DNA of 64,000 bases from an uncultured Acidilobus sp. JCHS (GTDB lineage Archaea; Thermoproteota; Thermoprotei_A; Sulfolobales; Acidilobaceae). Every line of letters starts with the position of its first letter. Positions within the stretch are counted from its first letter, which is position 1. The stretch is from NCBI GenBank assembly GCA_000495735.1, contig AYMD01000001.1:207231-271230 (forward strand), given 5' to 3'. The position numbers were made by a program, and so were the translations under genes. Below, in pieces: positions 1-64,000 of the stretch. The notes beneath the pieces are model-generated. The model saw only the letters and a program-made list of their open reading frames with translations. It was not told where the DNA came from and made no database searches.

Positions 1-2
1 AC

Positions 3-919
3 GCCATAGGCCTCGCCGGGGCCTCGGCGAAGGCCGCTTACTCCATTTACAGCTACTCAAAGGCCCTGAACGGCACGCCGAGCCTGCTGGGCTGAACGTC
101 ACGCTCGCCTCAGCAGCTCAGGACGCCGCCGCCATAGCTGAGGCTTTCGTCGCTGTCCCAGGGCAGTTCACGAGCTCACAGGCCTCGGTTAGGCAGCTTG
201 GGTCGTGGGCCTCAGAAGTCATGGAGTACTGGGGCAACGTAAGCAGGGCCCTCCAGCTCGACTCGCTCTCGGCCATGGAGGCTGGGGAGGGCAACTTCAC
301 GGCGGCCATGAGCTACGCTAAGAAGGCGGAGTCATACGTCGCCGGCGTCAAGGCCTCTGGCCCCCAGCCGGTGCTCGTGGTGACCTCACTTGCGTCACCC
401 GTCTATAACCTGAGCGCTGCCCTTGCCTCAGCCGCTGGGAGCCTTGAGGCCCTCCAGGCCGAGGTCAGGGGAACCCTGGGGGAGAAGGAGGCAGCAGTCC
501 TTGAGGTCCTCCTCAAGCTCCAGGCATCGATTACGTACCTGAAGGAGGCGGCCCTGGACCTCCTGCAGGGCTACCAGGGGCTCAGCTACGCCGAGAAGGC
601 GCTTAACCTCTCCGAGGCGGCGGCCGCCCTTGCGAGCGAGTACAACCTAACTGACTTCGAGGCGCCAGCCGAGCTCATGGTGTCAACGGCTGCTGCCCTC
701 GTTAACGCCTTCGTCAAGGTAAACGCGACGAGGGTCATAACCGCATGGGTCGTGGCCTGCGCCGAGCTGAACTCAACGTCATACCTGGCGATCCTGAACG
801 TCAGCGGCCAGTACTACCTGGCCCTCTCGCCCTCACCCCTCTCGGGCGAGGTGAGCATTGAGGTAACTGGCAGGCTGGGCGTGATCATCATCGTGACCCC
901 TAAGGTCACTCAGGCGTAA
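3..919 (+). CDS. C-terminal part of a secreted/surface protein, frameshifted, truncated by window edge
   Basis: The reading frame starts outside the window. It runs in frame 3 from the edge to a TGA at 93-95, and the same kind of protein continues in frame 2 from about 89 to the TAA at 917-919. The joined product reads ...NGTPSLL-GLNVTLASAAQ..., with Ala/Leu-rich helical composition on both sides, so one base appears lost (or a -1 slip is used) near 84-92. The downstream part has several N-X-S/T sequons and long Ala-rich helices suggesting coiled coil. It ends in a short hydrophobic stretch (LGVIIIV) without a clear membrane anchor. I do not recognise the family. Extracellular location is inferred from sequons and composition. 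An ATG-initiated 221-919 ORF is only the tail. Confidence 0.55.
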   Translation, partial: HRPRRGLGEGRLLHLQLLKGPERHAEPAGLNVTLASAAQDAAAIAEAFVAVPGQFTSSQASVRQLGSWASEVMEYWGNVSRALQLDSLSAMEAGEGNFTAAMSYAKKAESYVAGVKASGPQPVLVVTSLASPVYNLSAALASAAGSLEALQAEVRGTLGEKEAAVLEVLLKLQASITYLKEAALDLLQGYQGLSYAEKALNLSEAAAALASEYNLTDFEAPAELMVSTAAALVNAFVKVNATRVITAWVVACAELNSTSYLAILNVSGQYYLALSPSPLSGEVSIEVTGRLGVIIIVTPKVTQA

Positions 920-1077
920 TTATAGTCAGCTTAGGGCAAAAAAAGGACATCTGACGTCCTCAGCGAGCCCGTGGTAAAGGGCTCTGTTACGGAGCTTAGC
1001 CCAGCTGACGGCCCAGGGCGGCCATCGGGTCCCCACGCTAGACCACGAAGCCTCTTCGCTAATGGGAACGGAGGGCG

Positions 1078-1860
1078 TTACAGACCGCCCTGGGCCCTTT
1101 GGAGCCCCTTTACCTCAAGGCCCACGATGACCTTTGACGCTGTCCTCGGCACGGCCGACCTCCAGTCCTCGCCCATGGCTAGGAGGGAGAGGACCGCGAC
1201 GACCTTCGCCCCTCCTAGGAAGGTGAGCTCGGAGAGGGCCCTCAGCGTCCTCCCGGAGCGGAGGAGGTCATCTACTATGAGGACCCTGTCCCCCCTGCTC
1301 AGCGCGAAGGACGGCAGGTAGAGGTGTGCGTACCTCGGCGGGTCCGGGGCGAAGTACCTGACCTCGATGTAGCTCTCGGCGCTGGCGTCCTGGTCTTGCC
1401 TTGCCACGCACAGGCCAGCCCCGAGGGCGTGGGCCACCAGGGTCCCCAGGGGCACGCCGTTAACGGCTGCCGTGAGGACCTTGTCAACCCCTACGTCCTC
1501 AAGCTCCGCGTACGCCCTGGCGGCCGCGAGGCCCAGCACGGCCATGTCGTGGGCGACGGCGGCTATGTTGACGACCCCCCTCTCGTCGATGGTAAGCTTC
1601 CTCTGCAGGGCCAGGCCCAGCGCGTTGGCCCTCGCCAGGGCCCTCAGGATCTCGAGGGACCGCTCAGGGCTGGGCAGGACGGAGCCGTTCACGTAGCGGC
1701 TCAGGTCTACCTGCGTGACCCTCAGCCCCTCCCTTTCCAGGAGCTCGATTACCTCCCTCCCGCCCATGAACCTCCTCAGCCCCCTGAGGGCCTCGACGGC
1801 CAGGAGCTGCAGCCTCGCGCTCCCAAGCTTCCTCATTTTCACATTCATGTTAAGTCCCAA
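1078..1860 (-). CDS. GfcR-like transcription regulator: HTH plus phosphoribosyltransferase-like domain
   Basis: A 260-aa protein with an N-terminal XRE-like helix-turn-helix (about residues 33-75, including TQVDLSRYVNGSVLPSPERS) and a type I PRTase fold with the PRPP loop VLIVDDLLRSGRT at 193-205. This architecture matches the archaeal GfcR/PurR-like family, in which a PRTase fold senses a phosphoribosyl or sugar-phosphate ligand and is probably not an enzyme. It is divergent from an ECF transporter operon and shares a TATA-like element with it, so local control of that transporter is a reasonable inference. The start is TTG at 1860, nearly leaderless relative to the TATA; ATG at 1848 is the alternative. 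An orotate PRTase annotation is possible but the HTH argues for a regulator. Confidence 0.8.
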   Translation of the reverse strand: MGLNMNVKMRKLGSARLQLLAVEALRGLRRFMGGREVIELLEREGLRVTQVDLSRYVNGSVLPSPERSLEILRALARANALGLALQRKLTIDERGVVNIAAVAHDMAVLGLAAARAYAELEDVGVDKVLTAAVNGVPLGTLVAHALGAGLCVARQDQDASAESYIEVRYFAPDPPRYAHLYLPSFALSRGDRVLIVDDLLRSGRTLRALSELTFLGGAKVVAVLSLLAMGEDWRSAVPRTASKVIVGLEVKGLQRAQGGL

Positions 1861-1876
1861 GGTTGATAGGGCGGAG

Positions 1877-1887
1877 ACTTTATAAGT
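1877..1887. promoter_or_regulatory. Shared TATA-like element between GfcR-like gene and ECF operon
   Basis: ACTTTATAAGT lies between the two divergent starts (1860 and 1917) and reads as a TATA box on both strands. On the minus strand it is about 20 bases from the TTG start, and on the plus strand about 30 bases from the ATG. No other A/T-rich element exists in the 56-bp gap, so both genes probably share this core. Confidence 0.5.
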
Positions 1888-1916
1888 GTTTTAGCGTAAG
1901 CATTGCATGAGGAGAC

Positions 1917-2723
1917 ATGGCGGGCAAGGCACAGCCTGGGGAGGTCCCCAGGAGGAGGGTTACGTGGATGCACATTGTGACCTTCGCCTTCGCCACCGCC
2001 ATAGCCTACGTGCTGGGGGTCGTCTCCAGCCTGATATTCCCAGTGCTGGGCGCCCCGGGCGTCTCAGGCCTCTACGTGGCCGCGGCCATCTACGTGCCCC
2101 TGGGCGTCTGGATGGGCATGTGGGGCGCCCTGGCGGGCTACATAAGCTGCTTCTTCCTGGGCCTCTACCCCAGCGGCTACTCGCCCCTCCAGTCGTTCGT
2201 CTGGTCCTGGGCCGACTTCATAGAGGCCCTGGTGCCCCTGCTCATATTCAAGGCCTTCAGGGCAGAGCCAGACTTCACCGTCAGGAGGCCCCGCGCCGCC
2301 AGGCTGATGGTCCTCCTCATAACCGTGGGGAGCGTCCTCCTGCTGATAGGCATAGTCGTCCAGGTGCTCTGGGGAAGGTACGGCGCGCCCTTCACAACTT
2401 TCTACGCGGCCTCGGTGTACACGGGAACGGCGCTGGCGCTGGCGGGCGTAGTCTCCGGGCTCCTCGCGGGGAGGCCCAGGCCGTGGCTGGCGCTCGTGCT
2501 GAGCGTGCTCATCGCCAGCCCGCTCAGCGGCCTCTGGGGCTCCTGGACGCTGACACGCTTCAACTTCCCGCCGCCGCTCCCCGCCGGGGCCTTCTGGCCC
2601 GTGTTCGTGGGCTGGGTCATAGGGGACCTCATAGTGCTCTACGTGTTCTCAACGGCCCTCTTCGTAGCCCTTACGCCGGTGTTCAGGAGGACCGGGCTGC
2701 TGGTCAGGGGCTGGTGGGCCTGA
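1917..2723 (+). CDS. ECF transporter S component (substrate-binding membrane subunit)
   Basis: A 268-aa hydrophobic protein with about six membrane segments. The first motifs (AFATAIAYVLGVVSSLIFP and GLYVAAAIYVPLGVWMGMWGAL) resemble ECF S components of the QueT/ThiW/CbrT-like superfamily. It is followed after 3 bases by an EcfT gene and then a double ATPase, which fixes its role as the substrate-specific subunit of an energy-coupling-factor importer. The substrate cannot be read from sequence; the PRTase-type regulator next door hints at a nucleobase, vitamin or sugar-related ligand. ATG start with GAGGAG just upstream at 1909-1914. Confidence 0.75.
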   Translation: MAGKAQPGEVPRRRVTWMHIVTFAFATAIAYVLGVVSSLIFPVLGAPGVSGLYVAAAIYVPLGVWMGMWGALAGYISCFFLGLYPSGYSPLQSFVWSWADFIEALVPLLIFKAFRAEPDFTVRRPRAARLMVLLITVGSVLLLIGIVVQVLWGRYGAPFTTFYAASVYTGTALALAGVVSGLLAGRPRPWLALVLSVLIASPLSGLWGSWTLTRFNFPPPLPAGAFWPVFVGWVIGDLIVLYVFSTALFVALTPVFRRTGLLVRGWWA

Positions 2724-2726
2724 GGC

Positions 2727-3554
2727 ATGCCAACGATACTGGGCGAGCTGGTGGGGGCAGAGGCAAGGTCCAGGGGCTACATGAACCTGCACGTGCTTTC
2801 TAAGGTCTTTCTCCCCCTCTTCATCTCCCTCTCCCTCCCGTTCGCCAGGCAGCCCCTGCAGGCCCTGGCCGCGGCCCTGGTGTCGGTGGCGGCCTGCGTC
2901 GCGGCCGGCGTGCCCCTGTCCGCCATGAAGAGGTACCTGGCCGTCATAATCAGCCTCGTCGCGTTCATAGTTCTGGCCTTCTCCCTGTTCGCCCAGGTCC
3001 CCGGCAGGGTCCTCTACGAGGTCACGCTGGTCAGCATACACGCCCAGAGGGGGGTCGTGGAGTGGAAGCTGGTCATAACTGACACGGGGCTCTGGTACTC
3101 GGCTGCCTTCATACTTAGGGTGTTCGCAATGGTCCTCTCGGCCGTACTTCTCCTTGCCAGCGTCACGGACAGGGACCTGGTGTGGGGCCTCCTCTCGCTC
3201 AGGGCCCCCTTCGGCGCCAGCGTGGCGGCCTCCCTCTTCTTCAGGGGCATCCACTTCTTCGTCTCGGACTTCTACACTGTGAGGGAGGCTATGATGGCGA
3301 GGGGCGTCGACTTCGAGAGGTCATCGCTCGCCAGGCGGTTCAGGCTCTACTCCAACGCCCTGATCCCCCTCCTCTCGCTCATGGTCACCCGCAGCTACGA
3401 GGTATCGCTTGCCCTGGAGTCAAGGGGGATAGCGCCGGGGAGCAGGTCAGCCTCGGGCTACCACGTGTACAGGCTGAGGCCGGCCGACTACGCTGTCCTG
3501 GCCGTTGGGGCCTCAGTCCTCGCGGCGTTCATAGCGTGGGGGTGGCTGGCTTGA
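2727..3554 (+). CDS. ecfT: ECF transporter T component (EcfT/CbiQ family)
   Basis: A 275-aa membrane protein with an N-terminal hydrophobic block and the two cytoplasmic coupling motifs of EcfT: ARG in AMMARGVDFERSS (191-193) and SRG in ALESRGIAPGSR (232-234). These motifs dock into the ATPase dimer in known ECF transporters. It starts 3 bases after the S component, and its TGA stop (3552-3554) overlaps the TTG start of the ATPase gene, so the three genes form one translationally coupled unit. The spacing of the Ala-Arg-Gly motifs is normal and I see no damage. Confidence 0.9.
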   Translation: MPTILGELVGAEARSRGYMNLHVLSKVFLPLFISLSLPFARQPLQALAAALVSVAACVAAGVPLSAMKRYLAVIISLVAFIVLAFSLFAQVPGRVLYEVTLVSIHAQRGVVEWKLVITDTGLWYSAAFILRVFAMVLSAVLLLASVTDRDLVWGLLSLRAPFGASVAASLFFRGIHFFVSDFYTVREAMMARGVDFERSSLARRFRLYSNALIPLLSLMVTRSYEVSLALESRGIAPGSRSASGYHVYRLRPADYAVLAVGASVLAAFIAWGWLA

Positions 3555-5263
3555 ACGTCGCCGTTGTCGAGGACCTCTGGTGGAGGTACGAGGGGAGGGA
3601 GGACTACGCCCTCAGGGGGCTCAGCCTTGAGGTCAGGAGGGGCGAGGTGCTTGCGGTCATGGGCCACTCCGGGGCAGGGAAGACCACGCTCGCCCTCGCG
3701 ATGACGGGCATCATACCCCAGAGGGTGCCGGGCGAGATCAGGGGACATGTTGAGGTCCTCGGGCTCAGCACGCTGAGGGCGGACGTGGCAGAGATAGCGA
3801 GGAGGGCCTCCATAGTCTTCGAGGACCCAGAGGTACAGTTCGTCATGAGCACGGTAGAGGACGAGATAGCCCTGGCCCTTGAGCCCCTCCGCCTCAGCAG
3901 GGACGAGATGAGGAGGAGGGTGCTGTGGAGCCTTGAGCTGGTGGGCCTTGACAGGGGCTTCCTCAACAGGTCGCCCCTCCAGCTCTCGGGCGGGGAGAAG
4001 CAGAGGGTAGCCATAGCGGCTGCAGTCGCGAGGGAGCCAGAGCTCCTAATACTTGACGAGCCAACCTCTGACCTCGACCCCGTCGGCAAGGAGGAGGTGG
4101 TGGCCGCCCTGAGGAGGCTCAGGAGGGAGCTCGACATGACTGTCGTCCTGATTGAGCACGAGCCCGAGTACGTGGCCGAGTTCGCTGACAGGGTGGTCGT
4201 CCTGAGGGAGGGGAGGGTAGCCATGGAGGGAGGGCCGGGCGAGGTGTTCTCAAGGGTTGACGAGCTGAGGTCCCACGGCGTCAGCCCCCCTGAGGTCTCT
4301 GAGCTCGCCGCGAGGCTCGGGCTCGGCCCCGTCTACCGGCTTGAGCAGGCCGTGGAAAGGCTCAGGGGCTCCGTGAGGGCCCTCAGGGCCTTCAGCCCGG
4401 GGGACGGAGGGGGCGCAGCGGCTGGCGAGACCATAGTTGAGTGCAGGGAGGTCCGCTACGATTACCCCGGCGGCGTCCAGGCCCTCAGGGGGGCATCGCT
4501 TGAGGTGAGGGGCGGCGAGCTGATGGCCCTGGTGGGCCCCAACGGGAGCGGCAAGACGACGCTGGCCAAGGTGATGGCTGGCCTCCTGAGGCCCTCAGCC
4601 GGGGAGGTCAGGGTCATGGGGAGGAGAATTGAGGAGTACGACAGGCTAACCCTCTCCTCAACAGTGGCCTACGTCTACCAGAACCCCGACCACCAGATAT
4701 TCAACAAGACGGTATACGAGGAGGTGGCCTTCGGCCTCAGGCTCAGGGGCCTCCCGGAGGGCGAGGTGAGGGCCAGGGCGCTGAGGGCCCTTGAGCTGTT
4801 CGGCCTGAGGGGGCTTGAGGGCGAGCACCCGTTCTTCCTGAGCAAGGGGGAGAAGAGGAGGCTGGCGCTGGCCTCGGTCTACGTGCTCAACCCGAGGGCG
4901 CTCATAGTTGATGAGCCCACGACAGGCCAGGACGCCAGGTTCAGCGAGTCCCTCTTCGCCATGCTTAGGGGGCTGGCCCGCGAGGGCAGGGCCGTTGTGG
5001 TCGTGACCCACTCGATACCGCTGGCGGCCCGCTACGCCGACAGGTTCGTGGTCATGAAGGGGGGCAGGGTTATAGCCAGCGGCCCGCCGAGGAGGGTCCT
5101 GACGTCGCCGGCTGCTGACGAGGGCAGGCTCACGAGGCCCCAGGCGCTCAGGCTCGCCATGGCCCTGGGCATCGACTCGGGCCAGGCGCCCCTCAGCGTC
5201 GAGGAGCTCCTCAGGGCCCTCGGGGTGGGCAGCGGGCCTGCGGCCCCCGGCGAACAGGCCTAG
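3551..5263 (+). CDS. ECF transporter fused double ATPase (EcfA-EcfA')
   Basis: A 570-aa protein holding two complete ABC ATPase domains. The first has Walker A GHSGAGKTT (38-46), signature LSGGEKQR (about 144) and Walker B LLILDEPTSDLD (about 164). The second has Walker A GPNGSGKTT (about 328), signature LSKGEKRR (about 430) and Walker B ALIVDEPTTGQD (about 447). ECF systems usually encode these as two genes; here they are fused. The frame is open far upstream, but the TTG at 3551 overlaps the ecfT stop and begins right at the first conserved strand (NVAVVEDLWWRYEG), so I choose it. It powers the S/T module encoded just upstream. Confidence 0.9.
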   Translation: MNVAVVEDLWWRYEGREDYALRGLSLEVRRGEVLAVMGHSGAGKTTLALAMTGIIPQRVPGEIRGHVEVLGLSTLRADVAEIARRASIVFEDPEVQFVMSTVEDEIALALEPLRLSRDEMRRRVLWSLELVGLDRGFLNRSPLQLSGGEKQRVAIAAAVAREPELLILDEPTSDLDPVGKEEVVAALRRLRRELDMTVVLIEHEPEYVAEFADRVVVLREGRVAMEGGPGEVFSRVDELRSHGVSPPEVSELAARLGLGPVYRLEQAVERLRGSVRALRAFSPGDGGGAAAGETIVECREVRYDYPGGVQALRGASLEVRGGELMALVGPNGSGKTTLAKVMAGLLRPSAGEVRVMGRRIEEYDRLTLSSTVAYVYQNPDHQIFNKTVYEEVAFGLRLRGLPEGEVRARALRALELFGLRGLEGEHPFFLSKGEKRRLALASVYVLNPRALIVDEPTTGQDARFSESLFAMLRGLAREGRAVVVVTHSIPLAARYADRFVVMKGGRVIASGPPRRVLTSPAADEGRLTRPQALRLAMALGIDSGQAPLSVEELLRALGVGSGPAAPGEQA

Positions 5264-5318
5264 GCGGGGCCACGCCTTCTCTTAAGTTAGCAAGGCGAAG
5301 GGCCTCACAGCCTGTCCT

Positions 5319-5340
5319 CTTTCTGCAAATTTGCAGAAAG
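5319..5340. repeat. Perfect 22-bp palindrome, copy 1
   Basis: A perfect dyad of two 11-base arms, left arm CTTTCTGCAAA, centred on AAATTT. It lies directly upstream of a TATA-like CTTAAA (5342-5347) that fits the promoter of the zinc-ribbon gene starting near 5382. A near-identical palindrome at 5872-5893 differs by one symmetric base-pair change. It is likely a dimeric protein binding site or a cruciform/hairpin element. Confidence 0.85.
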
Positions 5341-5381
5341 GCTTAAAGGCCCCGTCGACCCCGCCAGGCCTGGGGCTGGGC

Positions 5382-5795
5382 TTGGGGGTCCAGGAGGGGG
5401 CCGAGGGCAGGGGGCAGGGCCTCGGCGTCTGCCCCAGGTGCGGCAGGCCGATCGACTACGTTGAGAGGCACAGGAGGGGCGACAGGGCCTACATCTACGC
5501 CGTCCACTACGAGGGCTACGTCAACGGCAGGCCGAGGCTAGTGAGGCACTACCTGGGCCCAGAGGGCGGCTACAGGTACGTCACGGCGACTCACGCGGAC
5601 CTGGGCCTTGAGCTCAGGGGCCTCAACGACCCCGACAGGGCGGAGGAGTACGTCAGGGCCCTCGCCGCAGCCCTTGGGCGGGCGGTCGCTGAGGGGAGGC
5701 TTAGCGCTGCCCAGGCCAGGGCCATTGCGAAAGCGATAAGGGATCTCTCGCGGCTGGCGGAGAGGCTGGAGGAGTACGCGGGGCAGGGAGCCTAG
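5382..5795 (+). CDS. Small zinc-ribbon protein of unknown function
   Basis: With a TTG start at 5382 the product is 137 aa. An N-terminal CPRCGRPIDYVERHRRGDR holds one CxxC pair, followed by a Tyr-rich segment (AYIYAVHYEGYVNGRPRLV) and RHYLGPEGG. The C-terminal 70 residues are Arg/Ala-rich amphipathic helix. The layout resembles crenarchaeal small proteins with a zinc knuckle followed by a YLGP motif, often linked to DNA or mobile elements; I cannot name the family. An upstream TTG at 5331 lies inside the 22-bp palindrome and would put the TATA-like CTTAAA inside the gene, so I reject it. The gene is bracketed by twin palindromes at 5319 and 5872, suggesting autoregulation. Confidence 0.6.
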   Translation: MGVQEGAEGRGQGLGVCPRCGRPIDYVERHRRGDRAYIYAVHYEGYVNGRPRLVRHYLGPEGGYRYVTATHADLGLELRGLNDPDRAEEYVRALAAALGRAVAEGRLSAAQARAIAKAIRDLSRLAERLEEYAGQGA

Positions 5796-6115
5796 GCGGT
5801 CCGCCAGACCCGTCGGTGCCCGCTGTGCGCACCTAAGGAGAGGTCAAGCCTTGGCGCCAGCCGCAGGCCTTCTTTCCGCAAATTTGCGGAAAGGCTGGCC
5901 AGCCTCAACGCGGCCTCGGGCTTGTGGGCAGCGGCCAGGCCTAGTCCCAGGCGGGCTATGAAGAGACCTCAAGGGCTAAGGGCGCCCTGGCCCTCGCTCA
6001 GGCCAACGCGCTGGGCGTATCACGTCAGCTGGCCGCTCGGGCCGGGGTCCCGTCAAGACCCACTTCACGGCCTAAGCTCAAAAGCCCTGACCAAAGCGTT
6101 AGCGATGCAGGGGGC
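5796..6115. other. Non-coding gap before truD
   Basis: This 320-bp stretch holds the second 22-bp palindrome (5872-5893) and, from 5945 to 6115, a frame open into truD without any start codon. That frame has codon-like composition (YEETSRAKGALALAQANAL and onward) and may be the remnant of a lost gene. A 102-codon frame starting at 5922 overlaps truD heavily and looks spurious. No tRNA or other RNA gene was recognised. Confidence 0.4.
5872..5893. repeat. Perfect 22-bp palindrome, copy 2
   Basis: Left arm CTTTCCGCAAA, centre AAATTT, fully symmetric. Compared with copy 1, position 6 is C instead of T and the symmetric position 17 is G instead of A, so dyad symmetry is kept by a paired change. 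Flanks TCTTT... and ...GAAAGGCT are also shared. It lies 76 bp after the zinc-ribbon stop and 222 bp before truD. Confidence 0.85.
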
Positions 6116-7261
6116 ATGCCGGTCAGGTCGCCCTACAGGCTCGACGTTGAGCTCGGCCTCCTGTACTACACAGTTGACGAGGCCTGGGCCCCCCTCAGCG
6201 CGAGGGTCCCGAGGCCGGAGGGCTTCATAGTGATTGAGGAGGTTGACGGGAGGCCGTGCACGGAGTTCAGGGGAGGGGAGGAGGGGGACAGGGCGGTCTA
6301 CCTGATGGTCAAGAAAGGGGTTGACCACCTGACCGCATCGCTTGAGGCCTCGAGGGCCCTTGGCAGGAGGCTCCACTTCCTGGGCGTTAAGGACGCCAAC
6401 GCTATTACCTACCAGCTGGCCTACGTCACGGGCCCCCCTCCCAGGGCCGAGGTCAGGGGGAGAGGGTTCGAGCTGAGGCTGCTGGGGATGCACAGGGGGA
6501 GGCTGAGGCACACGGGGAACAGGTTCGAGGTCCTCCTCGAAGGGGCTGACGAGGGGGAGCTGAGGAGGAGGGCCTCGAGGCTCTCCTCCTTAGGTAAGGT
6601 GCTGAACTACTTCGGCTACCAGAGGTTCGGGGCCAGGAGGCCCAACAATCACCTGGTAGGCAAGGCCATAGTTAAGGGGGACCTGAGGGGGGCCGTTGAC
6701 CTGATCATAGGGAGGCCTTACCCGGGGGAGCCTGAGGTCGCCAGGGCGTTCAGGTCCCTCTACGACTCAGGCGACCCGGAGGGGGCCCTGAGGGCCATTC
6801 CTAGGAGGGGGTATGAGCTTGAGAGGAGGGTGCTCTCAGAGTACCTGAGGACGGGCGACCCCGCCAGGGCCCTCAGGGCATCACCCCTGCCGCCCTCCTT
6901 CTTCGTCGAGGCGTACCAGTCATACCTGTTCAACCTGTGCCTCTCAAGGGCCCTCGAGGGGGGCGAGGTATTACCCAGGCTGAGGGTACCGGCCAGGGCC
7001 TCGGAGGCCGAAGGGGTCTGTAAGGAGGTCATGAGGGATGAGGGCGTTGAGGCCCTGTCGGGCCCCCTGGCCAGGGCCAGGCCAATGGTGAGGGCCTCGT
7101 GGGCGGAGTTGAGGGGCCCTGAGGTCAGGGGAGGGGGCTGGGTTACCTTCTCGCTGCCAAGGGGCTCCTACGCCACGGTGGTGCTCAGGGAGCTGCTGAG
7201 GCAGGACCCGTTTGCCCTTACGCTTTCACCTCAGTCATCTGTTCATCATGATCGAGCGTAG
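6116..7261 (+). CDS. truD: tRNA pseudouridine synthase D
   Basis: A 381-aa protein that would make pseudouridine-13 in tRNA. The family motif GVKDANAITYQ is at 90-100 with catalytic Asp93, and NYFGYQRFG is at 164-172. The C-terminal PRGSYATVVLREL motif typical of archaeal TruD is at about 345-365. Length is normal except for about 15 extra C-terminal residues (SPQSSVHHDRA), whose stop codon lies exactly at the edge of the tnpB-like remnant at 7256-7470. The native 3' end may therefore have been altered by that insertion. ATG at 6116 is the first start in an open frame beginning at 5945. Confidence 0.93.
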   Translation: MPVRSPYRLDVELGLLYYTVDEAWAPLSARVPRPEGFIVIEEVDGRPCTEFRGGEEGDRAVYLMVKKGVDHLTASLEASRALGRRLHFLGVKDANAITYQLAYVTGPPPRAEVRGRGFELRLLGMHRGRLRHTGNRFEVLLEGADEGELRRRASRLSSLGKVLNYFGYQRFGARRPNNHLVGKAIVKGDLRGAVDLIIGRPYPGEPEVARAFRSLYDSGDPEGALRAIPRRGYELERRVLSEYLRTGDPARALRASPLPPSFFVEAYQSYLFNLCLSRALEGGEVLPRLRVPARASEAEGVCKEVMRDEGVEALSGPLARARPMVRASWAELRGPEVRGGGWVTFSLPRGSYATVVLRELLRQDPFALTLSPQSSVHHDRA

Positions 7262-7470
7262 GGGCTTCCGCCTCGCCCACAGGGCCCTTGGGACTCCTGT
7301 GGGTGTCATGGGTGGCCGTCGGGCCCAACGGCACGGGGCCCCCATCTAGGGTCGCTCCCCTCATCGCTATCATCTCCCTCGCCCTTGGGGCAGCGCCCCC
7401 ATCAGGCGAGGGGTCATCCATGAGACCTGTCACAAGTATTACCATAAAAGGTTTTCATTAATGTGGAAAA
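7256..7470 (-). mobile_element. Degraded tnpB 3' end (IS200/IS605-type remnant), copy 1
   Basis: A segment of about 215 bp matches 22780-22992 over its whole length. On the minus strand it stays open (7445-7218) and encodes a Pro/Gly/Arg-rich tail, DDPSPDGGAAPRAR...GGPVPL...GPVGEAEAP, which resembles the low-complexity C-terminal tails of archaeal TnpB proteins. No start domain, RuvC or zinc-ribbon part remains. A strong hairpin (7376-7383 with 7405-7412, plus an inner GGGGC/GCCCC stem) is preserved. The TnpB assignment rests on pattern recognition of the tail, not on a search. In IS605 elements this part also encodes the guide-RNA scaffold. Confidence 0.5.
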
Positions 7471-7594
7471 CGATCGAGCCCTTCACCTTCACCTAGCGCA
7501 TAACCCCCCTTCCCACCCGTGGGAACCTATGCGGCTCAGGGGGCGGGGCTACTCCTTAAATACTTGAAGTATAACTACATCACCCCGAGCCAAG
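7471..7594 (+). promoter_or_regulatory. Promoter region of the giant surface protein gene
   Basis: The 333-bp gap between truD and the surface gene holds the tnpB remnant and this leader. TTAAATAC at about 7556-7563 is a credible TATA box, about 40 bases before the TTG start at 7604. A Shine-Dalgarno-like GGTGA sits at 7594-7598. Nothing else is recognised. Confidence 0.5.
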
Positions 7595-7603
7595 GTGAAT
7601 GGC

Positions 7604-10600
7604 TTGAGATCGTATAAGGCGGTGGTGGCGGCTGTAGTCCTGGCCCTGGTCCTGTTGGCGCCGATCCTTGGGCAGATGGCGAAGGCCGCCGCCTACCCGC
7701 AGCCCGGAACCGGCATTGTGTACACAAAGCTTGTAAGCGTAGGCGGCGCTGTGACCTTTGACTTCAACCTCACGCCTGCCTACCAGGGAGCCGCGGCCCG
7801 CATATACCTCTCGGCCAACGGCCTGCCTAGCGTCTACTACGGTGACGTCCCGATAACCCCAGCATTCTCGACGACAAACGTGACGGCCGTGGTCGGCAGC
7901 TGGCCCATAACCGCCACGGCCGTCGCTAACTTCATGAGCGCCCTGAGCACCTATGGCCCGAAAGAGGACGGCCTCTCAAACGGCGCCACCCAGGAGACGA
8001 CAGTGCTTCACAACCTGACGACGCAGGGCTGGGCCCTCGTGTACCTCAAGTACTCGACCTCGGCCCCCGTTGAGTACGGCGGCTCGGCCCCAGCCATAGC
8101 CGCTGGGCCCTTCAACCTGACCATAAGGCCAACCATGAAGGTCACGATAAAGCCCCTGAACAACCTGAGCTATGCTTCGCTCTGCCTGCCGACGTCAAGC
8201 GAGGCGTTCCTCAACATAACGGGCACTAACGCCTACACCTCAGGCATAATAAAGGCCTTCGTAAGTGGTATTACCAGCTACAACTTCCAGCTCCTGGGCT
8301 CTTACGCTAACTCGACGGTAACAACGGAGCCCGTCGTCATAGCGGCCGGTACATTAACATCGGTTGTTTCAAACATACTCACCTCTGTGCAAGTTAACCA
8401 CACTGCTACCCCGCCCAGCATAGGCGTCTACGGCTTCCTTGACCCTGCGTTCCCGCCGCCCGCGCTGACTAACTCCGTGCGCTTCAGCTCAGGCGCCGTG
8501 GCCTCCTACTTCAACATAAGCAACTTCAATCTCCTCATAAATTCCAGCACCTCAGTGACGGTAGTCCCGGCTAACGGCACGACCTACGTTGAGTTCTTCC
8601 CGAGCGGCACCTATGTCTATGGGATTACCACAGGGAAGGCCGCGGCCGTGACCTTCTACCCAATTATCTACAGCCTCAGCAATTACGGCGTCAACCCGTC
8701 GACCCTCAAGCCCTACGGCCTCTTCACGCCCAGCCCAGCAGCTGGGACCCTTAACATATTCCCGAGCTTCAAGGTGACCAACGAAAACCCTGGTGTGGCC
8801 GGCCCGAGCGACCAGCTTAACCCAGGCGACGAGCTGACCCTCAACTTCTACAACCTGCCGAGTGGCACGAGCTTCATGGCGGTGACGGCCATAGGCAACG
8901 GCACCCTCCTGCCCACTAGCCCGTACCTATACCCAGCTGAGGAGAACAGCGAGAGCTACTACACGACCTCAGGCTACTACGTTGCAGGCGTCGGCACCTT
9001 CGCCAACAACTCGTTCACCTACATAGTGAGTACGACAGGCGGCGAGGCCATAGTGGACGTCCTGATACCGAACGCGCCCTACTACCCGGTGGCCAAGCTC
9101 GGCCTTGAGTACGAGATAACCTACACGCCTAAGCTCGTGTCAGGCACGATAAGCCCGTACGCCTACGTTAGCAACTGCACGCTGTGGTACAGCGGCGCGC
9201 CGCTAGTGGTCTACCCGTTCTACCAGGTGTTCACAAGCAACGCTAACGGCATGTTCTACTTCAACGGCACCAGCACCACTCCAGAGGTGCTCCTATTCGG
9301 CAACTACCTGCTCGTCAGGGGCTTCGGCTTCAGCACGTCCATAAGCTCTAGCGAGTACCCCGTCATCATGAACAGCACCACGGCGCCTATAGCGGCCACG
9401 ACCTTGGCGCCCATAACCAGCGTCCAGACAGACGGCTACGGCGACTTCGCCTACATAAGCCAGGTACCCATAAGCGGGTCCTTCTACAACTTCCTGGTCA
9501 CGAAGATACCGCCGGCCGGCTTCACGAAGGTCCCGGCCTACGTGCCAATGAGCAACGCCAGCAGCGGCTACTCTGTCTACCTGAGCGCTAACCCCAAGTC
9601 GGCCATAGTCTACGTCGACCCGATGCCCGTGGTCTACCCGCCGACGCCCATAGTCACCGGCCTGCTCGGCGAGATACAGATGCCTACGACCCTGTTCAAG
9701 TACCCGTTCGAGGCGACCCAGTACATGATTAACGGCACTACGTACCTGATACCGGCCTTCAAGGGCATGATACACGAGATAGTGGTAGTCGGCGCCGGCG
9801 CCAACGCGAACATAACCACCGGTAAGTACGGCTCCGTGCTGCTCAAGTTCTACATAGAGGGCTACGAGACCGACTACTTCGGCAGCGTCAACGTGTCACA
9901 GGTAGCCCCATTCGGCGACAGCGGCTTCAGCGGCAAGTGGGTGCTGGGAGGCTACGGCGTGTTCTACAACGTGCCCGTGCCCGACCTGGCCGGCAACGCG
10001 GGCTGGATGCCGAGCGGCAAGTACCCGTACGAGATAGCGATAACTAACGTGACCAGCCTGCCAGGCGCCGGCGAGTCAGGGCCGGCCTACACCACGCTCT
10101 ACGTGGGCAAGGCCGCTGACCTGCTCATAGGCACCTACTCGCTTGCCTACATGCTGACCAACTCCACGACGGGCGCGGCGGTGTTCTACGTCTCGCCGCT
10201 CGTCACCCAGCCCATACTGGTGCTCCCCGGCACGCCGGTCACGGTCTACGTGTTCGGCTCACCCATAAGCAAGCCAACAGGCAAGGCCCTGCCTGTCAAC
10301 GTTAGCCTGTTGCCGCCGTGCGGCACTAGCAGGGTGGTGCCAGTTGGCTACATAATCAACGGCACCCTGTTTAGCAACTTCACAGGCAAGTACGTGAAGG
10401 GCTCCCACCTGACCGCCGGCACGACCCTGCCGCTCTGCTCAGGCCTCAACGTGCTGAGCGGCCAGATAACAGGGCCTTACGTGCCGACAGGAACAACCGT
10501 GACCTACTCGTCGACGCCGGTCAGCCTGTACCTGAACTACGTCAGCGTGATCCCGGCTTACCCGGTGCAGTTCACGCTGACGGCCCCAGGCTCCGTGTCA

Positions 10601-11969
10601 GCCGGCACAGCCCTTGAGGTGCTGGCGTCGAGCCAGGTCTCAGTGATGGGCCTGCCGGCCTACCAGGTGTCGCCGTTCTTCATCGTCTCAGCGCCCACGG
10701 TGACGGCCTACGTCGTCACGTCAAGCGGTGTAGTGAAGCAGCTGCCCGTCAGCCTCCTGACCACGGTGAACGGCTACTATGTCTACCTCGTGAGCGTGCC
10801 GTCCAACGCGAGCGGCACTCTGATCGTTGAGGCCACGGTGACGGCTACCTACAGGTTCACGGGCCAGCAGTTCGTGGGCCAGCAGGCAGCCGCCGTGGGC
10901 ATACTATCGCCCATCAACACCACTGCCATAAGCAACATAGTGAGCCGGGCAGTCAAGGAGATAGAGGCCAACGTGACCGGCGAGATAGGCCTGGTCATGT
11001 CCAACATGGCTAACTACTACGGCCTGCTGTCGCTGCAGCTGGCGGCCACCCAGCAGAGGCTGGCCTACTATATAGCGGGCAACGCCAGCGCCCTGCAGAC
11101 GGCCCTGTCGCTCCTCGGCGTGCAGCTGAGCGGCCAGGTAACCACAGCCCAGCAGACCCTCGCCGGCTACATGGCAGGCAACTTCAGCGCTGTGCTCACG
11201 TACCTCAGCAACATCAAAAGCACCCTGTCAACGTTCAGCAGCGTCGTCTCGCAGCTCTCAGCCATAGCCAGCAGCCTTGAGGGGGTGGCGTCGCAGCTCA
11301 GCAGCATCAACGCCTACATGGCAAGCAACTTCAGCGCGATAGAGTCGTCGCTCTCGAGCATAAGCTCACAGCTCAAGAGCATAAGCTCAGGCATAAGCAC
11401 CCTGCAGGGCAACCTTGTGGCCCTCGGCGCTGAGGTGGGCTCCATAGGCGCTAACGTGCTCGAGCTGACCAAGAGCGTCAACACCCTGACGAGCTACGGG
11501 ACGGCGGCCCTCAACTACCTCACCAGCATGAACAGCACCCTCGGCTCGATGAGCTCACAGCTCAGCTCAGTCAGCTCCACGGTGAGCTCAGTCAGCTCAA
11601 CAGTAAGCTCCATCAGCTCAACGCTGTCAGGCATGTCAAGCAGCCTGGGCACCATAAGCAGTGACCTGAGCACGATAGGCTCTGACCTCAGCTCCATAAG
11701 CGGCACGCTGTCAAGCATGTCAGGCACCCTCAGCTCAGTCAGCTCCACGCTCACCTCCATGAGCTCCACGCTCACCTCCATGAGCTCAACTCTCAGCAGC
11801 ACGAGCTCCACGGCCTCGAACGCCTACGGCGAGGTCACCCACGCGGCCCAGCTGGCCGCCTCGGCTGCCACCTACTCGGCTGGCCGCCCTCATAGTGGCC
11901 ATAATAGCCCTCGCCCTCATAGCCTACGTGGGCCTTCGCCAAGATGTGAGCTTTCCAAACTTAACTTAA
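7604..11969 (+). CDS. Giant S-layer-like surface protein with coiled-coil stalk and membrane anchor (frameshifted at the anchor)
   Basis: About 1454 aa if a +1 shift near 11876-11882 is allowed. It has an N-terminal signal peptide (AVVAAVVLALVLLAPILGQMA), then about 1080 residues of Thr/Ser/Tyr/Asn-rich beta-type sequence with many sequons. A coiled-coil region from about 1110 to 1410 ends in roughly twelve near-identical Ser-rich heptads. In the annotated frame the protein loses its anchor and runs to 12232 through nonsense that overlaps the next gene. The +1 frame gives LAALIVAIIALALIAYVGL and a stop at 11967-11969, just before a long T-tract. The start TTG 7604 has GGTGA 5 bases upstream; GTG 7595 is the alternative. 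This combines S-layer lattice and stalk functions that other crenarchaea split between SlaA and SlaB; function is inferred from architecture. Confidence 0.75.
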
Positions 11970-12010
11970 TTTTTATTTATTTTCTTTTTCTTCTCTTCCC
12001 CTCTTTATTA
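11961..12010 (+). terminator. T-tract terminator after the surface protein
   Basis: A pyrimidine run with several T4-T5 blocks directly follows the frame-corrected stop at 11967-11969. Crenarchaeal transcripts typically end at such T-rich tracts. Its position supports ending the gene here rather than at 12232. Confidence 0.65.
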
Positions 12011-12038
12011 GCCTCCCCTCCCCCCTCAGCTGGGAGCC

Positions 12039-13391
12039 TTGACCAGGAGGCTGTTCGTGCTGGGCCTCGACTCTCTCCCCCCTTACGTGCTCTACGAGGG
12101 GCACGACGGCGGGGGCCTCAGGTTCATAAGGGGCCTCGTCGAGGAGTCAGCGAGGTACGTGCTCAGGACGTGCCACCCTCCCATAACCGTGCCGGCCTGG
12201 ATGGTCATGTTCACTGGGAGGAGCCCTGGTGAGCTGGGTCTCTACGGCTTCAGGCACAGGAGGCCGGGCTCCTTCGAGTCCTACGTGGTGACCTCCCAGG
12301 ACGTGAGGGAGCCGGCCATATGGGACGACCTTGGCAGGAAGGGGCTGAGGTTCGGCCTCTTCGGCGTCCCGCCCACGTACCCGCCCAAGCCAATTAACGG
12401 CTTCATGGTGACCGACTTCAACACCCCGGGCCCCCAGAGGCCGTACACGTGGCCTCCCTGGCTCAGGGAGGAGCTGGCCTCGGCAGTCGGGGACCCGATA
12501 TTCGACGTCGTCTTCAGGACAGAGGACAGGGACAGGGCCAGGAGGGACCTGCTCGAGATGGTTGAGAACCACGGGAGGGTAGTGAGGTACCTCGCAGAGA
12601 GGAAGGACTGGGACGCCTTCATATACGTCGAGATAGGCATAGACAGGGCCCACCACGCATTCTGGAAGTACTTCGACGAGAGGCACCCGAGGCACACTTA
12701 CCACGAGGTCTACAGCAGGGCCATACCGGAGGTCTACAGGAAGGTGGACTCATGGCTTGAGGAGATGATGAGGGGGCCGCTGAAGGGCTCTATAATAGTG
12801 ATAGCCAGCGACCACGGGACCAAGTCGATGCACGGGGCCTTCGCGATAAACCAGTGGCTTGAGGAGGAGGGCTACCTTAAGCTCAGGGAGAGGCCTAAGG
12901 CGCCTGGCCAGGACCTGACCTTCGACATGATAGACTGGGACCACACGAGGGTATGGGCATGGGGAGGCTACTACTCGCGCTTCTTCTTCAACGTAAAGGG
13001 CAGGGAGCCCAGGGGGGTAGTGGGGAGGGAGGAGCTCGAGGGCCTGGTTAAGGAGGTCAAGCAGGCGGTCTCAAGGATAAGGGGGCCCAACGGAGAGCCA
13101 TGGAGGAACGAGGCCTATGAGCCCCTCGAGATATACCCCATGGCCAAGGGGGACGCCCCGGACCTCACGGTGTACCTTGACGACCTCAACTGGAGGCCCA
13201 TAGGAACTGTGGGCTGGCCCTCGGACTACATGGACAGGAACGACAAGGGTCCCGACGACTCCATGCACGACTGGCTTGGCGTCTTCGCGATATATGACCC
13301 GGAGGGCACGGTGGGCAAGGGCGACAGGGGGGTCATAGACATAACCCAGGTCAGGGGGGTCCTCGAGGAGCTCCTGACCTCCAGGTCTTAG
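12039..13391 (+). CDS. Alkaline-phosphatase-superfamily phosphodiesterase/nucleotide pyrophosphatase
   Basis: A 450-aa protein of the type I phosphodiesterase/nucleotide pyrophosphatase group. Metal-binding Asp is in VLGLDSLPP (Asp11), and the catalytic Thr is in HPPITVPAWMVMFTGRSP (about residue 50). Later metal ligands are in EIGIDRAHHAFW (about 190-200) and ASDHGTKSMHG (about 256-266). There is no signal peptide, so it is probably cytosolic; the substrate is unknown, perhaps a nucleotide, phosphonate or lipid-linked phosphodiester. TTG start at 12039. A perfect 8-bp hairpin follows 4 bases after the stop. Confidence 0.85.
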   Translation: MTRRLFVLGLDSLPPYVLYEGHDGGGLRFIRGLVEESARYVLRTCHPPITVPAWMVMFTGRSPGELGLYGFRHRRPGSFESYVVTSQDVREPAIWDDLGRKGLRFGLFGVPPTYPPKPINGFMVTDFNTPGPQRPYTWPPWLREELASAVGDPIFDVVFRTEDRDRARRDLLEMVENHGRVVRYLAERKDWDAFIYVEIGIDRAHHAFWKYFDERHPRHTYHEVYSRAIPEVYRKVDSWLEEMMRGPLKGSIIVIASDHGTKSMHGAFAINQWLEEEGYLKLRERPKAPGQDLTFDMIDWDHTRVWAWGGYYSRFFFNVKGREPRGVVGREELEGLVKEVKQAVSRIRGPNGEPWRNEAYEPLEIYPMAKGDAPDLTVYLDDLNWRPIGTVGWPSDYMDRNDKGPDDSMHDWLGVFAIYDPEGTVGKGDRGVIDITQVRGVLEELLTSRS

Positions 13392-13395
13392 GCTG

Positions 13396-13414
13396 CCAGC
13401 CCTATGAGGGCTGG
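13396..13414 (+). terminator. Hairpin right after the phosphodiesterase stop codon
   Basis: CCAGCCCT and AGGGCTGG form a perfect 8-bp stem with a 3-base loop, beginning 5 bases after the TAG. No T-run follows directly, so it may act as a transcript-end stabiliser rather than a classical terminator. Confidence 0.5.
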
Positions 13415-13449
13415 GACCGCACGCTTTATCTCACGTCCTGGCCTCTGCG

Positions 13450-13495
13450 CTCGCGTTAAGCGAAGCCCTCGCTGAGGGCTGTTGCGCTTAACCCC
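13450..13495 (+). ncRNA. Candidate structured RNA: nested hairpin in the 13392-13609 gap
   Basis: Outer arms GTTAAGCG (13455-13462) and CGCTTAAC (13485-13492) enclose inner arms AGCCCTC (13464-13470) and GAGGGCT (13474-13480) around a 3-base loop, giving 15 perfect pairs. A TATA-like GCTTTATC at about 13422-13429 lies about 27 bases upstream, the normal crenarchaeal distance to a transcription start. It could be a small RNA, a leader of the downstream permease, or a DNA element. No family is recognised. Confidence 0.35.
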
Positions 13496-13609
13496 TGGGC
13501 GCACGGTTAGCCTAGAAGCGCCCTGGCGGCGTCAGTGGAACGGTGGGCCCACGGGCAATGCTTATTTTCCTCTCCACGAGAGGGGGCTGGCCTGAGGTGA
13601 GAGCATAGA

Positions 13610-15163
13610 GTGGGCTCGAGCCCTGGCGGGGAGAGGTCGGGCTACAGGAGGGAGCTCGGCCTCTGGCACCTAGTATGGCTCGCGGTGGGCGCCATACTGG
13701 GGCCCGCGGTAGCCTTCGTGCCTGTTGCCGTCCTTGCAAGCGGCGGGCCCCTCGGGCTCGTGGCTTGGCTTATCGGCTTCGCCGCCCTGATCCCAACCGC
13801 CCTGGTCTTCGCGGAGCTGGGCACGATGTGGCCTAGGGCTGGCGGAGTCGCGTACTACCCCGCCAAGAGCCACGGAAGCGTCGTGGGCCTTCTGAACGGC
13901 TGGGGCGCCTTCCTGGGCTACACGCTCATAGTGCCGGCCTCGACGGCTGCGGTGGTCGAGACGCTGGCCTACTACTACCCGTCCCTCTACAACGGCGTGA
14001 CGCTGACCTGGGTTGGCATAGCCCTGGCCATAGTTATAGCGGTTGCAGCCTTCGCAGTAGACGCGCTGAGGGTCATAGTCCTGGGCAACCTGAACACCGC
14101 CCTGACGATATTTAAGATAGCCGCGGTGGTCGCGGCCTCGGCTGCCCTCCTGCTCTTCTTCAGGCCCTCCAACTTCACCTCCTACGGAGGCGTTGCGCCG
14201 ATGGGGGCCAAGGGGCTCTTCGCCGCCACAACGGCCACAATATTCGCGTACCTGGGCTTCAGGCAGCCCGTCGACTACGCCGAGGAGGCCAGGAGGCCTG
14301 AGAGGGACATACCTCTGGCCATGACCTTCTCGCTCGTGTTCGCGCTGGTGATATACGTGCTTCAGTCCCTCTCGTTCCTTGGAGTTGTGGACAGGTGGTC
14401 CTCCTTTAACATAACGGCTGGGAACTGGACCGCCCTAGCAAACCTGGCCTACCCCTTCCCAGCCGCCGCCTCGGCCGTGGGCCTCCCGGCCATGGCTGAC
14501 GTCTTTGTGGCAGGGGCCCTGGTGGCCGCGGCAACCGACGCCCTGATATACATGGGAGGGGCCGCTAGGGTCGGCAACGCCCTTGCCAGGCTCGACAACT
14601 ACTTCCCCGAGTTCTTCGCCAGGCTGAGCCGCCACGGGATACCGTTCAACTCGCTGCTCGTGGTCCTGGCGGTGGGCTTAGCCTACCTGCTCCTGCTTCC
14701 GTCATTCTACTCGGTCATGAACGTCTTCACTGACGCCGTCCTCATATCCTACGCCCCGGCCGCCGCCTCGTTGGCCGTCTTCAGGGCCACCCACCCGGTC
14801 GAGCGGAGGCCCTTCAGGCTCCCCGCCTACAGGGCCCTCGCCCCGATAGCCTTCGCGGCATCCTCGCTGCTGATATGCTGGTCAGGGCTCCAGGCCGTCG
14901 AGGTCACTGTTCTATCGACCCTCGCGTCGCTTCTGCTCCTCCCCTACGTGGCCAGGAGAGGGCTCCTAAGCCGGAAGGACCTGAGGGCGGGCGCCTGGAT
15001 GATAGCCTGGCTCCTGCTGACCCTCCTCCTCTCGTACCTGGGCGGCTTCGGGGTCGGCATAATACCGTCGCCCTACGACACCCTGCTCTACCTAGCGGTC
15101 TCGCTGGCAGTGTTCTACTGGGCCGTGAGGAGCGGCCTTGAGTACAACGGCCTGAGGCCTTAG
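13610..15163 (+). CDS. APC-family amino-acid permease
   Basis: A 517-aa protein with about twelve membrane segments. The N-terminus (LGLWHLVWLAVGAILGPAVAF) carries the APC signature of a Gly-rich, broken first helix that binds the amino-acid backbone. ELGTMWPRAGGVAYYPAK in helix 2-3 is also typical, and FRQPVDYAEEARRPERDIP matches the helix 6-7 loop of APC transporters. It probably imports amino acids with a proton; the substrate is not readable. GTG start at 13610 preceded by GAGGTGAGAG. A TATA-like TTATTTTC near 13561 lies about 50 bases upstream. Confidence 0.88.
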   Translation: MGSSPGGERSGYRRELGLWHLVWLAVGAILGPAVAFVPVAVLASGGPLGLVAWLIGFAALIPTALVFAELGTMWPRAGGVAYYPAKSHGSVVGLLNGWGAFLGYTLIVPASTAAVVETLAYYYPSLYNGVTLTWVGIALAIVIAVAAFAVDALRVIVLGNLNTALTIFKIAAVVAASAALLLFFRPSNFTSYGGVAPMGAKGLFAATTATIFAYLGFRQPVDYAEEARRPERDIPLAMTFSLVFALVIYVLQSLSFLGVVDRWSSFNITAGNWTALANLAYPFPAAASAVGLPAMADVFVAGALVAAATDALIYMGGAARVGNALARLDNYFPEFFARLSRHGIPFNSLLVVLAVGLAYLLLLPSFYSVMNVFTDAVLISYAPAAASLAVFRATHPVERRPFRLPAYRALAPIAFAASSLLICWSGLQAVEVTVLSTLASLLLLPYVARRGLLSRKDLRAGAWMIAWLLLTLLLSYLGGFGVGIIPSPYDTLLYLAVSLAVFYWAVRSGLEYNGLRP

Positions 15164-15180
15164 CCTCTTACCCTTTTTCT

Positions 15181-15912
15181 TCACTCTGACGCCCTCTTCA
15201 CGGCTCTGCCCACCTCAGGGCAAAGCGGTATGTCCCCAAGGTAGGTCAGGCGAGGTGGGTCAAAGGAGAACCTGAGGGCCCTCAGCGCCACTCCCCTGTC
15301 CAGGGCCTCCAGGAGGGCCTCTGAGAACCCGGGGTCGGTCTCCCAGTTGGGCGAGAAGCATGAGGCGTCCCTCCTCATTACGAGGACCATGATCATGGCC
15401 CCGTGGCCCTCCGAGGCCAGCCTGGCCAGCTCCATTATGTGCCTCCTCCCCCTCTCGGTCGGCGCGTCGGGGAACAGGGCGACGCCTCCCTTGGCGAGGG
15501 TGCAGCCCTTGACCTCGACGTAGACGTCGTCAACCCTGAAGTCAAGCCTGCTGCCCCCAACCCTGACCTCCCTCTCGGCCTCAGGCGGGAGGAACCTGGC
15601 CGCTATGTCGGAGTGGAACCTGCTGTCCGTGAGGACCCAGCCCGCCCCCTCGCCTCCCCAGGCAGCAGTGACGGAGCAGGAAGTCCTGGCCCCCCTCGTG
15701 GGCCTAACGAGGACCCTGTTGCCAGGATATATCAGCTCGGGCAGCCTGCCTGGGTCGTGAAGGTGGCATACCAGCCCTCCCCTCAGCTCAACGGCGAACC
15801 TGTTAGGCCTCCTGACTACCTCGGCCTCCTGAAGGGGACCGGGGACCTCAAGGACCGCCTCGCCGGGCCTCAGCCCGTAGCCCAGGAGGTCAGGGAGCCT
15901 CGTCATGGCCAC
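15181..15912 (-). CDS. sfsA: SfsA-family DNA-binding/nuclease-like protein
   Basis: A 243-aa SfsA homologue. Conserved blocks are RRPNRFAVEL (34-43), HDPGRLPEL (52-60), SRLDFRV (121-127), the putative nuclease core EVKGCTL (133-139) and FPDAPTERGRRHIMEL (147-162). Family members bind DNA and have a PD-(D/E)XK-like fold; their biological role is unsettled despite the sugar fermentation stimulation name. The gene overlaps the preceding one by 10 bases (15903-15912), so the two are co-transcribed. GTG at 15912 or ATG at 15906. Confidence 0.9.
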   Translation of the reverse strand: MAMTRLPDLLGYGLRPGEAVLEVPGPLQEAEVVRRPNRFAVELRGGLVCHLHDPGRLPELIYPGNRVLVRPTRGARTSCSVTAAWGGEGAGWVLTDSRFHSDIAARFLPPEAEREVRVGGSRLDFRVDDVYVEVKGCTLAKGGVALFPDAPTERGRRHIMELARLASEGHGAMIMVLVMRRDASCFSPNWETDPGFSEALLEALDRGVALRALRFSFDPPRLTYLGDIPLCPEVGRAVKRASE

Positions 15913-16298
15913 CTCGAGGTGACCAGCTGGGCGACCGCTGCCAGCGCCCCGGCGGCCCCTACCCTGGGGCCGACGCCCAGGGCCGCCGAGATGCCCACGG
16001 CGACCCCAGCGACTATTGGGATCAGCCAGTGGGGGGCGTCGTAAAGCAGGTGCCTGAGCGGGCTCCTCGATGGGGACGCCCTGTCCCAGTGGACCAGGTA
16101 ATGGCTGTCGTACTCCCTCACGTGCACGGCCCTCCCGTCAACTACTAGCTCCCAGTCCCCCCTCTGCCCTCTCGGCTCGGCCAGGAGCCTCCTTTTGAAG
16201 CCAGCCTCGGAGGGGTGAGGGACGAGCCACTTTGATATCGCCAGGTCCCTGTGGGGCGGCATGGAGAGGACGACCCTAATTACGTCATCCCACCTCAA
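15903..16298 (-). CDS. Unknown small membrane protein, paralogue of 31303-31776
   Basis: A 131-aa protein with an N-terminal soluble domain of about 90 residues and one or two C-terminal membrane helices (HWLIPIVAGVAVGISAALGV). It shares a pattern with the protein at 31303: (D/R)WxxVxxVLSxxP, then EPRGQRGDW, a (V/D)DGxxxHVxEY segment, YLVHWDRA and a final L/H-rich DxPxxxLPL-like membrane entry. I do not recognise the family. Upstream gene of a pair with sfsA (10-base overlap). TTG start at 16298, divergent from a glycosyltransferase. Confidence 0.6.
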   Translation of the reverse strand: MRWDDVIRVVLSMPPHRDLAISKWLVPHPSEAGFKRRLLAEPRGQRGDWELVVDGRAVHVREYDSHYLVHWDRASPSRSPLRHLLYDAPHWLIPIVAGVAVGISAALGVGPRVGAAGALAAVAQLVTSRWP

Positions 16299-16361
16299 GG
16301 CGCTCCCTCAGCCGCTCCCTGGGAGCGAGTTAAAAGCCGTGAGGGCCGCAGGACGGACGGC

Positions 16362-17297
16362 TTGAGCTGGGCCAGGCTAGCCAGGGCTGCCAGGAGGGCG
16401 CTCGGCAGGAGGCTGACGTGGTGGCTCTCGGACGTAGGGGCGGCCCTGGCAGTGGGCCTCGGCATAGTAAACGCAAGGGCCGAGGGCAGGGAGCCAGGCA
16501 TATCGGCCATGGTCATAACCTACAACGACCCCGACTGGCTTGACCTGGCCCTGAGGGGCGCCTCGCGGATAGCGGATGAAGTGGTGGTCATAGACTCGTC
16601 TGACGACCCTGAGGCCCTCTCGGTACTTGAGGACGCCAAGTCAGGGCTTGGCGTTATCGTGTACAGGCAGTACCCGCCCAGGGGCTACGCTGAGGCCAGG
16701 CAGGAGGGGCTGAGGAGGACAACGAGGAGGTTCGTCCTGGTCTGGGACTCTGACTTCGTCCCCTACCCCGAGGCCGCCGGCCTGATAAGGGGCTTCGCCG
16801 AGGCCCACTCGGGCAGGGCCTACTACATGGTCTACTGGCCCTACCTCAACCTCTGCGGTGATACTTGGCACAGGTGCAGGGCGGACAGGCTTCACGTGGA
16901 GCACTGGATGTTCACGTACTCCAGGAGGCTCAGGTACCTCTGGGACGGCCGCAACGAGTACCTGCTGGCCCCTCCCCACTACTTCAGGGTCATGTTGTCA
17001 GAGGAGCCGCTTGGCGTCCACCTTAGCGGCGTCAGGAGGCCTGACAGGAAGGCCTTCAAGGCCCTCGCTGCCAGGGTGGGCTTCTACGCGATAGCAGCCT
17101 CGAGGGGCTACGATGAGGCCCTGAGGGCGGTGAGTGAGGAGGCCAGGAGGCTCTACGGGACTGACGACCTGTGGGAGGTGGGGGTGAGGATGATAAGGGA
17201 GGAGGTGAGGTCAAGGCCCTGCGCCTCAGGCCTCAGGGTCCCCGAGGAGGTCAGGGAGAGGGCCAGGAGGCTCGGGATACCCGAGGAGCCCTGCTAG
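16362..17297 (+). CDS. Family 2 glycosyltransferase
   Basis: A 311-aa GT-A fold enzyme: ISAMVITYNDPDWLDLAL at the nucleotide-binding start, VVVIDSSDDPEAL in the second strand, and the metal-binding WDSDF (about 128-132). It would move a sugar from a nucleotide or lipid donor. It has no C-terminal membrane bundle, unlike the GT2 at 19547. The frame is open back to 16251, but TTG 16362 sits about 30 bases after a TATA-like GTTAAAA (16329-16335). That gives a leaderless or short-leader transcript and avoids overlap with the divergent gene. First gene of the glycan region. Confidence 0.8.
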   Translation: MSWARLARAARRALGRRLTWWLSDVGAALAVGLGIVNARAEGREPGISAMVITYNDPDWLDLALRGASRIADEVVVIDSSDDPEALSVLEDAKSGLGVIVYRQYPPRGYAEARQEGLRRTTRRFVLVWDSDFVPYPEAAGLIRGFAEAHSGRAYYMVYWPYLNLCGDTWHRCRADRLHVEHWMFTYSRRLRYLWDGRNEYLLAPPHYFRVMLSEEPLGVHLSGVRRPDRKAFKALAARVGFYAIAASRGYDEALRAVSEEARRLYGTDDLWEVGVRMIREEVRSRPCASGLRVPEEVRERARRLGIPEEPC

Positions 17298-17336
17298 GTT
17301 TTAAGCCACGGGCCCGCGCACCGCGAGGGCCTCAAG

Positions 17337-18350
17337 GTGCTTCAGGAGGCTATGATAGCCCTGACGGCCTCAGCCGTCTCCTTCGCCTCAGTCATGGTCA
17401 TGCTGCCCCCCTGGATCTCCGTGGCCTCCCAGAGGGGCCTGGTAGGGTATGATATGAATAAGCCCGACAGGAGGCCCGTGGCCGAGGCTGGGGGCCTGTG
17501 GGTCATAGTGGGCGCCTCCCTTGGGCTCCTCATAATGGAGGCCATAAACACCTTCGTGAACGGCTCCCTCTATAAGCCCGTCCCCGTGTTCTCCCTGGTC
17601 TCCCTCCTCATGCTGACCGGCCTCATAGGCCTACTTGACGACATCCTTGGGTGGAAGAAGGGCGTCCCCCAGTGGGTGAGGGTGCTCTCAACGATACCGG
17701 CGGCGCTGCCACTCATGATAGCCAAGTACAACGGCTACATAGTTCACGTGCCGCTCTACGGGGTCCTCTACCTGGGCCCCCTCTTCCCCCTGGTAGTGGT
17801 CCCAATAGGCGTCATGGGCGCCTCCAACGCCTACAACATGATGGCCGGCTACAACGGCCTTGAGGCAGGCATGGGGGTTGTCCTCCTTGCCTTCACGGCG
17901 GCCTTCGCTGCCGCCAAGGGGCTGTGGTTCACCGTCTACGCCTCCCTGGTGATGGCCGCGGCCCTGGCCGCGTTCCTAATTTACAACTGGTACCCAGCTA
18001 AGGCCTTCCCGGGGAACACCATGACGTACGCGGTGGGGGCGTACTACGCGGGCATAGTTGTCCTCGGCGACATAGCGGCGTTCGGCCTCTTCATGTACCT
18101 GCTCTACTACGTTGAGCTGGTCCTCTTCATAAGGGGCCTGGCCCACGGCGTCTACAAGGAGAACTTCGGCAGGGTCCAGCCTGACGGCTCCCTCCTCCCG
18201 CCCTACGAGAGGAGCTACAGCCTGACCCACCTCATGATAAGGCTTCAGAGGGCCCTTAGGGGGAGGGCCACAGAGAGGGGGGTGACCATAGGCCTCCTGG
18301 CGCTTCAGGCCCTCATCGGGGCCATCGCCCTTGCCCTCTTCCTCCACTAG
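17337..18350 (+). CDS. GPT-type polyprenyl-phosphate sugar-1-phosphate transferase (AglH-like)
   Basis: A 337-aa integral membrane enzyme of glycosyltransferase family 4. Signature motifs are MNKPDRRPVAEAGG (40-53), the catalytic LLDDILGWKKG (99-109, Asp101/102) and NAYNMMAGYNGLEAG (164-178). This pattern is closer to eukaryotic/archaeal DPAGT1-AglH than to bacterial MraY, so it probably transfers GlcNAc-1-phosphate to dolichyl phosphate, the first step of N-glycan assembly. The context (Alg13/14 fusion, GT2 enzymes) agrees. GTG start at 17337. Its stop shares a CTAG with the convergent acetyltransferase. Confidence 0.88.
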   Translation: MLQEAMIALTASAVSFASVMVMLPPWISVASQRGLVGYDMNKPDRRPVAEAGGLWVIVGASLGLLIMEAINTFVNGSLYKPVPVFSLVSLLMLTGLIGLLDDILGWKKGVPQWVRVLSTIPAALPLMIAKYNGYIVHVPLYGVLYLGPLFPLVVVPIGVMGASNAYNMMAGYNGLEAGMGVVLLAFTAAFAAAKGLWFTVYASLVMAAALAAFLIYNWYPAKAFPGNTMTYAVGAYYAGIVVLGDIAAFGLFMYLLYYVELVLFIRGLAHGVYKENFGRVQPDGSLLPPYERSYSLTHLMIRLQRALRGRATERGVTIGLLALQALIGAIALALFLH

Positions 18351-19021
18351 GCTCTCCTGAGCTCGTAGACTATGAGCTCCTCGGCCCCTGAGGAGCGCTC
18401 CCTTGAGAGCCTCCTATAGCCCTCGGCGTCCCCCCTGGCGAAGAAGGGGGGATCCGTGTCAAGGAGCAGGAGGCCCCTGCCCCCGTAGGCCTTCCCCCTG
18501 TACAGGCCTGAGGGCACCCAGGCCCAGCCGCTCATGACCCCTGGGACCCCCTCGAGGGAGGGGCTGACCTCGGCCAGCCCCAGCTCGGAGGCCATCTCGG
18601 CAGCCGCGGCCCTCCTGCCGTCGGAGAAGTAGACCCTGTCCACCTCCCTGAAGCCCAGGGCCAGGGCCAGGGCATTGGAGGGCACATTCCTCGCGCTCGC
18701 CATGACCCTGAAAACGCTGCCCCCTGAGGCCTCCATGGCGTAGAGGGCCAGCTGCCTGCCTATGCCCTTCCTCCTTATGTCCTGGCTCACGGCGATGCCC
18801 TCCAGCCACACTGCGTCGCCGACCTGCCTAACGTGTATAACTCCTACCGTCGAGCCGTAGGCGTCAACTGCCTTTATGAAGAGGCCCTCTGAAAGCCACC
18901 TCTCGAACAGGCCCTGGAGTCCCATAAGCTGAACCTCGGGGGCGGACCTGAGCAGCCTCTCGACGGCCTCCCTGTCCTCGGCCGTCACCCTCTCGAAGCT
19001 CACCTTGACCCTGGAGAGCAA
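18347..19021 (-). CDS. GNAT-family N-acetyltransferase
   Basis: A 224-aa protein with the acetyl-CoA pyrophosphate-binding motif VSQDIRRKGIGRQL (78-91) after the WLEGIAV strand, followed by NVPSNALALALGF, the usual NxxAxxLYxxxGF-like helix of GNATs. The C-terminal 90 residues form a second, unrecognised domain. Substrate unknown: a protein N-terminus, amino sugar or small amine are all possible. Its stop codon overlaps that of the GPT gene by four bases. TTG start at 19021. Confidence 0.75.
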   Translation of the reverse strand: MLSRVKVSFERVTAEDREAVERLLRSAPEVQLMGLQGLFERWLSEGLFIKAVDAYGSTVGVIHVRQVGDAVWLEGIAVSQDIRRKGIGRQLALYAMEASGGSVFRVMASARNVPSNALALALGFREVDRVYFSDGRRAAAAEMASELGLAEVSPSLEGVPGVMSGWAWVPSGLYRGKAYGGRGLLLLDTDPPFFARGDAEGYRRLSRERSSGAEELIVYELRRA

Positions 19022-19169
19022 GTCGCCGTCCCCTGTATCCCTTCTAGTTCAACTTCCTCCCCTTAGCTATATGTTTTTTATTAACCAAAATTCATATCGT
19101 GAAGCCCAGGGCGGCCGCCAGGAGTTAGGCTTATTAGGCTTGTATCGAATAAACGAGTCGGTGAGTCGA

Positions 19170-19418
19170 ATGGGCTGGTGGAGGTGGCGCGGCCCCTGGC
19201 CCGGACATGGGCCCTTCTCCTACCTGCCGCCCTGGGAGAGGCCGGGATGGGCGCTGGGAGGGTGGGCCCCGTACTGGCCTGGGCACGCCTACTACGACCC
19301 TGAGTCAGAGCGCAGGGCCCTGGAGGCCTACAGGCTTTACCTTGATGACCTCAGGTCATGGGTTGAGGAGGAGATAAAGAGGGTCGATAAGAGGCTCTCC
19401 GAGCTCAAGAGCTCTTGA
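19170..19418 (+). CDS. Small Trp/Pro/Gly-rich protein with C-terminal helix
   Basis: An 82-aa protein. The first 40 residues are aromatic and Pro/Gly-rich (MGWWRWRGPWPGHGPFSYLP and so on), and the rest is a charged amphipathic helix ending ...EEEIKRVDKRLSELKSS, probably coiled coil. Similar small archaeal proteins with a GPFSYLPPW motif are known, some filed under DUF5320-like names; the function is unknown. ATG at 19170 is chosen because GGTGAG at 19160-19165 is a well-placed ribosome-binding site; the longer frame to 19005 lacks one. The stop is followed by a T6 run (19421-19426). Confidence 0.6.
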   Translation: MGWWRWRGPWPGHGPFSYLPPWERPGWALGGWAPYWPGHAYYDPESERRALEAYRLYLDDLRSWVEEEIKRVDKRLSELKSS

Positions 19419-19546
19419 CTTTTTTGCTTAGGCCCTAGGCGCCCGCCGGCAGAACGGCGGGGACCGCGGCGACGCGTTTCAAGGCCCAGCACGGGGCTAT
19501 CCTTTTTTAAACCCCGAAAACCTCCTTAGCGGCGACGGGCACAGCC

Positions 19547-20824
19547 TTGTCAGCTATACAGGACGGCCAGCTGGTCACGACCTTTCAACAGTACCTCCAG
19601 AGCGTTCACATAGCCCTCAACACCTCAGCCGAGAAGGCCGTGATGGTCTATGCGGCCGGCAGCGCGCTGACGGTGGGGGTGGCACTGCTCGTTGAGCTCG
19701 TGATAATACTTCAGGGCCTACCAAGGGGCGAGGTCAGGAGGGCCCCAAGGGGCCTCCCAGCCAGGCCATTCATATCCGTCATAGTTCCGACGTACAGGGA
19801 GGGCGAGGGGCTCCTGAGGACCCTCAGGTCCCTCCTAAGCCAGGACTACCCAAAGTACCTCTACGAGGTGATAGTGGCCGGCGAGGCCGACGACCCGACC
19901 CTGCCACCTGCCCTCGAGGCCCTGGGGCTGAGGGCCGAGGACGGCTATGAGGCGAAGGTCAACGGGGTCACGGTCAGGGTCTCGCTGGGCCAGGCCAGGT
20001 CAGGCAAGCCGGCCGCCCTCAACAGGGCCGCCAGGCTTGCCAGGGGTGACGTAATAGGGGTCCTCGACGCTGACGGCGTGGCTCCCCCTGACATGTTGAG
20101 CAGGGCAGCGGCTGCCCTCGCCTCCGGCTATGAGGCTGTCCAGCTCCCACGGGAGGTCGAGGTGCCTGAGTGGGCAAGGAAGGGGGTCAGGCTGGCCTAC
20201 ATCAGGGGCCAGGCCGCAGAGATGAGGTTCTATAACAGGGTGTTGGCCCCCGCCCTCATGGGCTTCACGGGCTCTGCCTGGCTCACGGGCACGGGTTACT
20301 TCATATGGAGGTGGGCCCTCAGGGAGCTGGGAGGCTGGAACCCATATGCCCCCACAGAGGACCTGGACCTCTCCGTGAGGCTTTTGGCGTCAGGCTGGAG
20401 GGTGGCCTTCGTGGGCGGGAGGCCCATAACTGAGGCCCCGCTCACCTCACTTAAGGCCATGGTGAGGCAGAAGGAGAGGTGGGTCAGGGGCTCCCTCCTA
20501 GCGACGGCAGCCGCGGTCAGGGGCGTAAGGAGGACGTGGCCTCTCCTCCTGTTCTTCGTTATGCCCGCCTGGGGCTACCTACTGACGCCCTGGGTGGCGC
20601 TCCTTGCCCTGGCTGGCCTGAGCCCGGGCCTCGCCTTGTGGACCCTCGCCTGGAGCGCCGCGTGGCTTGTGCCTACGGTGATCTACTACGCGCTGGCCCT
20701 CAGGAAGGGCGGGAGGGCCGTCAGGCCCCTGCCCGCCTCTATAGCCATCTACCTCGTGGCAGGCCTCCTGGCCCTCCCCAAGCTTGCGTTCAACAGGTAC
20801 GAGTGGAGGGGGTCAAGGTCCTGA
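19547..20824 (+). CDS. Membrane-bound family 2 glycosyltransferase (cellulose-synthase-like)
   Basis: A 425-aa protein with an N-terminal membrane helix (about 25-55), a GT-A catalytic domain and three or four C-terminal helices. Catalytic motifs are ISVIVPTYREGEGLL, the DXD VLDADG (172-177), TEDLDLSVRL (about 270) and the acceptor-side QKERWVRGS (about 308), the QxxRW motif of processive and dolichol-using GT2 enzymes. It may extend or transport a glycan, or make a dolichyl-phosphate sugar. TTG start at 19547; a TATA-like TTTTTTAAA lies about 40 bases upstream. The 3' end overlaps the convergent epimerase by 35 bases. Confidence 0.85.
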   Translation: MSAIQDGQLVTTFQQYLQSVHIALNTSAEKAVMVYAAGSALTVGVALLVELVIILQGLPRGEVRRAPRGLPARPFISVIVPTYREGEGLLRTLRSLLSQDYPKYLYEVIVAGEADDPTLPPALEALGLRAEDGYEAKVNGVTVRVSLGQARSGKPAALNRAARLARGDVIGVLDADGVAPPDMLSRAAAALASGYEAVQLPREVEVPEWARKGVRLAYIRGQAAEMRFYNRVLAPALMGFTGSAWLTGTGYFIWRWALRELGGWNPYAPTEDLDLSVRLLASGWRVAFVGGRPITEAPLTSLKAMVRQKERWVRGSLLATAAAVRGVRRTWPLLLFFVMPAWGYLLTPWVALLALAGLSPGLALWTLAWSAAWLVPTVIYYALALRKGGRAVRPLPASIAIYLVAGLLALPKLAFNRYEWRGSRS

Positions 20825-21728
20825 GCCACTCATAGGTCCTCCTGAGGCCCTCCTCGAGGCTTACCGAGGGGGACCAGCCCAGGGCCTCCCTGGCGAGCCT
20901 GACGTCAGCTACGCTCCTCCCTATATCTCCTGGCCTGGGAGGGGCCCTCCTGGGCTCGAGCCTGACGCCGGTGACCCTGGAGACCAGGTCAAGGAGCACC
21001 ATGACGCTGGTCTCCCTGCCCGTTCCCACGTTGAAGACCCCCGTTGCCCTCCTCTCGGCGGCCCTCAGGAAGGCCTCAGCGACGTCAGCTACGAAGACGA
21101 AGTCCCTGGTGGCTGAGCCGTCGCCGTAGACCACAGGGGCCTCGCACCTGAGGGCGGCCGTGAGGAAGTTGTAGACAACGCTGGCGTAGGGGCCGGGCTT
21201 CATCCTTGGGCCATACACGTTGAACAGCCTGAGCGCTGAGGCCCTTATGCCGTGCTCGGCAGCCAGCGAGAAGGTCACTTGCTCCGCTGCCAGCTTGGAG
21301 ACGCCGTAGAGGCTTACGGGCCTAGTGGGCGAGGACTCCTTAAGGGGGAGCTCTGAGGGCTCCCCGTAGACCGCAGCGCTGCTGGCGAGCGCGAAGTAGG
21401 CGTCAAGCCTCCTCGCTAACTCAAGGACGTTGGCCGTGCCCACCACGTTGACCTCGAGGGCCCTGGCGGGGGACCTGCTGGCCTCAACAACGCTTGCGAC
21501 AGCTGCCAGGTGGGCTATGGCCACCTCCTCCCCTCTAGCGAGCTCTATGACCCTGCCCAGCTGCTTAGGCCTAGTTACGTCGGCCACCATTAGCTGGGCC
21601 CCCCTGGGCACGTTCATGGGGTCTCCAGAGGACAGGTCGTCAACTACTATTACCCTCTCGCCCCTTGACAGCGCAAGCTCGGCCACATGGCTCCCTATGA
21701 AGCCAGCGCCCCCCGTGACTACCAGCAA
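20790..21728 (-). CDS. NAD-dependent nucleotide-sugar epimerase (GalE-like)
   Basis: A 312-aa extended SDR enzyme. The NAD-binding GGAGFIGSH is at 6-14, LAAVASV at 74-80, catalytic Ser in ASSAAVYG (115-122) and the YGVSK Tyr141/Lys145 pair. DDLSSGD after strand 2 points to NAD(H) rather than NADP. The family interconverts UDP-sugars such as UDP-glucose/galactose or UDP-GlcNAc/GalNAc. It would supply precursors to the neighbouring glycosyltransferases. TTG start at 21728, directly downstream (9 bases) of the Alg14/13 gene on the same strand, so probably one operon. Confidence 0.88.
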   Translation of the reverse strand: MLVVTGGAGFIGSHVAELALSRGERVIVVDDLSSGDPMNVPRGAQLMVADVTRPKQLGRVIELARGEEVAIAHLAAVASVVEASRSPARALEVNVVGTANVLELARRLDAYFALASSAAVYGEPSELPLKESSPTRPVSLYGVSKLAAEQVTFSLAAEHGIRASALRLFNVYGPRMKPGPYASVVYNFLTAALRCEAPVVYGDGSATRDFVFVADVAEAFLRAAERRATGVFNVGTGRETSVMVLLDLVSRVTGVRLEPRRAPPRPGDIGRSVADVRLAREALGWSPSVSLEEGLRRTYEWLRTLTPSTRTC

Positions 21729-21737
21729 GGCGATCCC

Positions 21738-22718
21738 CTAACCCTTGGCCCAGGAGGATATTATCTGCGCCAGCCTCAAGGCCCCGTCCTCGCACTCCCT
21801 TGGCCTCATCCTAATGGCCTCCTCAATGGCCTCCAGAAGCCCCTCAGGGCTCACCCTCTTGGGGGGAAGGAAGGAGGCGCCGAGCCTCCTGGCCATCATC
21901 TCGGCCTCCCTCATCCTGACAGGGCTCCTCATCCAGACCCACTCAGGGTTGGGCGCCAGGACCGTGGGCTTGCCGTACTTGCAGGCCGCCTCAACGGCCG
22001 TCCTCCCGAAGTGGGTCACCACGACCCTGGCGCCGGCTATGAGCCTCTCCAGGTCTGGGTCGAAGCTGAAGGCCCTCCACCCTTTCATCCTGCTGTACGG
22101 CCCTGGGTCCACCCTGCCCGTCTGGATAACCACGTCTGTGAGGCCTGAGGCGGCGGCGGCGTCGAAGAGCCTCCTGTAGCCGTAGGTGCCGGCCGTTATC
22201 AGGACGTAGCCCTCGTCCCTGGGCTCGTAGGCCCTTCTCCCAAGCAGGGGCCCTACGACAACACCCTTCCTCGCGAAGGCCCTCTGCTCCTCCCACTGGA
22301 GGGCGACGAGCCTAGCTATGGGCGAGAGCGCCCTGAGGGCCCTGCTGGGCCCCAGGAACCTCTCGGTCGCCTCAACTATAACTACGTCCGAGCCCTTGGC
22401 CCAAGCCGCCAGGGCGGCCGCGACGCTGTGGCTGCTGCCGGTGGCTATAACTACGTCATAGCCCCTTGGCACTCTTGCCAGGGCCCTGAGGAGGGCGGCA
22501 GGGGCCCTGAGGAGCCCCACCGCCAGGCCCTCACCTGGCTCAAGGAACTTCGGCGTCCTGGCGATGACGGGGCCCAGCCCCCTGACCTTGCCCTCCGTCC
22601 AGCTGTCGCCCTCGGGCACAACGAAGGCCACCTCGACGCCGGCCTCGATGAGCCTCTCCGCCGCGGACACAGCGTGGCCCGTGTGGCCGCCGCCGCTGGC
22701 TACGACCAGGGCCCTCAA
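21738..22718 (-). CDS. Alg14-Alg13-type fused GlcNAc transferase
   Basis: A 326-aa GT-B enzyme. The N-terminal half resembles Alg14 (LVVASGGGHTGHAVSA at 4-19, then VIATGSSHSVAAALAAW), and the C-terminal half resembles Alg13/MurG (ITAGTYGY, then GARVVVTHFGRTAVEAACKY and GKPTVLAPNP). In eukaryotes Alg13 and Alg14 together add the second GlcNAc to dolichyl-PP-GlcNAc; here the order is Alg14 then Alg13 in one chain. Together with the GPT enzyme at 17337 it gives the first two steps of N-glycan assembly. TTG start at 22718. The gap upstream holds a tnpB remnant. Confidence 0.75.
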   Translation of the reverse strand: MRALVVASGGGHTGHAVSAAERLIEAGVEVAFVVPEGDSWTEGKVRGLGPVIARTPKFLEPGEGLAVGLLRAPAALLRALARVPRGYDVVIATGSSHSVAAALAAWAKGSDVVIVEATERFLGPSRALRALSPIARLVALQWEEQRAFARKGVVVGPLLGRRAYEPRDEGYVLITAGTYGYRRLFDAAAASGLTDVVIQTGRVDPGPYSRMKGWRAFSFDPDLERLIAGARVVVTHFGRTAVEAACKYGKPTVLAPNPEWVWMRSPVRMREAEMMARRLGASFLPPKRVSPEGLLEAIEEAIRMRPRECEDGALRLAQIISSWAKG

Positions 22719-23084
22719 GGTAACCGTTTGTCCCTATTGTCCCTAGGGGCTCATCCTCATTAATTTACATTTACCCGTTGCGCCTAGGGACTTCCACCTC
22801 GCCCACGAGGCCCTATCGGCGTGGGCTCATGGGCAGCTGTCAAGCACAACGGCACGGGCCCCCATCTACGGTTGCTTGGGGGCCTCATCGCTATCATCAC
22901 CCTCGCCCTTGGGGCAGCGCCCCCATCAGGCGAGGGGTCATCTGTGGGACCTTTTACAGATAGAACATAAAAGGTTTCCGTTGATGTGAAAGGGGGTCTA
23001 ACCCCAGGCCTCGCTTAACGAGTTCTCAGGGAGGCTCCCGAGCAGTTAACATATTAAACCCCTGTCACCCCTTCCCACAACAGC
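22719..23084. other. Intergenic region with tnpB remnant and importer promoter
   Basis: A 366-bp gap between divergent genes. It holds the second tnpB-tail remnant (22780-22992), and CATATTAAAC at about 23048-23057 is a good TATA box about 30 bases before the GTG at 23085. A/T-rich sequence at 22750-22775 probably serves as promoter for the Alg14-13 gene on the minus strand. Confidence 0.45.
22780..22992 (-). mobile_element. Degraded tnpB 3' end (IS200/IS605-type remnant), copy 2
   Basis: Nearly collinear with 7256-7470. On the minus strand it reads DDPSPDGGAAPRARVMIAMR, then passes through at least one frame change to end in GLVGEVEVPRRNG and a stop. The conserved tail ending, GPVGE(A/V)E(A/V)P, is shared with copy 1. 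The hairpin at 22900-22937 is identical in sequence to that of copy 1. Homology stops abruptly at the GCG(CC)TA end on the left in both copies, consistent with an element terminus. Confidence 0.5.
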
Positions 23085-25862
23085 GTGGTTCGCATGGACT
23101 CACGGCTCAGGGCCCTCCTAGTGGGGGCCTTGGTTATCGCTGTGTCACTGATCGTCCTAGCGCCTCTCTCAGCGCGCGCAGAGCAGGCCATGCAGCCAGT
23201 TAGCACGGTGATACTGAAGGGCTACGCGGGCTCGGACTCCGCAGGCATACAGGACTTCAAGGCGGGTCTCATAGCTTTCTACAACTACGCCATACCGCCC
23301 GCGAAGGTCGGCGCCCCTCCCCCTGGGAGCGTCGCCTACGAGATGCCCTCGACCTACTATGACGTCCTCCTGAACCCCGTGAAGTACGTGATGAGCCCCA
23401 CGGGCCAGGTGATGATAAACCCGTTCTACTACCAGAGCGTGAGGTTCGCAATTAACTACATACTTGACAGGGAGTACTTCGTCCAGAGCATACTCAACGG
23501 CTACGGCATACCGACCCTCACGGCCTACGGCGGCGAGTACGAGATGCTCACCACGTCAAACGTGACGGCCCAGTTCGCGAACGTAACCTACAACCCATCC
23601 TACGCCAACAAGACCATATATAAGACATTGACGGCCCACGGCTTCCAGTACATAAACGGGAAGTGGTACTACAACGGGAGCCCCGTGACGATATACGTCT
23701 TCGTCAGGACCGACACGACCGCTAGGTACACCTACGCCACGTTCCTGATAAGCCAGCTCCAGGACCTGGGCTTCACCGTAGTCCCGATCTACGGCGACCT
23801 GCTCAAGCAGATAACTATGATATACGGGATGCCGCCGAACGAGACGAGCTGGAGCGTGCTGGTGGAGGCCTGGGGAGCCACGTACGGCTACTTCGACTGG
23901 AGCCTGCCCGCCAGCTTCTACGGCGCCTTCTTCGGTAACCTGCCCGCCAGCGACGCCTACGGCACGGCCTGGGGCATCTGGAACACGACAAGCATGCAGG
24001 AGCCCCAGCTGACCCAGGAGCTCAACATAATCGATAACCTAAGTATCATACTAGCCTACAGCAACTTCACGAGCGCGGAGCAGTACTACAAGTACGTTAA
24101 CATAATAACCTACTACGGCATAGTGACGGCCATAAGGCTGGGCCTGGCCCAGGGCCTGGTGCCCATCTTCGTGAACAGCCAGATGGCGCAGGGCCTGATA
24201 CCCAACTTCATAGAGGGCCTGGTCACGCCGTTCAGCTACCTGACCGCCAAGGCGCCCAACGGGCAGCTGGTCATAGGGGTGAGGCACCTGGCCAGGGGTT
24301 CAATGAACCCCGTCGCCGGCTGGGTCGACGCCTATAGCGTGGCCACGGCCTCGGGCGTGTTCCTGCCCATAACCTATAGCATACCTGGCAACGGCTACCC
24401 CGTGCCCGTCGGCATAACCTACAAGCTCGTTAACATCAGCGTAAACGCGAGCATACCAGTGCCCACGTCGGCCCTCGTCTTCAACGCCACCTCCATGCAG
24501 GTTGGGCACGTGCCCCCTGGCACCTACGCCAAGGTTGACGTTATAGTTAACTTCGCCCCGCTGATGCAGCACGACAGGTTCGTCGACGGCCAGCCCATAA
24601 CCCTGGCCGACATCATCGAGCAGTACCTGTTGACCTGTAACGTGAGCCTGAACCCGAGCAGCCCGATCTATGACCCGGAGGCGGCCGCTGTCTACGCCCC
24701 AGACGTGCAGCTGATACTCGGCTTCAGGATAATCAACAGCACGGCCATAGAGATCTGGAGCAACAACTGGTGGTTCGACCCGAACGTCGCAGCCCTGGGC
24801 ACTATAGCTGACTTCATTGGGCCCCTCGGCTACGCCCTGCCAGGAGGAGGCATGATGCCGTGGCCGCTCTACGTGGCCATGTCCCAGGTGGTCGCCCACG
24901 GCCTTGCTGCCTGGAGCAGGGGCGTGGCCTCAGAGGAGCAGGTCCACTGGCTTGACCTGGTCAACCCGACCGACGTCGGCAACATACTGAAGTTCCTGCA
25001 GCAGGACGCTGCCTCGGCCTACATACCTGCGGGACTGCTGCAGGTGCAGCAGCTGAGCGGCGTCCAGCTGGTCAACAGCACGTTTGCGGTCCAGGCCTAC
25101 CAGGCCGCCATCAACTACATCAACACCTATGGCAACGCAGTCATAGGTGAGGGGCCGTTCATGCTGGTCTCCTACCAGCCGCCTCAGTACGCCAAGCTTG
25201 TGAGGAACCCGTACTTCAACGTCTCCGTACCCAGCGTCCTGGCCCTGCCGCCAATTATATACAGCGTGCACCTGAACCTGCCTCTGCTCGGCATGGTGCC
25301 GGCGGGCGGCACCCTGACGGGCACGGTCTACGGCACAGTTGACGGCACGAACCAGACCAGCACTCAGAGCGGGGTGTTCGTCATAGCCCAGTTCGTGAGC
25401 CCCGAGGGCGCTGTGCTGGCCCAGGAGAACGTAACGAGCGGGGCGGACGGAAGCTTCACCCTGACCGTGCCGAAGTCCCTGACGCCGGGCAGCTACTACG
25501 TGGTACTTTACGCCTACACGCCTGACAACATACTCCTTAACCCAGCTAAGTACACTATAACAGTCACACCCGTTACGACCACCACCACACCAACCACGAC
25601 CACCACCACACCAACCACGACCACCACCACGACCACAACAACGTCGTTGCCTACAGTGCCAACGATATCAATAACCTCCAGCATTCCGACCACCACACCA
25701 ACCACGACCACCACACCAACCACGACCACCACACCAACCACGACCACCACCACGACCACACCGGCTAAGCCGCCATCTGTTTCAACGACGCTTGTGGTGA
25801 CGGCCGTAGTTGTAGTAATAGTTATAATAGCTGCCGTGGCCCTCCTGGCCAGGAGAAAGTGA
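23085..25862 (+). CDS. ABC importer substrate-binding protein, membrane-anchored (oligopeptide/sugar family 5)
   Basis: A 925-aa protein with a signal peptide (ALLVGALVIAVSLIVLAPLS), a two-lobed family 5 solute-binding fold containing SVRFAINYILDREYFVQSI and later VRNPYFNV, a Thr-rich stalk (about 828-895) and a C-terminal helix VVTAVVVVIVIIAAVALLA followed by RRK. Signal, Ser/Thr stalk and membrane anchor are the hallmark of crenarchaeal oligopeptide-class binding proteins. It has about 20 sequons. First gene of an operon with two permeases. GTG 23085 or ATG 23094; both are within about 10 bases of the predicted transcript start. Peptide or oligosaccharide binding cannot be told apart. Confidence 0.88.
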   Translation: MVRMDSRLRALLVGALVIAVSLIVLAPLSARAEQAMQPVSTVILKGYAGSDSAGIQDFKAGLIAFYNYAIPPAKVGAPPPGSVAYEMPSTYYDVLLNPVKYVMSPTGQVMINPFYYQSVRFAINYILDREYFVQSILNGYGIPTLTAYGGEYEMLTTSNVTAQFANVTYNPSYANKTIYKTLTAHGFQYINGKWYYNGSPVTIYVFVRTDTTARYTYATFLISQLQDLGFTVVPIYGDLLKQITMIYGMPPNETSWSVLVEAWGATYGYFDWSLPASFYGAFFGNLPASDAYGTAWGIWNTTSMQEPQLTQELNIIDNLSIILAYSNFTSAEQYYKYVNIITYYGIVTAIRLGLAQGLVPIFVNSQMAQGLIPNFIEGLVTPFSYLTAKAPNGQLVIGVRHLARGSMNPVAGWVDAYSVATASGVFLPITYSIPGNGYPVPVGITYKLVNISVNASIPVPTSALVFNATSMQVGHVPPGTYAKVDVIVNFAPLMQHDRFVDGQPITLADIIEQYLLTCNVSLNPSSPIYDPEAAAVYAPDVQLILGFRIINSTAIEIWSNNWWFDPNVAALGTIADFIGPLGYALPGGGMMPWPLYVAMSQVVAHGLAAWSRGVASEEQVHWLDLVNPTDVGNILKFLQQDAASAYIPAGLLQVQQLSGVQLVNSTFAVQAYQAAINYINTYGNAVIGEGPFMLVSYQPPQYAKLVRNPYFNVSVPSVLALPPIIYSVHLNLPLLGMVPAGGTLTGTVYGTVDGTNQTSTQSGVFVIAQFVSPEGAVLAQENVTSGADGSFTLTVPKSLTPGSYYVVLYAYTPDNILLNPAKYTITVTPVTTTTTPTTTTTTPTTTTTTTTTTSLPTVPTISITSSIPTTTPTTTTTPTTTTTPTTTTTTTTPAKPPSVSTTLVVTAVVVVIVIIAAVALLARRK
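25560..25770 (+). repeat. Thr codon microsatellite (ACC/ACA/ACG tandem) in the binding-protein stalk
   Basis: Units such as CACCAACCACGACCAC recur many times, encoding poly-Thr with spaced Pro. The repeat forms the extended, probably O-glycosylated stalk between the binding domain and the membrane anchor. Such tracts expand and contract by slippage, so length may vary between strains. Confidence 0.8.
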
Positions 25863-25883
25863 ATGGCCAGGGGGGCGGGCTAA

Positions 25884-26957
25884 ATGGGATATGGACGTTT
25901 TTTGGTTAAAACTGCAGTTATTTATGTCACTGTGCTCTTTGCAGCTATGTCCATACTTTACGCTTTCTACTACCCTATAGTCCAGAAGCTATATTGGGAC
26001 TTCGTGAACTACAGCGCCAGTCAGCTTAGGACGCAGCTGATCAGGCAGGCCCACGGAACCGTCAACGTGACCTACGTCAACCAGCTGGTTGACAGGTACA
26101 GGGAGTCGCTCATCTCCGCTTATGGCCTCAACAAGCCCGTGATGGTCAAGTACGCCGTTCAGATGTGGAACCTGCTGACCCTCCACTTCGGCGTGACGCC
26201 GCCAGGCGTCGAGTACCCCAACTACGGTCAGACCAACAACATAGCGGCGATAATAGCGGTCGCCCTGCCCAGGACCATCATCCTCTTCACGACTGGCACC
26301 GTCATAGTTATCGCGGTCGGCATACTGCTCGGCGTCCTGGCTGCCAGGTACCAGGGGTCAGCATATGACAAGTCGATACCGATAATTGCGGTCATACACT
26401 CAAGCCTTCCGACCTGGTGGATAGGCTTCCTCCTTATAGCGGGCCTAGCCTATGGGATGCATTGGTTCCCGCCGAACGGCATGGTTGCGCCGGGCCTCAC
26501 CTTCAGCAAGGAGCCGCTGAGGTACGTAGCCAGCCTGTTAGACCACATGACGCTGCCGCTCCTAGCCTTCTTCATAGTCAACGTTGGCGGCTTCGCCTAC
26601 ATCGTCAGGAGCCTCACGCTGGCCACCACAAAGGAGGACTTCGTCCTGACCGCCAAGGCCAGGGGGCTGCCCGAGAGGAAGATAGTGTACGGGCACGTGT
26701 TGAAGACCGCCTCGCCCTCAATAGTGACCCAGGTTATGATAGCGCTGGCGAGCTCGCTTGGAGGAGGTATGACGACAGAGATAGTCTTCGTGTGGCCCGG
26801 CATGGGGCTCCTGACCTACGAGGCTGTCATGGAGTCCGACGTGTCGACGGTCATGGCCACAACCTACGTCCTCACCCTCGTGCTGGTGATAGCCCTGTGG
26901 CTCAACGAGTTGATAAAGGGCTTCCTCGACCCGAGGATCAGGGCCTCGGCTGAGTGA
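25884..26957 (+). CDS. ABC importer permease, DppB/OppB family
   Basis: A 357-aa permease. It has an N-terminal helix (AVIYVTVLFAAMSILYAFYY), a soluble extracellular segment of about 90 residues and five further helices. The cytoplasmic coupling loop LTAKARGLPERKIVYGHVLK is the EAA motif that contacts the ATPase. It follows the binding-protein gene by 21 bases and precedes the second permease by 11. The first 60 bases are unusually A/T-rich for this genome. Typical length is about 320 aa, so the external loop is slightly enlarged. Confidence 0.9.
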   Translation: MGYGRFLVKTAVIYVTVLFAAMSILYAFYYPIVQKLYWDFVNYSASQLRTQLIRQAHGTVNVTYVNQLVDRYRESLISAYGLNKPVMVKYAVQMWNLLTLHFGVTPPGVEYPNYGQTNNIAAIIAVALPRTIILFTTGTVIVIAVGILLGVLAARYQGSAYDKSIPIIAVIHSSLPTWWIGFLLIAGLAYGMHWFPPNGMVAPGLTFSKEPLRYVASLLDHMTLPLLAFFIVNVGGFAYIVRSLTLATTKEDFVLTAKARGLPERKIVYGHVLKTASPSIVTQVMIALASSLGGGMTTEIVFVWPGMGLLTYEAVMESDVSTVMATTYVLTLVLVIALWLNELIKGFLDPRIRASAE

Positions 26958-26968
26958 GGTGAATAGGC

Positions 26969-28336
26969 TTGGCAGAGGTCGAGACCGGCCTGAGGGTCTA
27001 CCTGAAGTTCATACTCAAGGACAGGGCCGCCCTGGCGTCCCTCATAGTTATAGCGTTCCTCGTGGGCGTGGCGGCCTACGTGAGCACCTGGCCTAGCTCC
27101 GTGGCCTTCAACTACCTGAACAGACTCCAGTACTGGGAGTCCTTGTACCCGGCCGACGCTGCGCCCTCATGGATGGTTTACTTTGAGCCAGCGGCGTACA
27201 CGCCAACACTCTACCTCAGCCCCTCGTCTGTTATACTAAATTACTCGGCAGGCAATGTCTACATATATAAGCTCACATACTCGTTCAGCTGGCCGAGCCT
27301 TAAGGCGCCCACGGACGTCAGCTTCTCCTTCTCAGGCAACGCGACTATATCGCAGATCCTCATAGTCTGGAGGAAGCCCAGCGGCTCAGAGGTCAACATG
27401 AGCGTGACCGTTGGAAGCACAACAAGCAACTTCGACCTGGTCGGCGTTCAAAAGGCCCTCCTGAGCTACATATATGAGAGGACGGGCACCATGCCAACCT
27501 TCGTCACGAGCGACGTACTGGCCAAGGCGCTGTTCAACAGTCTCTCAAGCTCAGGTATAGGGCCCGCCGAGAGAGGCACCTACACGGTGACCGTTTACCT
27601 GGTCACCCAGGGCCCTGAGAAGCTCTCGCAGGCCGAGATAAGGATCCTGGGCAACGCGTACGGCTACATGGGCACGGACTACTACGGCAGGCCAATACTC
27701 CTCGGCATACTCCTAGGGCTGCCGAACGCGCTTGAGATGGGCCTTCTGGCCTCGCTGCTTGCCGTGCTGATAGGCGTCCTGGTCGGGGGCTACTCGGGCT
27801 ACCTGGGCGGCAAGGCGGACTCCTTCATTAACTGGTTCTCCATGGTGGTTCTGGCCCTCCCAGCGCTCCCGTTCCTGGTCGCCCTGGGCCTCTGGCTCAG
27901 GTCAAGCCTTTCCCTGTGGGTCGAGGTCCTCCTGATAACGTTCCTGAGCTGGCCCTTCTACGCCATAATAGCGAGGAGCTCCGCCCAGAGCATAAGGACA
28001 AGCGCCTTCGTCGAGGCTGACAGGCTGCTCGGGATACCGTCATACAGGACGTTCTTCACCCACTTCATGCCTAGGCTCACGCCGTTCACGGTGGCCTACA
28101 CAGTGCTCGGCATACCTGGGGTGATACTTCTGGTCCAGTCCCTGGCCTTCATAGGGATAGCGCCGCCGAACCTGGTGACCTGGGGCTACCTGCTGGACCA
28201 GGCCTACGCGAACAACGCCGCCCTGAACGGCTGGTGGTGGTGGATACTGTTCCCAGGCCTCATGATAGTGGTCGTGGCCATGCCGTTCGTCATAGTGGGC
28301 TTCGCCATAGAGAGGGCGGCCTTCGGCGGAAGGTAA
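26969..28336 (+). CDS. ABC importer permease, DppC/OppC family, with large external domain
   Basis: A 455-aa permease, about 150 residues longer than usual. After the first helix (ALASLIVIAFLVGVAAYVS) comes an extracellular insertion of about 190 residues (SFSGNATISQILIVWRKPSG and so on) that looks like a beta-domain. Then a normal C-terminal transmembrane core follows, with the EAA motif FVEADRLLGIPSYRTFFTHF. The start TTG 26969 has GGTGA 6 bases before it. No OppD/OppF ATPase follows; these must be encoded elsewhere. Confidence 0.88.
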   Translation: MAEVETGLRVYLKFILKDRAALASLIVIAFLVGVAAYVSTWPSSVAFNYLNRLQYWESLYPADAAPSWMVYFEPAAYTPTLYLSPSSVILNYSAGNVYIYKLTYSFSWPSLKAPTDVSFSFSGNATISQILIVWRKPSGSEVNMSVTVGSTTSNFDLVGVQKALLSYIYERTGTMPTFVTSDVLAKALFNSLSSSGIGPAERGTYTVTVYLVTQGPEKLSQAEIRILGNAYGYMGTDYYGRPILLGILLGLPNALEMGLLASLLAVLIGVLVGGYSGYLGGKADSFINWFSMVVLALPALPFLVALGLWLRSSLSLWVEVLLITFLSWPFYAIIARSSAQSIRTSAFVEADRLLGIPSYRTFFTHFMPRLTPFTVAYTVLGIPGVILLVQSLAFIGIAPPNLVTWGYLLDQAYANNAALNGWWWWILFPGLMIVVVAMPFVIVGFAIERAAFGGR

Positions 28337-28387
28337 GGACGTAAAGCTATTATTATGTGACCACCTCTCCTGGGACGGCGAGGACCC

Positions 28388-29377
28388 TTGAGGATAGCCG
28401 TCGTTGGCAGCAGGGGCTTTGGCACTGTTCACCTGGCAGCGATGTCAAGGCTTAGGGACGAAGGCCTCGACATAGAGTACTACACCTACAGCTCCTCCGA
28501 GCAGGAGGCCAGGTCCCTGGCTGAGAGGTTCGGGGCCGCGGGCTACTTCACCAGCTACGACGAGGTCCTCTCATCAAGGGTTGACGCAGTTGACCTTGTA
28601 GTGAGCCACGACGCTCACGCGCCCATGGCGATGAGGGCCTTCAGCGCGGGGAAGCACGTGCTCCTTGAGAAGCCCATGGCGAGGACCCTTGAGGAGGCCC
28701 AGGCCATAGTTGAAGCTGCCGAGAGGAGCGGCCTCAGGCTCATGATAGCCGAGAACTACCACTTCGACGAGACGTTCAACGAGCTCTACAGGCGCCTCCC
28801 ATCGGTAGGCAGGCCACACACGATCATAGTCAGGGACACCCACTACAACCAGCCGAGGGGCTGGAGGAGGGTAAAGGAGCTCATGGGGGGAGGGGCAGTC
28901 ATAGACGGAGGCATACACATGATCCACGTCATGCTTAACGCCATGGGCGAGTACTCATCGGTCTTCTCCACGGTCTACCGCAGCGGGGCCATCGACATGG
29001 AAGGCGAGGACGTCGGGGTCGCCATCTTCAACTTCAGGTCAGGGGCTAAGGGGATATACATATACGGCTGGGCCTTCAGGGGCCCGCCTGCAACGCCCAT
29101 AATAGAGGTCTACGGTGACAGGGGCTCAATCTACGAGGACCCGAGCTCAAGGCTCTTCATGGAGTCGAGGGGGTTCAGGTACTTCGCCAGGCACGGGGAC
29201 CTTGTAGTTAACGGGCAGAGGGTCGAGGTCCCTAGGAAGGACATGATAGCCGAGGAGATAAGGGCCTTCGTTGAGTACGTCGACGGGAAGAGGAAGGACA
29301 ACCCTATGCCCCCGGAGCTCGAGATCAGGGACCTAAGGGCCGTCCTCGACATATATGCCGCGTCATCCAGGTGCTAG
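28388..29377 (+). CDS. Gfo/Idh/MocA-family sugar dehydrogenase
   Basis: A 329-aa NAD(P)-dependent oxidoreductase. The Rossmann start is RIAVVGSRGFGTVH (2-15) and the family signature EKPMART is at 94-100. The C-terminal domain includes GGGAVIDGGIHMIHVML, where the Asp and His of the family catalytic DxxxH motif can be seen. Substrates in this family are sugars, polyols or inositol derivatives. TTG start at 28388, about 50 bases after the permease gene, so co-transcription is possible. The stop shares CTAG with the convergent isomerase-like gene. Confidence 0.87.
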   Translation: MRIAVVGSRGFGTVHLAAMSRLRDEGLDIEYYTYSSSEQEARSLAERFGAAGYFTSYDEVLSSRVDAVDLVVSHDAHAPMAMRAFSAGKHVLLEKPMARTLEEAQAIVEAAERSGLRLMIAENYHFDETFNELYRRLPSVGRPHTIIVRDTHYNQPRGWRRVKELMGGGAVIDGGIHMIHVMLNAMGEYSSVFSTVYRSGAIDMEGEDVGVAIFNFRSGAKGIYIYGWAFRGPPATPIIEVYGDRGSIYEDPSSRLFMESRGFRYFARHGDLVVNGQRVEVPRKDMIAEEIRAFVEYVDGKRKDNPMPPELEIRDLRAVLDIYAASSRC

Positions 29378-30534
29378 GCCTCCTCGAGCCTCAGGCCCTC
29401 CAGGGAGGCAAAGGCCCTCAGCCCAGGGACCACGTCATCAAACACAACAGCGTAGTGGGCCCCCATGGGCCTTGAGAGGGTGAGCTCGAGGGCCCTCTCG
29501 GAGACCCTGAAGGCCACCTGGGTCCTGCAGGCCCTCGTGAAGGGCCTCCCCAGGGCGACCTCAGCCCTTATGGCCCTAAGGGTCCTGGTCCTGGGGTCAT
29601 ACTTTGCGAGCGTGGCCCTCAGGCCCTCCCTCACGTAGGCCCTAACCCCTACGGGCCTGTCCGTCTCAAAGTGGGTCGTGAGCTCAAAGGATGACGCCTC
29701 CGAGAGGGGGAAGGTGCAGTGGGCTATTGCCAGCGTCCCAGCGGGTCCAGGCGTCACGTTGCCCATCCAGGCGGGCCTCCCTGAAAGCTTTGAGAGGATG
29801 TACATTGTCAGGAGGCTCGGCACGTCGCCCTCGCAGCCAGCTATGAGGCCCTTTGAGTTGAGGGCTGCCAGGGCCAGGCACGGCGTCACGCCGTATATCC
29901 TCAGGAGGTCAAAGCACCTGACGGTGAGGGGGCCCTCGGAAAGCCTCCTCATGGCGCTGGCCAGCCTCAGCGCCCTCTCAACCTGTTCTTCGCTCACCCC
30001 CTCAAGCCTTGACGGCTGGCCGGGCATCTGCTCGGGCTCGGCCCCCTCAGCCTCCTTGGCCAGGTCCTCCAGGGGGACCACCTCAACGGAGGCCCCCAGG
30101 AGGTCACCCTCCCCAGTGCTGTAGACAAGCCACTCGGACGGGCCCCCGAAGGACGTTATCTTCAAGCCCTCGAGCTCCTCAACTGCCTCGGCAGCCCTGG
30201 CGGCCTGGGCCAGCACCTGCCTGGCGGAGCCGAAGTCGTAGAGCTGCACGCTTACGCCCGAGGCCTGGAGGAGGGAGGCCGCCTCGGAGGCGGCGGCCAG
30301 GGAGTTATAGGAGTCGTGGTAGAACAGCAGGACTAACTTGGCGCCCTGGGAGGCCTCAAGGATCTTCCTCTCGGTCCCTCCCGTGAGCACGAGCACGGCG
30401 GCCAGGTCTACGGGCCCGGGCTCCGCTGAGAACCCGGCAGCCTCTGCCGCCCTCCTGAACTCGGCCTCCATCTCGTCAAGGCCTGGGGAGCCTGAGGACC
30501 TGACCGCCGCGTACCTGAGCCTCAGCGCCCTCAC
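29374..30534 (-). CDS. L-fucose/arabinose-isomerase-like sugar isomerase
   Basis: A 386-aa protein resembling the fucose isomerase C-terminal family. Supporting segments are VRCFDLLRIYGVTPCLALAA, LNSKGLIAGCEGDVPSLLTM (Glu/Asp of the metal site), MGNVTPG and TLAIAHCTFPLSE (a His near a Cys). These follow the layout of L-fucose isomerase-like proteins that bind Mn2+ through Glu, Asp and His. The protein is shorter than true FucI (about 590 aa), like other archaeal members. Whether it isomerises a pentose or hexose is not readable. GTG start at 30534; minus-strand TATA TATAAAC at about 30578-30584. Converges with a sugar dehydrogenase. Confidence 0.75.
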   Translation of the reverse strand: MRALRLRYAAVRSSGSPGLDEMEAEFRRAAEAAGFSAEPGPVDLAAVLVLTGGTERKILEASQGAKLVLLFYHDSYNSLAAASEAASLLQASGVSVQLYDFGSARQVLAQAARAAEAVEELEGLKITSFGGPSEWLVYSTGEGDLLGASVEVVPLEDLAKEAEGAEPEQMPGQPSRLEGVSEEQVERALRLASAMRRLSEGPLTVRCFDLLRIYGVTPCLALAALNSKGLIAGCEGDVPSLLTMYILSKLSGRPAWMGNVTPGPAGTLAIAHCTFPLSEASSFELTTHFETDRPVGVRAYVREGLRATLAKYDPRTRTLRAIRAEVALGRPFTRACRTQVAFRVSERALELTLSRPMGAHYAVVFDDVVPGLRAFASLEGLRLEEA

Positions 30535-30619
30535 CCCAAGGAGGAGGCTTCACCCCTCAGGGCGGGGAGGATATGAGCGTTTATAGGCCTTTGCTATAAC
30601 ATCTGCTCCTGTCGTTGGG

Positions 30620-30804
30620 CGCGGGCGAGCTTAGCAGGCAGTGAGCCCGTGCCTCCCCGGGGCTGACGGCGGGGCCTGAGGCGGTGATGCCGCGCCCGTG
30701 GGGGCCCTGAGAGGTGATGGAGAAGGCCCCAGTGGGCGCAGACCCCTCGCCCTTTAGGGCGGGGGCCGTCAGCTTGGCGGCCAGGGCCTCACAGGGCTAA
30801 ATTT
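30620..30804 (+). mobile_element. Possible third tnpB 3'-end remnant or structured RNA
   Basis: This G/C-rich 30535-30812 gap holds no gene. One plus-strand frame reads EVMEKAPVGADPSPFRAGAV and on to a stop at 30800, preceded by a stop-interrupted GAGELSRQ...RASPGLTAGPEAVMP. The DPSP..RAG ending resembles TnpB tails and shares GACCCCTCGCC with the two clear copies. A hairpin CCCTCGCCC/GGGCGGGGG (30745-30767) is conspicuous, and CTATAAC at 30594-30600 could drive a transcript ending at the TTTT near 30803. Support is weaker than for the other two. Confidence 0.3.
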
Positions 30805-30812
30805 TGGTGGCC

Positions 30813-31244
30813 TCACCGGCTGTCAGCGCTGGCCCACTCCCTGGCCCTCCTCACCCTCTCCCTTATGCAGAGGAGGGCCAGGTCATAGGCATACTCAATA
30901 TCTCTCTGCGTCAGGACCCTGTAGACGCTCCCCTCCCTCAACATGTAGTGCCTCCTGAGCATCTTCGCCACTATGCTGTCTAGGTCAGCTCCGCCCAGTA
31001 TCATGACACCAACCTCCTTTATCAGCGGGTTGTCGCAGTCCCCCGGCCTGAAGGGCGTAGCCCAGCTCCTGACCTTGACCTGGCCGCTGGCCACGCACCT
31101 GGAGGCCTCCTCGTAGAGCCTCTCGAGCTCCTCGTCGCTCAGGTTAACCTTGAAGTCGTAGTGCAGCGTGGCTCTCAGCATGTCCTTAGTCATCCCGAGG
31201 GCTATTAGGCCGGCGGCGGCTCTCAGCACCCCCTTGCACTCCAA
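30813..31244 (-). CDS. Unknown helical protein
   Basis: A 143-aa predicted soluble, mostly alpha-helical protein. It has five Cys (including CKGVLRAAAG at the start and GDCDNPLIKEVG mid-chain), a charged helix LSDEELERLYEEAS and a C-terminal helix RVRRAREWASADSR. No motif that I recognise. TTG start at 31244. It is divergent from the DUF-type gene at 31303 with only 58 bases between, so the promoters overlap. Codon use matches neighbours and length is consistent with a real gene. Confidence 0.55.
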   Translation of the reverse strand: MECKGVLRAAAGLIALGMTKDMLRATLHYDFKVNLSDEELERLYEEASRCVASGQVKVRSWATPFRPGDCDNPLIKEVGVMILGGADLDSIVAKMLRRHYMLREGSVYRVLTQRDIEYAYDLALLCIRERVRRAREWASADSR

Positions 31245-31302
31245 GGCCCTTCTCCTGACCTAAGCATATAGCTGGGGCCTTTACGCTACTCCTTGCACAG
31301 CC

Positions 31303-31776
31303 TTGGACTGGCAGCACGTTATGGAGGTCCTCTCAAGGGCGCCCTATCACGTCGACTTCTTGGTCTACAAGGACGAGCTTCCTGACCCTGGTTCCGCCTG
31401 CCTCGAGCCCTCCTGGGGGAGGCCTAGGGGGCAACTGAGGGACTGGAGGGCCACCCTACCTGACGGGAGCTGCATGCACGTTATCGAGTACAGGAGGCTC
31501 TACGTGGTCCACAGGGACAGGGCGAACCTGAACGACAGCGTGGTGAGGCACGTGGCGCTTGACGAGCCAAAGCTGATACTGCCCCTGGCGGTCTGGCTCC
31601 CTTTTCTTGGGCTCCTCAGGGTCCTCTACAGGGTCGTCAGGCGGAAGAGGCTGATGACGAGGGGTGACCCCTGCGCTTATAACGGGAGCGACGCCCTGTT
31701 GCTGAGGAGGGCAAAGGGACATGACGGGCGAGAAGGCCCAGGTCCTGATAGACAGGGAGCTTTACGAGATGGCTAA
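31303..31776 (+). CDS. Unknown small membrane protein, paralogue of 15903-16298
   Basis: A 157-aa protein. Residues 1-95 align by eye with the protein at 15903: DWQHVMEVLSRAPYHVDF, GRPRGQLRDWRATLPDG, HVIEYRRLYVVHRDRANLN and RHVALDEPKLILPLAVWLP entering a membrane helix. After the helix comes a basic segment (YRVVRRKRLM) and a tail that overlaps the next gene by 56 bases, so the tail may be poorly constrained. I do not recognise the family. TTG start at 31303. It lies just upstream of a RHH gene in the sat/cysC area. Confidence 0.55.
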   Translation: MDWQHVMEVLSRAPYHVDFLVYKDELPDPGSACLEPSWGRPRGQLRDWRATLPDGSCMHVIEYRRLYVVHRDRANLNDSVVRHVALDEPKLILPLAVWLPFLGLLRVLYRVVRRKRLMTRGDPCAYNGSDALLLRRAKGHDGREGPGPDRQGALRDG

Positions 31777-31930
31777 GAAGTACGTGGAGCAGCAGGGGAC
31801 CTTCTCCTCAGTTGACGAGCTGGTAGAGTTCCTCCTCAGGCAGCTGCTGGAGGAGCAGCAGGGGGAGGTAATGAGCAGGGAGGAAGAGGAGGCGGTCAAG
31901 GACAGGCTCAGGAGGTTGGGCTACCTCTAG
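31721..31930 (+). CDS. Small ribbon-helix-helix-like protein (RHH1)
   Basis: A 69-aa protein. AQVLIDRELYEMAKKYVEQQ then FSSVDELVEFLLRQLLEEQ follows the RHH/CopG plan of a beta strand, helix A and helix B. The tail EEEAVKDRLRRLGYL nearly matches the end of the 80-aa protein at 32592 (EIIERLRSLGYI). The two are paralogues flanking cysC. It may be a DNA-binding dimer or a small partner of sulfate-activation enzymes. ATG at 31721. Its stop shares a CTAG with cysC. Confidence 0.65.
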   Translation: MTGEKAQVLIDRELYEMAKKYVEQQGTFSSVDELVEFLLRQLLEEQQGEVMSREEEEAVKDRLRRLGYL

Positions 31931-32481
31931 GCGCGGCCCGCCAGCGCCCTCTCTATGGCCTCCACCAGCTTAGCGGCGTTGACCTCGGGCGGGTCATTGG
32001 CCGTGTCAAGGACTAGGTCAGGCCTCTCAGGCTCCTCGTAGGGGTCGCTGACCCCTGTGAAGTTCTTTATCTCGCCCGCCAGCGCCCTCCTGTAGAGGCC
32101 CTTCGGGTCCCTTTCAATGCAGACCTCCAGCGGGCACCTGGCGTAGACCTCGAGGAAGGCCGCTTCCTCTGACACTATCTTCCTGGCCTCCTCCCTGGCC
32201 TCCCTGTAGGGCGAGACGAAGCTGCATATCACTATGACCCCGTTCCTGGCCAGGAGCCTTGCCACCCACGCGACCCTCCTCAGGTGCCTTACCCTCTCCT
32301 CCCTGGTGTAGCCCGCTTCTGGGTCTATGTGGGCCCTGAACCAGTCGCCGTCAAGCACCTCTACCCTATAGCCCTTGGACTCCAGCGCCTCCTTGGCCCT
32401 GAGGGCGACCGTGGTCTTGCCGCTGCCCGGCAGGCCCGTTATCCAGGCCACCAGGCCCCTCTCAAGGCACCTTGCCCTCAT
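31927..32481 (-). CDS. cysC: Adenylylsulfate (APS) kinase
   Basis: A 184-aa P-loop kinase that phosphorylates APS to PAPS. Walker A GLPGSGKTT is at 16-24, followed by EVLDGDWFRAHI (DGD of the APS-binding site) and REERVRHLRRVAWVARLL. ICSFVSPYREAREEARKIV and RDPKGLYRRALAGEIKNFTG are standard CysC motifs around the APS pocket and lid. Divergent from the RHH2-sat unit with a 110-bp shared upstream region holding a tandem A/T-rich repeat. ATG start. No PAPS reductase is present in the window. Confidence 0.93.
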   Translation of the reverse strand: MRARCLERGLVAWITGLPGSGKTTVALRAKEALESKGYRVEVLDGDWFRAHIDPEAGYTREERVRHLRRVAWVARLLARNGVIVICSFVSPYREAREEARKIVSEEAAFLEVYARCPLEVCIERDPKGLYRRALAGEIKNFTGVSDPYEEPERPDLVLDTANDPPEVNAAKLVEAIERALAGRA

Positions 32482-32527
32482 GGTCCCTCCCGCTTGCCCT
32501 GGGCCAGGGGGATTTTATCGTGCTGGG

Positions 32528-32559
32528 GCTTAATTAAGCTTAATTAAGCTTAATAAGCC
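32528..32559. promoter_or_regulatory. Tandem 10-bp operator-like repeat between cysC and RHH2-sat
   Basis: The 10-mer TAATTAAGCT occurs twice exactly (32531-32540, 32541-32550) and a third, partial unit follows (TAATAAGCCC). Each unit contains the palindrome TTAA/AAGCTT, so the array is both direct and inverted, with a period equal to one helical turn. It sits between divergent cysC and RHH2/sat starts and provides the only TATA-like sequence there. RHH proteins bind such arrayed short palindromes, so it is a likely operator for the nearby RHH proteins. Confidence 0.6.
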
Positions 32560-32591
32560 CTCCTACTCGGGCTGCCCGTAGGCGAGCTGAA

Positions 32592-32834
32592 GTGGCCAGG
32601 AGGCCCTTGAGGGAGGCGAGAGGCAGGTACACGACGGTCTCAATACCCACGCCCCTCTTCGAGAGGATAAAGGTCCTCATAGAGGGGACAGGCTTCACCA
32701 GCGTGTCTCAGTTCGTGACGTACGTCCTAAGGGAGGTGGTGAGCGACATGGAGAAGCAGAAGGCCCAGGCGGCCGTCAGCGAGGAGGAGAAGAAGGAGAT
32801 CATAGAGAGGCTGAGGAGCCTGGGCTACATATGA
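32592..32834 (+). CDS. Ribbon-helix-helix protein upstream of sat (RHH2)
   Basis: An 80-aa protein: basic N-terminus (ARRPLREARGRY), strand TTVSIPTPLFERIKVLIEG, helix FTSVSQFVTYVLREVV, then a charged helix ending IIERLRSLGYI. This is a CopG/RHH fold with a short extension. GTG start at 32592, 33 bases after the tandem operator-like repeat. It ends 10 bases before the sat start, so it is co-transcribed with sat and probably controls it, though a structural role beside Sat cannot be excluded. Confidence 0.75.
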   Translation: MARRPLREARGRYTTVSIPTPLFERIKVLIEGTGFTSVSQFVTYVLREVVSDMEKQKAQAAVSEEEKKEIIERLRSLGYI

Positions 32835-32844
32835 GGTGATTTCC

Positions 32845-33993
32845 TTGGTCTCAGCGCCTCACGGCGGCAGGCTCATAGACAGGGTTGCGAGGGGCCTCAG
32901 GGCCGAGAGGCTGGCCGAGGAGGCCAACTCAATGCCCACCATCGACCTGAACGCCAGCACGGCGTACGAGGTGGCCAACGTGGCCCACGGCGTCTACAGC
33001 CCCCTTGAAGGCTTCATGACCCAGGACGACTATGAGAGCGTCCTCAGGTCGTCAAGGCTTGTCAACGACGTGCCCTGGACCATACCGATAGTGCTTGACG
33101 TCAGCGAGCAGGTAGCTAAGCAGGCCCTTAACAACGACGTGGTCCTCTCCTACCAGGGCGTGAGGTTCGCGGTCCTGAGCGTCGAGGACGCCTACAGGTG
33201 GGACAGGAGAGCCTTCGCCGAGAGGGTCTATGGGGTCCTTGACCCGGAGCACCCAGGCGTCTCGGCCGCCATGGCCAGGCAGGGCGAGTTCCTCATAGGG
33301 GGGATGGTGGAGCTGTTCAGGGAGCTCCCCGAGCCGTTTGGGAGGTACAGGCTGTGGCCCAAGGAGACGAGGGTCCTCTTTGAGCAGCTGGGCTGGAGGA
33401 CCATAGCGGCCTTCCAGACGCGCAACGCGCCCCACCTGGGCCATGAGTTCGTGATAAAGTCAGCCCTTACCTTCACTGACGGCGTTTTCGTGAACCCGCT
33501 CGTGGGCTGGAAGAAGAAGGGGGACTTCACAGATGAGGCCATAGTGAGGTCCTATGAGGCCCTCCTGACCCACTACTTCCCCAAGGGGAGCTACGTGTTC
33601 AGCGTCCTGAGGGCGCCCATGTACTACGCCGGCCCCAAGGAGGCCATACACCACGCCATAATGAGGAAGAACTTCGGGGCAACTCACTTCATAGTGGGCA
33701 GGGACCACGCTGGCGTCGGCAGGTACTACGGGCCCTACGACGCCTGGAAGGCATTTGAGGAGTTCCCCGACCTGGGGGTCACGCCGCTGTTCCTCAGGGA
33801 GTTCTTTTACTGTACCAAGTGCAAGGCGGTCGTCAACGAGAAGATATGTCCACACGACGACAGCGCGAGGGTGAGGATAAGCGGCACCGAGATAAGGAGG
33901 ATGATCACGCAGGGCCAGAGGCCCCCGGACTACATGATGAGGCCTGAGGTGGCTGACGCGCTCATAGCTATGGGCGAGAGGGCGTTCATTTAG
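32845..33993 (+). CDS. sat: Sulfate adenylyltransferase (ATP sulfurylase)
   Basis: A 382-aa enzyme that joins ATP and sulfate to make APS, or runs backwards during sulfur oxidation. The nucleotide/sulfate site AFQTRNAPHLGHE is near 190, with VGRDHAGVGRYYGPYDA near 290 and ISGTEIRRM near 350. A CTKCKAVVNEKICPH segment binds zinc as in other archaeal and thermophile Sat proteins. TTG 32845 is chosen because GGTGA ends 5 bases before it; GTG 32836 overlaps that ribosome-binding site. The 3' end overlaps a convergent surface-protein gene by 8 bases. Confidence 0.93.
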   Translation: MVSAPHGGRLIDRVARGLRAERLAEEANSMPTIDLNASTAYEVANVAHGVYSPLEGFMTQDDYESVLRSSRLVNDVPWTIPIVLDVSEQVAKQALNNDVVLSYQGVRFAVLSVEDAYRWDRRAFAERVYGVLDPEHPGVSAAMARQGEFLIGGMVELFRELPEPFGRYRLWPKETRVLFEQLGWRTIAAFQTRNAPHLGHEFVIKSALTFTDGVFVNPLVGWKKKGDFTDEAIVRSYEALLTHYFPKGSYVFSVLRAPMYYAGPKEAIHHAIMRKNFGATHFIVGRDHAGVGRYYGPYDAWKAFEEFPDLGVTPLFLREFFYCTKCKAVVNEKICPHDDSARVRISGTEIRRMITQGQRPPDYMMRPEVADALIAMGERAFI

Positions 33994-35248
33994 GTAGCCT
34001 CGCTACGAAGGCCGAGATCGCTGTCGCGAGGAGGGCCGCGTCGAGGACGTATGAGACCAGGTCATCGTAGGCGTTACGCTGAAGGCTCAGCCTGCTGAGC
34101 CTGAGGGGCTGGGCCCTTTGCACGGAGATGTTAACGAGGCTCACGTTAAGCTCCTCAAGGCCCACACTGGTCACGTTAACGGTCACGGGCGGGAGCCTCA
34201 GCAGCTTCGGCAGGGCCAGGGCAGGCCTTGATGAGGAGGTCCAGCCCAGCACCTGTCCGCTGGAGCTCAGGTAGCCCTCAGCGGTCCCGTTCACGAAGAC
34301 CCCCACCTGCTCCTGCACGCCGCCTGGCAGGTAGAGGGTCCCAGTTATCTCGAAGCCTCCCTCAAAGGGGTAAAGGTAGTTGAGGGAGTAAGGGTAGTCA
34401 AAGGCCACGGTGACGCCATCCATGGCGCCTGAGCCCGTCAGGAACGCCTGGTAGGACCAGCCTGATGGGGGCCTCACGAAGAGGTCCCAGGTGTTGAGCC
34501 TCTTCGCCACGGCCTGGACGTAGCCGGAGGTCGAGAGGGCGTACGTTACGTTCTCCTCCATTATGTAGACGAAGGGCATGTAGCTCTGGTTAAGCGCGTA
34601 CTGCCCTGCCATGACCCCCTGGCCTACGAAGTACACGCTCACGTAGTCAGGGGCCTTGAGCCTGTAGGCCCCAGACGAGTTGAAGAGTATCACATAGCTG
34701 GAGCCGTCTGTGACGTAGCAGCCGCTATCATAGCAGTAGGCGCTAAGCGGGTAGTCGTATATGACGGTGTCGGCCGCTAGTGCCCTCGGCGACGACGGAG
34801 AGTAAGCCATGAGGAGGGGCCTGTATGGGGGGCTCAAGAAGGACTCCTCGACGCCTGCCCCGACGACCTGGTCTCCCTTGCAGGATATCGTGGTCAGCGC
34901 CCCGTTGACACCTGCCACAAGGGCCTCAGCGCCCCTAGAGGTTACAACTGCGAGGGCTGGTCGATCTTCATAGCTTCCGGCTATGAAGACCTCGTTGCCC
35001 TCTGAGCAAGCCGAGTAAAAGGTCACCGGGACCCAGTAGGCCCTGTCGCCCAGCTGGACCAGGGCCGTGCCGTTCTGCGACGTAAAGATTACCTCGCTCA
35101 GGTTGAGCGGGTTGAACCAGGCGAGCGTCAGGCTGGTGTTAGAGGCCACACCCCAGGCAGGCGGGGAGGGGTAGGGGGCCAGGGCCATGGCGGCCGCTGA
35201 GGACATAAGTATTACGTACACAAGGGCCGCCGCCACCCACCACCTCAA
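33986..35248 (-). CDS. Unknown secreted, membrane-anchored protein
   Basis: A 420-aa protein with an N-terminal signal peptide (WVAAALVYVILMSSAAAMA), an Asn/Ser/Tyr-rich extracellular part with several sequons and three or four Cys, and a hydrophobic C-terminal segment (YVLDAALLATAISAFVARL). Repeating strand-like stretches each containing a short turn suggest a beta-propeller or similar, but I do not recognise a family. TTG start at 35248. The preceding gene on this strand (35308) encodes another anchored surface protein 60 bases upstream, so they may form a two-gene surface unit. Confidence 0.65.
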   Translation of the reverse strand: MRWWVAAALVYVILMSSAAAMALAPYPSPPAWGVASNTSLTLAWFNPLNLSEVIFTSQNGTALVQLGDRAYWVPVTFYSACSEGNEVFIAGSYEDRPALAVVTSRGAEALVAGVNGALTTISCKGDQVVGAGVEESFLSPPYRPLLMAYSPSSPRALAADTVIYDYPLSAYCYDSGCYVTDGSSYVILFNSSGAYRLKAPDYVSVYFVGQGVMAGQYALNQSYMPFVYIMEENVTYALSTSGYVQAVAKRLNTWDLFVRPPSGWSYQAFLTGSGAMDGVTVAFDYPYSLNYLYPFEGGFEITGTLYLPGGVQEQVGVFVNGTAEGYLSSSGQVLGWTSSSRPALALPKLLRLPPVTVNVTSVGLEELNVSLVNISVQRAQPLRLSRLSLQRNAYDDLVSYVLDAALLATAISAFVARLPK

Positions 35249-35307
35249 GGCGAGACCCTGGGCTTGTCGGTGGCCAGGGCTTTAAGTAGGGAAAACAAAA
35301 GATAACG

Positions 35308-36738
35308 TCAGTGCCTCCTTGACAGCAGGACGAGGGCTACGAGGATCACTATGGCGGCCGTGGTGCCTCCTATGGTTGCGGCCTTGGCCGTAGAGCTGTA
35401 GCCGCTCGGCACTGTTACCGTAACTGAGGTCAGGTTGCCTATGGTCGTCTGCGATGGCTTAACTACGACGCCATTGACGCCCACCAGCGTGACCTCAACA
35501 TTGTCTATAGAGTGCACCGCCCTGGCCAGCCTCGTTAGGTTGTTCTCCTGGAGTATCTCAGAGGCGTTGTTGACAAGGTATGTTATGGCCGCCAGGCTCT
35601 GCTTGGGGTTCTTAGCCCCCGCCTTCTCGAAGAGCGGCGTCGCTATTGAGTAGCTGGTCTCTTCCTGCGACGTAGACACGTTAACGTAGAGCGTTGAGGG
35701 CACGACGACCCTGAAGTTCTCCTCTATGTAGGATATGATCTGCGCGCTGGCGTTAGCGAGCTCCTTAAGCCTCTTCAGGCCGTGGTAACCGAAGTCGAAG
35801 TTGGGCAGCCCCTGCAGGCCAGTCAGGCCCATCTGGCCGTTGAAGTTGGGCATGCCCTGCTCCGCCAGGGTCTGAAGGGCCTTCAAGGCATCGTTAATGA
35901 GGTCGTTTGAGGCGTTGACCTCAAGGTCAAAGGCCACAGTCCTTGAGGTGAAGTTGACGTCAGCGTAGCAGCTCGCGTTGAAGAAGCCAGGCCTGAGGGC
36001 AGCGTTCAGGGCTGCCTGTATCATGCCTAGCGTAGTGTTGGGCGGGGCCGGGGTCCCGTTGACCACTATCAGGGCGTAGAGGGAGAGGTAGGTGGAGCTC
36101 ATGAACACCTTGTACTCCTTGACCTGGACGCCGCTGACGTTGATTGACGTGAACGGGAGAGACGGGAGGGAAGGCTGCTGAAGCGTGAGGCCCTGCTGTA
36201 GGGGCGGGTACCAGGAGGCGTTGAGCCATATAGTCACCAGGTACTCAGCTGGGCTAGGGATCACCTCAACGGAGCCCAGGTAGGAAACGTTGAAGCTCCT
36301 GGAGAGGGTGCTGTTGTAATAGATCAGGTAGCTGAGGGCCCTGGTGATCTCAAGCCTCCCGTTCGAGGTCCTGTTCAGGTAGCCTACGTGAACGAGGGCG
36401 CCACTGAGCTCAGGGGGCTGTTGCTCCTCATTCCACTGCCAGTTGTCATTCCATTGCTGGCCCTCCTCCAGCTTACTTAGGTTAGGCATGAGGCCAGCGT
36501 GATGGATGCGGAAGAGGGTCGAGTTCTCATAGAACGTGACGGCTATCGAGGTGTTGCCCGGGACTTCATGGCTAACCTCTGCCGACCCGTTTACGAGGAC
36601 CCTCACGGCGTTGTTTGGGTAGACATAGATGTAATTGGCGTCATGAGAGAAGGCCTGGGCTGGGAGGACCGCCAGGAACATCAGGGCAACAAGGGCAGTC
36701 GCTGCCAATGAGCCCATAACCCTATTGAAGTCGTCCAT
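35308..36738 (-). CDS. Unknown secreted, membrane-anchored, heavily sequon-bearing protein
   Basis: A 476-aa protein: signal peptide (LAATALVALMFLAVLPAQAF), about 400 extracellular residues with roughly 20 N-X-S/T sequons and two central amphipathic stretches, then a C-terminal helix (AATIGGTTAAIVILVALVLL) and SRRH. It contains a Pro/Phe/Gly-rich NFNGQMGLTGLQGLPNFDFG segment. No known domain is seen. ATG start at 36738, with a minus-strand TATA (GTATATAAAG) around 36774-36783. It resembles crenarchaeal surface proteins anchored by one C-terminal helix. Confidence 0.7.
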   Translation of the reverse strand: MDDFNRVMGSLAATALVALMFLAVLPAQAFSHDANYIYVYPNNAVRVLVNGSAEVSHEVPGNTSIAVTFYENSTLFRIHHAGLMPNLSKLEEGQQWNDNWQWNEEQQPPELSGALVHVGYLNRTSNGRLEITRALSYLIYYNSTLSRSFNVSYLGSVEVIPSPAEYLVTIWLNASWYPPLQQGLTLQQPSLPSLPFTSINVSGVQVKEYKVFMSSTYLSLYALIVVNGTPAPPNTTLGMIQAALNAALRPGFFNASCYADVNFTSRTVAFDLEVNASNDLINDALKALQTLAEQGMPNFNGQMGLTGLQGLPNFDFGYHGLKRLKELANASAQIISYIEENFRVVVPSTLYVNVSTSQEETSYSIATPLFEKAGAKNPKQSLAAITYLVNNASEILQENNLTRLARAVHSIDNVEVTLVGVNGVVVKPSQTTIGNLTSVTVTVPSGYSSTAKAATIGGTTAAIVILVALVLLSRRH

Positions 36739-36865
36739 GTCTAAAGTCCCACCTACCTAATAGCGTCCCAGGCTTTATATACGGTTTCTCATATACCTGG
36801 AGGCCCTATACGGCATGATTATATGACACCGGTTAGCCCTTATTATCCTGAAAACCACGTCCTCT

Positions 36866-39202
36866 GTGGTGCCTAGCTTGCCTGTAAGGCCGAGGCTCAC
36901 CGTGAGCAGGTACGTGATATTCCTGGACTTCGAGGGCTTCAGGTACAGGGGTCATGAGGCCATAGAGCTTGAGTCGCAGGAGGACGTCAGGCTGGACGCC
37001 GAGGGGGTGAAGGTAACCTCCGTCAGGGCCAACGGGAGAGAGGTTGAGTTCAGCCAGGACGGGAGGAGCGTGACGATCAGGACTGGGAGGTTCTCAGGGG
37101 TCCTCGAGGTCGACTTCGAGGGGGAGGCCGCTGAGAGGCTGGTGGGCATCTACAGGGCTAAGCAGGACAACGACTACTACATATCGACCCAGTTCGAGTC
37201 AGTCCACGCCAGGAAGATGTTCCCATGCGTTGACGACCCTGCCTACAAGGCCAGGTTCAAGCTCACGGTGAGGGTGCCGAGGGACCTCCACGTCATATCC
37301 AACATGCCCATAGAGAGGGTCACGCTCGAGGGGGACAGGAAGGTCGTGGAGTTCTACGAGACGCCCCCCATGTCGACCTACCTCCTCTACCTTGGCGTAG
37401 GCAGGTGGGAGGAGCTGGCTGATGAGGGAGGCCGCTACATAGTGGCCGCCCCGCCCGGCAGGACCAGGTACGGAAGGCTAGCTCTCTGGGCCGCCAGGAG
37501 GAGCGTGGAGTTCTACGAGAGGTACTTCGGCATACCGTACCCGATGCCTAAGATGCACCTGATCGCTGTCCCGGAGTTCGCCTTCGGGGCTATGGAGAAC
37601 TGGGGCGCCATAACGTTCAGGGAGAACGCCCTCCTGGCCCCGGAGGACGCCGACCTGGCCCAGAGGAGGAGGGTCGCCGAGGTGGTGGCCCACGAGATAG
37701 CTCACCAGTGGTTCGGGGACCTGGTCACCATGAGGTGGTGGGATGACCTGTGGCTCAACGAGAGCTTCGCCACCTTCATGAGCTTCAAGGCCTTGAGCTC
37801 CTTCGCCCCGGAGCTGATGCCCTGGGAGAACTTCATTCTCGGCGAGACGGAGGGAGCCATGCTCAGGGACTCCCTCAGCACGACTCACCCCATACACGTA
37901 GAGGTCTCGACGCCTGATGAGATAGAGGGGATATTTGACGAGATAAGCTACGGCAAGGGCGCCAGCGTGCTTAGGATGGTCGAGTACTTCCTCGGGGAGT
38001 CGTTCAGGAAGGGCCTCTCGTCGTACCTTGAGCACTTCAAGTACTCCAACGCTGAGGCCCGTGACCTCTGGGAGGCCGTACAGCCCTTCACGACTGTTCC
38101 GGTGGTTGACCTCATGAACGACTGGATCATGAAGCCCGGCTACCCCTACGTAATAGCTCAACCCGAGGGGGACAGGGTCAGGCTAACTCAGCACAGGTTC
38201 TCCCTTGTCAGGAAGGTTGAGGACCTCACCTACATGGTCCCCGTGACGTTTGAGGTCAACGGGAGAAGGGTGGACGTGGTCCTCAGGTCAAGGGAGCAGG
38301 AGGTAACGGTAGGTGAGGAGGTCAGGAGGCTTAAGGCAAACCTTGACAGGGCCGGCTTCTACAGGGTCCTCTACAGGGACCTCTCGAAGCTCAGCGAGCT
38401 GAACTCCTTCGAGGCCTACGGCCTGGTCAACGACTACTACTACTTCATGCTCTCAGGTCTCGTTAGCAGGGACGAGTACCTCAGGGCAGTCAGCATGGTG
38501 GAGGGCCGCGCTGGGTACCTCCCTGCCCTTGAGCTGAGTGACCAGCTCTTCACCCTCTTCCTAGTCAACCCGACAGCCTTCGGCGACAGGGCGCTGAGGT
38601 ACCACAGGTCGCAGCTGGGGGCCGTCTCGGCGAGGCCCGAGGAGCACTTCAGGGAGCTGGCCGGCAGGCTGGCCCACAGGCTGGCCGCGATGGACCGCGG
38701 CTACGCCGGCGAGCTGGCCAAGCAGTTCGGGAAGCCCGTCGACCCCAACATGAGGCAGGCCGTCTACACGGCCTACGCCGTGGCGACGGGCGACCTGGAG
38801 GGCCTGAGGAGGGAGTACGACTCCCAGCAGCTGGACTCAGAGAAGGTCAAGGTGCTCAACGCGGCCGTCCAGGTAAGGGACAGGTCGGTGCTCGCCAGGG
38901 CGCTGGACTGGGTGGCCTCAGGCAAGAGGCAGAACATGCTCTACGTGCTGATGGCCGCCTACAACCCTGAGGGCCGTGACGTCCTCTGGGGCTGGCTGAG
39001 GGACGGAGGCCTTGACAGGCTTGAGAAGGCCTTCGAGGGCACGGCAATAGTCTACAGGTGGCTCATGGGCGTCATACCCTTCATAGGGCTTGGAAGGGAG
39101 AGGGAGGTGGAGGACTTCTTCGCCTCAAGGCCAGAGGGCTCAAGGCCTGAGATAAGGGGAGGCCTGGAGATCCTCGAGGCGTACTCCAGGCTCAGGTCAT
39201 AA
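36866..39202 (+). CDS. M1-family aminopeptidase (tricorn interacting factor-like)
   Basis: A 778-aa zinc aminopeptidase. GAMENWGAITF (about 241-251) binds the substrate N-terminus and HEIAHQWFGD (276-285) plus a downstream Glu (WLNESFATF) bind and activate zinc. Length and order match the archaeal tricorn factors F2/F3, which trim peptides released by the proteasome or tricorn. No signal peptide, so cytosolic. GTG start at 36866, near-leaderless after a TATA-like CTTATTAT at 36839. A serine peptidase gene follows 31 bases after its stop, giving a peptide degradation operon. Confidence 0.92.
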   Translation: MVPSLPVRPRLTVSRYVIFLDFEGFRYRGHEAIELESQEDVRLDAEGVKVTSVRANGREVEFSQDGRSVTIRTGRFSGVLEVDFEGEAAERLVGIYRAKQDNDYYISTQFESVHARKMFPCVDDPAYKARFKLTVRVPRDLHVISNMPIERVTLEGDRKVVEFYETPPMSTYLLYLGVGRWEELADEGGRYIVAAPPGRTRYGRLALWAARRSVEFYERYFGIPYPMPKMHLIAVPEFAFGAMENWGAITFRENALLAPEDADLAQRRRVAEVVAHEIAHQWFGDLVTMRWWDDLWLNESFATFMSFKALSSFAPELMPWENFILGETEGAMLRDSLSTTHPIHVEVSTPDEIEGIFDEISYGKGASVLRMVEYFLGESFRKGLSSYLEHFKYSNAEARDLWEAVQPFTTVPVVDLMNDWIMKPGYPYVIAQPEGDRVRLTQHRFSLVRKVEDLTYMVPVTFEVNGRRVDVVLRSREQEVTVGEEVRRLKANLDRAGFYRVLYRDLSKLSELNSFEAYGLVNDYYYFMLSGLVSRDEYLRAVSMVEGRAGYLPALELSDQLFTLFLVNPTAFGDRALRYHRSQLGAVSARPEEHFRELAGRLAHRLAAMDRGYAGELAKQFGKPVDPNMRQAVYTAYAVATGDLEGLRREYDSQQLDSEKVKVLNAAVQVRDRSVLARALDWVASGKRQNMLYVLMAAYNPEGRDVLWGWLRDGGLDRLEKAFEGTAIVYRWLMGVIPFIGLGREREVEDFFASRPEGSRPEIRGGLEILEAYSRLRS

Positions 39203-39233
39203 CTTTTTATTCACCTCAGGCCTTACCCCTCAG

Positions 39234-41183
39234 GTGCCCGTTTTGCCAGGGCTCAGGCCAGAGGACCTGGCTAAGTTCGTCCTGGTGTCAAGCCCCTCGG
39301 CCTCACCTGACGGCTCGAGGGCGCTGTTCGTAGTTACCAGGCCCAACCTCCAGCAGAACAGGTACGACAGCTCCATCTGGCTCCATGACGGCAAGGGCTA
39401 CTACCCGCTGACCTCAGGCCCAGGGGATACGTGCCCATCCTGGTCGCCGGACGGCTCGCTGATATCGTTCATAAGGACCGTCAGGCAGGAGGGACAGCCC
39501 CCTCAGTTCTCCCTGATGGTCCTGAGGCCCGGCCACGAGCCCTACGCCCTCTTCACCTGGCCCTTCGGAGTATCATCCCCCTCGTGGTCGCCGAGGGGCG
39601 ACTACATAGCCTTCACGGCCAGGAAGCCCCTCACCAACGAGGAGTGGAAGGACTACTCTAAGAGGGAGGTGCTCCTCGTTGAGAGGCTGCCCCCGTTCTT
39701 CAACGGGGAGGGCTTCATGTTTGACAGGCCCCGCAACATCTACCTCGTAGACGCCAGGGGAGGGGAGCCCAGGAGGCTGACCTCCCACGGCCTGGACGTG
39801 GGCGACTTCTCCTGGTCCCCTGACGGCAAGAGGCTGGCATACGTCAAGCAGCTCGACGAGGTGCAGGCCCAGTATGACGAGCTGAGGCTCCTCAACGTTG
39901 AGACGGGTGAGGACGTACAGCTGCTGTCAAAGGTCTCCATAGCATCAGTGGCCTGGATGCCTGACGGAAATAGGCTGGCCCTCCTCATGCACAGGCTCGA
40001 GAGGGGGCTCTCAAGCCACTACAGACTCTACTTCTATGACTTGAAAACCGGGGAGTTAACGAAGGCTGACGTAGGCCTCGACAGGAACCTCCTAAATGGC
40101 GTCAACAGCGAGGCCAGGGGGCCGTCGTGCTCAAGGCCCCTGCAGGCCTGGGGCGAGTGGGCCTACTTCCTTGTTCACGACGCTGGCAGGACGTGGCTCT
40201 ACAGGGCCTCCGCCTCAGGCAGGGTGGAGCCCCTGCTCAGGCCGGAGGACGCTGTCATAGACGAGTTCAGCGTGGGCCAGGAGGTCATCTACTACACGAG
40301 GATGACGGAGTCGGAGCTCAAGGAGCTCTACGTGCTGAGGGGAGGGGAGAGCGCTAGGCTCACCGACTTCAACTCTGAGCTACTGAGGCAGGCCTCCTTG
40401 CCAAGGGCTATCAAGGCCAAGGCTAGGTCGAGGGACGGCACGGAGCTTGACTACTGGGTCCTCATGCCTAGGGAGGTCAAGGGGAAGGCCCCCTGGGTTC
40501 TCTACATACACGGCGGCCCGAAGACCAGCTACGGCTACGGCTTCATGTTCACGTTCCACGTGCTGGCCTCCTCAGGCATAGCAGTGGTTTACGGCAACCC
40601 GAGGGGGAGCGACGGCTACAGTGAGGAGTTTGCTGACATAAGGGGCAGGTGGGGGACCGTTGACTATGAGGACCTGATGGCCATAGCCGACGACGCCATA
40701 GCTAAGTTCCCCCAGCTGGAGCCCTCGAGGGCAGGCGTGGCAGGGGGGAGCTACGGCGGCTTCATGACGAACTGGGTCATAACCCACACCTCGAGGTTCA
40801 AGGCGGCGGTCACCGAGAGGAGCTGCGTCGAGTGGTACAGCGACTGGGGCACAAGCGACATAGGGTGGTACTTCGACCAGGACCAGCTGGCGTCCCAGCA
40901 GCCCTGGAGGTCAGTAGATGCAATGCTTAAGGCTAGCCCATTGACGTACATAGAGAACGTGACGACGCCCCTCCTCATAATGCACGCCCTAGAGGACTAC
41001 AGGTGCCCGCTGAGCCAGGCCCTCCAGCTCTTCACGGCCCTGAAGACCCTTGGGGTCGAGGTCAGGATGGCCCTGTTCCCCGGCGAGAACCACGACCTGA
41101 CTAGGAGCGGGAGGCCCAAGAACAGGGTCGAGTACCTTAAGGTCATGCTTGACTGGCTGAGGTCACACCTGGGTGTGGCGTGA
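39234..41183 (+). CDS. S9-family serine peptidase (acylaminoacyl-peptidase-like)
   Basis: A 649-aa protein with an N-terminal seven-bladed propeller (repeats such as SPSWSPRGDYIAFTARK and DFSWSPDGKRLAYVKQ) and a C-terminal alpha/beta hydrolase. The catalytic triad is Ser in GGSYGGFMTNW (about 506), Asp in HALEDYRCPLS (about 587) and His in PGENHDLTRSG (about 620). This is the acylaminoacyl-peptidase/oligopeptidase S9C type, which removes blocked N-terminal residues or cleaves short peptides. GTG start at 39234. Its TGA overlaps the Nudix start. Confidence 0.92.
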   Translation: MPVLPGLRPEDLAKFVLVSSPSASPDGSRALFVVTRPNLQQNRYDSSIWLHDGKGYYPLTSGPGDTCPSWSPDGSLISFIRTVRQEGQPPQFSLMVLRPGHEPYALFTWPFGVSSPSWSPRGDYIAFTARKPLTNEEWKDYSKREVLLVERLPPFFNGEGFMFDRPRNIYLVDARGGEPRRLTSHGLDVGDFSWSPDGKRLAYVKQLDEVQAQYDELRLLNVETGEDVQLLSKVSIASVAWMPDGNRLALLMHRLERGLSSHYRLYFYDLKTGELTKADVGLDRNLLNGVNSEARGPSCSRPLQAWGEWAYFLVHDAGRTWLYRASASGRVEPLLRPEDAVIDEFSVGQEVIYYTRMTESELKELYVLRGGESARLTDFNSELLRQASLPRAIKAKARSRDGTELDYWVLMPREVKGKAPWVLYIHGGPKTSYGYGFMFTFHVLASSGIAVVYGNPRGSDGYSEEFADIRGRWGTVDYEDLMAIADDAIAKFPQLEPSRAGVAGGSYGGFMTNWVITHTSRFKAAVTERSCVEWYSDWGTSDIGWYFDQDQLASQQPWRSVDAMLKASPLTYIENVTTPLLIMHALEDYRCPLSQALQLFTALKTLGVEVRMALFPGENHDLTRSGRPKNRVEYLKVMLDWLRSHLGVA

Positions 41184-41743
41184 TGGGCGAGGAGCCCGAG
41201 ACCCTGGGGGAGAGGGAGCTGTGCAGGGGCAGGAGGGTCTCGCTGAGGTCGGTCACCTTCAGGTACGGGCCCTCGACCTTCGAGGCGGACAGGGTCTCCT
41301 TCGGGTCCTCAGTCGTGATACTCCCCGTGCTCGACGACGGCAGGGTCGTCCTCGTAAGGCAGTGGAGGCCTGCCGTGGGCTCCTGGGTCCTCGAGGCGCC
41401 CGCTGGCAGGGTTGAGCCTGGGGAGGAGCCTGCCCAGGCCGCAGAGAGGGAGCTTGAGGAGGAGACAGGCTACGCCGCCTCAAGGCTTGAGGAGCTCTAC
41501 TCCTCATACGTGTCCCCGGGCTACAGTGACGAGGTTCAGTACGCCTACCTGGCGAGGGGGCTCAGGAGAGTGGGAGCCAGGCCGGAGGAGGACGAGGTGA
41601 TAAGGGTAGTTGAGGTTGACCCTCGTGAGTACCTCTCGCAGGCCTCTGTCGGCGTGGCTGACCTGAAGACCGTGGCCCTCGTGGCCCTTTACCTGCTAAG
41701 TAAGGAGCGCGGGATAAAGGCCCCGGCGGAGGGACGCGAGTGA
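41183..41743 (+). CDS. Nudix hydrolase, ADP-ribose pyrophosphatase type
   Basis: A 186-aa protein. The Nudix box spans about residues 76-98, beginning GRVEPGEEPAQAAEREL and ending EEETGY, with all the conserved Glu metal ligands. The preceding RPAVGSWVLEAPAG and following SPGYSDEVQYAYLA fit the ADP-ribose pyrophosphatase subgroup. ATG 41183 overlaps the peptidase stop (TGATG); GTG 41180 is also in frame. It probably clears ADP-ribose or other nucleoside diphosphate derivatives. Next gene follows after 1 base, so part of the same operon. Confidence 0.9.
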   Translation: MGEEPETLGERELCRGRRVSLRSVTFRYGPSTFEADRVSFGSSVVILPVLDDGRVVLVRQWRPAVGSWVLEAPAGRVEPGEEPAQAAERELEEETGYAASRLEELYSSYVSPGYSDEVQYAYLARGLRRVGARPEEDEVIRVVEVDPREYLSQASVGVADLKTVALVALYLLSKERGIKAPAEGRE

Positions 41744-41744
41744 T

Positions 41745-42629
41745 ATGAAGCTGAGCGAGGAGGACCTCAGGAAGGCCAGGGAGTTCTGCGAGGACGAGCT
41801 GAGCTCATACATGCTCTACCTGACCCTGGCCCAGCAGGAGAGGGGTGAGCTAGCTAAGCAGCTGAGGCAGGCCGCGGAGCAGGAGAGGGGCCACTACGAG
41901 TTCTGGAGGTCGGTGGTCGGCTCCGACTGCAGCGTCAGGCCCCCAGGCAGGGCCTTCAGGGTCCTCTACAGGGTCTTCGGCCCAGTCTTCACCCTTCAGG
42001 CCCTTGAGAAGAGGGAGAGGAGGGCGGCCGAGGAGTACAGGGCCTTCAGGGACAGGCTGCCTGAGGAGATGAGACCATCGCTTGACAGGATAATAGCTGA
42101 CGAGGAAGGTCACGAGAGCGACTTCCTGAAGGGCCTTGAGGACGTCAGGGTGAGGTACCTGGGCTTCGTGGCCCTCGGCATGGCTGACGCGATAACTGAG
42201 CTCATGGGGGTCTACGCTGGCTTCCTCGGCGCCACCATGAGGACCCTCATGGTGGGCCTGGCAGGCCTTCTAGTGGGCCTTCCTGCGGCCGTCTCGATGG
42301 CGGCGGCAGCCTACCTGCAGGCCAGGCAGGAGGGCCACGTGAGCCCAGGCATGAGCGCGCTCGCCACAGGGCTCTCCTACTTCCTGGTGGCCCTGGTCCT
42401 CGCGCTGCCCTACTTCCTGACCACGAACATCGTGATCGCTATGACGGCCTCTGTGCTCCTGGGCGTCGCGGCCCTCGCGGCCTTCCACTTCTACAGCTCA
42501 ACAGTCAACGGCGTCAGCTTCAGGAGGGAGCTGGCGATAGGTCTGGCCATACTGTTGGCGGCAGCGGCAGCGGGCCTCCTATTCGGCGAGCTCATAGGGC
42601 TGGCCTTCCACCTGAGGGTGCTGGCCTGA
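41745..42629 (+). CDS. Ferritin-like/VIT1 fusion (membrane iron or manganese transporter)
   Basis: A 294-aa protein. Residues 1-135 are a ferritin-like four-helix domain with Glu/His pairs (EDELSSYMLYL, EQERGHYEFW, IIADEEGHESDFL). Residues 140-294 form a VIT1/CCC1-type membrane domain (GFVALGMADAITELMGVYAGFLGA plus four more helices). Such Er-VIT1/MbfA proteins export iron or manganese and protect from peroxide stress. The ATG follows the Nudix stop by one base, so they are co-translated; pairing with an ADP-ribose hydrolase could suggest redox stress, but this is inference. Confidence 0.85.
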   Translation: MKLSEEDLRKAREFCEDELSSYMLYLTLAQQERGELAKQLRQAAEQERGHYEFWRSVVGSDCSVRPPGRAFRVLYRVFGPVFTLQALEKRERRAAEEYRAFRDRLPEEMRPSLDRIIADEEGHESDFLKGLEDVRVRYLGFVALGMADAITELMGVYAGFLGATMRTLMVGLAGLLVGLPAAVSMAAAAYLQARQEGHVSPGMSALATGLSYFLVALVLALPYFLTTNIVIAMTASVLLGVAALAAFHFYSSTVNGVSFRRELAIGLAILLAAAAAGLLFGELIGLAFHLRVLA

Positions 42630-42681
42630 GGGCCCACATCCCTTAATTAGCGTTGAAGCCTATCGTTTAAGGGGGAGCCCT

Positions 42682-43458
42682 TTGTCACAGCAGCCAAGGG
42701 TCCAGAAGACCACGGTGATAAGGGTTGAGCTGACCGAGCAGCAGTACGAGGCCTTGTCGAAGAGGGCCAAGGAGGCGGGCTACAGCAGCGTTGAGGCCTT
42801 CGTAGAGGCCGCCATATCAGGGGCTGCGGCCGCGCCCGTGCAGCTGCCAGAGGGACTTGAGGAGAGGCTCACGAAGAGGGTTGAGAGGATCATACAGGAC
42901 GTCCTCAACCCGTTCACCCAGAAGGTCGACGAGCTGGCCAGGAGGCTGGCCCAGGTCCAGGAGGACGTGGAGTCCCTGAAGGAGGCCCTGAGGCAGAGGC
43001 CCCAGGAGAGGCCTGTCCAGAGGCCCCCAGCGGAGAGGGCGGCTGAGCAGTCCGCGGCCATTGAGAGGCTTAGGAGGCAGGGCGTGGTCTTCAGCGAGGA
43101 CGTGGCCTACCTGAGGGCCCCGGACAGGTTCTTCGCTAAGCTTGAGAGGCTCGGGGCGGTGGTCATACAGTTGCCCGAGGGCCAGGCAGCCGTCGACGCT
43201 GACTTCTGGAGGAAGTTCCTCGCGGAGCTTGAGGGCACCAGCCTGAGGGACGCAAGGCAGGTGGCGGACAAGCTGGCCGCCAGCATGGGCGACAAGGCCG
43301 CCGCGCTCTTCAATAGGCTCGTCAAGAGCGGCCTGGCCGTCTATGACGAGGACTCAAGGAAGTGGTCCGTCAGGTCAGTTAAGGGCAGGGTCCAGGCCGA
43401 GGAAGAGGAAGAAGGGGAGGAGGGCGAGGAGGAAGAGGGGGAAGAGGAGGGTTATTAG
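42682..43458 (+). CDS. RHH-like N-terminus with coiled coil and acidic tail, unknown function
   Basis: A 258-aa protein: an RHH/CopG-like N-terminus (TTVIRVELTEQQYEALSKRA, then YSSVEAFVEAAI), a Gln/Glu/Arg-rich coiled coil (about 65-125), a winged-helix-like C-terminal part (ALFNRLVKSGLAVYDEDSRK) and a highly acidic tail (EEEEEGEEGEEEE). The combination suggests a DNA-binding oligomer or chromatin/partition factor specific to crenarchaea, but I do not know the family. TTG start at 42682, 16 bases after a TATA-like GTTTAAG. Confidence 0.6.
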   Translation: MSQQPRVQKTTVIRVELTEQQYEALSKRAKEAGYSSVEAFVEAAISGAAAAPVQLPEGLEERLTKRVERIIQDVLNPFTQKVDELARRLAQVQEDVESLKEALRQRPQERPVQRPPAERAAEQSAAIERLRRQGVVFSEDVAYLRAPDRFFAKLERLGAVVIQLPEGQAAVDADFWRKFLAELEGTSLRDARQVADKLAASMGDKAAALFNRLVKSGLAVYDEDSRKWSVRSVKGRVQAEEEEEGEEGEEEEGEEEGY

Positions 43459-43490
43459 CGAGGCAAGACAGCTAGGGTAAGGCCGGCAGC

Positions 43491-44429
43491 TTGAGGTTCA
43501 GGGAGCTCCTTAAGCTCTTGGAGGAGCTTGACGAGAGGACGGGCTACCCTGTCCCAGCCCCAGAGGGGTTTGCCTCAGAGTGGTCAAGGGGCCTTGGCCT
43601 TGGCAGGTCTGGCAGCAGGAGGCTCCTCTTCACTGGGGCGCTCTACCAGCTTGTGCCGTACATAGAGAGCACTGTTGACCTCCTGAGGGCCGTGGAGGGG
43701 AGCGGCGCCGTTGGCTGGGCCGCCCTGAGGGTGGCTAGGGTCCTGTCGACAGGCTTTGACCTCTCCTCCCTGGTCAGGCCGGACCCTGAGCTGCTTAGCT
43801 GGTCCAACAGGGTGCTCAGGTCCATAGCTGGGCTCCTCAGGGCCTCGGGCGTGGAGTTCGACTACGTGCCTGAGCTGTCAGATATGTACAGCGGCGTCCT
43901 GCTCAGGGACTACGGGCTCATGGACGCCTTCAGGAGGCACGCCGAGAGGGTTGTTAACGCCATAGCCTCGGCCGGCTACGAGGAGGTCATAGTTGTCGAC
44001 CCGCACACCCTTGACGCGGTCACCAACGGCTACAGGGAGGCCCTGGGCAGGGGGCTTAGGGCAGTCAGCTACCTTGAGCTCGTGAGGCCGGCCTCGAGGG
44101 TCGCTCTCAGGCCAGCCGTCCACGACTCCTGCGTCTACGCGAGGAGGCTGGGCATGGTTGAGCTCCCCAGAAAGCTGCTGAGGGAGGCGGGGGTAGAGGT
44201 CGTTGAGCCCCCGAGGTCAGGGGCGTGGACCTACTGCTGCGGCGGCCCCCTCGAGGCCCTCATGCCATCCCTCTCACAGGCCGTGGCCCAGACGAGGGCC
44301 AAGGAGCTGAGGGGCGTCTCAGAGGCAGCCATAACCATGTGCCCCATCTGCTACATCAATCTCAGGAGGGCCTCAAGGGGTCTCGGCCTCAGGCTACTTG
44401 ATATAGCGGAGGTGCTCTCGGGTGGCTGA
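43491..44429 (+). CDS. LutA/HdrB-like cysteine-rich (CCG) protein
   Basis: A 312-aa protein with one intact CCG domain in its second half: HDSC (about 205), YCCGGP (about 243) and MCPICYINL (about 283), the ligand set of a non-cubane 4Fe-4S cluster as in HdrB, GlcF and LutA. The first half has the same layout around LLFTGALYQLVPYIE but lacks the Cys expected there. It overlaps the LutB-like gene by 8 bases, so both work as one complex, probably in lactate or 2-hydroxy acid oxidation. TTG start at 43491. Confidence 0.8.
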   Translation: MRFRELLKLLEELDERTGYPVPAPEGFASEWSRGLGLGRSGSRRLLFTGALYQLVPYIESTVDLLRAVEGSGAVGWAALRVARVLSTGFDLSSLVRPDPELLSWSNRVLRSIAGLLRASGVEFDYVPELSDMYSGVLLRDYGLMDAFRRHAERVVNAIASAGYEEVIVVDPHTLDAVTNGYREALGRGLRAVSYLELVRPASRVALRPAVHDSCVYARRLGMVELPRKLLREAGVEVVEPPRSGAWTYCCGGPLEALMPSLSQAVAQTRAKELRGVSEAAITMCPICYINLRRASRGLGLRLLDIAEVLSGG

Positions 44430-45624
44430 GGACTTTTTGGAGCGCTACGCTGAGGCCGTCCTGAGGGCCCTCAGGGACCCTGACCTCCAGGAGGCGCTTC
44501 ACACATACGTGCCAGAGTCCGAGGAGAGGGTCAGGAGGTTCCTTGAGTCAAGGCCAGACATAGCTCAGCTGGCGAGGGAGGTCAGGGCCATAAAGGAGTA
44601 CTCCATAGCCCACCTGGACGAGCTCATAGACCAGGCCATGAGCTCGTTCAAGGCCGCTGGAGCTACTCCCCACTACGCCTCTGACGCCGCCGAGGCCAGG
44701 GAGATAGTGGGCAAGCTGGTGGGCACGGGAAAGGTCGTAGTTATGTCGAAGTCCATGACGGCTGAGGAGGTGGGGCTCAGGGAGTTCCTCCAGGCCGGGG
44801 GCAACGAGGTCTGGGAGACGGACCTTGGGCAGCTGCTGGTGCAGCTCGAGGAGGGCAAGCCGATGCACTCCGTGGCCCCCGCCATACACATGACCGTGAG
44901 GAGGGTTGCTGGGCTGCTGAGGTCTAGGCTGGGGCTTGATGTAAGCGAGGCCGACACCCCCCAGCAGATGGTAGCCAAGGTCAGGCAGTTCCTCAGGTCC
45001 AAGTTCGTGAGCGCTGACGTAGGCATAAGCGGGGCTAACGCCATAGCGGCGAGAGAGGGCGCCGTCCTACTCGTTGAGAACGAGGGCAACATAAGGATGG
45101 TGACCAACCTGCCGAGGGTCCATATTGCCCTGGCTGGCGTCGAGAAGGTGGTCCCGACAGTCCTTGACGCCTTCAAGGTGGTGCTAGTGCAGGCGGCCTT
45201 CGCCGGCCTCTACCCTCCCACCTACGTCAGCCTCATAGCGGGGCCCAGCAGCACTGGCGACATAGGCCACAGGAGGGTCTACGGCGCCCACGGCCCCGTG
45301 GAGGTCCACGTGGTCCTTGTCGACAACGGCAGGAGGAAGGCCGCAGGCGACGTTTTGCTGAGGGAGCAGCTGAGGTGCGTAAGGTGCGGCTACTGCCAGT
45401 TCGTCTGCCCCGTGTGGGGTCAGGCAGCCAACAACTGGGGAGGCTCAGCCTACGGGGGACCCATGGGGGTTGCCTGGACAGCCGTAACTGAGGGGGTTGA
45501 GAGGGGCGCTGCCCTAGCTATGCTATGCCTGGGCTGCGGGAGGTGCGACCTCGCGTGCCCTGTTGAGATACCGCTCTCAAAGGTGATATGGGGGCTGAAG
45601 GGGAGGTATGCTGCCGAGGCCTAG
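44422..45624 (+). CDS. LutB-like iron-sulfur protein (LUD domain)
   Basis: A 400-aa protein. Residues 1-300 are a LUD/LutB-like domain (VGISGANAIAAREGAVLLVE, NEGNIRMVTNLPRVHIALAG, and AGPSSTGDIGHRRVYGAHGP are typical). Two 4Fe-4S motifs follow: CVRCGYCQFVCP (about 315-326) and CLGCGRCDLACP (about 369-380). It is the electron-transfer half of the LutAB pair. GTG start at 44422 overlaps the LutA stop. LutC is absent, and the true L-lactate or D-lactate dehydrogenase partner is not in the window. Confidence 0.85.
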   Translation: MAEDFLERYAEAVLRALRDPDLQEALHTYVPESEERVRRFLESRPDIAQLAREVRAIKEYSIAHLDELIDQAMSSFKAAGATPHYASDAAEAREIVGKLVGTGKVVVMSKSMTAEEVGLREFLQAGGNEVWETDLGQLLVQLEEGKPMHSVAPAIHMTVRRVAGLLRSRLGLDVSEADTPQQMVAKVRQFLRSKFVSADVGISGANAIAAREGAVLLVENEGNIRMVTNLPRVHIALAGVEKVVPTVLDAFKVVLVQAAFAGLYPPTYVSLIAGPSSTGDIGHRRVYGAHGPVEVHVVLVDNGRRKAAGDVLLREQLRCVRCGYCQFVCPVWGQAANNWGGSAYGGPMGVAWTAVTEGVERGAALAMLCLGCGRCDLACPVEIPLSKVIWGLKGRYAAEA

Positions 45625-45653
45625 GGGCCATACTATACTCTATTGAGAGAAAG

Positions 45654-45687
45654 GCTTTAAATCGGTCATATTCTCTATATAAAGAAT
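45654..45687 (+). promoter_or_regulatory. Promoter and operator-like dyad of the YedE gene
   Basis: CTTTAAATC at 45654-45662 is a credible BRE/TATA. ATTCT (45670-45674) and AGAAT (45683-45687) form an inverted repeat around CTATATAA, placed where transcription should start. The gene ATG is at 45700, preceded by GAGAAGGGG. A repressor bound at the dyad would block initiation. Confidence 0.45.
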
Positions 45688-45699
45688 TGGAGAAGGGGT

Positions 45700-47115
45700 A
45701 TGGCGCAGGCGCCGGTCCCCCTCTTCCAGGTACAGCCCTGGGTGACGGCGCTCTTCTACGCGGTCGTGGGCCTCCTCTTCGGGGTCCTGGCCGAGAGGAC
45801 CACGTACTGCATAGTGGTGGCGACGCACCAGGTAATGGGCGTCAAGTACTCGAGGATATACGAGATGATACTTGTGGGCCTCGCGGTCTCGGCGCTGCTT
45901 AACGGCCTCCTTGTAGCCTCGGGGGCGGTCCCCGCAGTTGACGCCTACAGGTTCTTCATGGGGGTCGGCTGGTGGGCCCTTGTAGGCTCGTTCATATTCG
46001 GCTTCGGCATGATGCTTGGCCAGGGCTGCATGGTAGGGATGCTGTGGAAGTCAGGCCAAGGCTATATAGTCAACTGGTTTGAGATAATTGGCATGATGGT
46101 CGGCACGGTCATATTTGCGTTCCCCATATTCAACGGCCTCAACCTGGGCTGGTGGTGGAGCCACTACGCGACCCTCAACGTGCCCAACGGGAGCCCCCTG
46201 GACTACATACCTTACCTGCTCTCAAGGTTCATGTCTATACGCGTCGCCGCGGCCCTCGTCGGCGTCCTGTTCTTCGCCGGCATAATGGTTGCGGCCCTCT
46301 ACTTCAGGAGGGAGAGGCTGAAGTGGGAGACGGGCAGGGGGAGCCCCTGGACCTCGCCTTACTTCTACGGCACTCTCTTCGGCCTGTTCATGGTGGCCTC
46401 GTTCGTGTTCATGGCGGGCAGGGGCTTCAACTACCTCGGCGTCACGACGCCTGTGGGCCTGCTTACAGAGTACCTTACGGCGCCCTTCAGGGGCTTCATA
46501 GGCTCGACGAACGCGGCCGTCAACTGGTACCAGACAGTTCCGATAGCCAACGCGTTCACATTCTTCGTCCTGATGGTTATGGCCGGCGCCCTGCTGTCGG
46601 CCCAGGCCAGGGGGACCTTCGCCATAAGGCTCCCAGCGCCTGGGACCAACAGGGTTGCCGAGATCTTCATAGCATTCCTCGGCGGGATCATATTGGCCAT
46701 AGGGGCAAGGATTGCTCAGGGCTGCAGCGTAGGAGGCTTCTGGAGCGGCCTCGCCGCCCTCTCGCTCTACGGCCTTGTGTACACCGTGGGCATAGTGACG
46801 GGCTCAATAGCTGGCTACTACGCCTATGTGGCCCTGAGCTCCTGGGCTGCCTCAAGGGGCGCCTCGACGGGGAGCCCAGTGATAAGGCTGATGGTAGGGA
46901 GCTTCGACGCCGGTGGCCTGGTAATCAGCGTGGTCCTCGGGCTCGCCATAGCTAGCATAGGCGTTGAGGTCATGGCCTACAACGGCTACCTTAAGACCAA
47001 GCTAGCGCCGGCCGTCGCCTCGCAGTGGAGCCTCGTCCTCGTGGCACTAGGCCTCTTCGTAATAGCTGCCAGCCTAGTCATTAACCTGGTCAGGGCCAGG
47101 GGTCGCAGCGCTTAG
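45700..47115 (+). CDS. YeeE/YedE-family sulfur-compound transporter
   Basis: A 471-aa membrane protein with about ten helices and the two internal repeats of the YeeE/YedE (DUF395) family. Each repeat carries a Cys-containing signature: FGMMLGQGCMVGMLWKSG (about 100-117) and IGARIAQGCSVGGFWSG (about 334-350). These Cys take part in thiosulfate or thiosulfide uptake in characterised YeeE. ATG start at 45700. Together with sat/cysC in the same window it supports active sulfur metabolism. The preceding LutAB genes are 75 bases upstream but have a separate promoter between. Confidence 0.88.
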   Translation: MAQAPVPLFQVQPWVTALFYAVVGLLFGVLAERTTYCIVVATHQVMGVKYSRIYEMILVGLAVSALLNGLLVASGAVPAVDAYRFFMGVGWWALVGSFIFGFGMMLGQGCMVGMLWKSGQGYIVNWFEIIGMMVGTVIFAFPIFNGLNLGWWWSHYATLNVPNGSPLDYIPYLLSRFMSIRVAAALVGVLFFAGIMVAALYFRRERLKWETGRGSPWTSPYFYGTLFGLFMVASFVFMAGRGFNYLGVTTPVGLLTEYLTAPFRGFIGSTNAAVNWYQTVPIANAFTFFVLMVMAGALLSAQARGTFAIRLPAPGTNRVAEIFIAFLGGIILAIGARIAQGCSVGGFWSGLAALSLYGLVYTVGIVTGSIAGYYAYVALSSWAASRGASTGSPVIRLMVGSFDAGGLVISVVLGLAIASIGVEVMAYNGYLKTKLAPAVASQWSLVLVALGLFVIAASLVINLVRARGRSA

Positions 47116-47270
47116 GTCTCCAGTCCTCACGGCTTGACGGCCTTTTTGTTCCCCTTTTATGAGCCCTTATGTTAACGTCCTGAGGCCTTGATGTAGTCGA
47201 GCCGGTTGGAGTTAAGCATAATCGGTCCTTTTCTGAAACGCTAATAAGCCTCGGCAAGCCGTTATGATAT

Positions 47271-47345
47271 TAGCCGGGACGAACCCACGCGAACTGACCC
47301 GCGTCCCGGGCCTGCATGTGCGTGGGTGGTCCCCCTTGTCTTTTT
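47271..47345 (+). ncRNA. Candidate pseudoknot-forming RNA in a convergent gap
   Basis: The 47116-47399 gap between convergent genes has two interleaved perfect 8-bp inverted repeats. CCGGGACG (47274-47281) pairs with CGTCCCGG (47302-47309), and ACCCACGC (47283-47290) pairs with GCGTGGGT (47320-47327). The order b-a-b'-a' is that of an H-type pseudoknot on either strand. A TATA-like GCTAATAAG is at about 47240, and a T-rich CTTGTCTTTTTCC tract at 47335-47347 could end the transcript. The rest of the gap shows only T-rich ends of the flanking genes. Confidence 0.4.
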
Positions 47346-47399
47346 CCAGGCCAGGGTTCCTGTGCGAGGGTCTGCCTTGGTTGTGACGTTACTCTCTAG

Positions 47400-48440
47400 T
47401 CATGACTTCTTGGAGCCCGCCAGGGCCTCCTCTATGGCCTTCACGTCATCGTCTTTAAGGCTCACGTTCACCGCCTCGACGGCCTCATCGACCTGGGAGG
47501 CCCTGCTGAAGCTCGTTATCGGGATGATGGTGACGCCCAGCTGCTCTGACCTTTTTATGACCCAGGCCAGGGCGAGCTGGGCCATGGTTATGCCCTTTGA
47601 GTCTGCCACCACCTTCATCGCCCTGAGGGCAGCTGCCGTCCTCTCGTTGAAGTACCTCTTCTGGAGGTCTGGGACGAGCGAGGCCCTGCTGAGCTCAGGG
47701 ACCACCCACCTGCCCTCCTTGAAGTCGTAGTACTTGCCCGTGAGGACGCCCTGGGCCAGGGGGCTGTAGGCAAGTACGGCCAGCCCGTACCTCCTGGCCA
47801 CGTCGAGCCTGCCGTCCACCTCTATTTCCCTCTCAATGATGTTGTACTTCTCCTGCATGGATACAAAGCGGTCAGCCCCTATTCGGTCGGCCAGCTCAAG
47901 GAACTCGACGACGTCGTGGGCTGGGTGGTTGCTAACGCCCGTGTAGTGTACGAGGCCCATCCTGACCAGGTCCTGGAGGGCCCTCAGGGTCTCAAGCTTG
48001 GGCGTCTCTGGGTCGGGCCAGTGGAGCTGGTAGAGGTCTATGTAGTCAGTGCCAAGCCTCCTCAGGCTCTCCCTGGCCTGCCACATTACGTGCTTCCTGC
48101 TGAGCCCCTCCCCGTTGGGCCAGGGCGCCATCTGGCCCCTGACCTTAGTGGCGATGACCACAGACTCCCTGTCAACGGTCGCCAGGAACCTGCCCACGAT
48201 CCTCTCAGCGTTCCCCACGTGATTAATGTCAACGGGCTGCATGACGCCGTGGTACCTGTTAGCCGTGTCTATGAAGTTAACTCCGAGGTCGTAGGCTCTC
48301 CTCATGGCCTTAAGGGCCTCATCAACGTCGACCTTGAGGACGCCGTGTTCGTCGACCTCCTGTGAAGGAGGCAAGTGCCACGTTCCAAGGCAGAGGGCCG
48401 AGACCTTGACGCCGCTCCAGCCCAGCCTCACGTACTTCAT
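47400..48440 (-). CDS. Aldo/keto reductase
   Basis: A 346-aa AKR-fold oxidoreductase. Catalytic tetrad candidates are Asp58 and Tyr63 in FIDTANRYHG, Lys99 in VIATKVRG and His in LYQLHWPDP (about 140). The NADPH-binding C-terminal part has ITSFSRASQVDEAVEAV. It resembles the archaeal YajO/YhdN-like group; the substrate is unknown. ATG start at 48440 with a minus-strand TATA (CTTAAATTAAT) around 48473-48484. Its downstream region holds the pseudoknot candidate. Confidence 0.9.
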   Translation of the reverse strand: MKYVRLGWSGVKVSALCLGTWHLPPSQEVDEHGVLKVDVDEALKAMRRAYDLGVNFIDTANRYHGVMQPVDINHVGNAERIVGRFLATVDRESVVIATKVRGQMAPWPNGEGLSRKHVMWQARESLRRLGTDYIDLYQLHWPDPETPKLETLRALQDLVRMGLVHYTGVSNHPAHDVVEFLELADRIGADRFVSMQEKYNIIEREIEVDGRLDVARRYGLAVLAYSPLAQGVLTGKYYDFKEGRWVVPELSRASLVPDLQKRYFNERTAAALRAMKVVADSKGITMAQLALAWVIKRSEQLGVTIIPITSFSRASQVDEAVEAVNVSLKDDDVKAIEEALAGSKKS

Positions 48441-48572
48441 GGTGTTCGCCTGGCTTGGCTGGCGCGAGGCCGATTAATTTAAGGTCTTATATGGCTGGCG
48501 GCCGCTCAGGGTTATTAGCCCTCCTTGACGTCCCAGCCCTCGTGGAGGACCCGGTCGGGCCGGTGTACCAAC

Positions 48573-49370
48573 TTGAGGTTCATAGTTATAGTAGGGCCTG
48601 CGGGCTCGGGCAAGAGCACGCTGACAGCCCAGCTCTCCTCAGCCATGGAGTCCCAGGGGGCCTCCGTGGTCAAGGTGAACTTCGACCCGGCTGCCGACAA
48701 GCCCCCCTATGACCCAGACGTTGACGTGAGGGACTACGTGACCGTTGAGGAGTTCATCGATAAGGGCCTCGGCCCCAACGGGGCTATGGTCAGCGCCGTC
48801 GACGCGCTCATAGGGCACGTGGACAAGATAAGGCAGGAGGTCGAGGAGTTCAGGGCAGACTACGTAATCATTGACACCCCAGGCCAGCTGGAGCCCTTCG
48901 CCTACAGGGCCGGAGGGCCCCTGGTCCTTGACGCCCTGATACAGGACGACAAGTCCCTTGTCGTCTTCCTCATGGACGCCGTCTTCTTCGAGGACCCCGT
49001 GGACATAGTCTCAATACTGACGCTGGCCAGCTCGGTCAACGTGAGGTTCAAGAGGCCCCAGCTTAACGTGATAAGCAAGGCCGACCTCCTCCCCCCTGAC
49101 GTGCTGAACAACGTGGTGGAGAGGCTCCACGAGGAGGGCTACCTGGAGGACGCCCTCAGGGACTCAAGGCTCCTCAGGGGCCTCGAGCTCCAGCTCTCAA
49201 TGAGCCTGGCCAGGGCGCTCTACGAGGCCGGCTACGTGGGCCAGCTGCTGCCCGTGAGCGCCTACGACGAGGCCAGCGTCAGGGAGCTCTACGGCAAGGT
49301 CCAGGAGGTACTGGAGGGGGGCGAGGACTACAGGGTCTACGACGTTGACGAGAAACAGGACGAGGACTAG
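48573..49370 (+). CDS. GPN-loop GTPase
   Basis: A 265-aa P-loop GTPase of the XAB1/GPN family. Walker A GPAGSGKST is at 8-16, then NFDPAADKPPYDPDVDVRDY (the switch region), the diagnostic GPN loop in KGLGPNGAMVSAV, IIDTPGQLEPF (G3) and ISKAD (G4). Family members form homodimers; eukaryotic ones assemble RNA polymerase II. TTG 48573 puts the P-loop at the usual place; the longer frame to 48525 adds a Cys/Arg-rich stretch unlikely to be coding. The stop shares CTAG with the convergent gene. Confidence 0.92.
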   Translation: MRFIVIVGPAGSGKSTLTAQLSSAMESQGASVVKVNFDPAADKPPYDPDVDVRDYVTVEEFIDKGLGPNGAMVSAVDALIGHVDKIRQEVEEFRADYVIIDTPGQLEPFAYRAGGPLVLDALIQDDKSLVVFLMDAVFFEDPVDIVSILTLASSVNVRFKRPQLNVISKADLLPPDVLNNVVERLHEEGYLEDALRDSRLLRGLELQLSMSLARALYEAGYVGQLLPVSAYDEASVRELYGKVQEVLEGGEDYRVYDVDEKQDED

Positions 49371-50155
49371 CTGACCTTCCTCACCTCGACCACTGTCGAC
49401 ACAGCGTGGGCCCTGTAGCCAAGCCTCGCCAGCAGCCCCCTGCTGACAGAGTTGTCGTACTCCACCGTGGCGTAGGCCTCCCTGGCCAAGTTAAGGGCCT
49501 CAGCAGTGGCCAGGGAGGCCAGGTACCTGCCTACCCCTCTCCCCCTGAACTCGGGGTCAACGAAGAGGTTACCGAGGTACCACCAGTCGGGCGTAGTGGC
49601 GTAGGTCCCCACTATGCCTACTAGCCTCTCGCCTGCCCAGGCCCCGTAGCTGTTGCCCCTCATCACCATGTCCGAGGCCTGGGCCCCCTTTACCTCATCC
49701 CAGCTGGCCAGCAGTGAGCTGGCCGCCTCCAGGTTGTGCTCGTCAAGGGCTGTGAAGCTGAAGCCCGGCGGGGGAGGAGAGGGCCTGAAGGAGGCGCCGT
49801 CAGCCCTCATGACGTAAAAGGTCAGGGACTCGCCGAGCCTGACCCCCGAGGAAATAAGGGCGTCAACCAGCGAGGGGTCAGAGGGCGACACCCAGGCCCT
49901 CTCAACCGAGTAAATGTACGGGGAGACAACCTCAAGGACCTTTCTCCCGCACCTGCCCCTGCAGATAACGTCAATAAACATGTCGCCCGTGTAGGGGGAC
50001 TTCATAAGGGCCACTACGGAGGGTCCCTCGAGCTCCCTGACCTCCTCAAGCTCGTCAAGCCACAGGGTGCCCTCAAGGGCCCCGAGCACGAGGATTGAGG
50101 GCATGTCCATGAGCCCCCTGAGCAGCCTCAGCCCCTCATTCGTGAGCCCTGACAA
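49367..50155 (-). CDS. GNAT-family acetyltransferase with N-terminal domain
   Basis: A 262-aa protein. The C-terminal GNAT domain has LGNLFVDPEFRGRGVGRYL (acetyl-CoA motif) and EYDNSVSRGLLARLGYRAH (the usual Asn...Leu...GY region). The first 120 residues are a separate, unrecognised domain, similar in layout to a GNAT N-half of the FR47-like type. Substrate unknown. TTG start at 50155, about 70 bases from the divergent proC start. Its stop codon is shared with the GPN gene on the CTAG. Confidence 0.75.
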   Translation of the reverse strand: MSGLTNEGLRLLRGLMDMPSILVLGALEGTLWLDELEEVRELEGPSVVALMKSPYTGDMFIDVICRGRCGRKVLEVVSPYIYSVERAWVSPSDPSLVDALISSGVRLGESLTFYVMRADGASFRPSPPPPGFSFTALDEHNLEAASSLLASWDEVKGAQASDMVMRGNSYGAWAGERLVGIVGTYATTPDWWYLGNLFVDPEFRGRGVGRYLASLATAEALNLAREAYATVEYDNSVSRGLLARLGYRAHAVSTVVEVRKVS

Positions 50156-50223
50156 ACTAGAGCCCGCGTTAGCCCACCAAGTTAGGGTTTTAAGCGTCGC
50201 TGGCAGAGCCCCAGCGAAGCGTT

Positions 50224-50418
50224 ATGACAGTGAGGTCAGTAGCGGTCATAGGCGCGGGCACCATAGGGAGGGCTATCCTGAGGGGCCTCGTGAGGTCAGG
50301 GACAGGCCTGAGGTTGATAGCGACCGCCAGGAGCGAGGCCAGCCTTGAGGAGGCCAGGAGGGCTGGGGCCGAGGCAAGCAGGGACAACGCCTGGGCCGTG
50401 AGGGAGGCGGACTCGTGA
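50224..50418 (+). CDS. proC: Pyrroline-5-carboxylate reductase, N-terminal part (split or frameshifted)
   Basis: The first 64 codons encode the ProC Rossmann start (SVAVIGAGTIGRAILRGLVR, then LRLIATARS). It stops at 50416-50418 in the middle of the conserved AD(V)VILTVKP strand: the frame reads ...READS-stop while the +2 frame continues ...VILTVKPR. Adding one base after 50412 restores AD-x-VILTVKPR. So this is one gene with a one-base deletion, or a sequencing error. The stop overlaps the next GTG in the GTGA form typical of coupled archaeal genes, leaving a real split gene possible. Confidence 0.75.
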   Translation: MTVRSVAVIGAGTIGRAILRGLVRSGTGLRLIATARSEASLEEARRAGAEASRDNAWAVREADS

Positions 50419-51038
50419 TCCTGACGGTTAAGCCCAGGTCCGTGGCGGGCGTGCTGAGGGAGGCATCAGCGGGGCTGGAGGGGAAGGCCCTGGTCTCCCT
50501 GGCCGCGGCAGTGCCATCGAGCTTCATAGCGTCGCTGGCCCCTAAGGCCAAGGTGATGAGGGGGATGACGAACGTAAACGTTGAGGTGGGCCACGGCTTC
50601 ACAACCCTCTCGGCCGGGCCAGGGGCTGACGCTGAGGCCAGGGCCATGGCTGAGGAGGTCTTCGGCAGGCTTGGCGTCGTGGAGCGGGTTGACGAGGAGT
50701 ACCTTGACGCCCTGACCGCCCTCAGCGGCAGCGCGCCCGCCTTCATAGCTGAGATAGTTGACGCCCTGGCCCTCGGGGGGATAGCGGCCGGCCTGCCGAG
50801 GGAGCTGGCCTACAGGGCCGTCCTTCACGCCATGCTTGGGACCGCCAGGTCCCTCCTGGAGAAGGGCTGGTCACCTCACCAGCTGAGGGACATGGTTCTC
50901 ACCCCTGCCGGCACCACCATAAGGGGCGTCATGGTTCTCCAGGGCAACGGCCTCAAGAGGACGCTCATGGAGTCGGTCCTGGAGGCCACCAGGAGGGCGA
51001 GGGAGATAAGGGAGGAGCTCAGTCCAGGTAAGCTTTAG
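50415..51038 (+). CDS. proC: Pyrroline-5-carboxylate reductase, C-terminal part
   Basis: A 207-aa frame carrying the rest of ProC: MILTVKPRSVAGVL, then KVMRGMTNVNVEVGHGFTT, the dimer domain with DALTALSGSAPAFIAEIVDA (SGSxPA, binds the pyrroline ring) and MVLTPAGTTIRGVMVLQ. Joined with 50224-50412 the protein would be about 271 aa, the normal length. ProC makes proline from pyrroline-5-carboxylate with NAD(P)H. The frame opens with GTG at 50415 inside the GTGA overlap. Confidence 0.85.
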   Translation: MILTVKPRSVAGVLREASAGLEGKALVSLAAAVPSSFIASLAPKAKVMRGMTNVNVEVGHGFTTLSAGPGADAEARAMAEEVFGRLGVVERVDEEYLDALTALSGSAPAFIAEIVDALALGGIAAGLPRELAYRAVLHAMLGTARSLLEKGWSPHQLRDMVLTPAGTTIRGVMVLQGNGLKRTLMESVLEATRRAREIREELSPGKL

Positions 51039-51106
51039 TTAGCCTAGGCCCCTTCCCTTGACCGAGGGTCAGTTATAAGGCGGGGCTTATGGTCTCTATC
51101 TAACAG

Positions 51107-51355
51107 GTGTTTCTATTTAGAACATGGAAGCCCTACGCGGTGATGTGCGTGGCTAGGATAGTGTTGCATGAGAGGAACGGCCCCTACGTGATCAAGCTGC
51201 CCGACGGGCAGGAGCTTCACATCTGCGCTTGCGGGCTCTCTCAGAACAAGCCCTACTGCGACGGGCATCACAGGCTGACCCGTGATGAGGGGCCGGGCAA
51301 GATCTATGTCTATAGGCCTGACGGGACCAGGGTCGAGCTCATCAATTACTATTAG
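51107..51355 (+). CDS. CDGSH-type iron-sulfur protein
   Basis: An 82-aa protein with the CDGSH signature CACGLSQNKPYCDGHH (three Cys and one His) that binds a redox-active 2Fe-2S cluster. The rest (IVLHERNGPYVIKLPDGQEL and GKIYVYRPDGTRVE) fits the family. GTG 51107 is a leaderless start about 30 bases after the TATA GTTATAAGG (51070-51078). ATG at 51143 would give a 70-aa protein closer to the usual family length, so the first 12 residues are doubtful. Role: electron or cluster transfer. Confidence 0.85.
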   Translation: MFLFRTWKPYAVMCVARIVLHERNGPYVIKLPDGQELHICACGLSQNKPYCDGHHRLTRDEGPGKIYVYRPDGTRVELINYY

Positions 51356-51380
51356 GGGGTTAAGGCTTCTTCTTAGGCCC

Positions 51381-51983
51381 TTAGGCCTTTGACGCCTTCT
51401 TTATCTCATTTATCATAGCTTCGGCCACGCTTTCCTTGCCAGGGAACTCGCTAGGCGGCATGTAGAGGACCCTCAAGTTCGGCAGCCCTAAAGCCTGGGC
51501 CTGTGACGCCAGCCTCTTATCACCTGTGAAGAAGAGTACGGGAACCCCAGACGAGGAGAGCCTGCTCACCAGCCTCAGGACGTCAAAGTCATCTGAGGCG
51601 GGCTCGAGGTACCTCCTCTCGCTCACCCTGAGCGTCTCCTGGACCCCTCTTCCGACGACCTCATGGACCTCCGCGTAGGGCGCCTCGCGCTCTATAACGT
51701 CAGCGTAGTACCCCCTGAACATCTGGTCCAGCACAGCTATGACCTTCCTTGCCTGCCCTTCGGCCTCCCCTGGCTGGGCTGAAGCTGTCTGGGCCGCGGT
51801 CTGGGCAGCGGCGGCCTTAGCGCCCTCGCCTCCCCTCAGCTCAAGGGTGCCCAGGGCCACTACGTCACCCTCTATGATGGCTATTGCCGCACGCCCCTTG
51901 ACCAGCTTGTCCAGCTGGGCCAGGTCGGAGGTCTCTAACACCTTGGCGCCCTCGCAGTCGAACACTATCAGCTTCCTGGCCAC
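51381..51983 (-). CDS. Unknown protein with C-terminal PIN/NYN-like region
   Basis: A 200-aa protein. The first 55 residues form a strand-rich module (ARKLIVFDCEGAKVLETSDL), then an Ala/Gln-rich linker, then DVLRLVSRLSSSGVPVLFFTGDKRLASQAQALG and LYMPPSEFPG, a pattern close to the end of PIN-type nuclease folds (Asp of TGDK, preceding Asp in DDFD). Four acidic residues are plausible metal ligands, but nuclease activity is only a guess. GTG start at 51983. Divergent from a PhoU-like gene with 77 bases between. Confidence 0.55.
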   Translation of the reverse strand: MARKLIVFDCEGAKVLETSDLAQLDKLVKGRAAIAIIEGDVVALGTLELRGGEGAKAAAAQTAAQTASAQPGEAEGQARKVIAVLDQMFRGYYADVIEREAPYAEVHEVVGRGVQETLRVSERRYLEPASDDFDVLRLVSRLSSSGVPVLFFTGDKRLASQAQALGLPNLRVLYMPPSEFPGKESVAEAMINEIKKASKA

Positions 51984-52060
51984 TTAGCATCATCATTAGC
52001 TCATCGAAGTTAAATTTATATGTCTATGGTCTGCCTGGCAAGCGGCGCGGTGCCCAGGGC

Positions 52061-52738
52061 GTGGCCTCAAGCATAACTGTCGCTACGCTTGTCGAAAGGC
52101 TCATGGCGATGTCCCAGGGGGTTGAGGACGCGACGGCGTACCTCCTTCAGGGGATAGACTGGGGGTCCCCCTCACCGGAGGTCGTTGAGAAAATATACAG
52201 GCAGGACCTCATAACCTTCAAGGACACGGTCAGCAAGGGCAAGGAGGGGCTCCTCGACTTCCTGGTGAACGGGAGGCTGTCCCTGGTGCCGTACAAGGAG
52301 TTCTTCATAGAGGCCTCCCTGCAGCTTGAGTGCGTGATGAGCAGGCTTGAGGCCGGCACGTACAGGCTCCTCCTGCTCCTAAGCATTGAGAAGGCGCCAC
52401 CGCGCGAGATACTTGACGACGTAAGGTCCCTCCTCAAGGAGCTCTACAACTCCTCAATGATACTGGTCGACATACAGAGGGCCAGCGAGGCCCCTCCGAG
52501 GGACCCAGCGGCCAGGAGGAAGCTCATTGATGACAAGTTCGCCAGGGCGGCTGAGTCAGAGGCGAGGGCTGACTCCATATACCGCCAGGCCCTCGCAAAG
52601 ATAGTGGCCAGGTACTCAGGGGAGCCAGCCAAGATGCTGATGTTCAAGGAGGTGATAGACGCGTTTGAGGACGCTGTGGACTGCGCCTACAACGCGTCAA
52701 CCTATTCAAGGCTTGTAGGCCTCGGCATGTACGGCTGA
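52061..52738 (+). CDS. PhoU-like/DUF47-type helical protein
   Basis: A 225-aa all-helical protein with two three-helix bundles, each with acidic helix starts (VEDATAYLLQG, KDTVSKGKEGLLDFL and DAFEDAVDCAYNASTYSRLV near the end). The spacing of the acidic and Asn residues recalls DUF47/PhoU-like regulators that bind Fe/Zn clusters and tune phosphate or ion transporters. No transporter gene is adjacent. GTG at 52061. The stop is 3 bases before endA, so the two are co-transcribed. Confidence 0.65.
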   Translation: MASSITVATLVERLMAMSQGVEDATAYLLQGIDWGSPSPEVVEKIYRQDLITFKDTVSKGKEGLLDFLVNGRLSLVPYKEFFIEASLQLECVMSRLEAGTYRLLLLLSIEKAPPREILDDVRSLLKELYNSSMILVDIQRASEAPPRDPAARRKLIDDKFARAAESEARADSIYRQALAKIVARYSGEPAKMLMFKEVIDAFEDAVDCAYNASTYSRLVGLGMYG

Positions 52739-52741
52739 GCC

Positions 52742-53287
52742 ATGCCCAGGGCTAAGCTCGTAGGCGGCAGGGTCGTAGTGCCATCAATTGACGAGTCAAG
52801 GCGGCTCTACGCGAGCGGCTTCTACGGCCAGCCCCTGGGGGTCGAGAAGGTCAAGGACCCATCCCAGGTCAGCTCCCCCCTCGTCCTCGACCCCCTTGAG
52901 GCCCTCTACCTTCTCGAGACGGGACAGCTTGAGGTGGAGGACGAGGACGGCAGGTCGCTGGGCGTGGAGGAGCTGGCTAGGAAGCTCGACGTGACCGAGG
53001 AGGCCTGGGGGGCCTACCTGGTCTACAGGGACCTTAGGTCAAGGGGGCTCGTGGTCAGGTCAGGCCTCAAGTACGGGGCATCCTTCGTGGCCTACAGGAA
53101 AGGGCCTGGCCTGGAGCACGCGCCCTTCGTAATCCATTACTACCCCCCTGACGAGCCCTTCGACCCGGTCGAGCTGGTGAGGGCGGGCAGGGTGAGCCAC
53201 AGCGTCAGGAAGGTCTTCGTCCTGGCCACGGCGGGCCCAGGTGCTAGGCAGCCTATCTATATAACGTTTAAATGGCTTCGCCCCTAA
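52742..53287 (+). CDS. endA: tRNA-splicing endonuclease
   Basis: A 181-aa EndA-type subunit that cuts introns from archaeal tRNA and rRNA. The catalytic triad is recognisable: Tyr118 in SFVAYRKGP, His126 in LEHAPFVIHYY and Lys157 in SHSVRKVFVLA. The C-terminal IYITFKWLRP fits the family's dimer tail. Its length is that of crenarchaeal subunits, which usually pair with a second, non-catalytic subunit. ATG start at 52742, coupled to the PhoU-like gene upstream. Confidence 0.9.
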   Translation: MPRAKLVGGRVVVPSIDESRRLYASGFYGQPLGVEKVKDPSQVSSPLVLDPLEALYLLETGQLEVEDEDGRSLGVEELARKLDVTEEAWGAYLVYRDLRSRGLVVRSGLKYGASFVAYRKGPGLEHAPFVIHYYPPDEPFDPVELVRAGRVSHSVRKVFVLATAGPGARQPIYITFKWLRP

Positions 53288-53311
53288 CTTAGACCTGTAG
53301 ATTCAGCGAAG

Positions 53312-53743
53312 GTGCTAGACGTGAGCCCTCAGGACCAGAGGCAGGGCAGGCCCCCTCAGAGAGGCCCGCCACCGCTCGGCAACAGCCAACAGAACTCGGT
53401 CGCTGAGCAGAGGCAGGAGCCAAAGCCCAAGCCCATAGGTGACAGGTGTAACCCGCTCTGCCCCTTCTTCAGGTGCGCCCAGAAGGCCCTAAGGATAACG
53501 GTTGAGCACTACAGGGGCAGGCCCGTGAAGGTGGCCATGTGTGCCATGGTAGGCGACAGGTGCGTGGGTCCCCAGTGCAGGTTCGCCTACTGTGAGAAGA
53601 GGGCGATGCTGCCCGACGGCAGGTGCGCGTTCGCCGTTGAGGCCAAGTCCAGGGCCATGAAGTCGTTTGAGGAGGAGCTGCAGGAGGAGGTTAGGCTGGC
53701 CTCCTCACTTGGCATCAAGGGGAAGAGGCTCGAGGAGATCTAG
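53312..53743 (+). CDS. Unknown crenarchaeal Cys-rich protein
   Basis: A 143-aa protein. The first 40 residues are Gln/Pro-rich and unstructured. Then eight Cys occur in CNPLCPFFRC, MCAMVGDRC, PQCRFAYC and GRC, probably binding two zinc ions or an iron-sulfur cluster. The C-terminus is a charged helix. GTG start at 53312. It follows endA by 24 bases. I do not recognise the family; a nucleic-acid-binding role is possible from basic residues near the Cys. The 3' end overlaps convergent ubiX by 29 bases. Confidence 0.55.
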   Translation: MLDVSPQDQRQGRPPQRGPPPLGNSQQNSVAEQRQEPKPKPIGDRCNPLCPFFRCAQKALRITVEHYRGRPVKVAMCAMVGDRCVGPQCRFAYCEKRAMLPDGRCAFAVEAKSRAMKSFEEELQEEVRLASSLGIKGKRLEEI

Positions 53744-54317
53744 GCCCTGTCCACCTATTGTAGAGGTCGTGCTTGATTCCCAGGGCGTCAAGGACCTTAC
53801 CAACCATGAAGTCCACCATGTCGTCTATCGTGCGGGGCAAGTGATAGAAGCCAGGCGCTAAAGGCATCACTATGGCACCCATCCTGGCTAGGGCCAGGAG
53901 GTTCCTAAGCTCGGCGACCCCTAGGGGCGTCTCCCTGAAGGCCACGACCAGGGGCCTCCTGAGCCTCAGGACGGCCAGGGCCGCCCTGGCGACTAGGTTA
54001 AGCTCAAGGCCTGCCGCCAACATGGCGACAGTCTTCATGCTGGCCGGAACTATCGCCATGCAGTCAGGGGAGCTGCTCGAGCTCGCGAGGGGCGACGCGA
54101 AGTCATCCTCTCTGTAAACAGGCGCATACGGCGATAGCTCCTTGGCCAGACCCCCCTCAGCCATCCCCTCCTCGGCCTGGGCCACGAGGTCAGCCGACCT
54201 AGTTACTATGACCCCTGTAAGCCTCAGGCCCAGCTCGGCTGAGGCCCTGACCAGCCTGACCCCGTACCTCACGCCGCTGGCCCCCGTTATGGCAACAGCG
54301 AGCGAGCCGCAGCCCAT
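53715..54317 (-). CDS. ubiX: UbiX-family flavin prenyltransferase
   Basis: A 200-aa flavoprotein: VAITGASGVRYGVRLVRA binds the FMN phosphate, VIVTRSADL and IVPASMKTVAMLAAGL (SMKT, conserved Ser and Lys) form the active site, and VAFRETPLGVAELRNLLALA and PAPGFYHLPRT-type LAPGFYHLPRTIDDMVDFMV close the pocket. UbiX makes prenylated FMN for UbiD decarboxylases. No ubiD is in the window. ATG start at 54317. Confidence 0.9.
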   Translation of the reverse strand: MGCGSLAVAITGASGVRYGVRLVRASAELGLRLTGVIVTRSADLVAQAEEGMAEGGLAKELSPYAPVYREDDFASPLASSSSSPDCMAIVPASMKTVAMLAAGLELNLVARAALAVLRLRRPLVVAFRETPLGVAELRNLLALARMGAIVMPLAPGFYHLPRTIDDMVDFMVGKVLDALGIKHDLYNRWTGPRSPRASSP

Positions 54318-54383
54318 TCAGACCCCCGCATCACCTGTGTAGACTCTTATAACTGTCTTGCTCAGCAGTTAGGGGGATAAGCT

Positions 54384-55223
54384 ATGGCGCACCCGGGAGT
54401 CGGCTACTCAGCTGTTGGCGTCAGGGTAAGGCTGGGCAGGATACTCAGGGACGGGAAGGCGGTGATATTTGCCTTCGACCACGGCCTTGAGCACGGCCCC
54501 AGGGACTTCCTCCCTGAGGACAGGCTGGTCGCCAGGAACATAATACAGCAGGTCGTGGAGGCTGGCGTAGACGCGATAATGCTGCTGCCCGGCATGGCGA
54601 GGCTGACCCATGAAATATGGGCCAACAGGGTGGCCCTCATAGTCAAGCTGACGGGCAAGACCGAGATGAGGCCTGAGGAGACCGTGCACCTTCAGAGCAG
54701 GCTGGCAACCGTTGAGGACGCTGTTGCCCTTGGGGCGGACGCCGTGGCCGCCACGGTCTACTGGGGGAGCGAGCACGAGGACCAGATGGTTGAGACCTGG
54801 CTCTCGATAAAGGAGGCGGCGGAGGCCTACGGCCTGCCCGCCCTCCAGCTGGCCTACCCCAGGGGGAAGAACATAAAGAACCGGTACGACCCCGAGATAG
54901 TCATGTATGGGACCAGGGCAGCTGTTGAGGTCGGCGCTGACCTGATAAAGACCTACTACACAGGCTCCAGGGAGACCTTCGCCAAGGTGGTAGAGATGGC
55001 GCAGGGGATACCGGTCGTCATGAGCGGGGGAGCCGTGAGGGAGAGGCCCGTTGACTTCCTTAAGGACGTAAGTGACGTCATGGCCGCGGGCGGCAGCGGC
55101 GTGGCCGTGGGGAGAAACGTCTTCAGGGCTAAGGACGTAAAGGCCATGGCGAGGGCCGTGATGGAGGTAGTCCACGAGGGCCTGAGCCCTGAGGAAGCGG
55201 CTAAGAAGTTCGGCCTCACGTGA
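54384..55223 (+). CDS. Archaeal class I fructose-bisphosphate aldolase
   Basis: A 279-aa DhnA-type aldolase. [11 protein letters not shown] (30-40) is the family's phosphate/active-site motif, and the Schiff-base Lys lies in [16 protein letters not shown] (about 188). MSGGAV and [14 protein letters not shown] form the phosphate-binding site. It splits fructose-1,6-bisphosphate or runs the reverse in gluconeogenesis. ATG at 54384. A PfkB-type kinase follows 15 bases after the stop, making a sugar-phosphate operon. Confidence 0.9.
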
Positions 55224-55238
55224 GAGCAGGGACGACAA

Positions 55239-56225
55239 ATGGGGAGGCAGAAGGACCTGGACGTAGTGGCTGTCGGGCACTCGCTCATTGACCTAAGGTT
55301 TACAGTTAACAAGTTCGCCGCCCCTGACGAGGAGGCTGAGATACTTGAGCAGAGCACAGGCCCTGGGGGCTCGGCTGTCAACGTGGCGCTGATAGCCTCA
55401 AAGCTCGGGGGCAGGTCCGGCATAATAACTAAGGTAGGGCTTGACCACTTTGGGAGACAGGTAGTAGAGGAGCTCCTCAGGCACAAGGTCGACATATCCG
55501 GCCTGAGGATAGGGTTTGGCTCGACGGGCTTCTCGGTGCTCATGATAGACAAGGAGGGCAACCTGATACTCTACGGCTTCAAGGGGTGCGCCGAGAGGCT
55601 GGAGCCTGACGAGATAGATGAGAAGGTCGTGGGGAGGGCTAAGTTCATCCACATAGCCAGCCTCAGGCCTGACACGTCAATCAGGGCCGCCGTCAGGGCC
55701 AAGGAACTTGACGCCCTGGTCTCGTGGGACCCGGGCAGGAGGCTCAGCATGGCCGGGCTCAAGGCCCTCCGGGGACTCGTGAAGTTCACTGACGTAGTTG
55801 AGCTCAATAGCAGGGAGTGCGCTAACCTGACGGGCGTCAGGGACCCAGTGGCATGCGCAGCCGAGATACAGAAGGTGGGTCCTAGCACCGTCATAGTCAA
55901 GATGGGCCCCAGGGGGCTCTACGCGCTCAGCGACGACTTCACGGGCTACATGCCGGCCTTCAGGGTTGACGTAGTTAGGGACTCAACGGGCAGCGGTGAC
56001 GCCTTCGCGGCGGCCCTGCTGCTGAGGCTCTCGCGTGGGGACAAGCTGAAGGACGCCCTCATATACGCCCAGGCGGTTGCGGCACTTAAGGTCACCATGC
56101 TGGGCGCAAACGAGATACCTCCGCTTGAGGAGATCGAGAGGTTCCTGGCGGAGAGAAGAAAAGACGTAGAGGGAGCTATCGCGGACAGGCCTCCTCAGGA
56201 GCCCTCGGCGGGGACCAGCTCATAG
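55239..56225 (+). CDS. PfkB-family carbohydrate kinase
   Basis: A 328-aa ribokinase-fold kinase. GPGGSAVNVALIASKLGG (about 48-65) binds sugar and DSTGSGDAFAAALLLRL (about 246-262) holds the catalytic Asp. It could phosphorylate fructose-6-phosphate, a nucleoside or a KDG-type sugar acid; next to the aldolase a glycolytic role is attractive but unproven. ATG start at 55239. The C-terminus (PPQEPSAGTSS) overlaps the convergent DUF35 gene by 31 bases. Confidence 0.85.
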   Translation: MGRQKDLDVVAVGHSLIDLRFTVNKFAAPDEEAEILEQSTGPGGSAVNVALIASKLGGRSGIITKVGLDHFGRQVVEELLRHKVDISGLRIGFGSTGFSVLMIDKEGNLILYGFKGCAERLEPDEIDEKVVGRAKFIHIASLRPDTSIRAAVRAKELDALVSWDPGRRLSMAGLKALRGLVKFTDVVELNSRECANLTGVRDPVACAAEIQKVGPSTVIVKMGPRGLYALSDDFTGYMPAFRVDVVRDSTGSGDAFAAALLLRLSRGDKLKDALIYAQAVAALKVTMLGANEIPPLEEIERFLAERRKDVEGAIADRPPQEPSAGTSS

Positions 56226-56755
56226 GTCAGGTAGCCCTCGGGCTCCCTCCTTACTACTTCAAGCCTGACCTTCATGCCCACCTTGAGCTTCTTCGGGTCC
56301 CTCTCCCTGACCCACGCCAGCACCTGGACCCCGTTGCTGAGCCTCGCTATGCCCACGGTGTAGTCCTGGTAGTGGCCGAAGGTGTAGGGCTTGGTGTATA
56401 TCACGGTGTAGGTTATCAGGACCCCCTCCTTCGGCAGCTCGACCCACTCAACCTCGCCGTCCTTAACGCCAGGGCAGTCCACCTGGGGCGGGAAGAACAC
56501 CTCGCCCGTCTGCTTACACCTGGTGGCGTAGACCTTGCCCCCGCTGAGGCCCTCAAAGAACTTCCTGGTCTTCTCAACGCTTATCAAGAACCTCAGCCTC
56601 AGCTCCCTCTGGTCGAACCACACGGCTATGTTGGTCTTGGGGTCTATTATTACGGGGACGCCCACGCTCCCCTTCATGGCGTTGGCGAAGTCCTCAAGCT
56701 GCTTAAGGTAGAGGTCTGACTCCTCCCTCTGAGTCCTAGCGCTCACACCCATCAC
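56195..56755 (-). CDS. DUF35 OB-fold acyl-CoA-associated protein
   Basis: A 186-aa DUF35 protein. A N-terminal helical hook (ESDLYLKQLEDFANAM) is followed by a degenerate zinc ribbon (ATRCKQTGEVFFPPQVDC, only two Cys) and a C-terminal OB fold (ITYTVIYTKPYTFGHYQDYTV, VQVLAWV). DUF35 partners bind thiolases in archaea and channel acyl-CoA between thiolase and HMG-CoA synthase. It overlaps the thiolase stop by 4 bases (ATGA). ATG or GTG at 56752-56755. Confidence 0.85.
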   Translation of the reverse strand: MMGVSARTQREESDLYLKQLEDFANAMKGSVGVPVIIDPKTNIAVWFDQRELRLRFLISVEKTRKFFEGLSGGKVYATRCKQTGEVFFPPQVDCPGVKDGEVEWVELPKEGVLITYTVIYTKPYTFGHYQDYTVGIARLSNGVQVLAWVRERDPKKLKVGMKVRLEVVRREPEGYLTYELVPAEGS

Positions 56756-57942
56756 CTCCCCCTCGGCCTCTCAAGGCCAAGTACGGTAACGTAGGCGTAG
56801 TGGCCCGTTCCACCTACGTTGTGGGCCAGGGCCATGCCCTTCTTTATCGGGGCCTGCCTCCCCGGCTCCACCTTGTTGAGGAGCTGCTTGGTCAGCTCAA
56901 CTACCATGCTTACGCCCGTCGCCGCTATCGGGTGACCCTTGGCCTTCAGCCCCCCGCTCAGGTTGACCGGTATCAGGCCGCCTATGTACGTCTGGCCCTC
57001 CTTGACCAGCTTGTAGCCCTCGCCCCTCTTGACGAAGCCCAGGTCCTCATACGCCATGACCTCGGCTATCGTGAAGCAGTCGTGGACCTCGGCCACGTCG
57101 AAGTACCTGGCGGTGTTCTCGGCCTCAAGGCCCGCCTTCCTGTACGCCATCTGGGCGGCCAGCTGGGCCGCCTTAAGCCCCGTGAAGTCCTCCCTCTTGG
57201 AGAGGTTGGCGGTCCCGGAGGACGAGCCTATGGCATGTATCCAGACGGGGGAGTCGGTGAGCTTCTTGGCCACCTCCTCGCTGGCGAGGACGACCGCGGC
57301 GGCCCCGTCAGTTATCGGGGACGAGTCGTAGAGCTTTATGGGCCAGGCTATGTAGCGGCTCTTCATACACGTCTCAAGGTCTATCTTCCTTGGGAACTGG
57401 GCCCTGGGGTTCATGCTGGCGTAGTAGTGGTTCTTGATAGCGACCTGGCAGAGGTCCTCCTCAGTGGCCCCGTACCTGGCCATGTAGGCCGTGGCGTAGA
57501 GGGCGTAGTAGCCGGGGAACGTGAGGCCGAAGTTCTGGAACTCCCAGAAGTAGTTCCCGGCCCTGCCTATGAACTCAACAACCGTTGGCGTGGGGCTCTC
57601 GTTCATCTTCTCAACTCCTACGGCCAGGGCTATGTCAGCCTGGCCTGAGGCGACGGCCATGTAGGCGCTGGCGACCGCAGAGCTGCCTGAGGCGCAGGCG
57701 GCCTCAACCCTGTGCAGGGGCTTGCCTGTGAGGCCAGCGTACTCGGCAACTACGACTGCTGGCAGGGGCTCACTGCTCCAGCCCCCTGCGTTGGCAACTA
57801 CCATGTGCTCTATGTCCTTTGGCTCAAGGTTGGCGGTCTCCAGCGCCTCCCTGATGGCCTCATAGGCCAGCTCGGCCATATTGACATCGTTCCTTACGCC
57901 GAACCGGGAGTGGCCGTAACCTACCACAGCCACGTTCCTCAA
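56752..57942 (-). CDS. Thiolase-family acetyl-CoA acetyltransferase
   Basis: A 396-aa thiolase of the archaeal acetyl-CoA C-acetyltransferase type. The nucleophile is Cys83 in VEAACASGSSAV, with the second-site Cys/His in VHDCFTIAE (about 288) and GGLKAKGHPIAATGVS (about 340). LSGGLKAKGHP is diagnostic. With DUF35 it probably makes acetoacetyl-CoA for the mevalonate route to archaeal lipids. TTG start at 57942; TATA on the minus strand TTTAAAAGG near 58022-58032. A palindrome at 57996-58008 lies between. Confidence 0.9.
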   Translation of the reverse strand: MRNVAVVGYGHSRFGVRNDVNMAELAYEAIREALETANLEPKDIEHMVVANAGGWSSEPLPAVVVAEYAGLTGKPLHRVEAACASGSSAVASAYMAVASGQADIALAVGVEKMNESPTPTVVEFIGRAGNYFWEFQNFGLTFPGYYALYATAYMARYGATEEDLCQVAIKNHYYASMNPRAQFPRKIDLETCMKSRYIAWPIKLYDSSPITDGAAAVVLASEEVAKKLTDSPVWIHAIGSSSGTANLSKREDFTGLKAAQLAAQMAYRKAGLEAENTARYFDVAEVHDCFTIAEVMAYEDLGFVKRGEGYKLVKEGQTYIGGLIPVNLSGGLKAKGHPIAATGVSMVVELTKQLLNKVEPGRQAPIKKGMALAHNVGGTGHYAYVTVLGLERPRGR

Positions 57943-57995
57943 GGCGTCGCACCTCCTGGGCTAAGGAAGAGGCGGCCCTTATGGAGGTTCGTCAT

Positions 57996-58008
57996 ATCCT
58001 GTCAGGAT
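57996..58008. promoter_or_regulatory. 13-bp palindrome near the thiolase transcription start
   Basis: ATCCTG-T-CAGGAT, perfect 6-bp arms around one base. It lies about 20-25 bases downstream of the minus-strand TATA of the thiolase gene, on or just after its probable start, so it is a candidate operator for the thiolase-DUF35 unit and possibly the divergent SCP2 gene. Confidence 0.45.
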
Positions 58009-58128
58009 GGGCTATCGGGTCACCCTTTTAAAGGGGGATGTATTAGGACTATATTATCTGCCCATGAAGGAGTCATTATTGTCGGCCCCCTCCTCAGTAG
58101 TTAATTCCCCTTATGTTACAGCTAGCTC

Positions 58129-58485
58129 GTGGTGAGAGCCTTGGTGACCTTCGAGGACGTGAGGAGGATCCTTGAGCAGCTCTACGCCAAGGCGTCAGAG
58201 GCCCTGCCGGAGATTAAGGGCTGGGACAAAGTCTATCAGTTCTCCGTGGCCGGCCTCGGGAACTTCTACGTCGAGATAAAGGGCGGCAGGGTCAACGTGG
58301 TCCAGGGCAAACACCCGAGCCCGATAGCGACCCTGTCGGCCTCAGCTGACGTTTTTGAGAAGATAATGAGCGGCCAGCTCGACGCCATGAAGGCCTTCCT
58401 GGCGGGCCAGCTCAAGATAACTGGTAACGTGCTGGACACCATGAACCTGAAGAGGCTCATAGACGCAGGGCTCGGTAAGAGCTGA
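58129..58485 (+). CDS. SCP2 sterol-carrier-domain protein
   Basis: A 118-aa SCP2 domain. FYVEIKGGRVNVVQGKHPSP (strands of the lipid-binding sheet), ATLSASADVFEKIMSGQLDAM and FLAGQLKITGNVLDTMNLKRL are the family signature. It binds a hydrophobic ligand such as a fatty acyl-CoA. GTG start at 58129. It is divergent from the thiolase/DUF35 pair, supporting a shared role in acyl or isoprenoid lipid metabolism. The 3' end overlaps the convergent amidohydrolase by 29 bases. Confidence 0.85.
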   Translation: MVRALVTFEDVRRILEQLYAKASEALPEIKGWDKVYQFSVAGLGNFYVEIKGGRVNVVQGKHPSPIATLSASADVFEKIMSGQLDAMKAFLAGQLKITGNVLDTMNLKRLIDAGLGKS

Positions 58486-59575
58486 GGTCAACGTAGCTGG
58501 GACCGTCAACCCTGGCGACCAACCACTCCCTTGTCCTTTTTACGATCGCTGGCCTCGTGTCCAGGGCTGAGAGTATGCCGGAGTCGCGCCCGTTGACCAG
58601 GACGAGGTGGGCCCTCAGCCCCTCCTCAATAGGCCTTGGGCTCAGGTCCAGGGCCCTGTAGCCACCCACCAGGAGGGCCTCAAGTACTTTCCCTGGGGCG
58701 TCCCGAAGGCCCTGCTGCCTCGCTATGAGGAGCGCTACCTCGGCCTCACCCCAAGGGTCAGGCTCAGACCAGGCGGCGTTGTCCGTACCCAGCCCCAGCC
58801 TCACGCCAGCCGTGAGGGCCTCAGCGACAGGCGGCGGCCTGAGGGAGTGCCACATGTTGCTCCTGGGGCACATCACGAGCCCTATGCCGGCTTCAGCGAG
58901 GGCCTCGAGGTCCCCCCTTGAGAGGTAGGTCCCGTGGACGACGGCCGTGAACCTGGCAGCTACGGCTATCTCTAGGTCCCCCATGGCCCTGTTAATGGGG
59001 TCCTCTGCCACGTGAGTCAGGGAAGGCCTATGCTTTGCAGCGAGCTCGGAGACGAGGCTTGGCGGGTAGTCGAGGGGGCTTGAGAGCCCGAGGCCCGAGC
59101 ATCCCTCAGGGAAGCCGGGGCCGGGCGTACCAAGCACCAGGACATCCATGTCCTTGGGCAGGGAGGCCCTGGCGAGCTGGGCCTCGGCGCAGCCAGCGCC
59201 TCCTCCCTCCCTGAAGTCCGCCAGGAGGCCCACGCCGCGCGCGTACGCGGCCCAGTAGGTCCTCGCTATTGAGGCGACCGTCTCGGCGTGCCCCAGGGAG
59301 CCCAGGAGCCTGTACTTGAGGCCCTCGGGAGGGGCGACGAGGTCATGGAGCCCAAGCTCAGGCCCGAACTCGGGGAAGGCGCCGTCAGCGCTGTGAACGT
59401 GGGCGTTCGCTGGCTGGGGCAGCGCCACAGCCCATGAGCCACCAAGGGAGTCAGCGGGGCACGAGCCCCAGCCTTCTATGGACTCCACCAGGCCGTTGGC
59501 CGAGATGCTTATGCAGGCGCCCTGCCTAGGCTCAAGCCCCTCACCGACGAGGGCCAGCGAGGCCCTGATGTACAT
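58457..59575 (-). CDS. Amidohydrolase-superfamily deaminase/hydrolase
   Basis: A 372-aa metal-dependent hydrolase. Metal ligands are NAHVHSADG (His59, His61), HVAEDP (His about 186), HGTYLS (His about 211) and GTDNAAW (Asp about 268). The order is that of TRZ/ATZ, S-adenosylhomocysteine deaminase and guanine-deaminase-like enzymes. Substrate not readable: a purine or a guanidino compound is likely. ATG start at 59575. Ends 29 bases inside the SCP2 gene on the other strand. Confidence 0.8.
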   Translation of the reverse strand: MYIRASLALVGEGLEPRQGACISISANGLVESIEGWGSCPADSLGGSWAVALPQPANAHVHSADGAFPEFGPELGLHDLVAPPEGLKYRLLGSLGHAETVASIARTYWAAYARGVGLLADFREGGGAGCAEAQLARASLPKDMDVLVLGTPGPGFPEGCSGLGLSSPLDYPPSLVSELAAKHRPSLTHVAEDPINRAMGDLEIAVAARFTAVVHGTYLSRGDLEALAEAGIGLVMCPRSNMWHSLRPPPVAEALTAGVRLGLGTDNAAWSEPDPWGEAEVALLIARQQGLRDAPGKVLEALLVGGYRALDLSPRPIEEGLRAHLVLVNGRDSGILSALDTRPAIVKRTREWLVARVDGPSYVDLSSYRALRL

Positions 59576-59645
59576 GTTCCTCAGCGAGACCTTAAAGTCC
59601 CTGACCTTTAAATAGGACTTAGGCCAAGAGAGGAGGGCCGCAGGG

Positions 59646-60443
59646 ATGTCTTACATCGAGAAGATGAGCAGGCTTGTAGCCCTCAACCAGCTCTACATAA
59701 TCATCTACAGCGTGTTGGCGGCCATAATTGGGGTTAACATCTACCTCTTCCTCCTGGTATTCGTCTTCATAGCCATAAGCATGATAGTCCAGAGCGTCCT
59801 GACCAGCAGCAACCTGAACGAGAAGGGCAGCTACGTGCCCGAGATACTCTCAGGCAAGAGGCTCTTCCATGAGGACAACACGAGGGCCATACAGACGAGG
59901 GACCAGCTGATATACCTTGACCTGCAGGAACAGACAAAGTTCTCCCTCTACACAACCTTTGGCGTCCTGATAGGCCTGGCGTACTTCTTCACGCTGTGGA
60001 AGTACATACCTGACCTCGCGTCCCTCATAGCGCTGAAGCTCTATGGCTCGTCCGCCCTCGAGTCGCTGCCGCTCTGGGAGGCCAGGCTTGCCCTCTTCCT
60101 GGCCTTCCTGGCCTACTTCGAAGGCTACTTCGTAATAAACCAGGGCATAATGATGTGGGCCCTGAGCAGGGTCAAGAAGCTCCCAGCCCTCAACATACCC
60201 ACCTCTTACATAGTTACAGACAAGGGGGTGGTCATAAAGGGCCTCATGACTACCAAGGGCGTGAGGTTCCCACTACCTCCTGATGTGAGGCTCAACTTGG
60301 ACAAGAACAGGAGGTTCGTGGAGCTCGTGAGGGACGGGAGGAGGACCGTGACCAAGCTGAGGCTCTACACAAGGAACCCGGATAAGCTTTACGACATACT
60401 TAGGAGGGTCGCCCTGGCCTCCTCCCAGCGACAGGAGGGCTAA
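59646..60443 (+). CDS. DUF2208-like membrane protein
   Basis: A 265-aa protein with four or five membrane helices (LYIIIYSVLAAIIGVNIYLF, VFIAISMIVQSVL, FGVLIGLAYFFTLW, LALFLAFLAYFEGYFVI) and a C-terminal cytosolic domain with IVTDKGVVIKGL and RFVELVRDGRRTVTKLRLYT. This matches crenarchaeal DUF2208, of unknown function. ATG at 59646, with TTTAAATAG (59608-59616) as TATA. Genes either side are unrelated. Confidence 0.7.
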   Translation: MSYIEKMSRLVALNQLYIIIYSVLAAIIGVNIYLFLLVFVFIAISMIVQSVLTSSNLNEKGSYVPEILSGKRLFHEDNTRAIQTRDQLIYLDLQEQTKFSLYTTFGVLIGLAYFFTLWKYIPDLASLIALKLYGSSALESLPLWEARLALFLAFLAYFEGYFVINQGIMMWALSRVKKLPALNIPTSYIVTDKGVVIKGLMTTKGVRFPLPPDVRLNLDKNRRFVELVRDGRRTVTKLRLYTRNPDKLYDILRRVALASSQRQEG

Positions 60444-60530
60444 GCGTACCTACTTCTCCTTAAAAGCGTTTTCAGCCAGAGGGGACCATGACTCCTAAAA
60501 AGAGGTCCCCGCAACAGGTGCCAGAGGCTG

Positions 60531-61334
60531 ATGAGCGCGTCACAGGACGAGCAGGTATATGCGCTGCTGAGGCCGTACGTGGCGGCCTGGTTCAGGGAGA
60601 AGTACGGCTCCTTCACAGAGCCCCAGCTTGGGGCCATACCCCTGATAAAGGCAGGGAAGAGCGTGCTCATCTCGAGCCCCACGGGCACGGGCAAGACGCT
60701 GGCGGCCTTCCTGGCCATACTTGACGAGCTCTTCGCAATGGGCGAGAGGGGGACCCTCGAGGACAAGATATACGCTGTCTACGTGAGCCCCCTCAGGGCC
60801 CTTGACAACGACATGTACAGGAACCTCCTGGCCCCGCTGAGGGAGATAACGGAGAAGGCCAAGTCAATGGGCTACGACCTGCCGGAGATAAGGGTTGCCA
60901 CGAGGACCAGCGACACCTCGCCTAATGAGAAGCAGAGGATGCTCAGGAGGCCGCCCCACATACTGATAACGACCCCTGAGAGCCTGGCCATAAGCCTCGT
61001 GGCCCCGAGGTTCAGGGAGAGACTGTCGACGGCCAGGTGGGTCATAGTTGACGAGATACACGAGCTGGCCTCAAGCAAGAGGGGCTCCCACCTCGCCCTG
61101 ACGCTTGAGAGGCTTGAGGAGCTGGTCAGGGAGGCCGGCCAGCCTGGGCTGCAGAGGATAGGCCTCTCGGCGACCATAGCGCCGCTCGAGGACGTGACCC
61201 TTTTCCTCGGGGGCTACGACGATGAGGGGAGGCCGAGGCCCGTCGAGATAGTTGACGCCAGGTTTGCCAAGCCCTTCGACGTAAGGGTGGTCACGCCCAA
61301 GGTGGACCTCATACATGGGACCCCGACAAGATAA
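60531..61334 (+). CDS. Lhr-type DEAD-box helicase, N-terminal part (frameshifted)
   Basis: A 267-aa frame carrying RecA domain 1 of an Lhr/helicase superfamily 2 protein: Q-motif-like FTEPQLGAIP, Walker A SPTGTGKT (49-56), VYVSPLRALDND, TPESLAISL, DEIHEL and SATIAPLED (motif III). It ends at HGTPTR-stop, where family members read HGDPDK. A missing G in the G run at 61317-61319 explains this. ATG at 60531 has GGTGCC upstream; ATG at 60488, 24 bases from a TATA, is the alternative but lies in another frame. Confidence 0.8.
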   Translation: MSASQDEQVYALLRPYVAAWFREKYGSFTEPQLGAIPLIKAGKSVLISSPTGTGKTLAAFLAILDELFAMGERGTLEDKIYAVYVSPLRALDNDMYRNLLAPLREITEKAKSMGYDLPEIRVATRTSDTSPNEKQRMLRRPPHILITTPESLAISLVAPRFRERLSTARWVIVDEIHELASSKRGSHLALTLERLEELVREAGQPGLQRIGLSATIAPLEDVTLFLGGYDDEGRPRPVEIVDARFAKPFDVRVVTPKVDLIHGTPTR

Positions 61335-63250
61335 ACGAGGAGATCTATAACACCATAGCTGACCTGTCGAAGACGGCCCAGGACAACCCTGTCTTCACGA
61401 ACACTAGGAGCGCCACGGAGAGGGTTGTGTTCAAGCTGAAGAAGCTCATGAGCTCAAGGGGCTACATCGATATGGACGAGATAGAGGCCCACCACAGCAG
61501 CCTCTCGAGGGACGTGAGGCTTGACGTTGAGGAGAAGCTGAAGAGGGCCCTCCTGAGGCTCGTCGTCTCGAGCACAAGCCTTGAGCTCGGCATAGACATA
61601 GGGTACATAGACCTCGTGGTCCTCCTGAGCAGCCCCAAGAGCGTGAGCAGGCTCCTCCAGAGGGTGGGCAGGTCAGGGCACCACATAACCCAGGTGAGCA
61701 GGGGAGTCCTGGTCGTTGTGGACAGGGATGACCTTGTTGAGTGCACGGTGCTGGCCAGGGCGGCCATGGACAGGAAGATAGACAAGGTCCACATACCGAG
61801 GAGCCCGCTTGACGTGCTGGCCCAGCACATAGTCGGCATGTCAATCGAGAGGAGGTGGAGGATAGATGAGGCCTACAGGGTGATAAGGAGGGCCTACCCC
61901 TTCCACGGCCTCAGCTGGGACGACTACATGTCGGTGCTCAGGTTCCTCGGAGGGGACGAGGGGCTGGAGGGCGAGGGCGTCTACTCCAAGATAAGGCTTG
62001 ACGAGGAGCTCGGTGAGTTCGGGAGAAAGAGGAGCGCCAGGATGATCTATCAGCTCAACGCTGGCACTATACCTGACGAGGCCAAGATCAAGGTGATATC
62101 GAGGGGCAAGAACATAGGGTCCCTTGAGGAGGAGTTCGTGGAGATACTGGAGCCCGGCGACATATTCGTCCTGGGCGGCAAGACCTACAGGTTCCTCAAG
62201 GCGGACGGCATGAAGGCGTTCGTTGAGCCCGCTGAGCACGAGAGGCCGACAGTGCCGAGCTGGTTCAGCGAGATGCTGCCCCTGGCCTTCGACAGCGCCC
62301 TCCTCGTGGGCGAGTTCAGGGAGACCATAGGGAGGCTCATAGAGGAGGGAAGGGTTGACGAGGCCCGAAGGCTTCTGATGGAGGTGTACAGGCTTGAGCC
62401 CCACGCCGCCGAGGAGGTGATTCAGTACGTCTGGGAGCAGCTCGCGTACGTGGGCGTCGTGCCGGGCAGGAGGACGGTGCTGATTGAGTACTTCCAGGAC
62501 GATGAGGGGGAGTGGAACCTAGTCTTCCACACGCTCTTTGGGAGAAGGACGAACGATGCACTCTCAAGGGCGTTCGCCAGCGTCCTGGCCGACACCCTTG
62601 GGGTCCCGGTCAAGGTCTCGGTCACGGACAACGCCTTCATGCTGACCTACGAGGGCAGGGCGCCTGACGAGAACCTCATAAGGGGCCTGCTCTCAACGGT
62701 CAACAGCAGGAGCCTGAGGAGCATCCTCGAGAGGGCAATAGCCAGGACTGAGATGATGAGGAGGAGGTTCAGGCACGTGGCCCAGAGGAGCTTCATGATA
62801 CTCAGGAGGTACAGGGGGCACGAGAGGAGCCCTGAGAGGATGCAGCTGAGCGCCCAGAGGCTCCTTGACGTTATGCTTGAGCTCATGCCGGAGAGCCCTG
62901 TCATCAAGGAGACCTTCAGGGAGATACTCGAGGACTACATGGACATAGAGAGCGCCAAGAAGGTGCTGGACTGGGTAGCCAGGGGCGAGGTCAAGGTCTT
63001 AGCCAGGGGCCCGCTCCCGTACCCGTCGCCGTTCGCCCACAACACCTTCGTAAGGGGCTACAGCGACGTGGTGCTAATGGAGGACAAGAGGAAGATACTG
63101 GCCTTCCTTCACGACAAGGTGATGGAGTACCTGAGGTCAAAGGGTAAGGCGCCTGAGGCCCTCAGCCCTGGGGCAGCCCTTCAGGGCGTTGATGGCGACG
63201 GAGGGGGCCAGCAGGCCGTCACACGTATCCCCTCTCAACAAGCTTCCTAG
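61319..63250 (+). CDS. Lhr-type helicase, C-terminal part
   Basis: After the frame break this frame reads DPDKINEEIYNTIADLSKTA and on through RecA domain 2 (PVFTNTRSATERVVFKLKK, EAHHSSLSRDVRLDVEEKLK, VSSTSLELGIDIGYIDLV, LLQRVGRSGHH) and a C-terminal winged-helix region. Joined with the N-terminal part it would be about 906 aa, the normal Lhr core length. Lhr helicases translocate 3' to 5' on DNA or DNA:RNA hybrids and act in repair. GTG at 61427 is only an internal codon. Ends 32 bases inside the convergent membrane gene. Confidence 0.85.
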   Translation, partial: DPDKINEEIYNTIADLSKTAQDNPVFTNTRSATERVVFKLKKLMSSRGYIDMDEIEAHHSSLSRDVRLDVEEKLKRALLRLVVSSTSLELGIDIGYIDLVVLLSSPKSVSRLLQRVGRSGHHITQVSRGVLVVVDRDDLVECTVLARAAMDRKIDKVHIPRSPLDVLAQHIVGMSIERRWRIDEAYRVIRRAYPFHGLSWDDYMSVLRFLGGDEGLEGEGVYSKIRLDEELGEFGRKRSARMIYQLNAGTIPDEAKIKVISRGKNIGSLEEEFVEILEPGDIFVLGGKTYRFLKADGMKAFVEPAEHERPTVPSWFSEMLPLAFDSALLVGEFRETIGRLIEEGRVDEARRLLMEVYRLEPHAAEEVIQYVWEQLAYVGVVPGRRTVLIEYFQDDEGEWNLVFHTLFGRRTNDALSRAFASVLADTLGVPVKVSVTDNAFMLTYEGRAPDENLIRGLLSTVNSRSLRSILERAIARTEMMRRRFRHVAQRSFMILRRYRGHERSPERMQLSAQRLLDVMLELMPESPVIKETFREILEDYMDIESAKKVLDWVARGEVKVLARGPLPYPSPFAHNTFVRGYSDVVLMEDKRKILAFLHDKVMEYLRSKGKAPEALSPGAALQGVDGDGGGQQAVTRIPSQQAS

Positions 63251-63974
63251 AGGCCGAGGCCCAGGGCCTGTCCAGGGCCAGAAGGGGCGAGACCAGAGCT
63301 AATGACGCCAGAGATGAGTAGAGGCTGAAGCTGAACGAGTCCAGGGAGTAGGAGAGCATTACGACTGGCACCATGACTATAATGACCAGCACGAGTCCCC
63401 TAATGCCTGCCTGTCCAGGGGTGAAGCCCTCGTACCTGAGCTGGGGCATCATGACCAGGCTGGCCGAGGCGAAGTAGGCAAGCACTGACAGCGCGGGGGT
63501 CGCTATGAGGAGCTGGGGCAGCAGGCCTATGGCCGGCCAGACGCCGAGAAGCCACATGGTCAGGTACGCTATGGAGAACGGGACAAGCGAGGCCAGGGTC
63601 ACCAGCGCCCAGCTCAGGGCGCTCAGCCTCAGGTACCTCCCTGGGCTTAGGGAGGTGAAGGCGAGCCAGGGCCTCTCGTTGATGACGTCAGAGGAGCTGA
63701 AGCCTATGAAGAGGACCTCAGCTATGACAGCTGGCATGTAGAAGAGGAGCCAGAAGGTCGTGGTCCCTCCTGACCTAGCGTCCCTGACGGCCTGGTAGCC
63801 GGTGGGCAGGAGCCCCAGGGCGTAGAGGGCCAGGGCGGCGGCCAGCAGGGAGAGCGAGGCGGCCGCCAGGTAGCCTATGAACTTCAGCAGGCTCACCCTC
63901 CTGCTGAAGTACCTTGAGCCCCCTGCGCTGAAGCCGCCGACCCTGCCGCTCAGGGTGATCGAGTTGAGCTTCAT
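63219..63974 (-). CDS. Membrane protein, ABC-2-like, 5' end beyond the window
   Basis: At least 251 aa with six membrane helices (YLAAASLSLLAAALALYALG, FWLLFYMPAVIAEVLFIGF and others) and a cytosolic N-terminus. INERPWLAFTSLSPGRYLR between helices is like the loop of ABC-2 permeases in which a subunit contacts the ATPase. The frame stays open upstream of ATG 63974 to the window edge (AALLRMKLNS...), so the start is probably outside. Role uncertain: multidrug or polysaccharide export is possible. Confidence 0.5.
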   Translation of the reverse strand: MKLNSITLSGRVGGFSAGGSRYFSRRVSLLKFIGYLAAASLSLLAAALALYALGLLPTGYQAVRDARSGGTTTFWLLFYMPAVIAEVLFIGFSSSDVINERPWLAFTSLSPGRYLRLSALSWALVTLASLVPFSIAYLTMWLLGVWPAIGLLPQLLIATPALSVLAYFASASLVMMPQLRYEGFTPGQAGIRGLVLVIIVMVPVVMLSYSLDSFSFSLYSSLASLALVSPLLALDRPWASASRKLVERGYV

Positions 63975-64000
63975 CCTCAGCAGGGCCGCTGGGCCCCTGG

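Follow-up and report, generated by a model that had tools for sequence, protein, structure and literature searches.

A zinc-finger gene between matched palindromes: a probable family of small archaeal mobile elements

Results

Palindrome pair in the window

The unit at 5319-5893 probably belongs to a family of small elements, previously undescribed, that are or once were mobile in heat-loving archaea and in which a gene for a zinc-finger DNA-binding protein lies between two palindromes that its own protein recognises. The unit was found in a 64-kb stretch of a 1.48-Mb genome (G000:C1:207231-271230), and this whole stretch is called the window here. The features of the unit are collected in Table 1.

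Table 1. Features of the palindrome-bracketed unit, in window positions.
Feature	Position	Strand	Remark
Palindrome copy 1, T type, CTTTCTGCAAATTTGCAGAAAG	5319..5340	.	Forms the 5' end; proposed as binding site and as end of the element
TATA-like CTTAAAGG	5342..5349	+	Proposed promoter directly 3' of copy 1
Gene for a 137-aa zinc-finger protein, unnamed family	5382..5795	+	Predicted TTG start at 5382
Zinc-binding/three-strand region, CPRC ... YAVHY ... RHYLGP	5430..5561	+	Alignment and AlphaFold2 model
Two long C-terminal helices, proposed dimerisation hairpin	5637..5789	+	AlphaFold2 model; dimerisation putative
Palindrome copy 2, C type, CTTTCCGCAAATTTGCGGAAAG	5872..5893	.	Proposed other end of the unit

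The preliminary description had reported twin perfect dyads around a small gene, and its measurements of the pair were reproduced. Both copies are exactly self-complementary over 22 bp, and on recomputation they mismatch at positions 6 and 17 only, i.e., a symmetric T/C–A/G pair. Copy 1 abuts the TATA-like sequence with one base in between, copy 2 starts 76 bp past the gene stop (5795), and a third copy is absent from the 64-kb window at up to three mismatches. Two further copies are present in the 1.48-Mb genome: C12:43315 holds an exact T-type copy, and C2:306640 holds CTTTCCGTAAATTTGTGGAAAG. Apart from copies 1 and 2, perfect 22-mer palindromes occur in the window just once, as an overlapping pair in GCTTAATTAAGCTTAATTAAGCTTAAT at 32528-32554. 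The third copy of the window palindrome in the genome, at L067 (13298-13349), is flanked by two alignment blocks, and in the sister genome G002 these blocks are rearranged.

Zinc-finger gene and protein

The TTG at 5382 was taken as the start because it lies about 33 bp past the TATA-like sequence, and copy 1 is proposed to cover the BRE side of this box. CTTAA(A/C) likewise follows the palindrome in L062 and L067, and TATA-like AT-rich runs were found in L063 and L064.

When 27 relatives were aligned, C-P-x-C, Y, H and G were invariant, and a Y-L-G-P block, preceded by Cys or His, was nearly so. The zinc ligands of the window protein are predicted as C17, C20, H42 and H56, the position of H56 being Cys in most of the aligned relatives, and the zinc site of the family would accordingly read CCHC/CCHH, as judged from this conservation. 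The gene had been called a zinc-ribbon gene; the conserved residues point to a CCHH finger and not to a classical four-cysteine ribbon. The AlphaFold2 model of the window protein shows three long strands followed by helices, with a mean pLDDT of 89.6.

For the window protein, no Pfam family scored above cut-off, NCBIfam gave no match, nothing credible was found in the PADLOC defence-system library, and Foldseek against PDB and BFVD returned no similar fold. No transposase was recognised in the protein by Pfam, NCBIfam, PHROGs, PADLOC or Foldseek, and neither a transposase/recombinase signature nor a recognised catalytic motif was seen in it. The Y1/HUH domain PF01797 had no Pfam match in the window protein or in any of the 27 members, and their alignment holds no HUH motif. 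The PSV ORF131-like family PF22415 matched 2 of the 27 members at E<=0.01 (best 1.6e-5), with 16-17 bits for L080 and pSOG1, below the curated cut-off of 27; the window protein had no match.

In L029 (1468-2499, genome G190), the finger stands at the front of a longer ORF whose DPPY motif suggests an adenine methyltransferase. Such a fusion would fit a DNA-binding role of the finger.

Spread of the family and pairing with palindromes

Homologues are sparse: of 214 genomes in the order, 15 carry at least one, and of 398 in the phylum, 29 do. A few genomes carry multiple copies, with six in G002 and eight in G263 (Ca. Terraquivivens tikiterensis). The palindromes near the gene lie shortly before its start, shortly after its stop or in both places; they differ in their arms by lineage and mostly keep the AAATTT centre. 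They read TTTCTACAAATTTGTAGAAA in G002, TTTCCACAGAAATTTCTGGGGAAA in G045, TGCACCACAAATTTGTGGTGCA in G178, AGTCCATAAATTTATGGACT in G043, and TTTCCACACAAATTTGTGGGGAAA and AATGGATAAATTTATCCATT in G263. A likeness of TTTCC...GGAAA arms to the origin recognition box was considered and dropped since the window arms do not share them. Cognate palindromes lie on both sides of the gene in the window, L067, L068, L069, L113 and L117.

The pairing was assessed by a rank test, in which the best dyad within 150 bp of each gene was compared with random segments of the same loci. On the 5' side, 13 of 33 genes reached p<=0.05 where 1.65 were expected (binomial 3e-9), and on the 3' side nine of 33 did so, again with 1.65 expected (binomial 2.5e-5). 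AAATTT dyads occurred at 1.52 per kb within 200 bp of the gene and at 0.045 per kb elsewhere in the same loci, a 33-fold difference to which 14 of 34 loci contributed. By the rank test, no clear palindrome was found at the homologues L071, L075, L078 and L128. About half of the loci lack a clear dyad by the rank and density tests, and the pairing, though frequent, therefore does not hold everywhere. The preliminary description had named loss of symmetry in orthologous loci as evidence against its view; symmetry was instead retained in the relatives.

The distance between palindrome arms tracks the distance between proteins (Mantel r 0.28, p 0.0002, n 19), a correlation that co-inheritance of linked parts alone could also yield. 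No relatives were found in viral contigs with three protein queries and two palindrome patterns, and no description of the gene-palindrome pairing was found in the open literature searched.

Other genes were also observed beside such palindromes. In plasmid pORA1 (L082), two copies of the palindrome TGTTTAAATTTAAACA (4413-4430 and 4953-4970) surround an LSM-domain gene, and a weak homologue of the zinc-finger gene lies immediately upstream of this gene. In several genomes, the palindromes have a PaREP1 gene or a HEPN/nucleotidyltransferase toxin-antitoxin module as neighbour, namely at L068 (1699-2422), L134 (2003-2781), L154 (2010-2788) and L126 (1656-2198).

Palindromes limited to gene carriers

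Within the genus, the genomes that lack the gene (G001 and G003) contain no copy of the palindrome, and G000 and G002 contain several. All four copies of the G178-type site lie within about 1 kb around the gene. The G263-type site has seven copies in G263, and each of the two types is missing from the nine other genomes searched for it. The exact consensus TTTCCACANAAATTTNTGTGGAAA, of the TTTCCACA type, occurs on four stretches only among genomes of 85,000 species. Three of these belong to Ca. Terraquivivens tikiterensis, which carries eight gene copies, and one to a Clostridia MAG; no relative of the zinc-finger gene is encoded on the latter stretch.

Palindrome copies per carrier genome are few, about four to eight, mostly near the gene and otherwise solo between genes. 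Many unrelated copies across the genome, which had been put forward as the other sign against a link, did not occur; the copies are linked to the gene.

Signs of movement

In L068, the 5' and 3' bracketing sites are exact reverse complements, each of them an imperfect palindrome. In L125, the gene and cargo lie inside an exact inverted repeat of 40 bp whose centre is palindromic. A perfect palindrome, like those of the window, has the same reading in either direction; exact inverted copies were seen in two loci, L068 and L125. Compared with its paralogue L118 in G263, L117 has 902 extra bases with one ORF, located between two directly repeated copies of the 3' palindrome plus flank.

A gene-less repeat of about 147 bp, with about 90% identity between copies, is dispersed at several places in G263, the one genome where it was found. 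It starts exactly at a palindrome P and ends about 15 bp beyond a palindrome Q, and P and Q are the palindromes that bracket the gene in L117. The repeat was located at L176 (1503-1647), L178 (1503-1649) and L180 (2351-2503), and also in L179 and at the end of L118. Three different AAATTT/AAAATTTT palindromes are carried by it, i.e., P, M and Q.

Thirteen alignment breakpoints fell within 40 bp of a palindrome against 1.96 expected. Some events appear twice in this count, from both sides, and the palindromes are in non-coding DNA, where alignments break off in any case. For the window unit, neither a clean empty site nor a target duplication was found, as the TruD synteny is lost within the genus. 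When 3182-7261 of the window was compared with L042-L044, TruD had entirely different neighbours from those in the window in each of the three same-genus genomes, which is a sign of very fast rearrangement. For two solo copies, the empty-site comparison recovered only one flank, with synteny again lost; L117 against L118 gives a partial case of an empty site.

Discussion

Proposed mobile element and its working

The preliminary description had offered three readings of the pair, i.e., an autoregulatory pair, a mobile cassette boundary or a new recombination site. The cassette boundary is the best supported, since the bracketing recurs across genera, the palindromes are private to carriers, and the gene-less repeats share the palindromic ends. 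Autoregulation is plausible as an additional function of copy 1. The third reading, a new recombination site, is possible, but no recombinase is tied to the site.

The most economical model would be a protein that binds the ends of its unit, controls its own promoter at copy 1 and has a role in unit movement. The protein would bind its palindrome as a homodimer, and such binding would explain why the two arms change together. At copy 1, beside the TATA box, binding would probably also repress the gene, and binding at both ends may mark the unit for movement. The protein may itself contribute to moving or rearranging units bounded by its sites. Several observations count against a mobile element: the protein has no transposase or recombinase signature and no transposase linked to the gene was found, there is no clean empty site or target duplication, some homologues have no clear palindrome, and copy number is low.

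A bolder version of the mobile-element reading is rather doubtful. In it, the family would be a new minimal class of mobile element whose sole encoded function is a CCHC/CCHH zinc-finger protein of about 100-200 aa; this protein would direct or carry out movement between palindromes that it chooses itself, and protein and palindrome would diversify together. That the enzyme class itself is new has a minority chance.

Other explanations

It is unlikely, yet the position of copy 1 gives it some weight, that the protein is an autoregulator only, i.e., a dimeric transcription factor with the palindromes as its operators, the 3' and solo copies as operators of neighbouring genes, and a patchy spread owed to gene loss and transfer. 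By position, an operator-like dyad is present at the gene's own promoter, where the palindrome next to the TATA box or start makes a putative operator: copy 1 abuts the TATA box, and relatives have their 5' site within about 3-115 bp of the start. In L068 and L069, the 3' site stands ahead of a next gene as well, and both inverted copies in L125/L127 precede inward-facing genes. However, three solo copies (C2:306640, C9:7863 and G045:C45) lie between convergent gene 3' ends and not at promoters, and regulation leaves unexplained both the repeats of about 147 bp that begin at and end near palindromes and the extra-ORF segment between direct copies in L117. Quite unlikely is a system of site-specific recombination, in which the palindromes would be core sites of a tyrosine recombinase, i.e., host XerA or nearby XerA-like ORFs, and the zinc-finger protein an accessory or directionality factor for gene cassettes. 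ORFs with a XerA-like catalytic domain and a Phage_integrase match do adjoin the gene in L063 (3836-4423), L065 (4294-4845) and L067 (10144-10440), one of them possibly a fragment; L063 and L065 also have a 2.7-kb block in common. The 8-bp arms and 6-bp centre fit such a site, and the segments between palindrome copies differ among paralogous loci. Yet in most loci, and in the window too, no such ORF is close by, only these three having one, and the fully symmetric 6-bp centre gives no orientation. A fully symmetric centre is unusual for tyrosine recombinase cores.

The matched change in both arms had been read as demanding a hairpin rather than a dimer. This reasoning is unsound, because a homodimer that reads each half-site alike needs matched half-sites as much as a hairpin does. 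RNA hairpins acting in transcripts, as terminators, in mRNA stability or through binding of the protein to its own mRNA, are not favoured and are very unlikely to account for the palindromes. A single strand does fold stably (-7.7 and -8.9 kcal/mol, DNA parameters), both inner pairs of the copy at C2:306640 are retained as G.T on one strand, and some solo copies come after 3' ends. Against this, the imperfect pairs of 31 near-gene dyads comprise 6 G.U, 9 A.C and 12 other mismatches on the sense strand; G.U is not favoured over A.C, which gives no sign of selection for a hairpin in the sense RNA. The loop AAATTT is self-complementary and conserved, which fits a duplex site, Rfam gave no match, and copy 1 precedes the TATA-like box and would be outside a transcript that starts from this box. 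That two unrelated palindromes flank the gene by accident is extremely improbable: 100 shuffles of the window yielded no palindrome match, dyads are enriched near the gene across the phylum, and no point was counted in favour of chance.

Comparison with known systems

Pairs of a gene with its own palindromes, such as RAYT/REP and IS/MITE, shape bacterial chromosomes. For the mobile-element reading, RAYT/REP is the nearest system in architecture. In both, a single small gene lies between cognate palindromes, the palindromes vary yet stay palindromic, and they occur where the gene occurs, clustering near it with solo copies between genes. An inverted arrangement of the flanking palindromes, as in RAYT/REP, may be shared at L068 and L125, where exact inverted copies occur. 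Bacterial RAYTs have the IS200/IS605 Y1 (HUH) transposase domain PF01797, and REPs usually exceed 100 copies per genome (PMC2817692). The archaeal family, in contrast, has a zinc finger without this domain and palindromes in about 4-8 copies. It was not filed as RAYT because a search for the HUH domain came out negative and because copy number is far lower. No archaeal counterpart without the HUH enzyme was found in the literature searched.

With IS/MITE pairs the family shares a gene-bearing unit and a short gene-less repeat with the same end palindromes (L117 against L176, L178 and L180 in G263). However, the archaeal ends are near-perfect palindromes and not simple terminal inverted repeats, there is no DDE or other transposase, and target duplication was not seen. 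The PSV ORF131-like domain (PF22415; PDB 2x5c, Pyrobaculum spherical virus) is a distant match, its CPRCG...YLxxRH corresponding to the first part of the zinc domain; the second half is not common to both, the window protein has no match to it, and PSV lacks the AAATTT dyad. Archaeal dif/XerA and integron attC resemble the palindromes as short dyads bordering exchangeable segments, whereas the palindromes have no constant recombinase partner, are fully symmetric, and vary in their arms with the adjacent zinc-finger gene. The family offers a large set of natural pairs in which protein and site vary jointly, so that a recognition code could be tested directly, and an unclassified protein family gains a concrete candidate DNA target.
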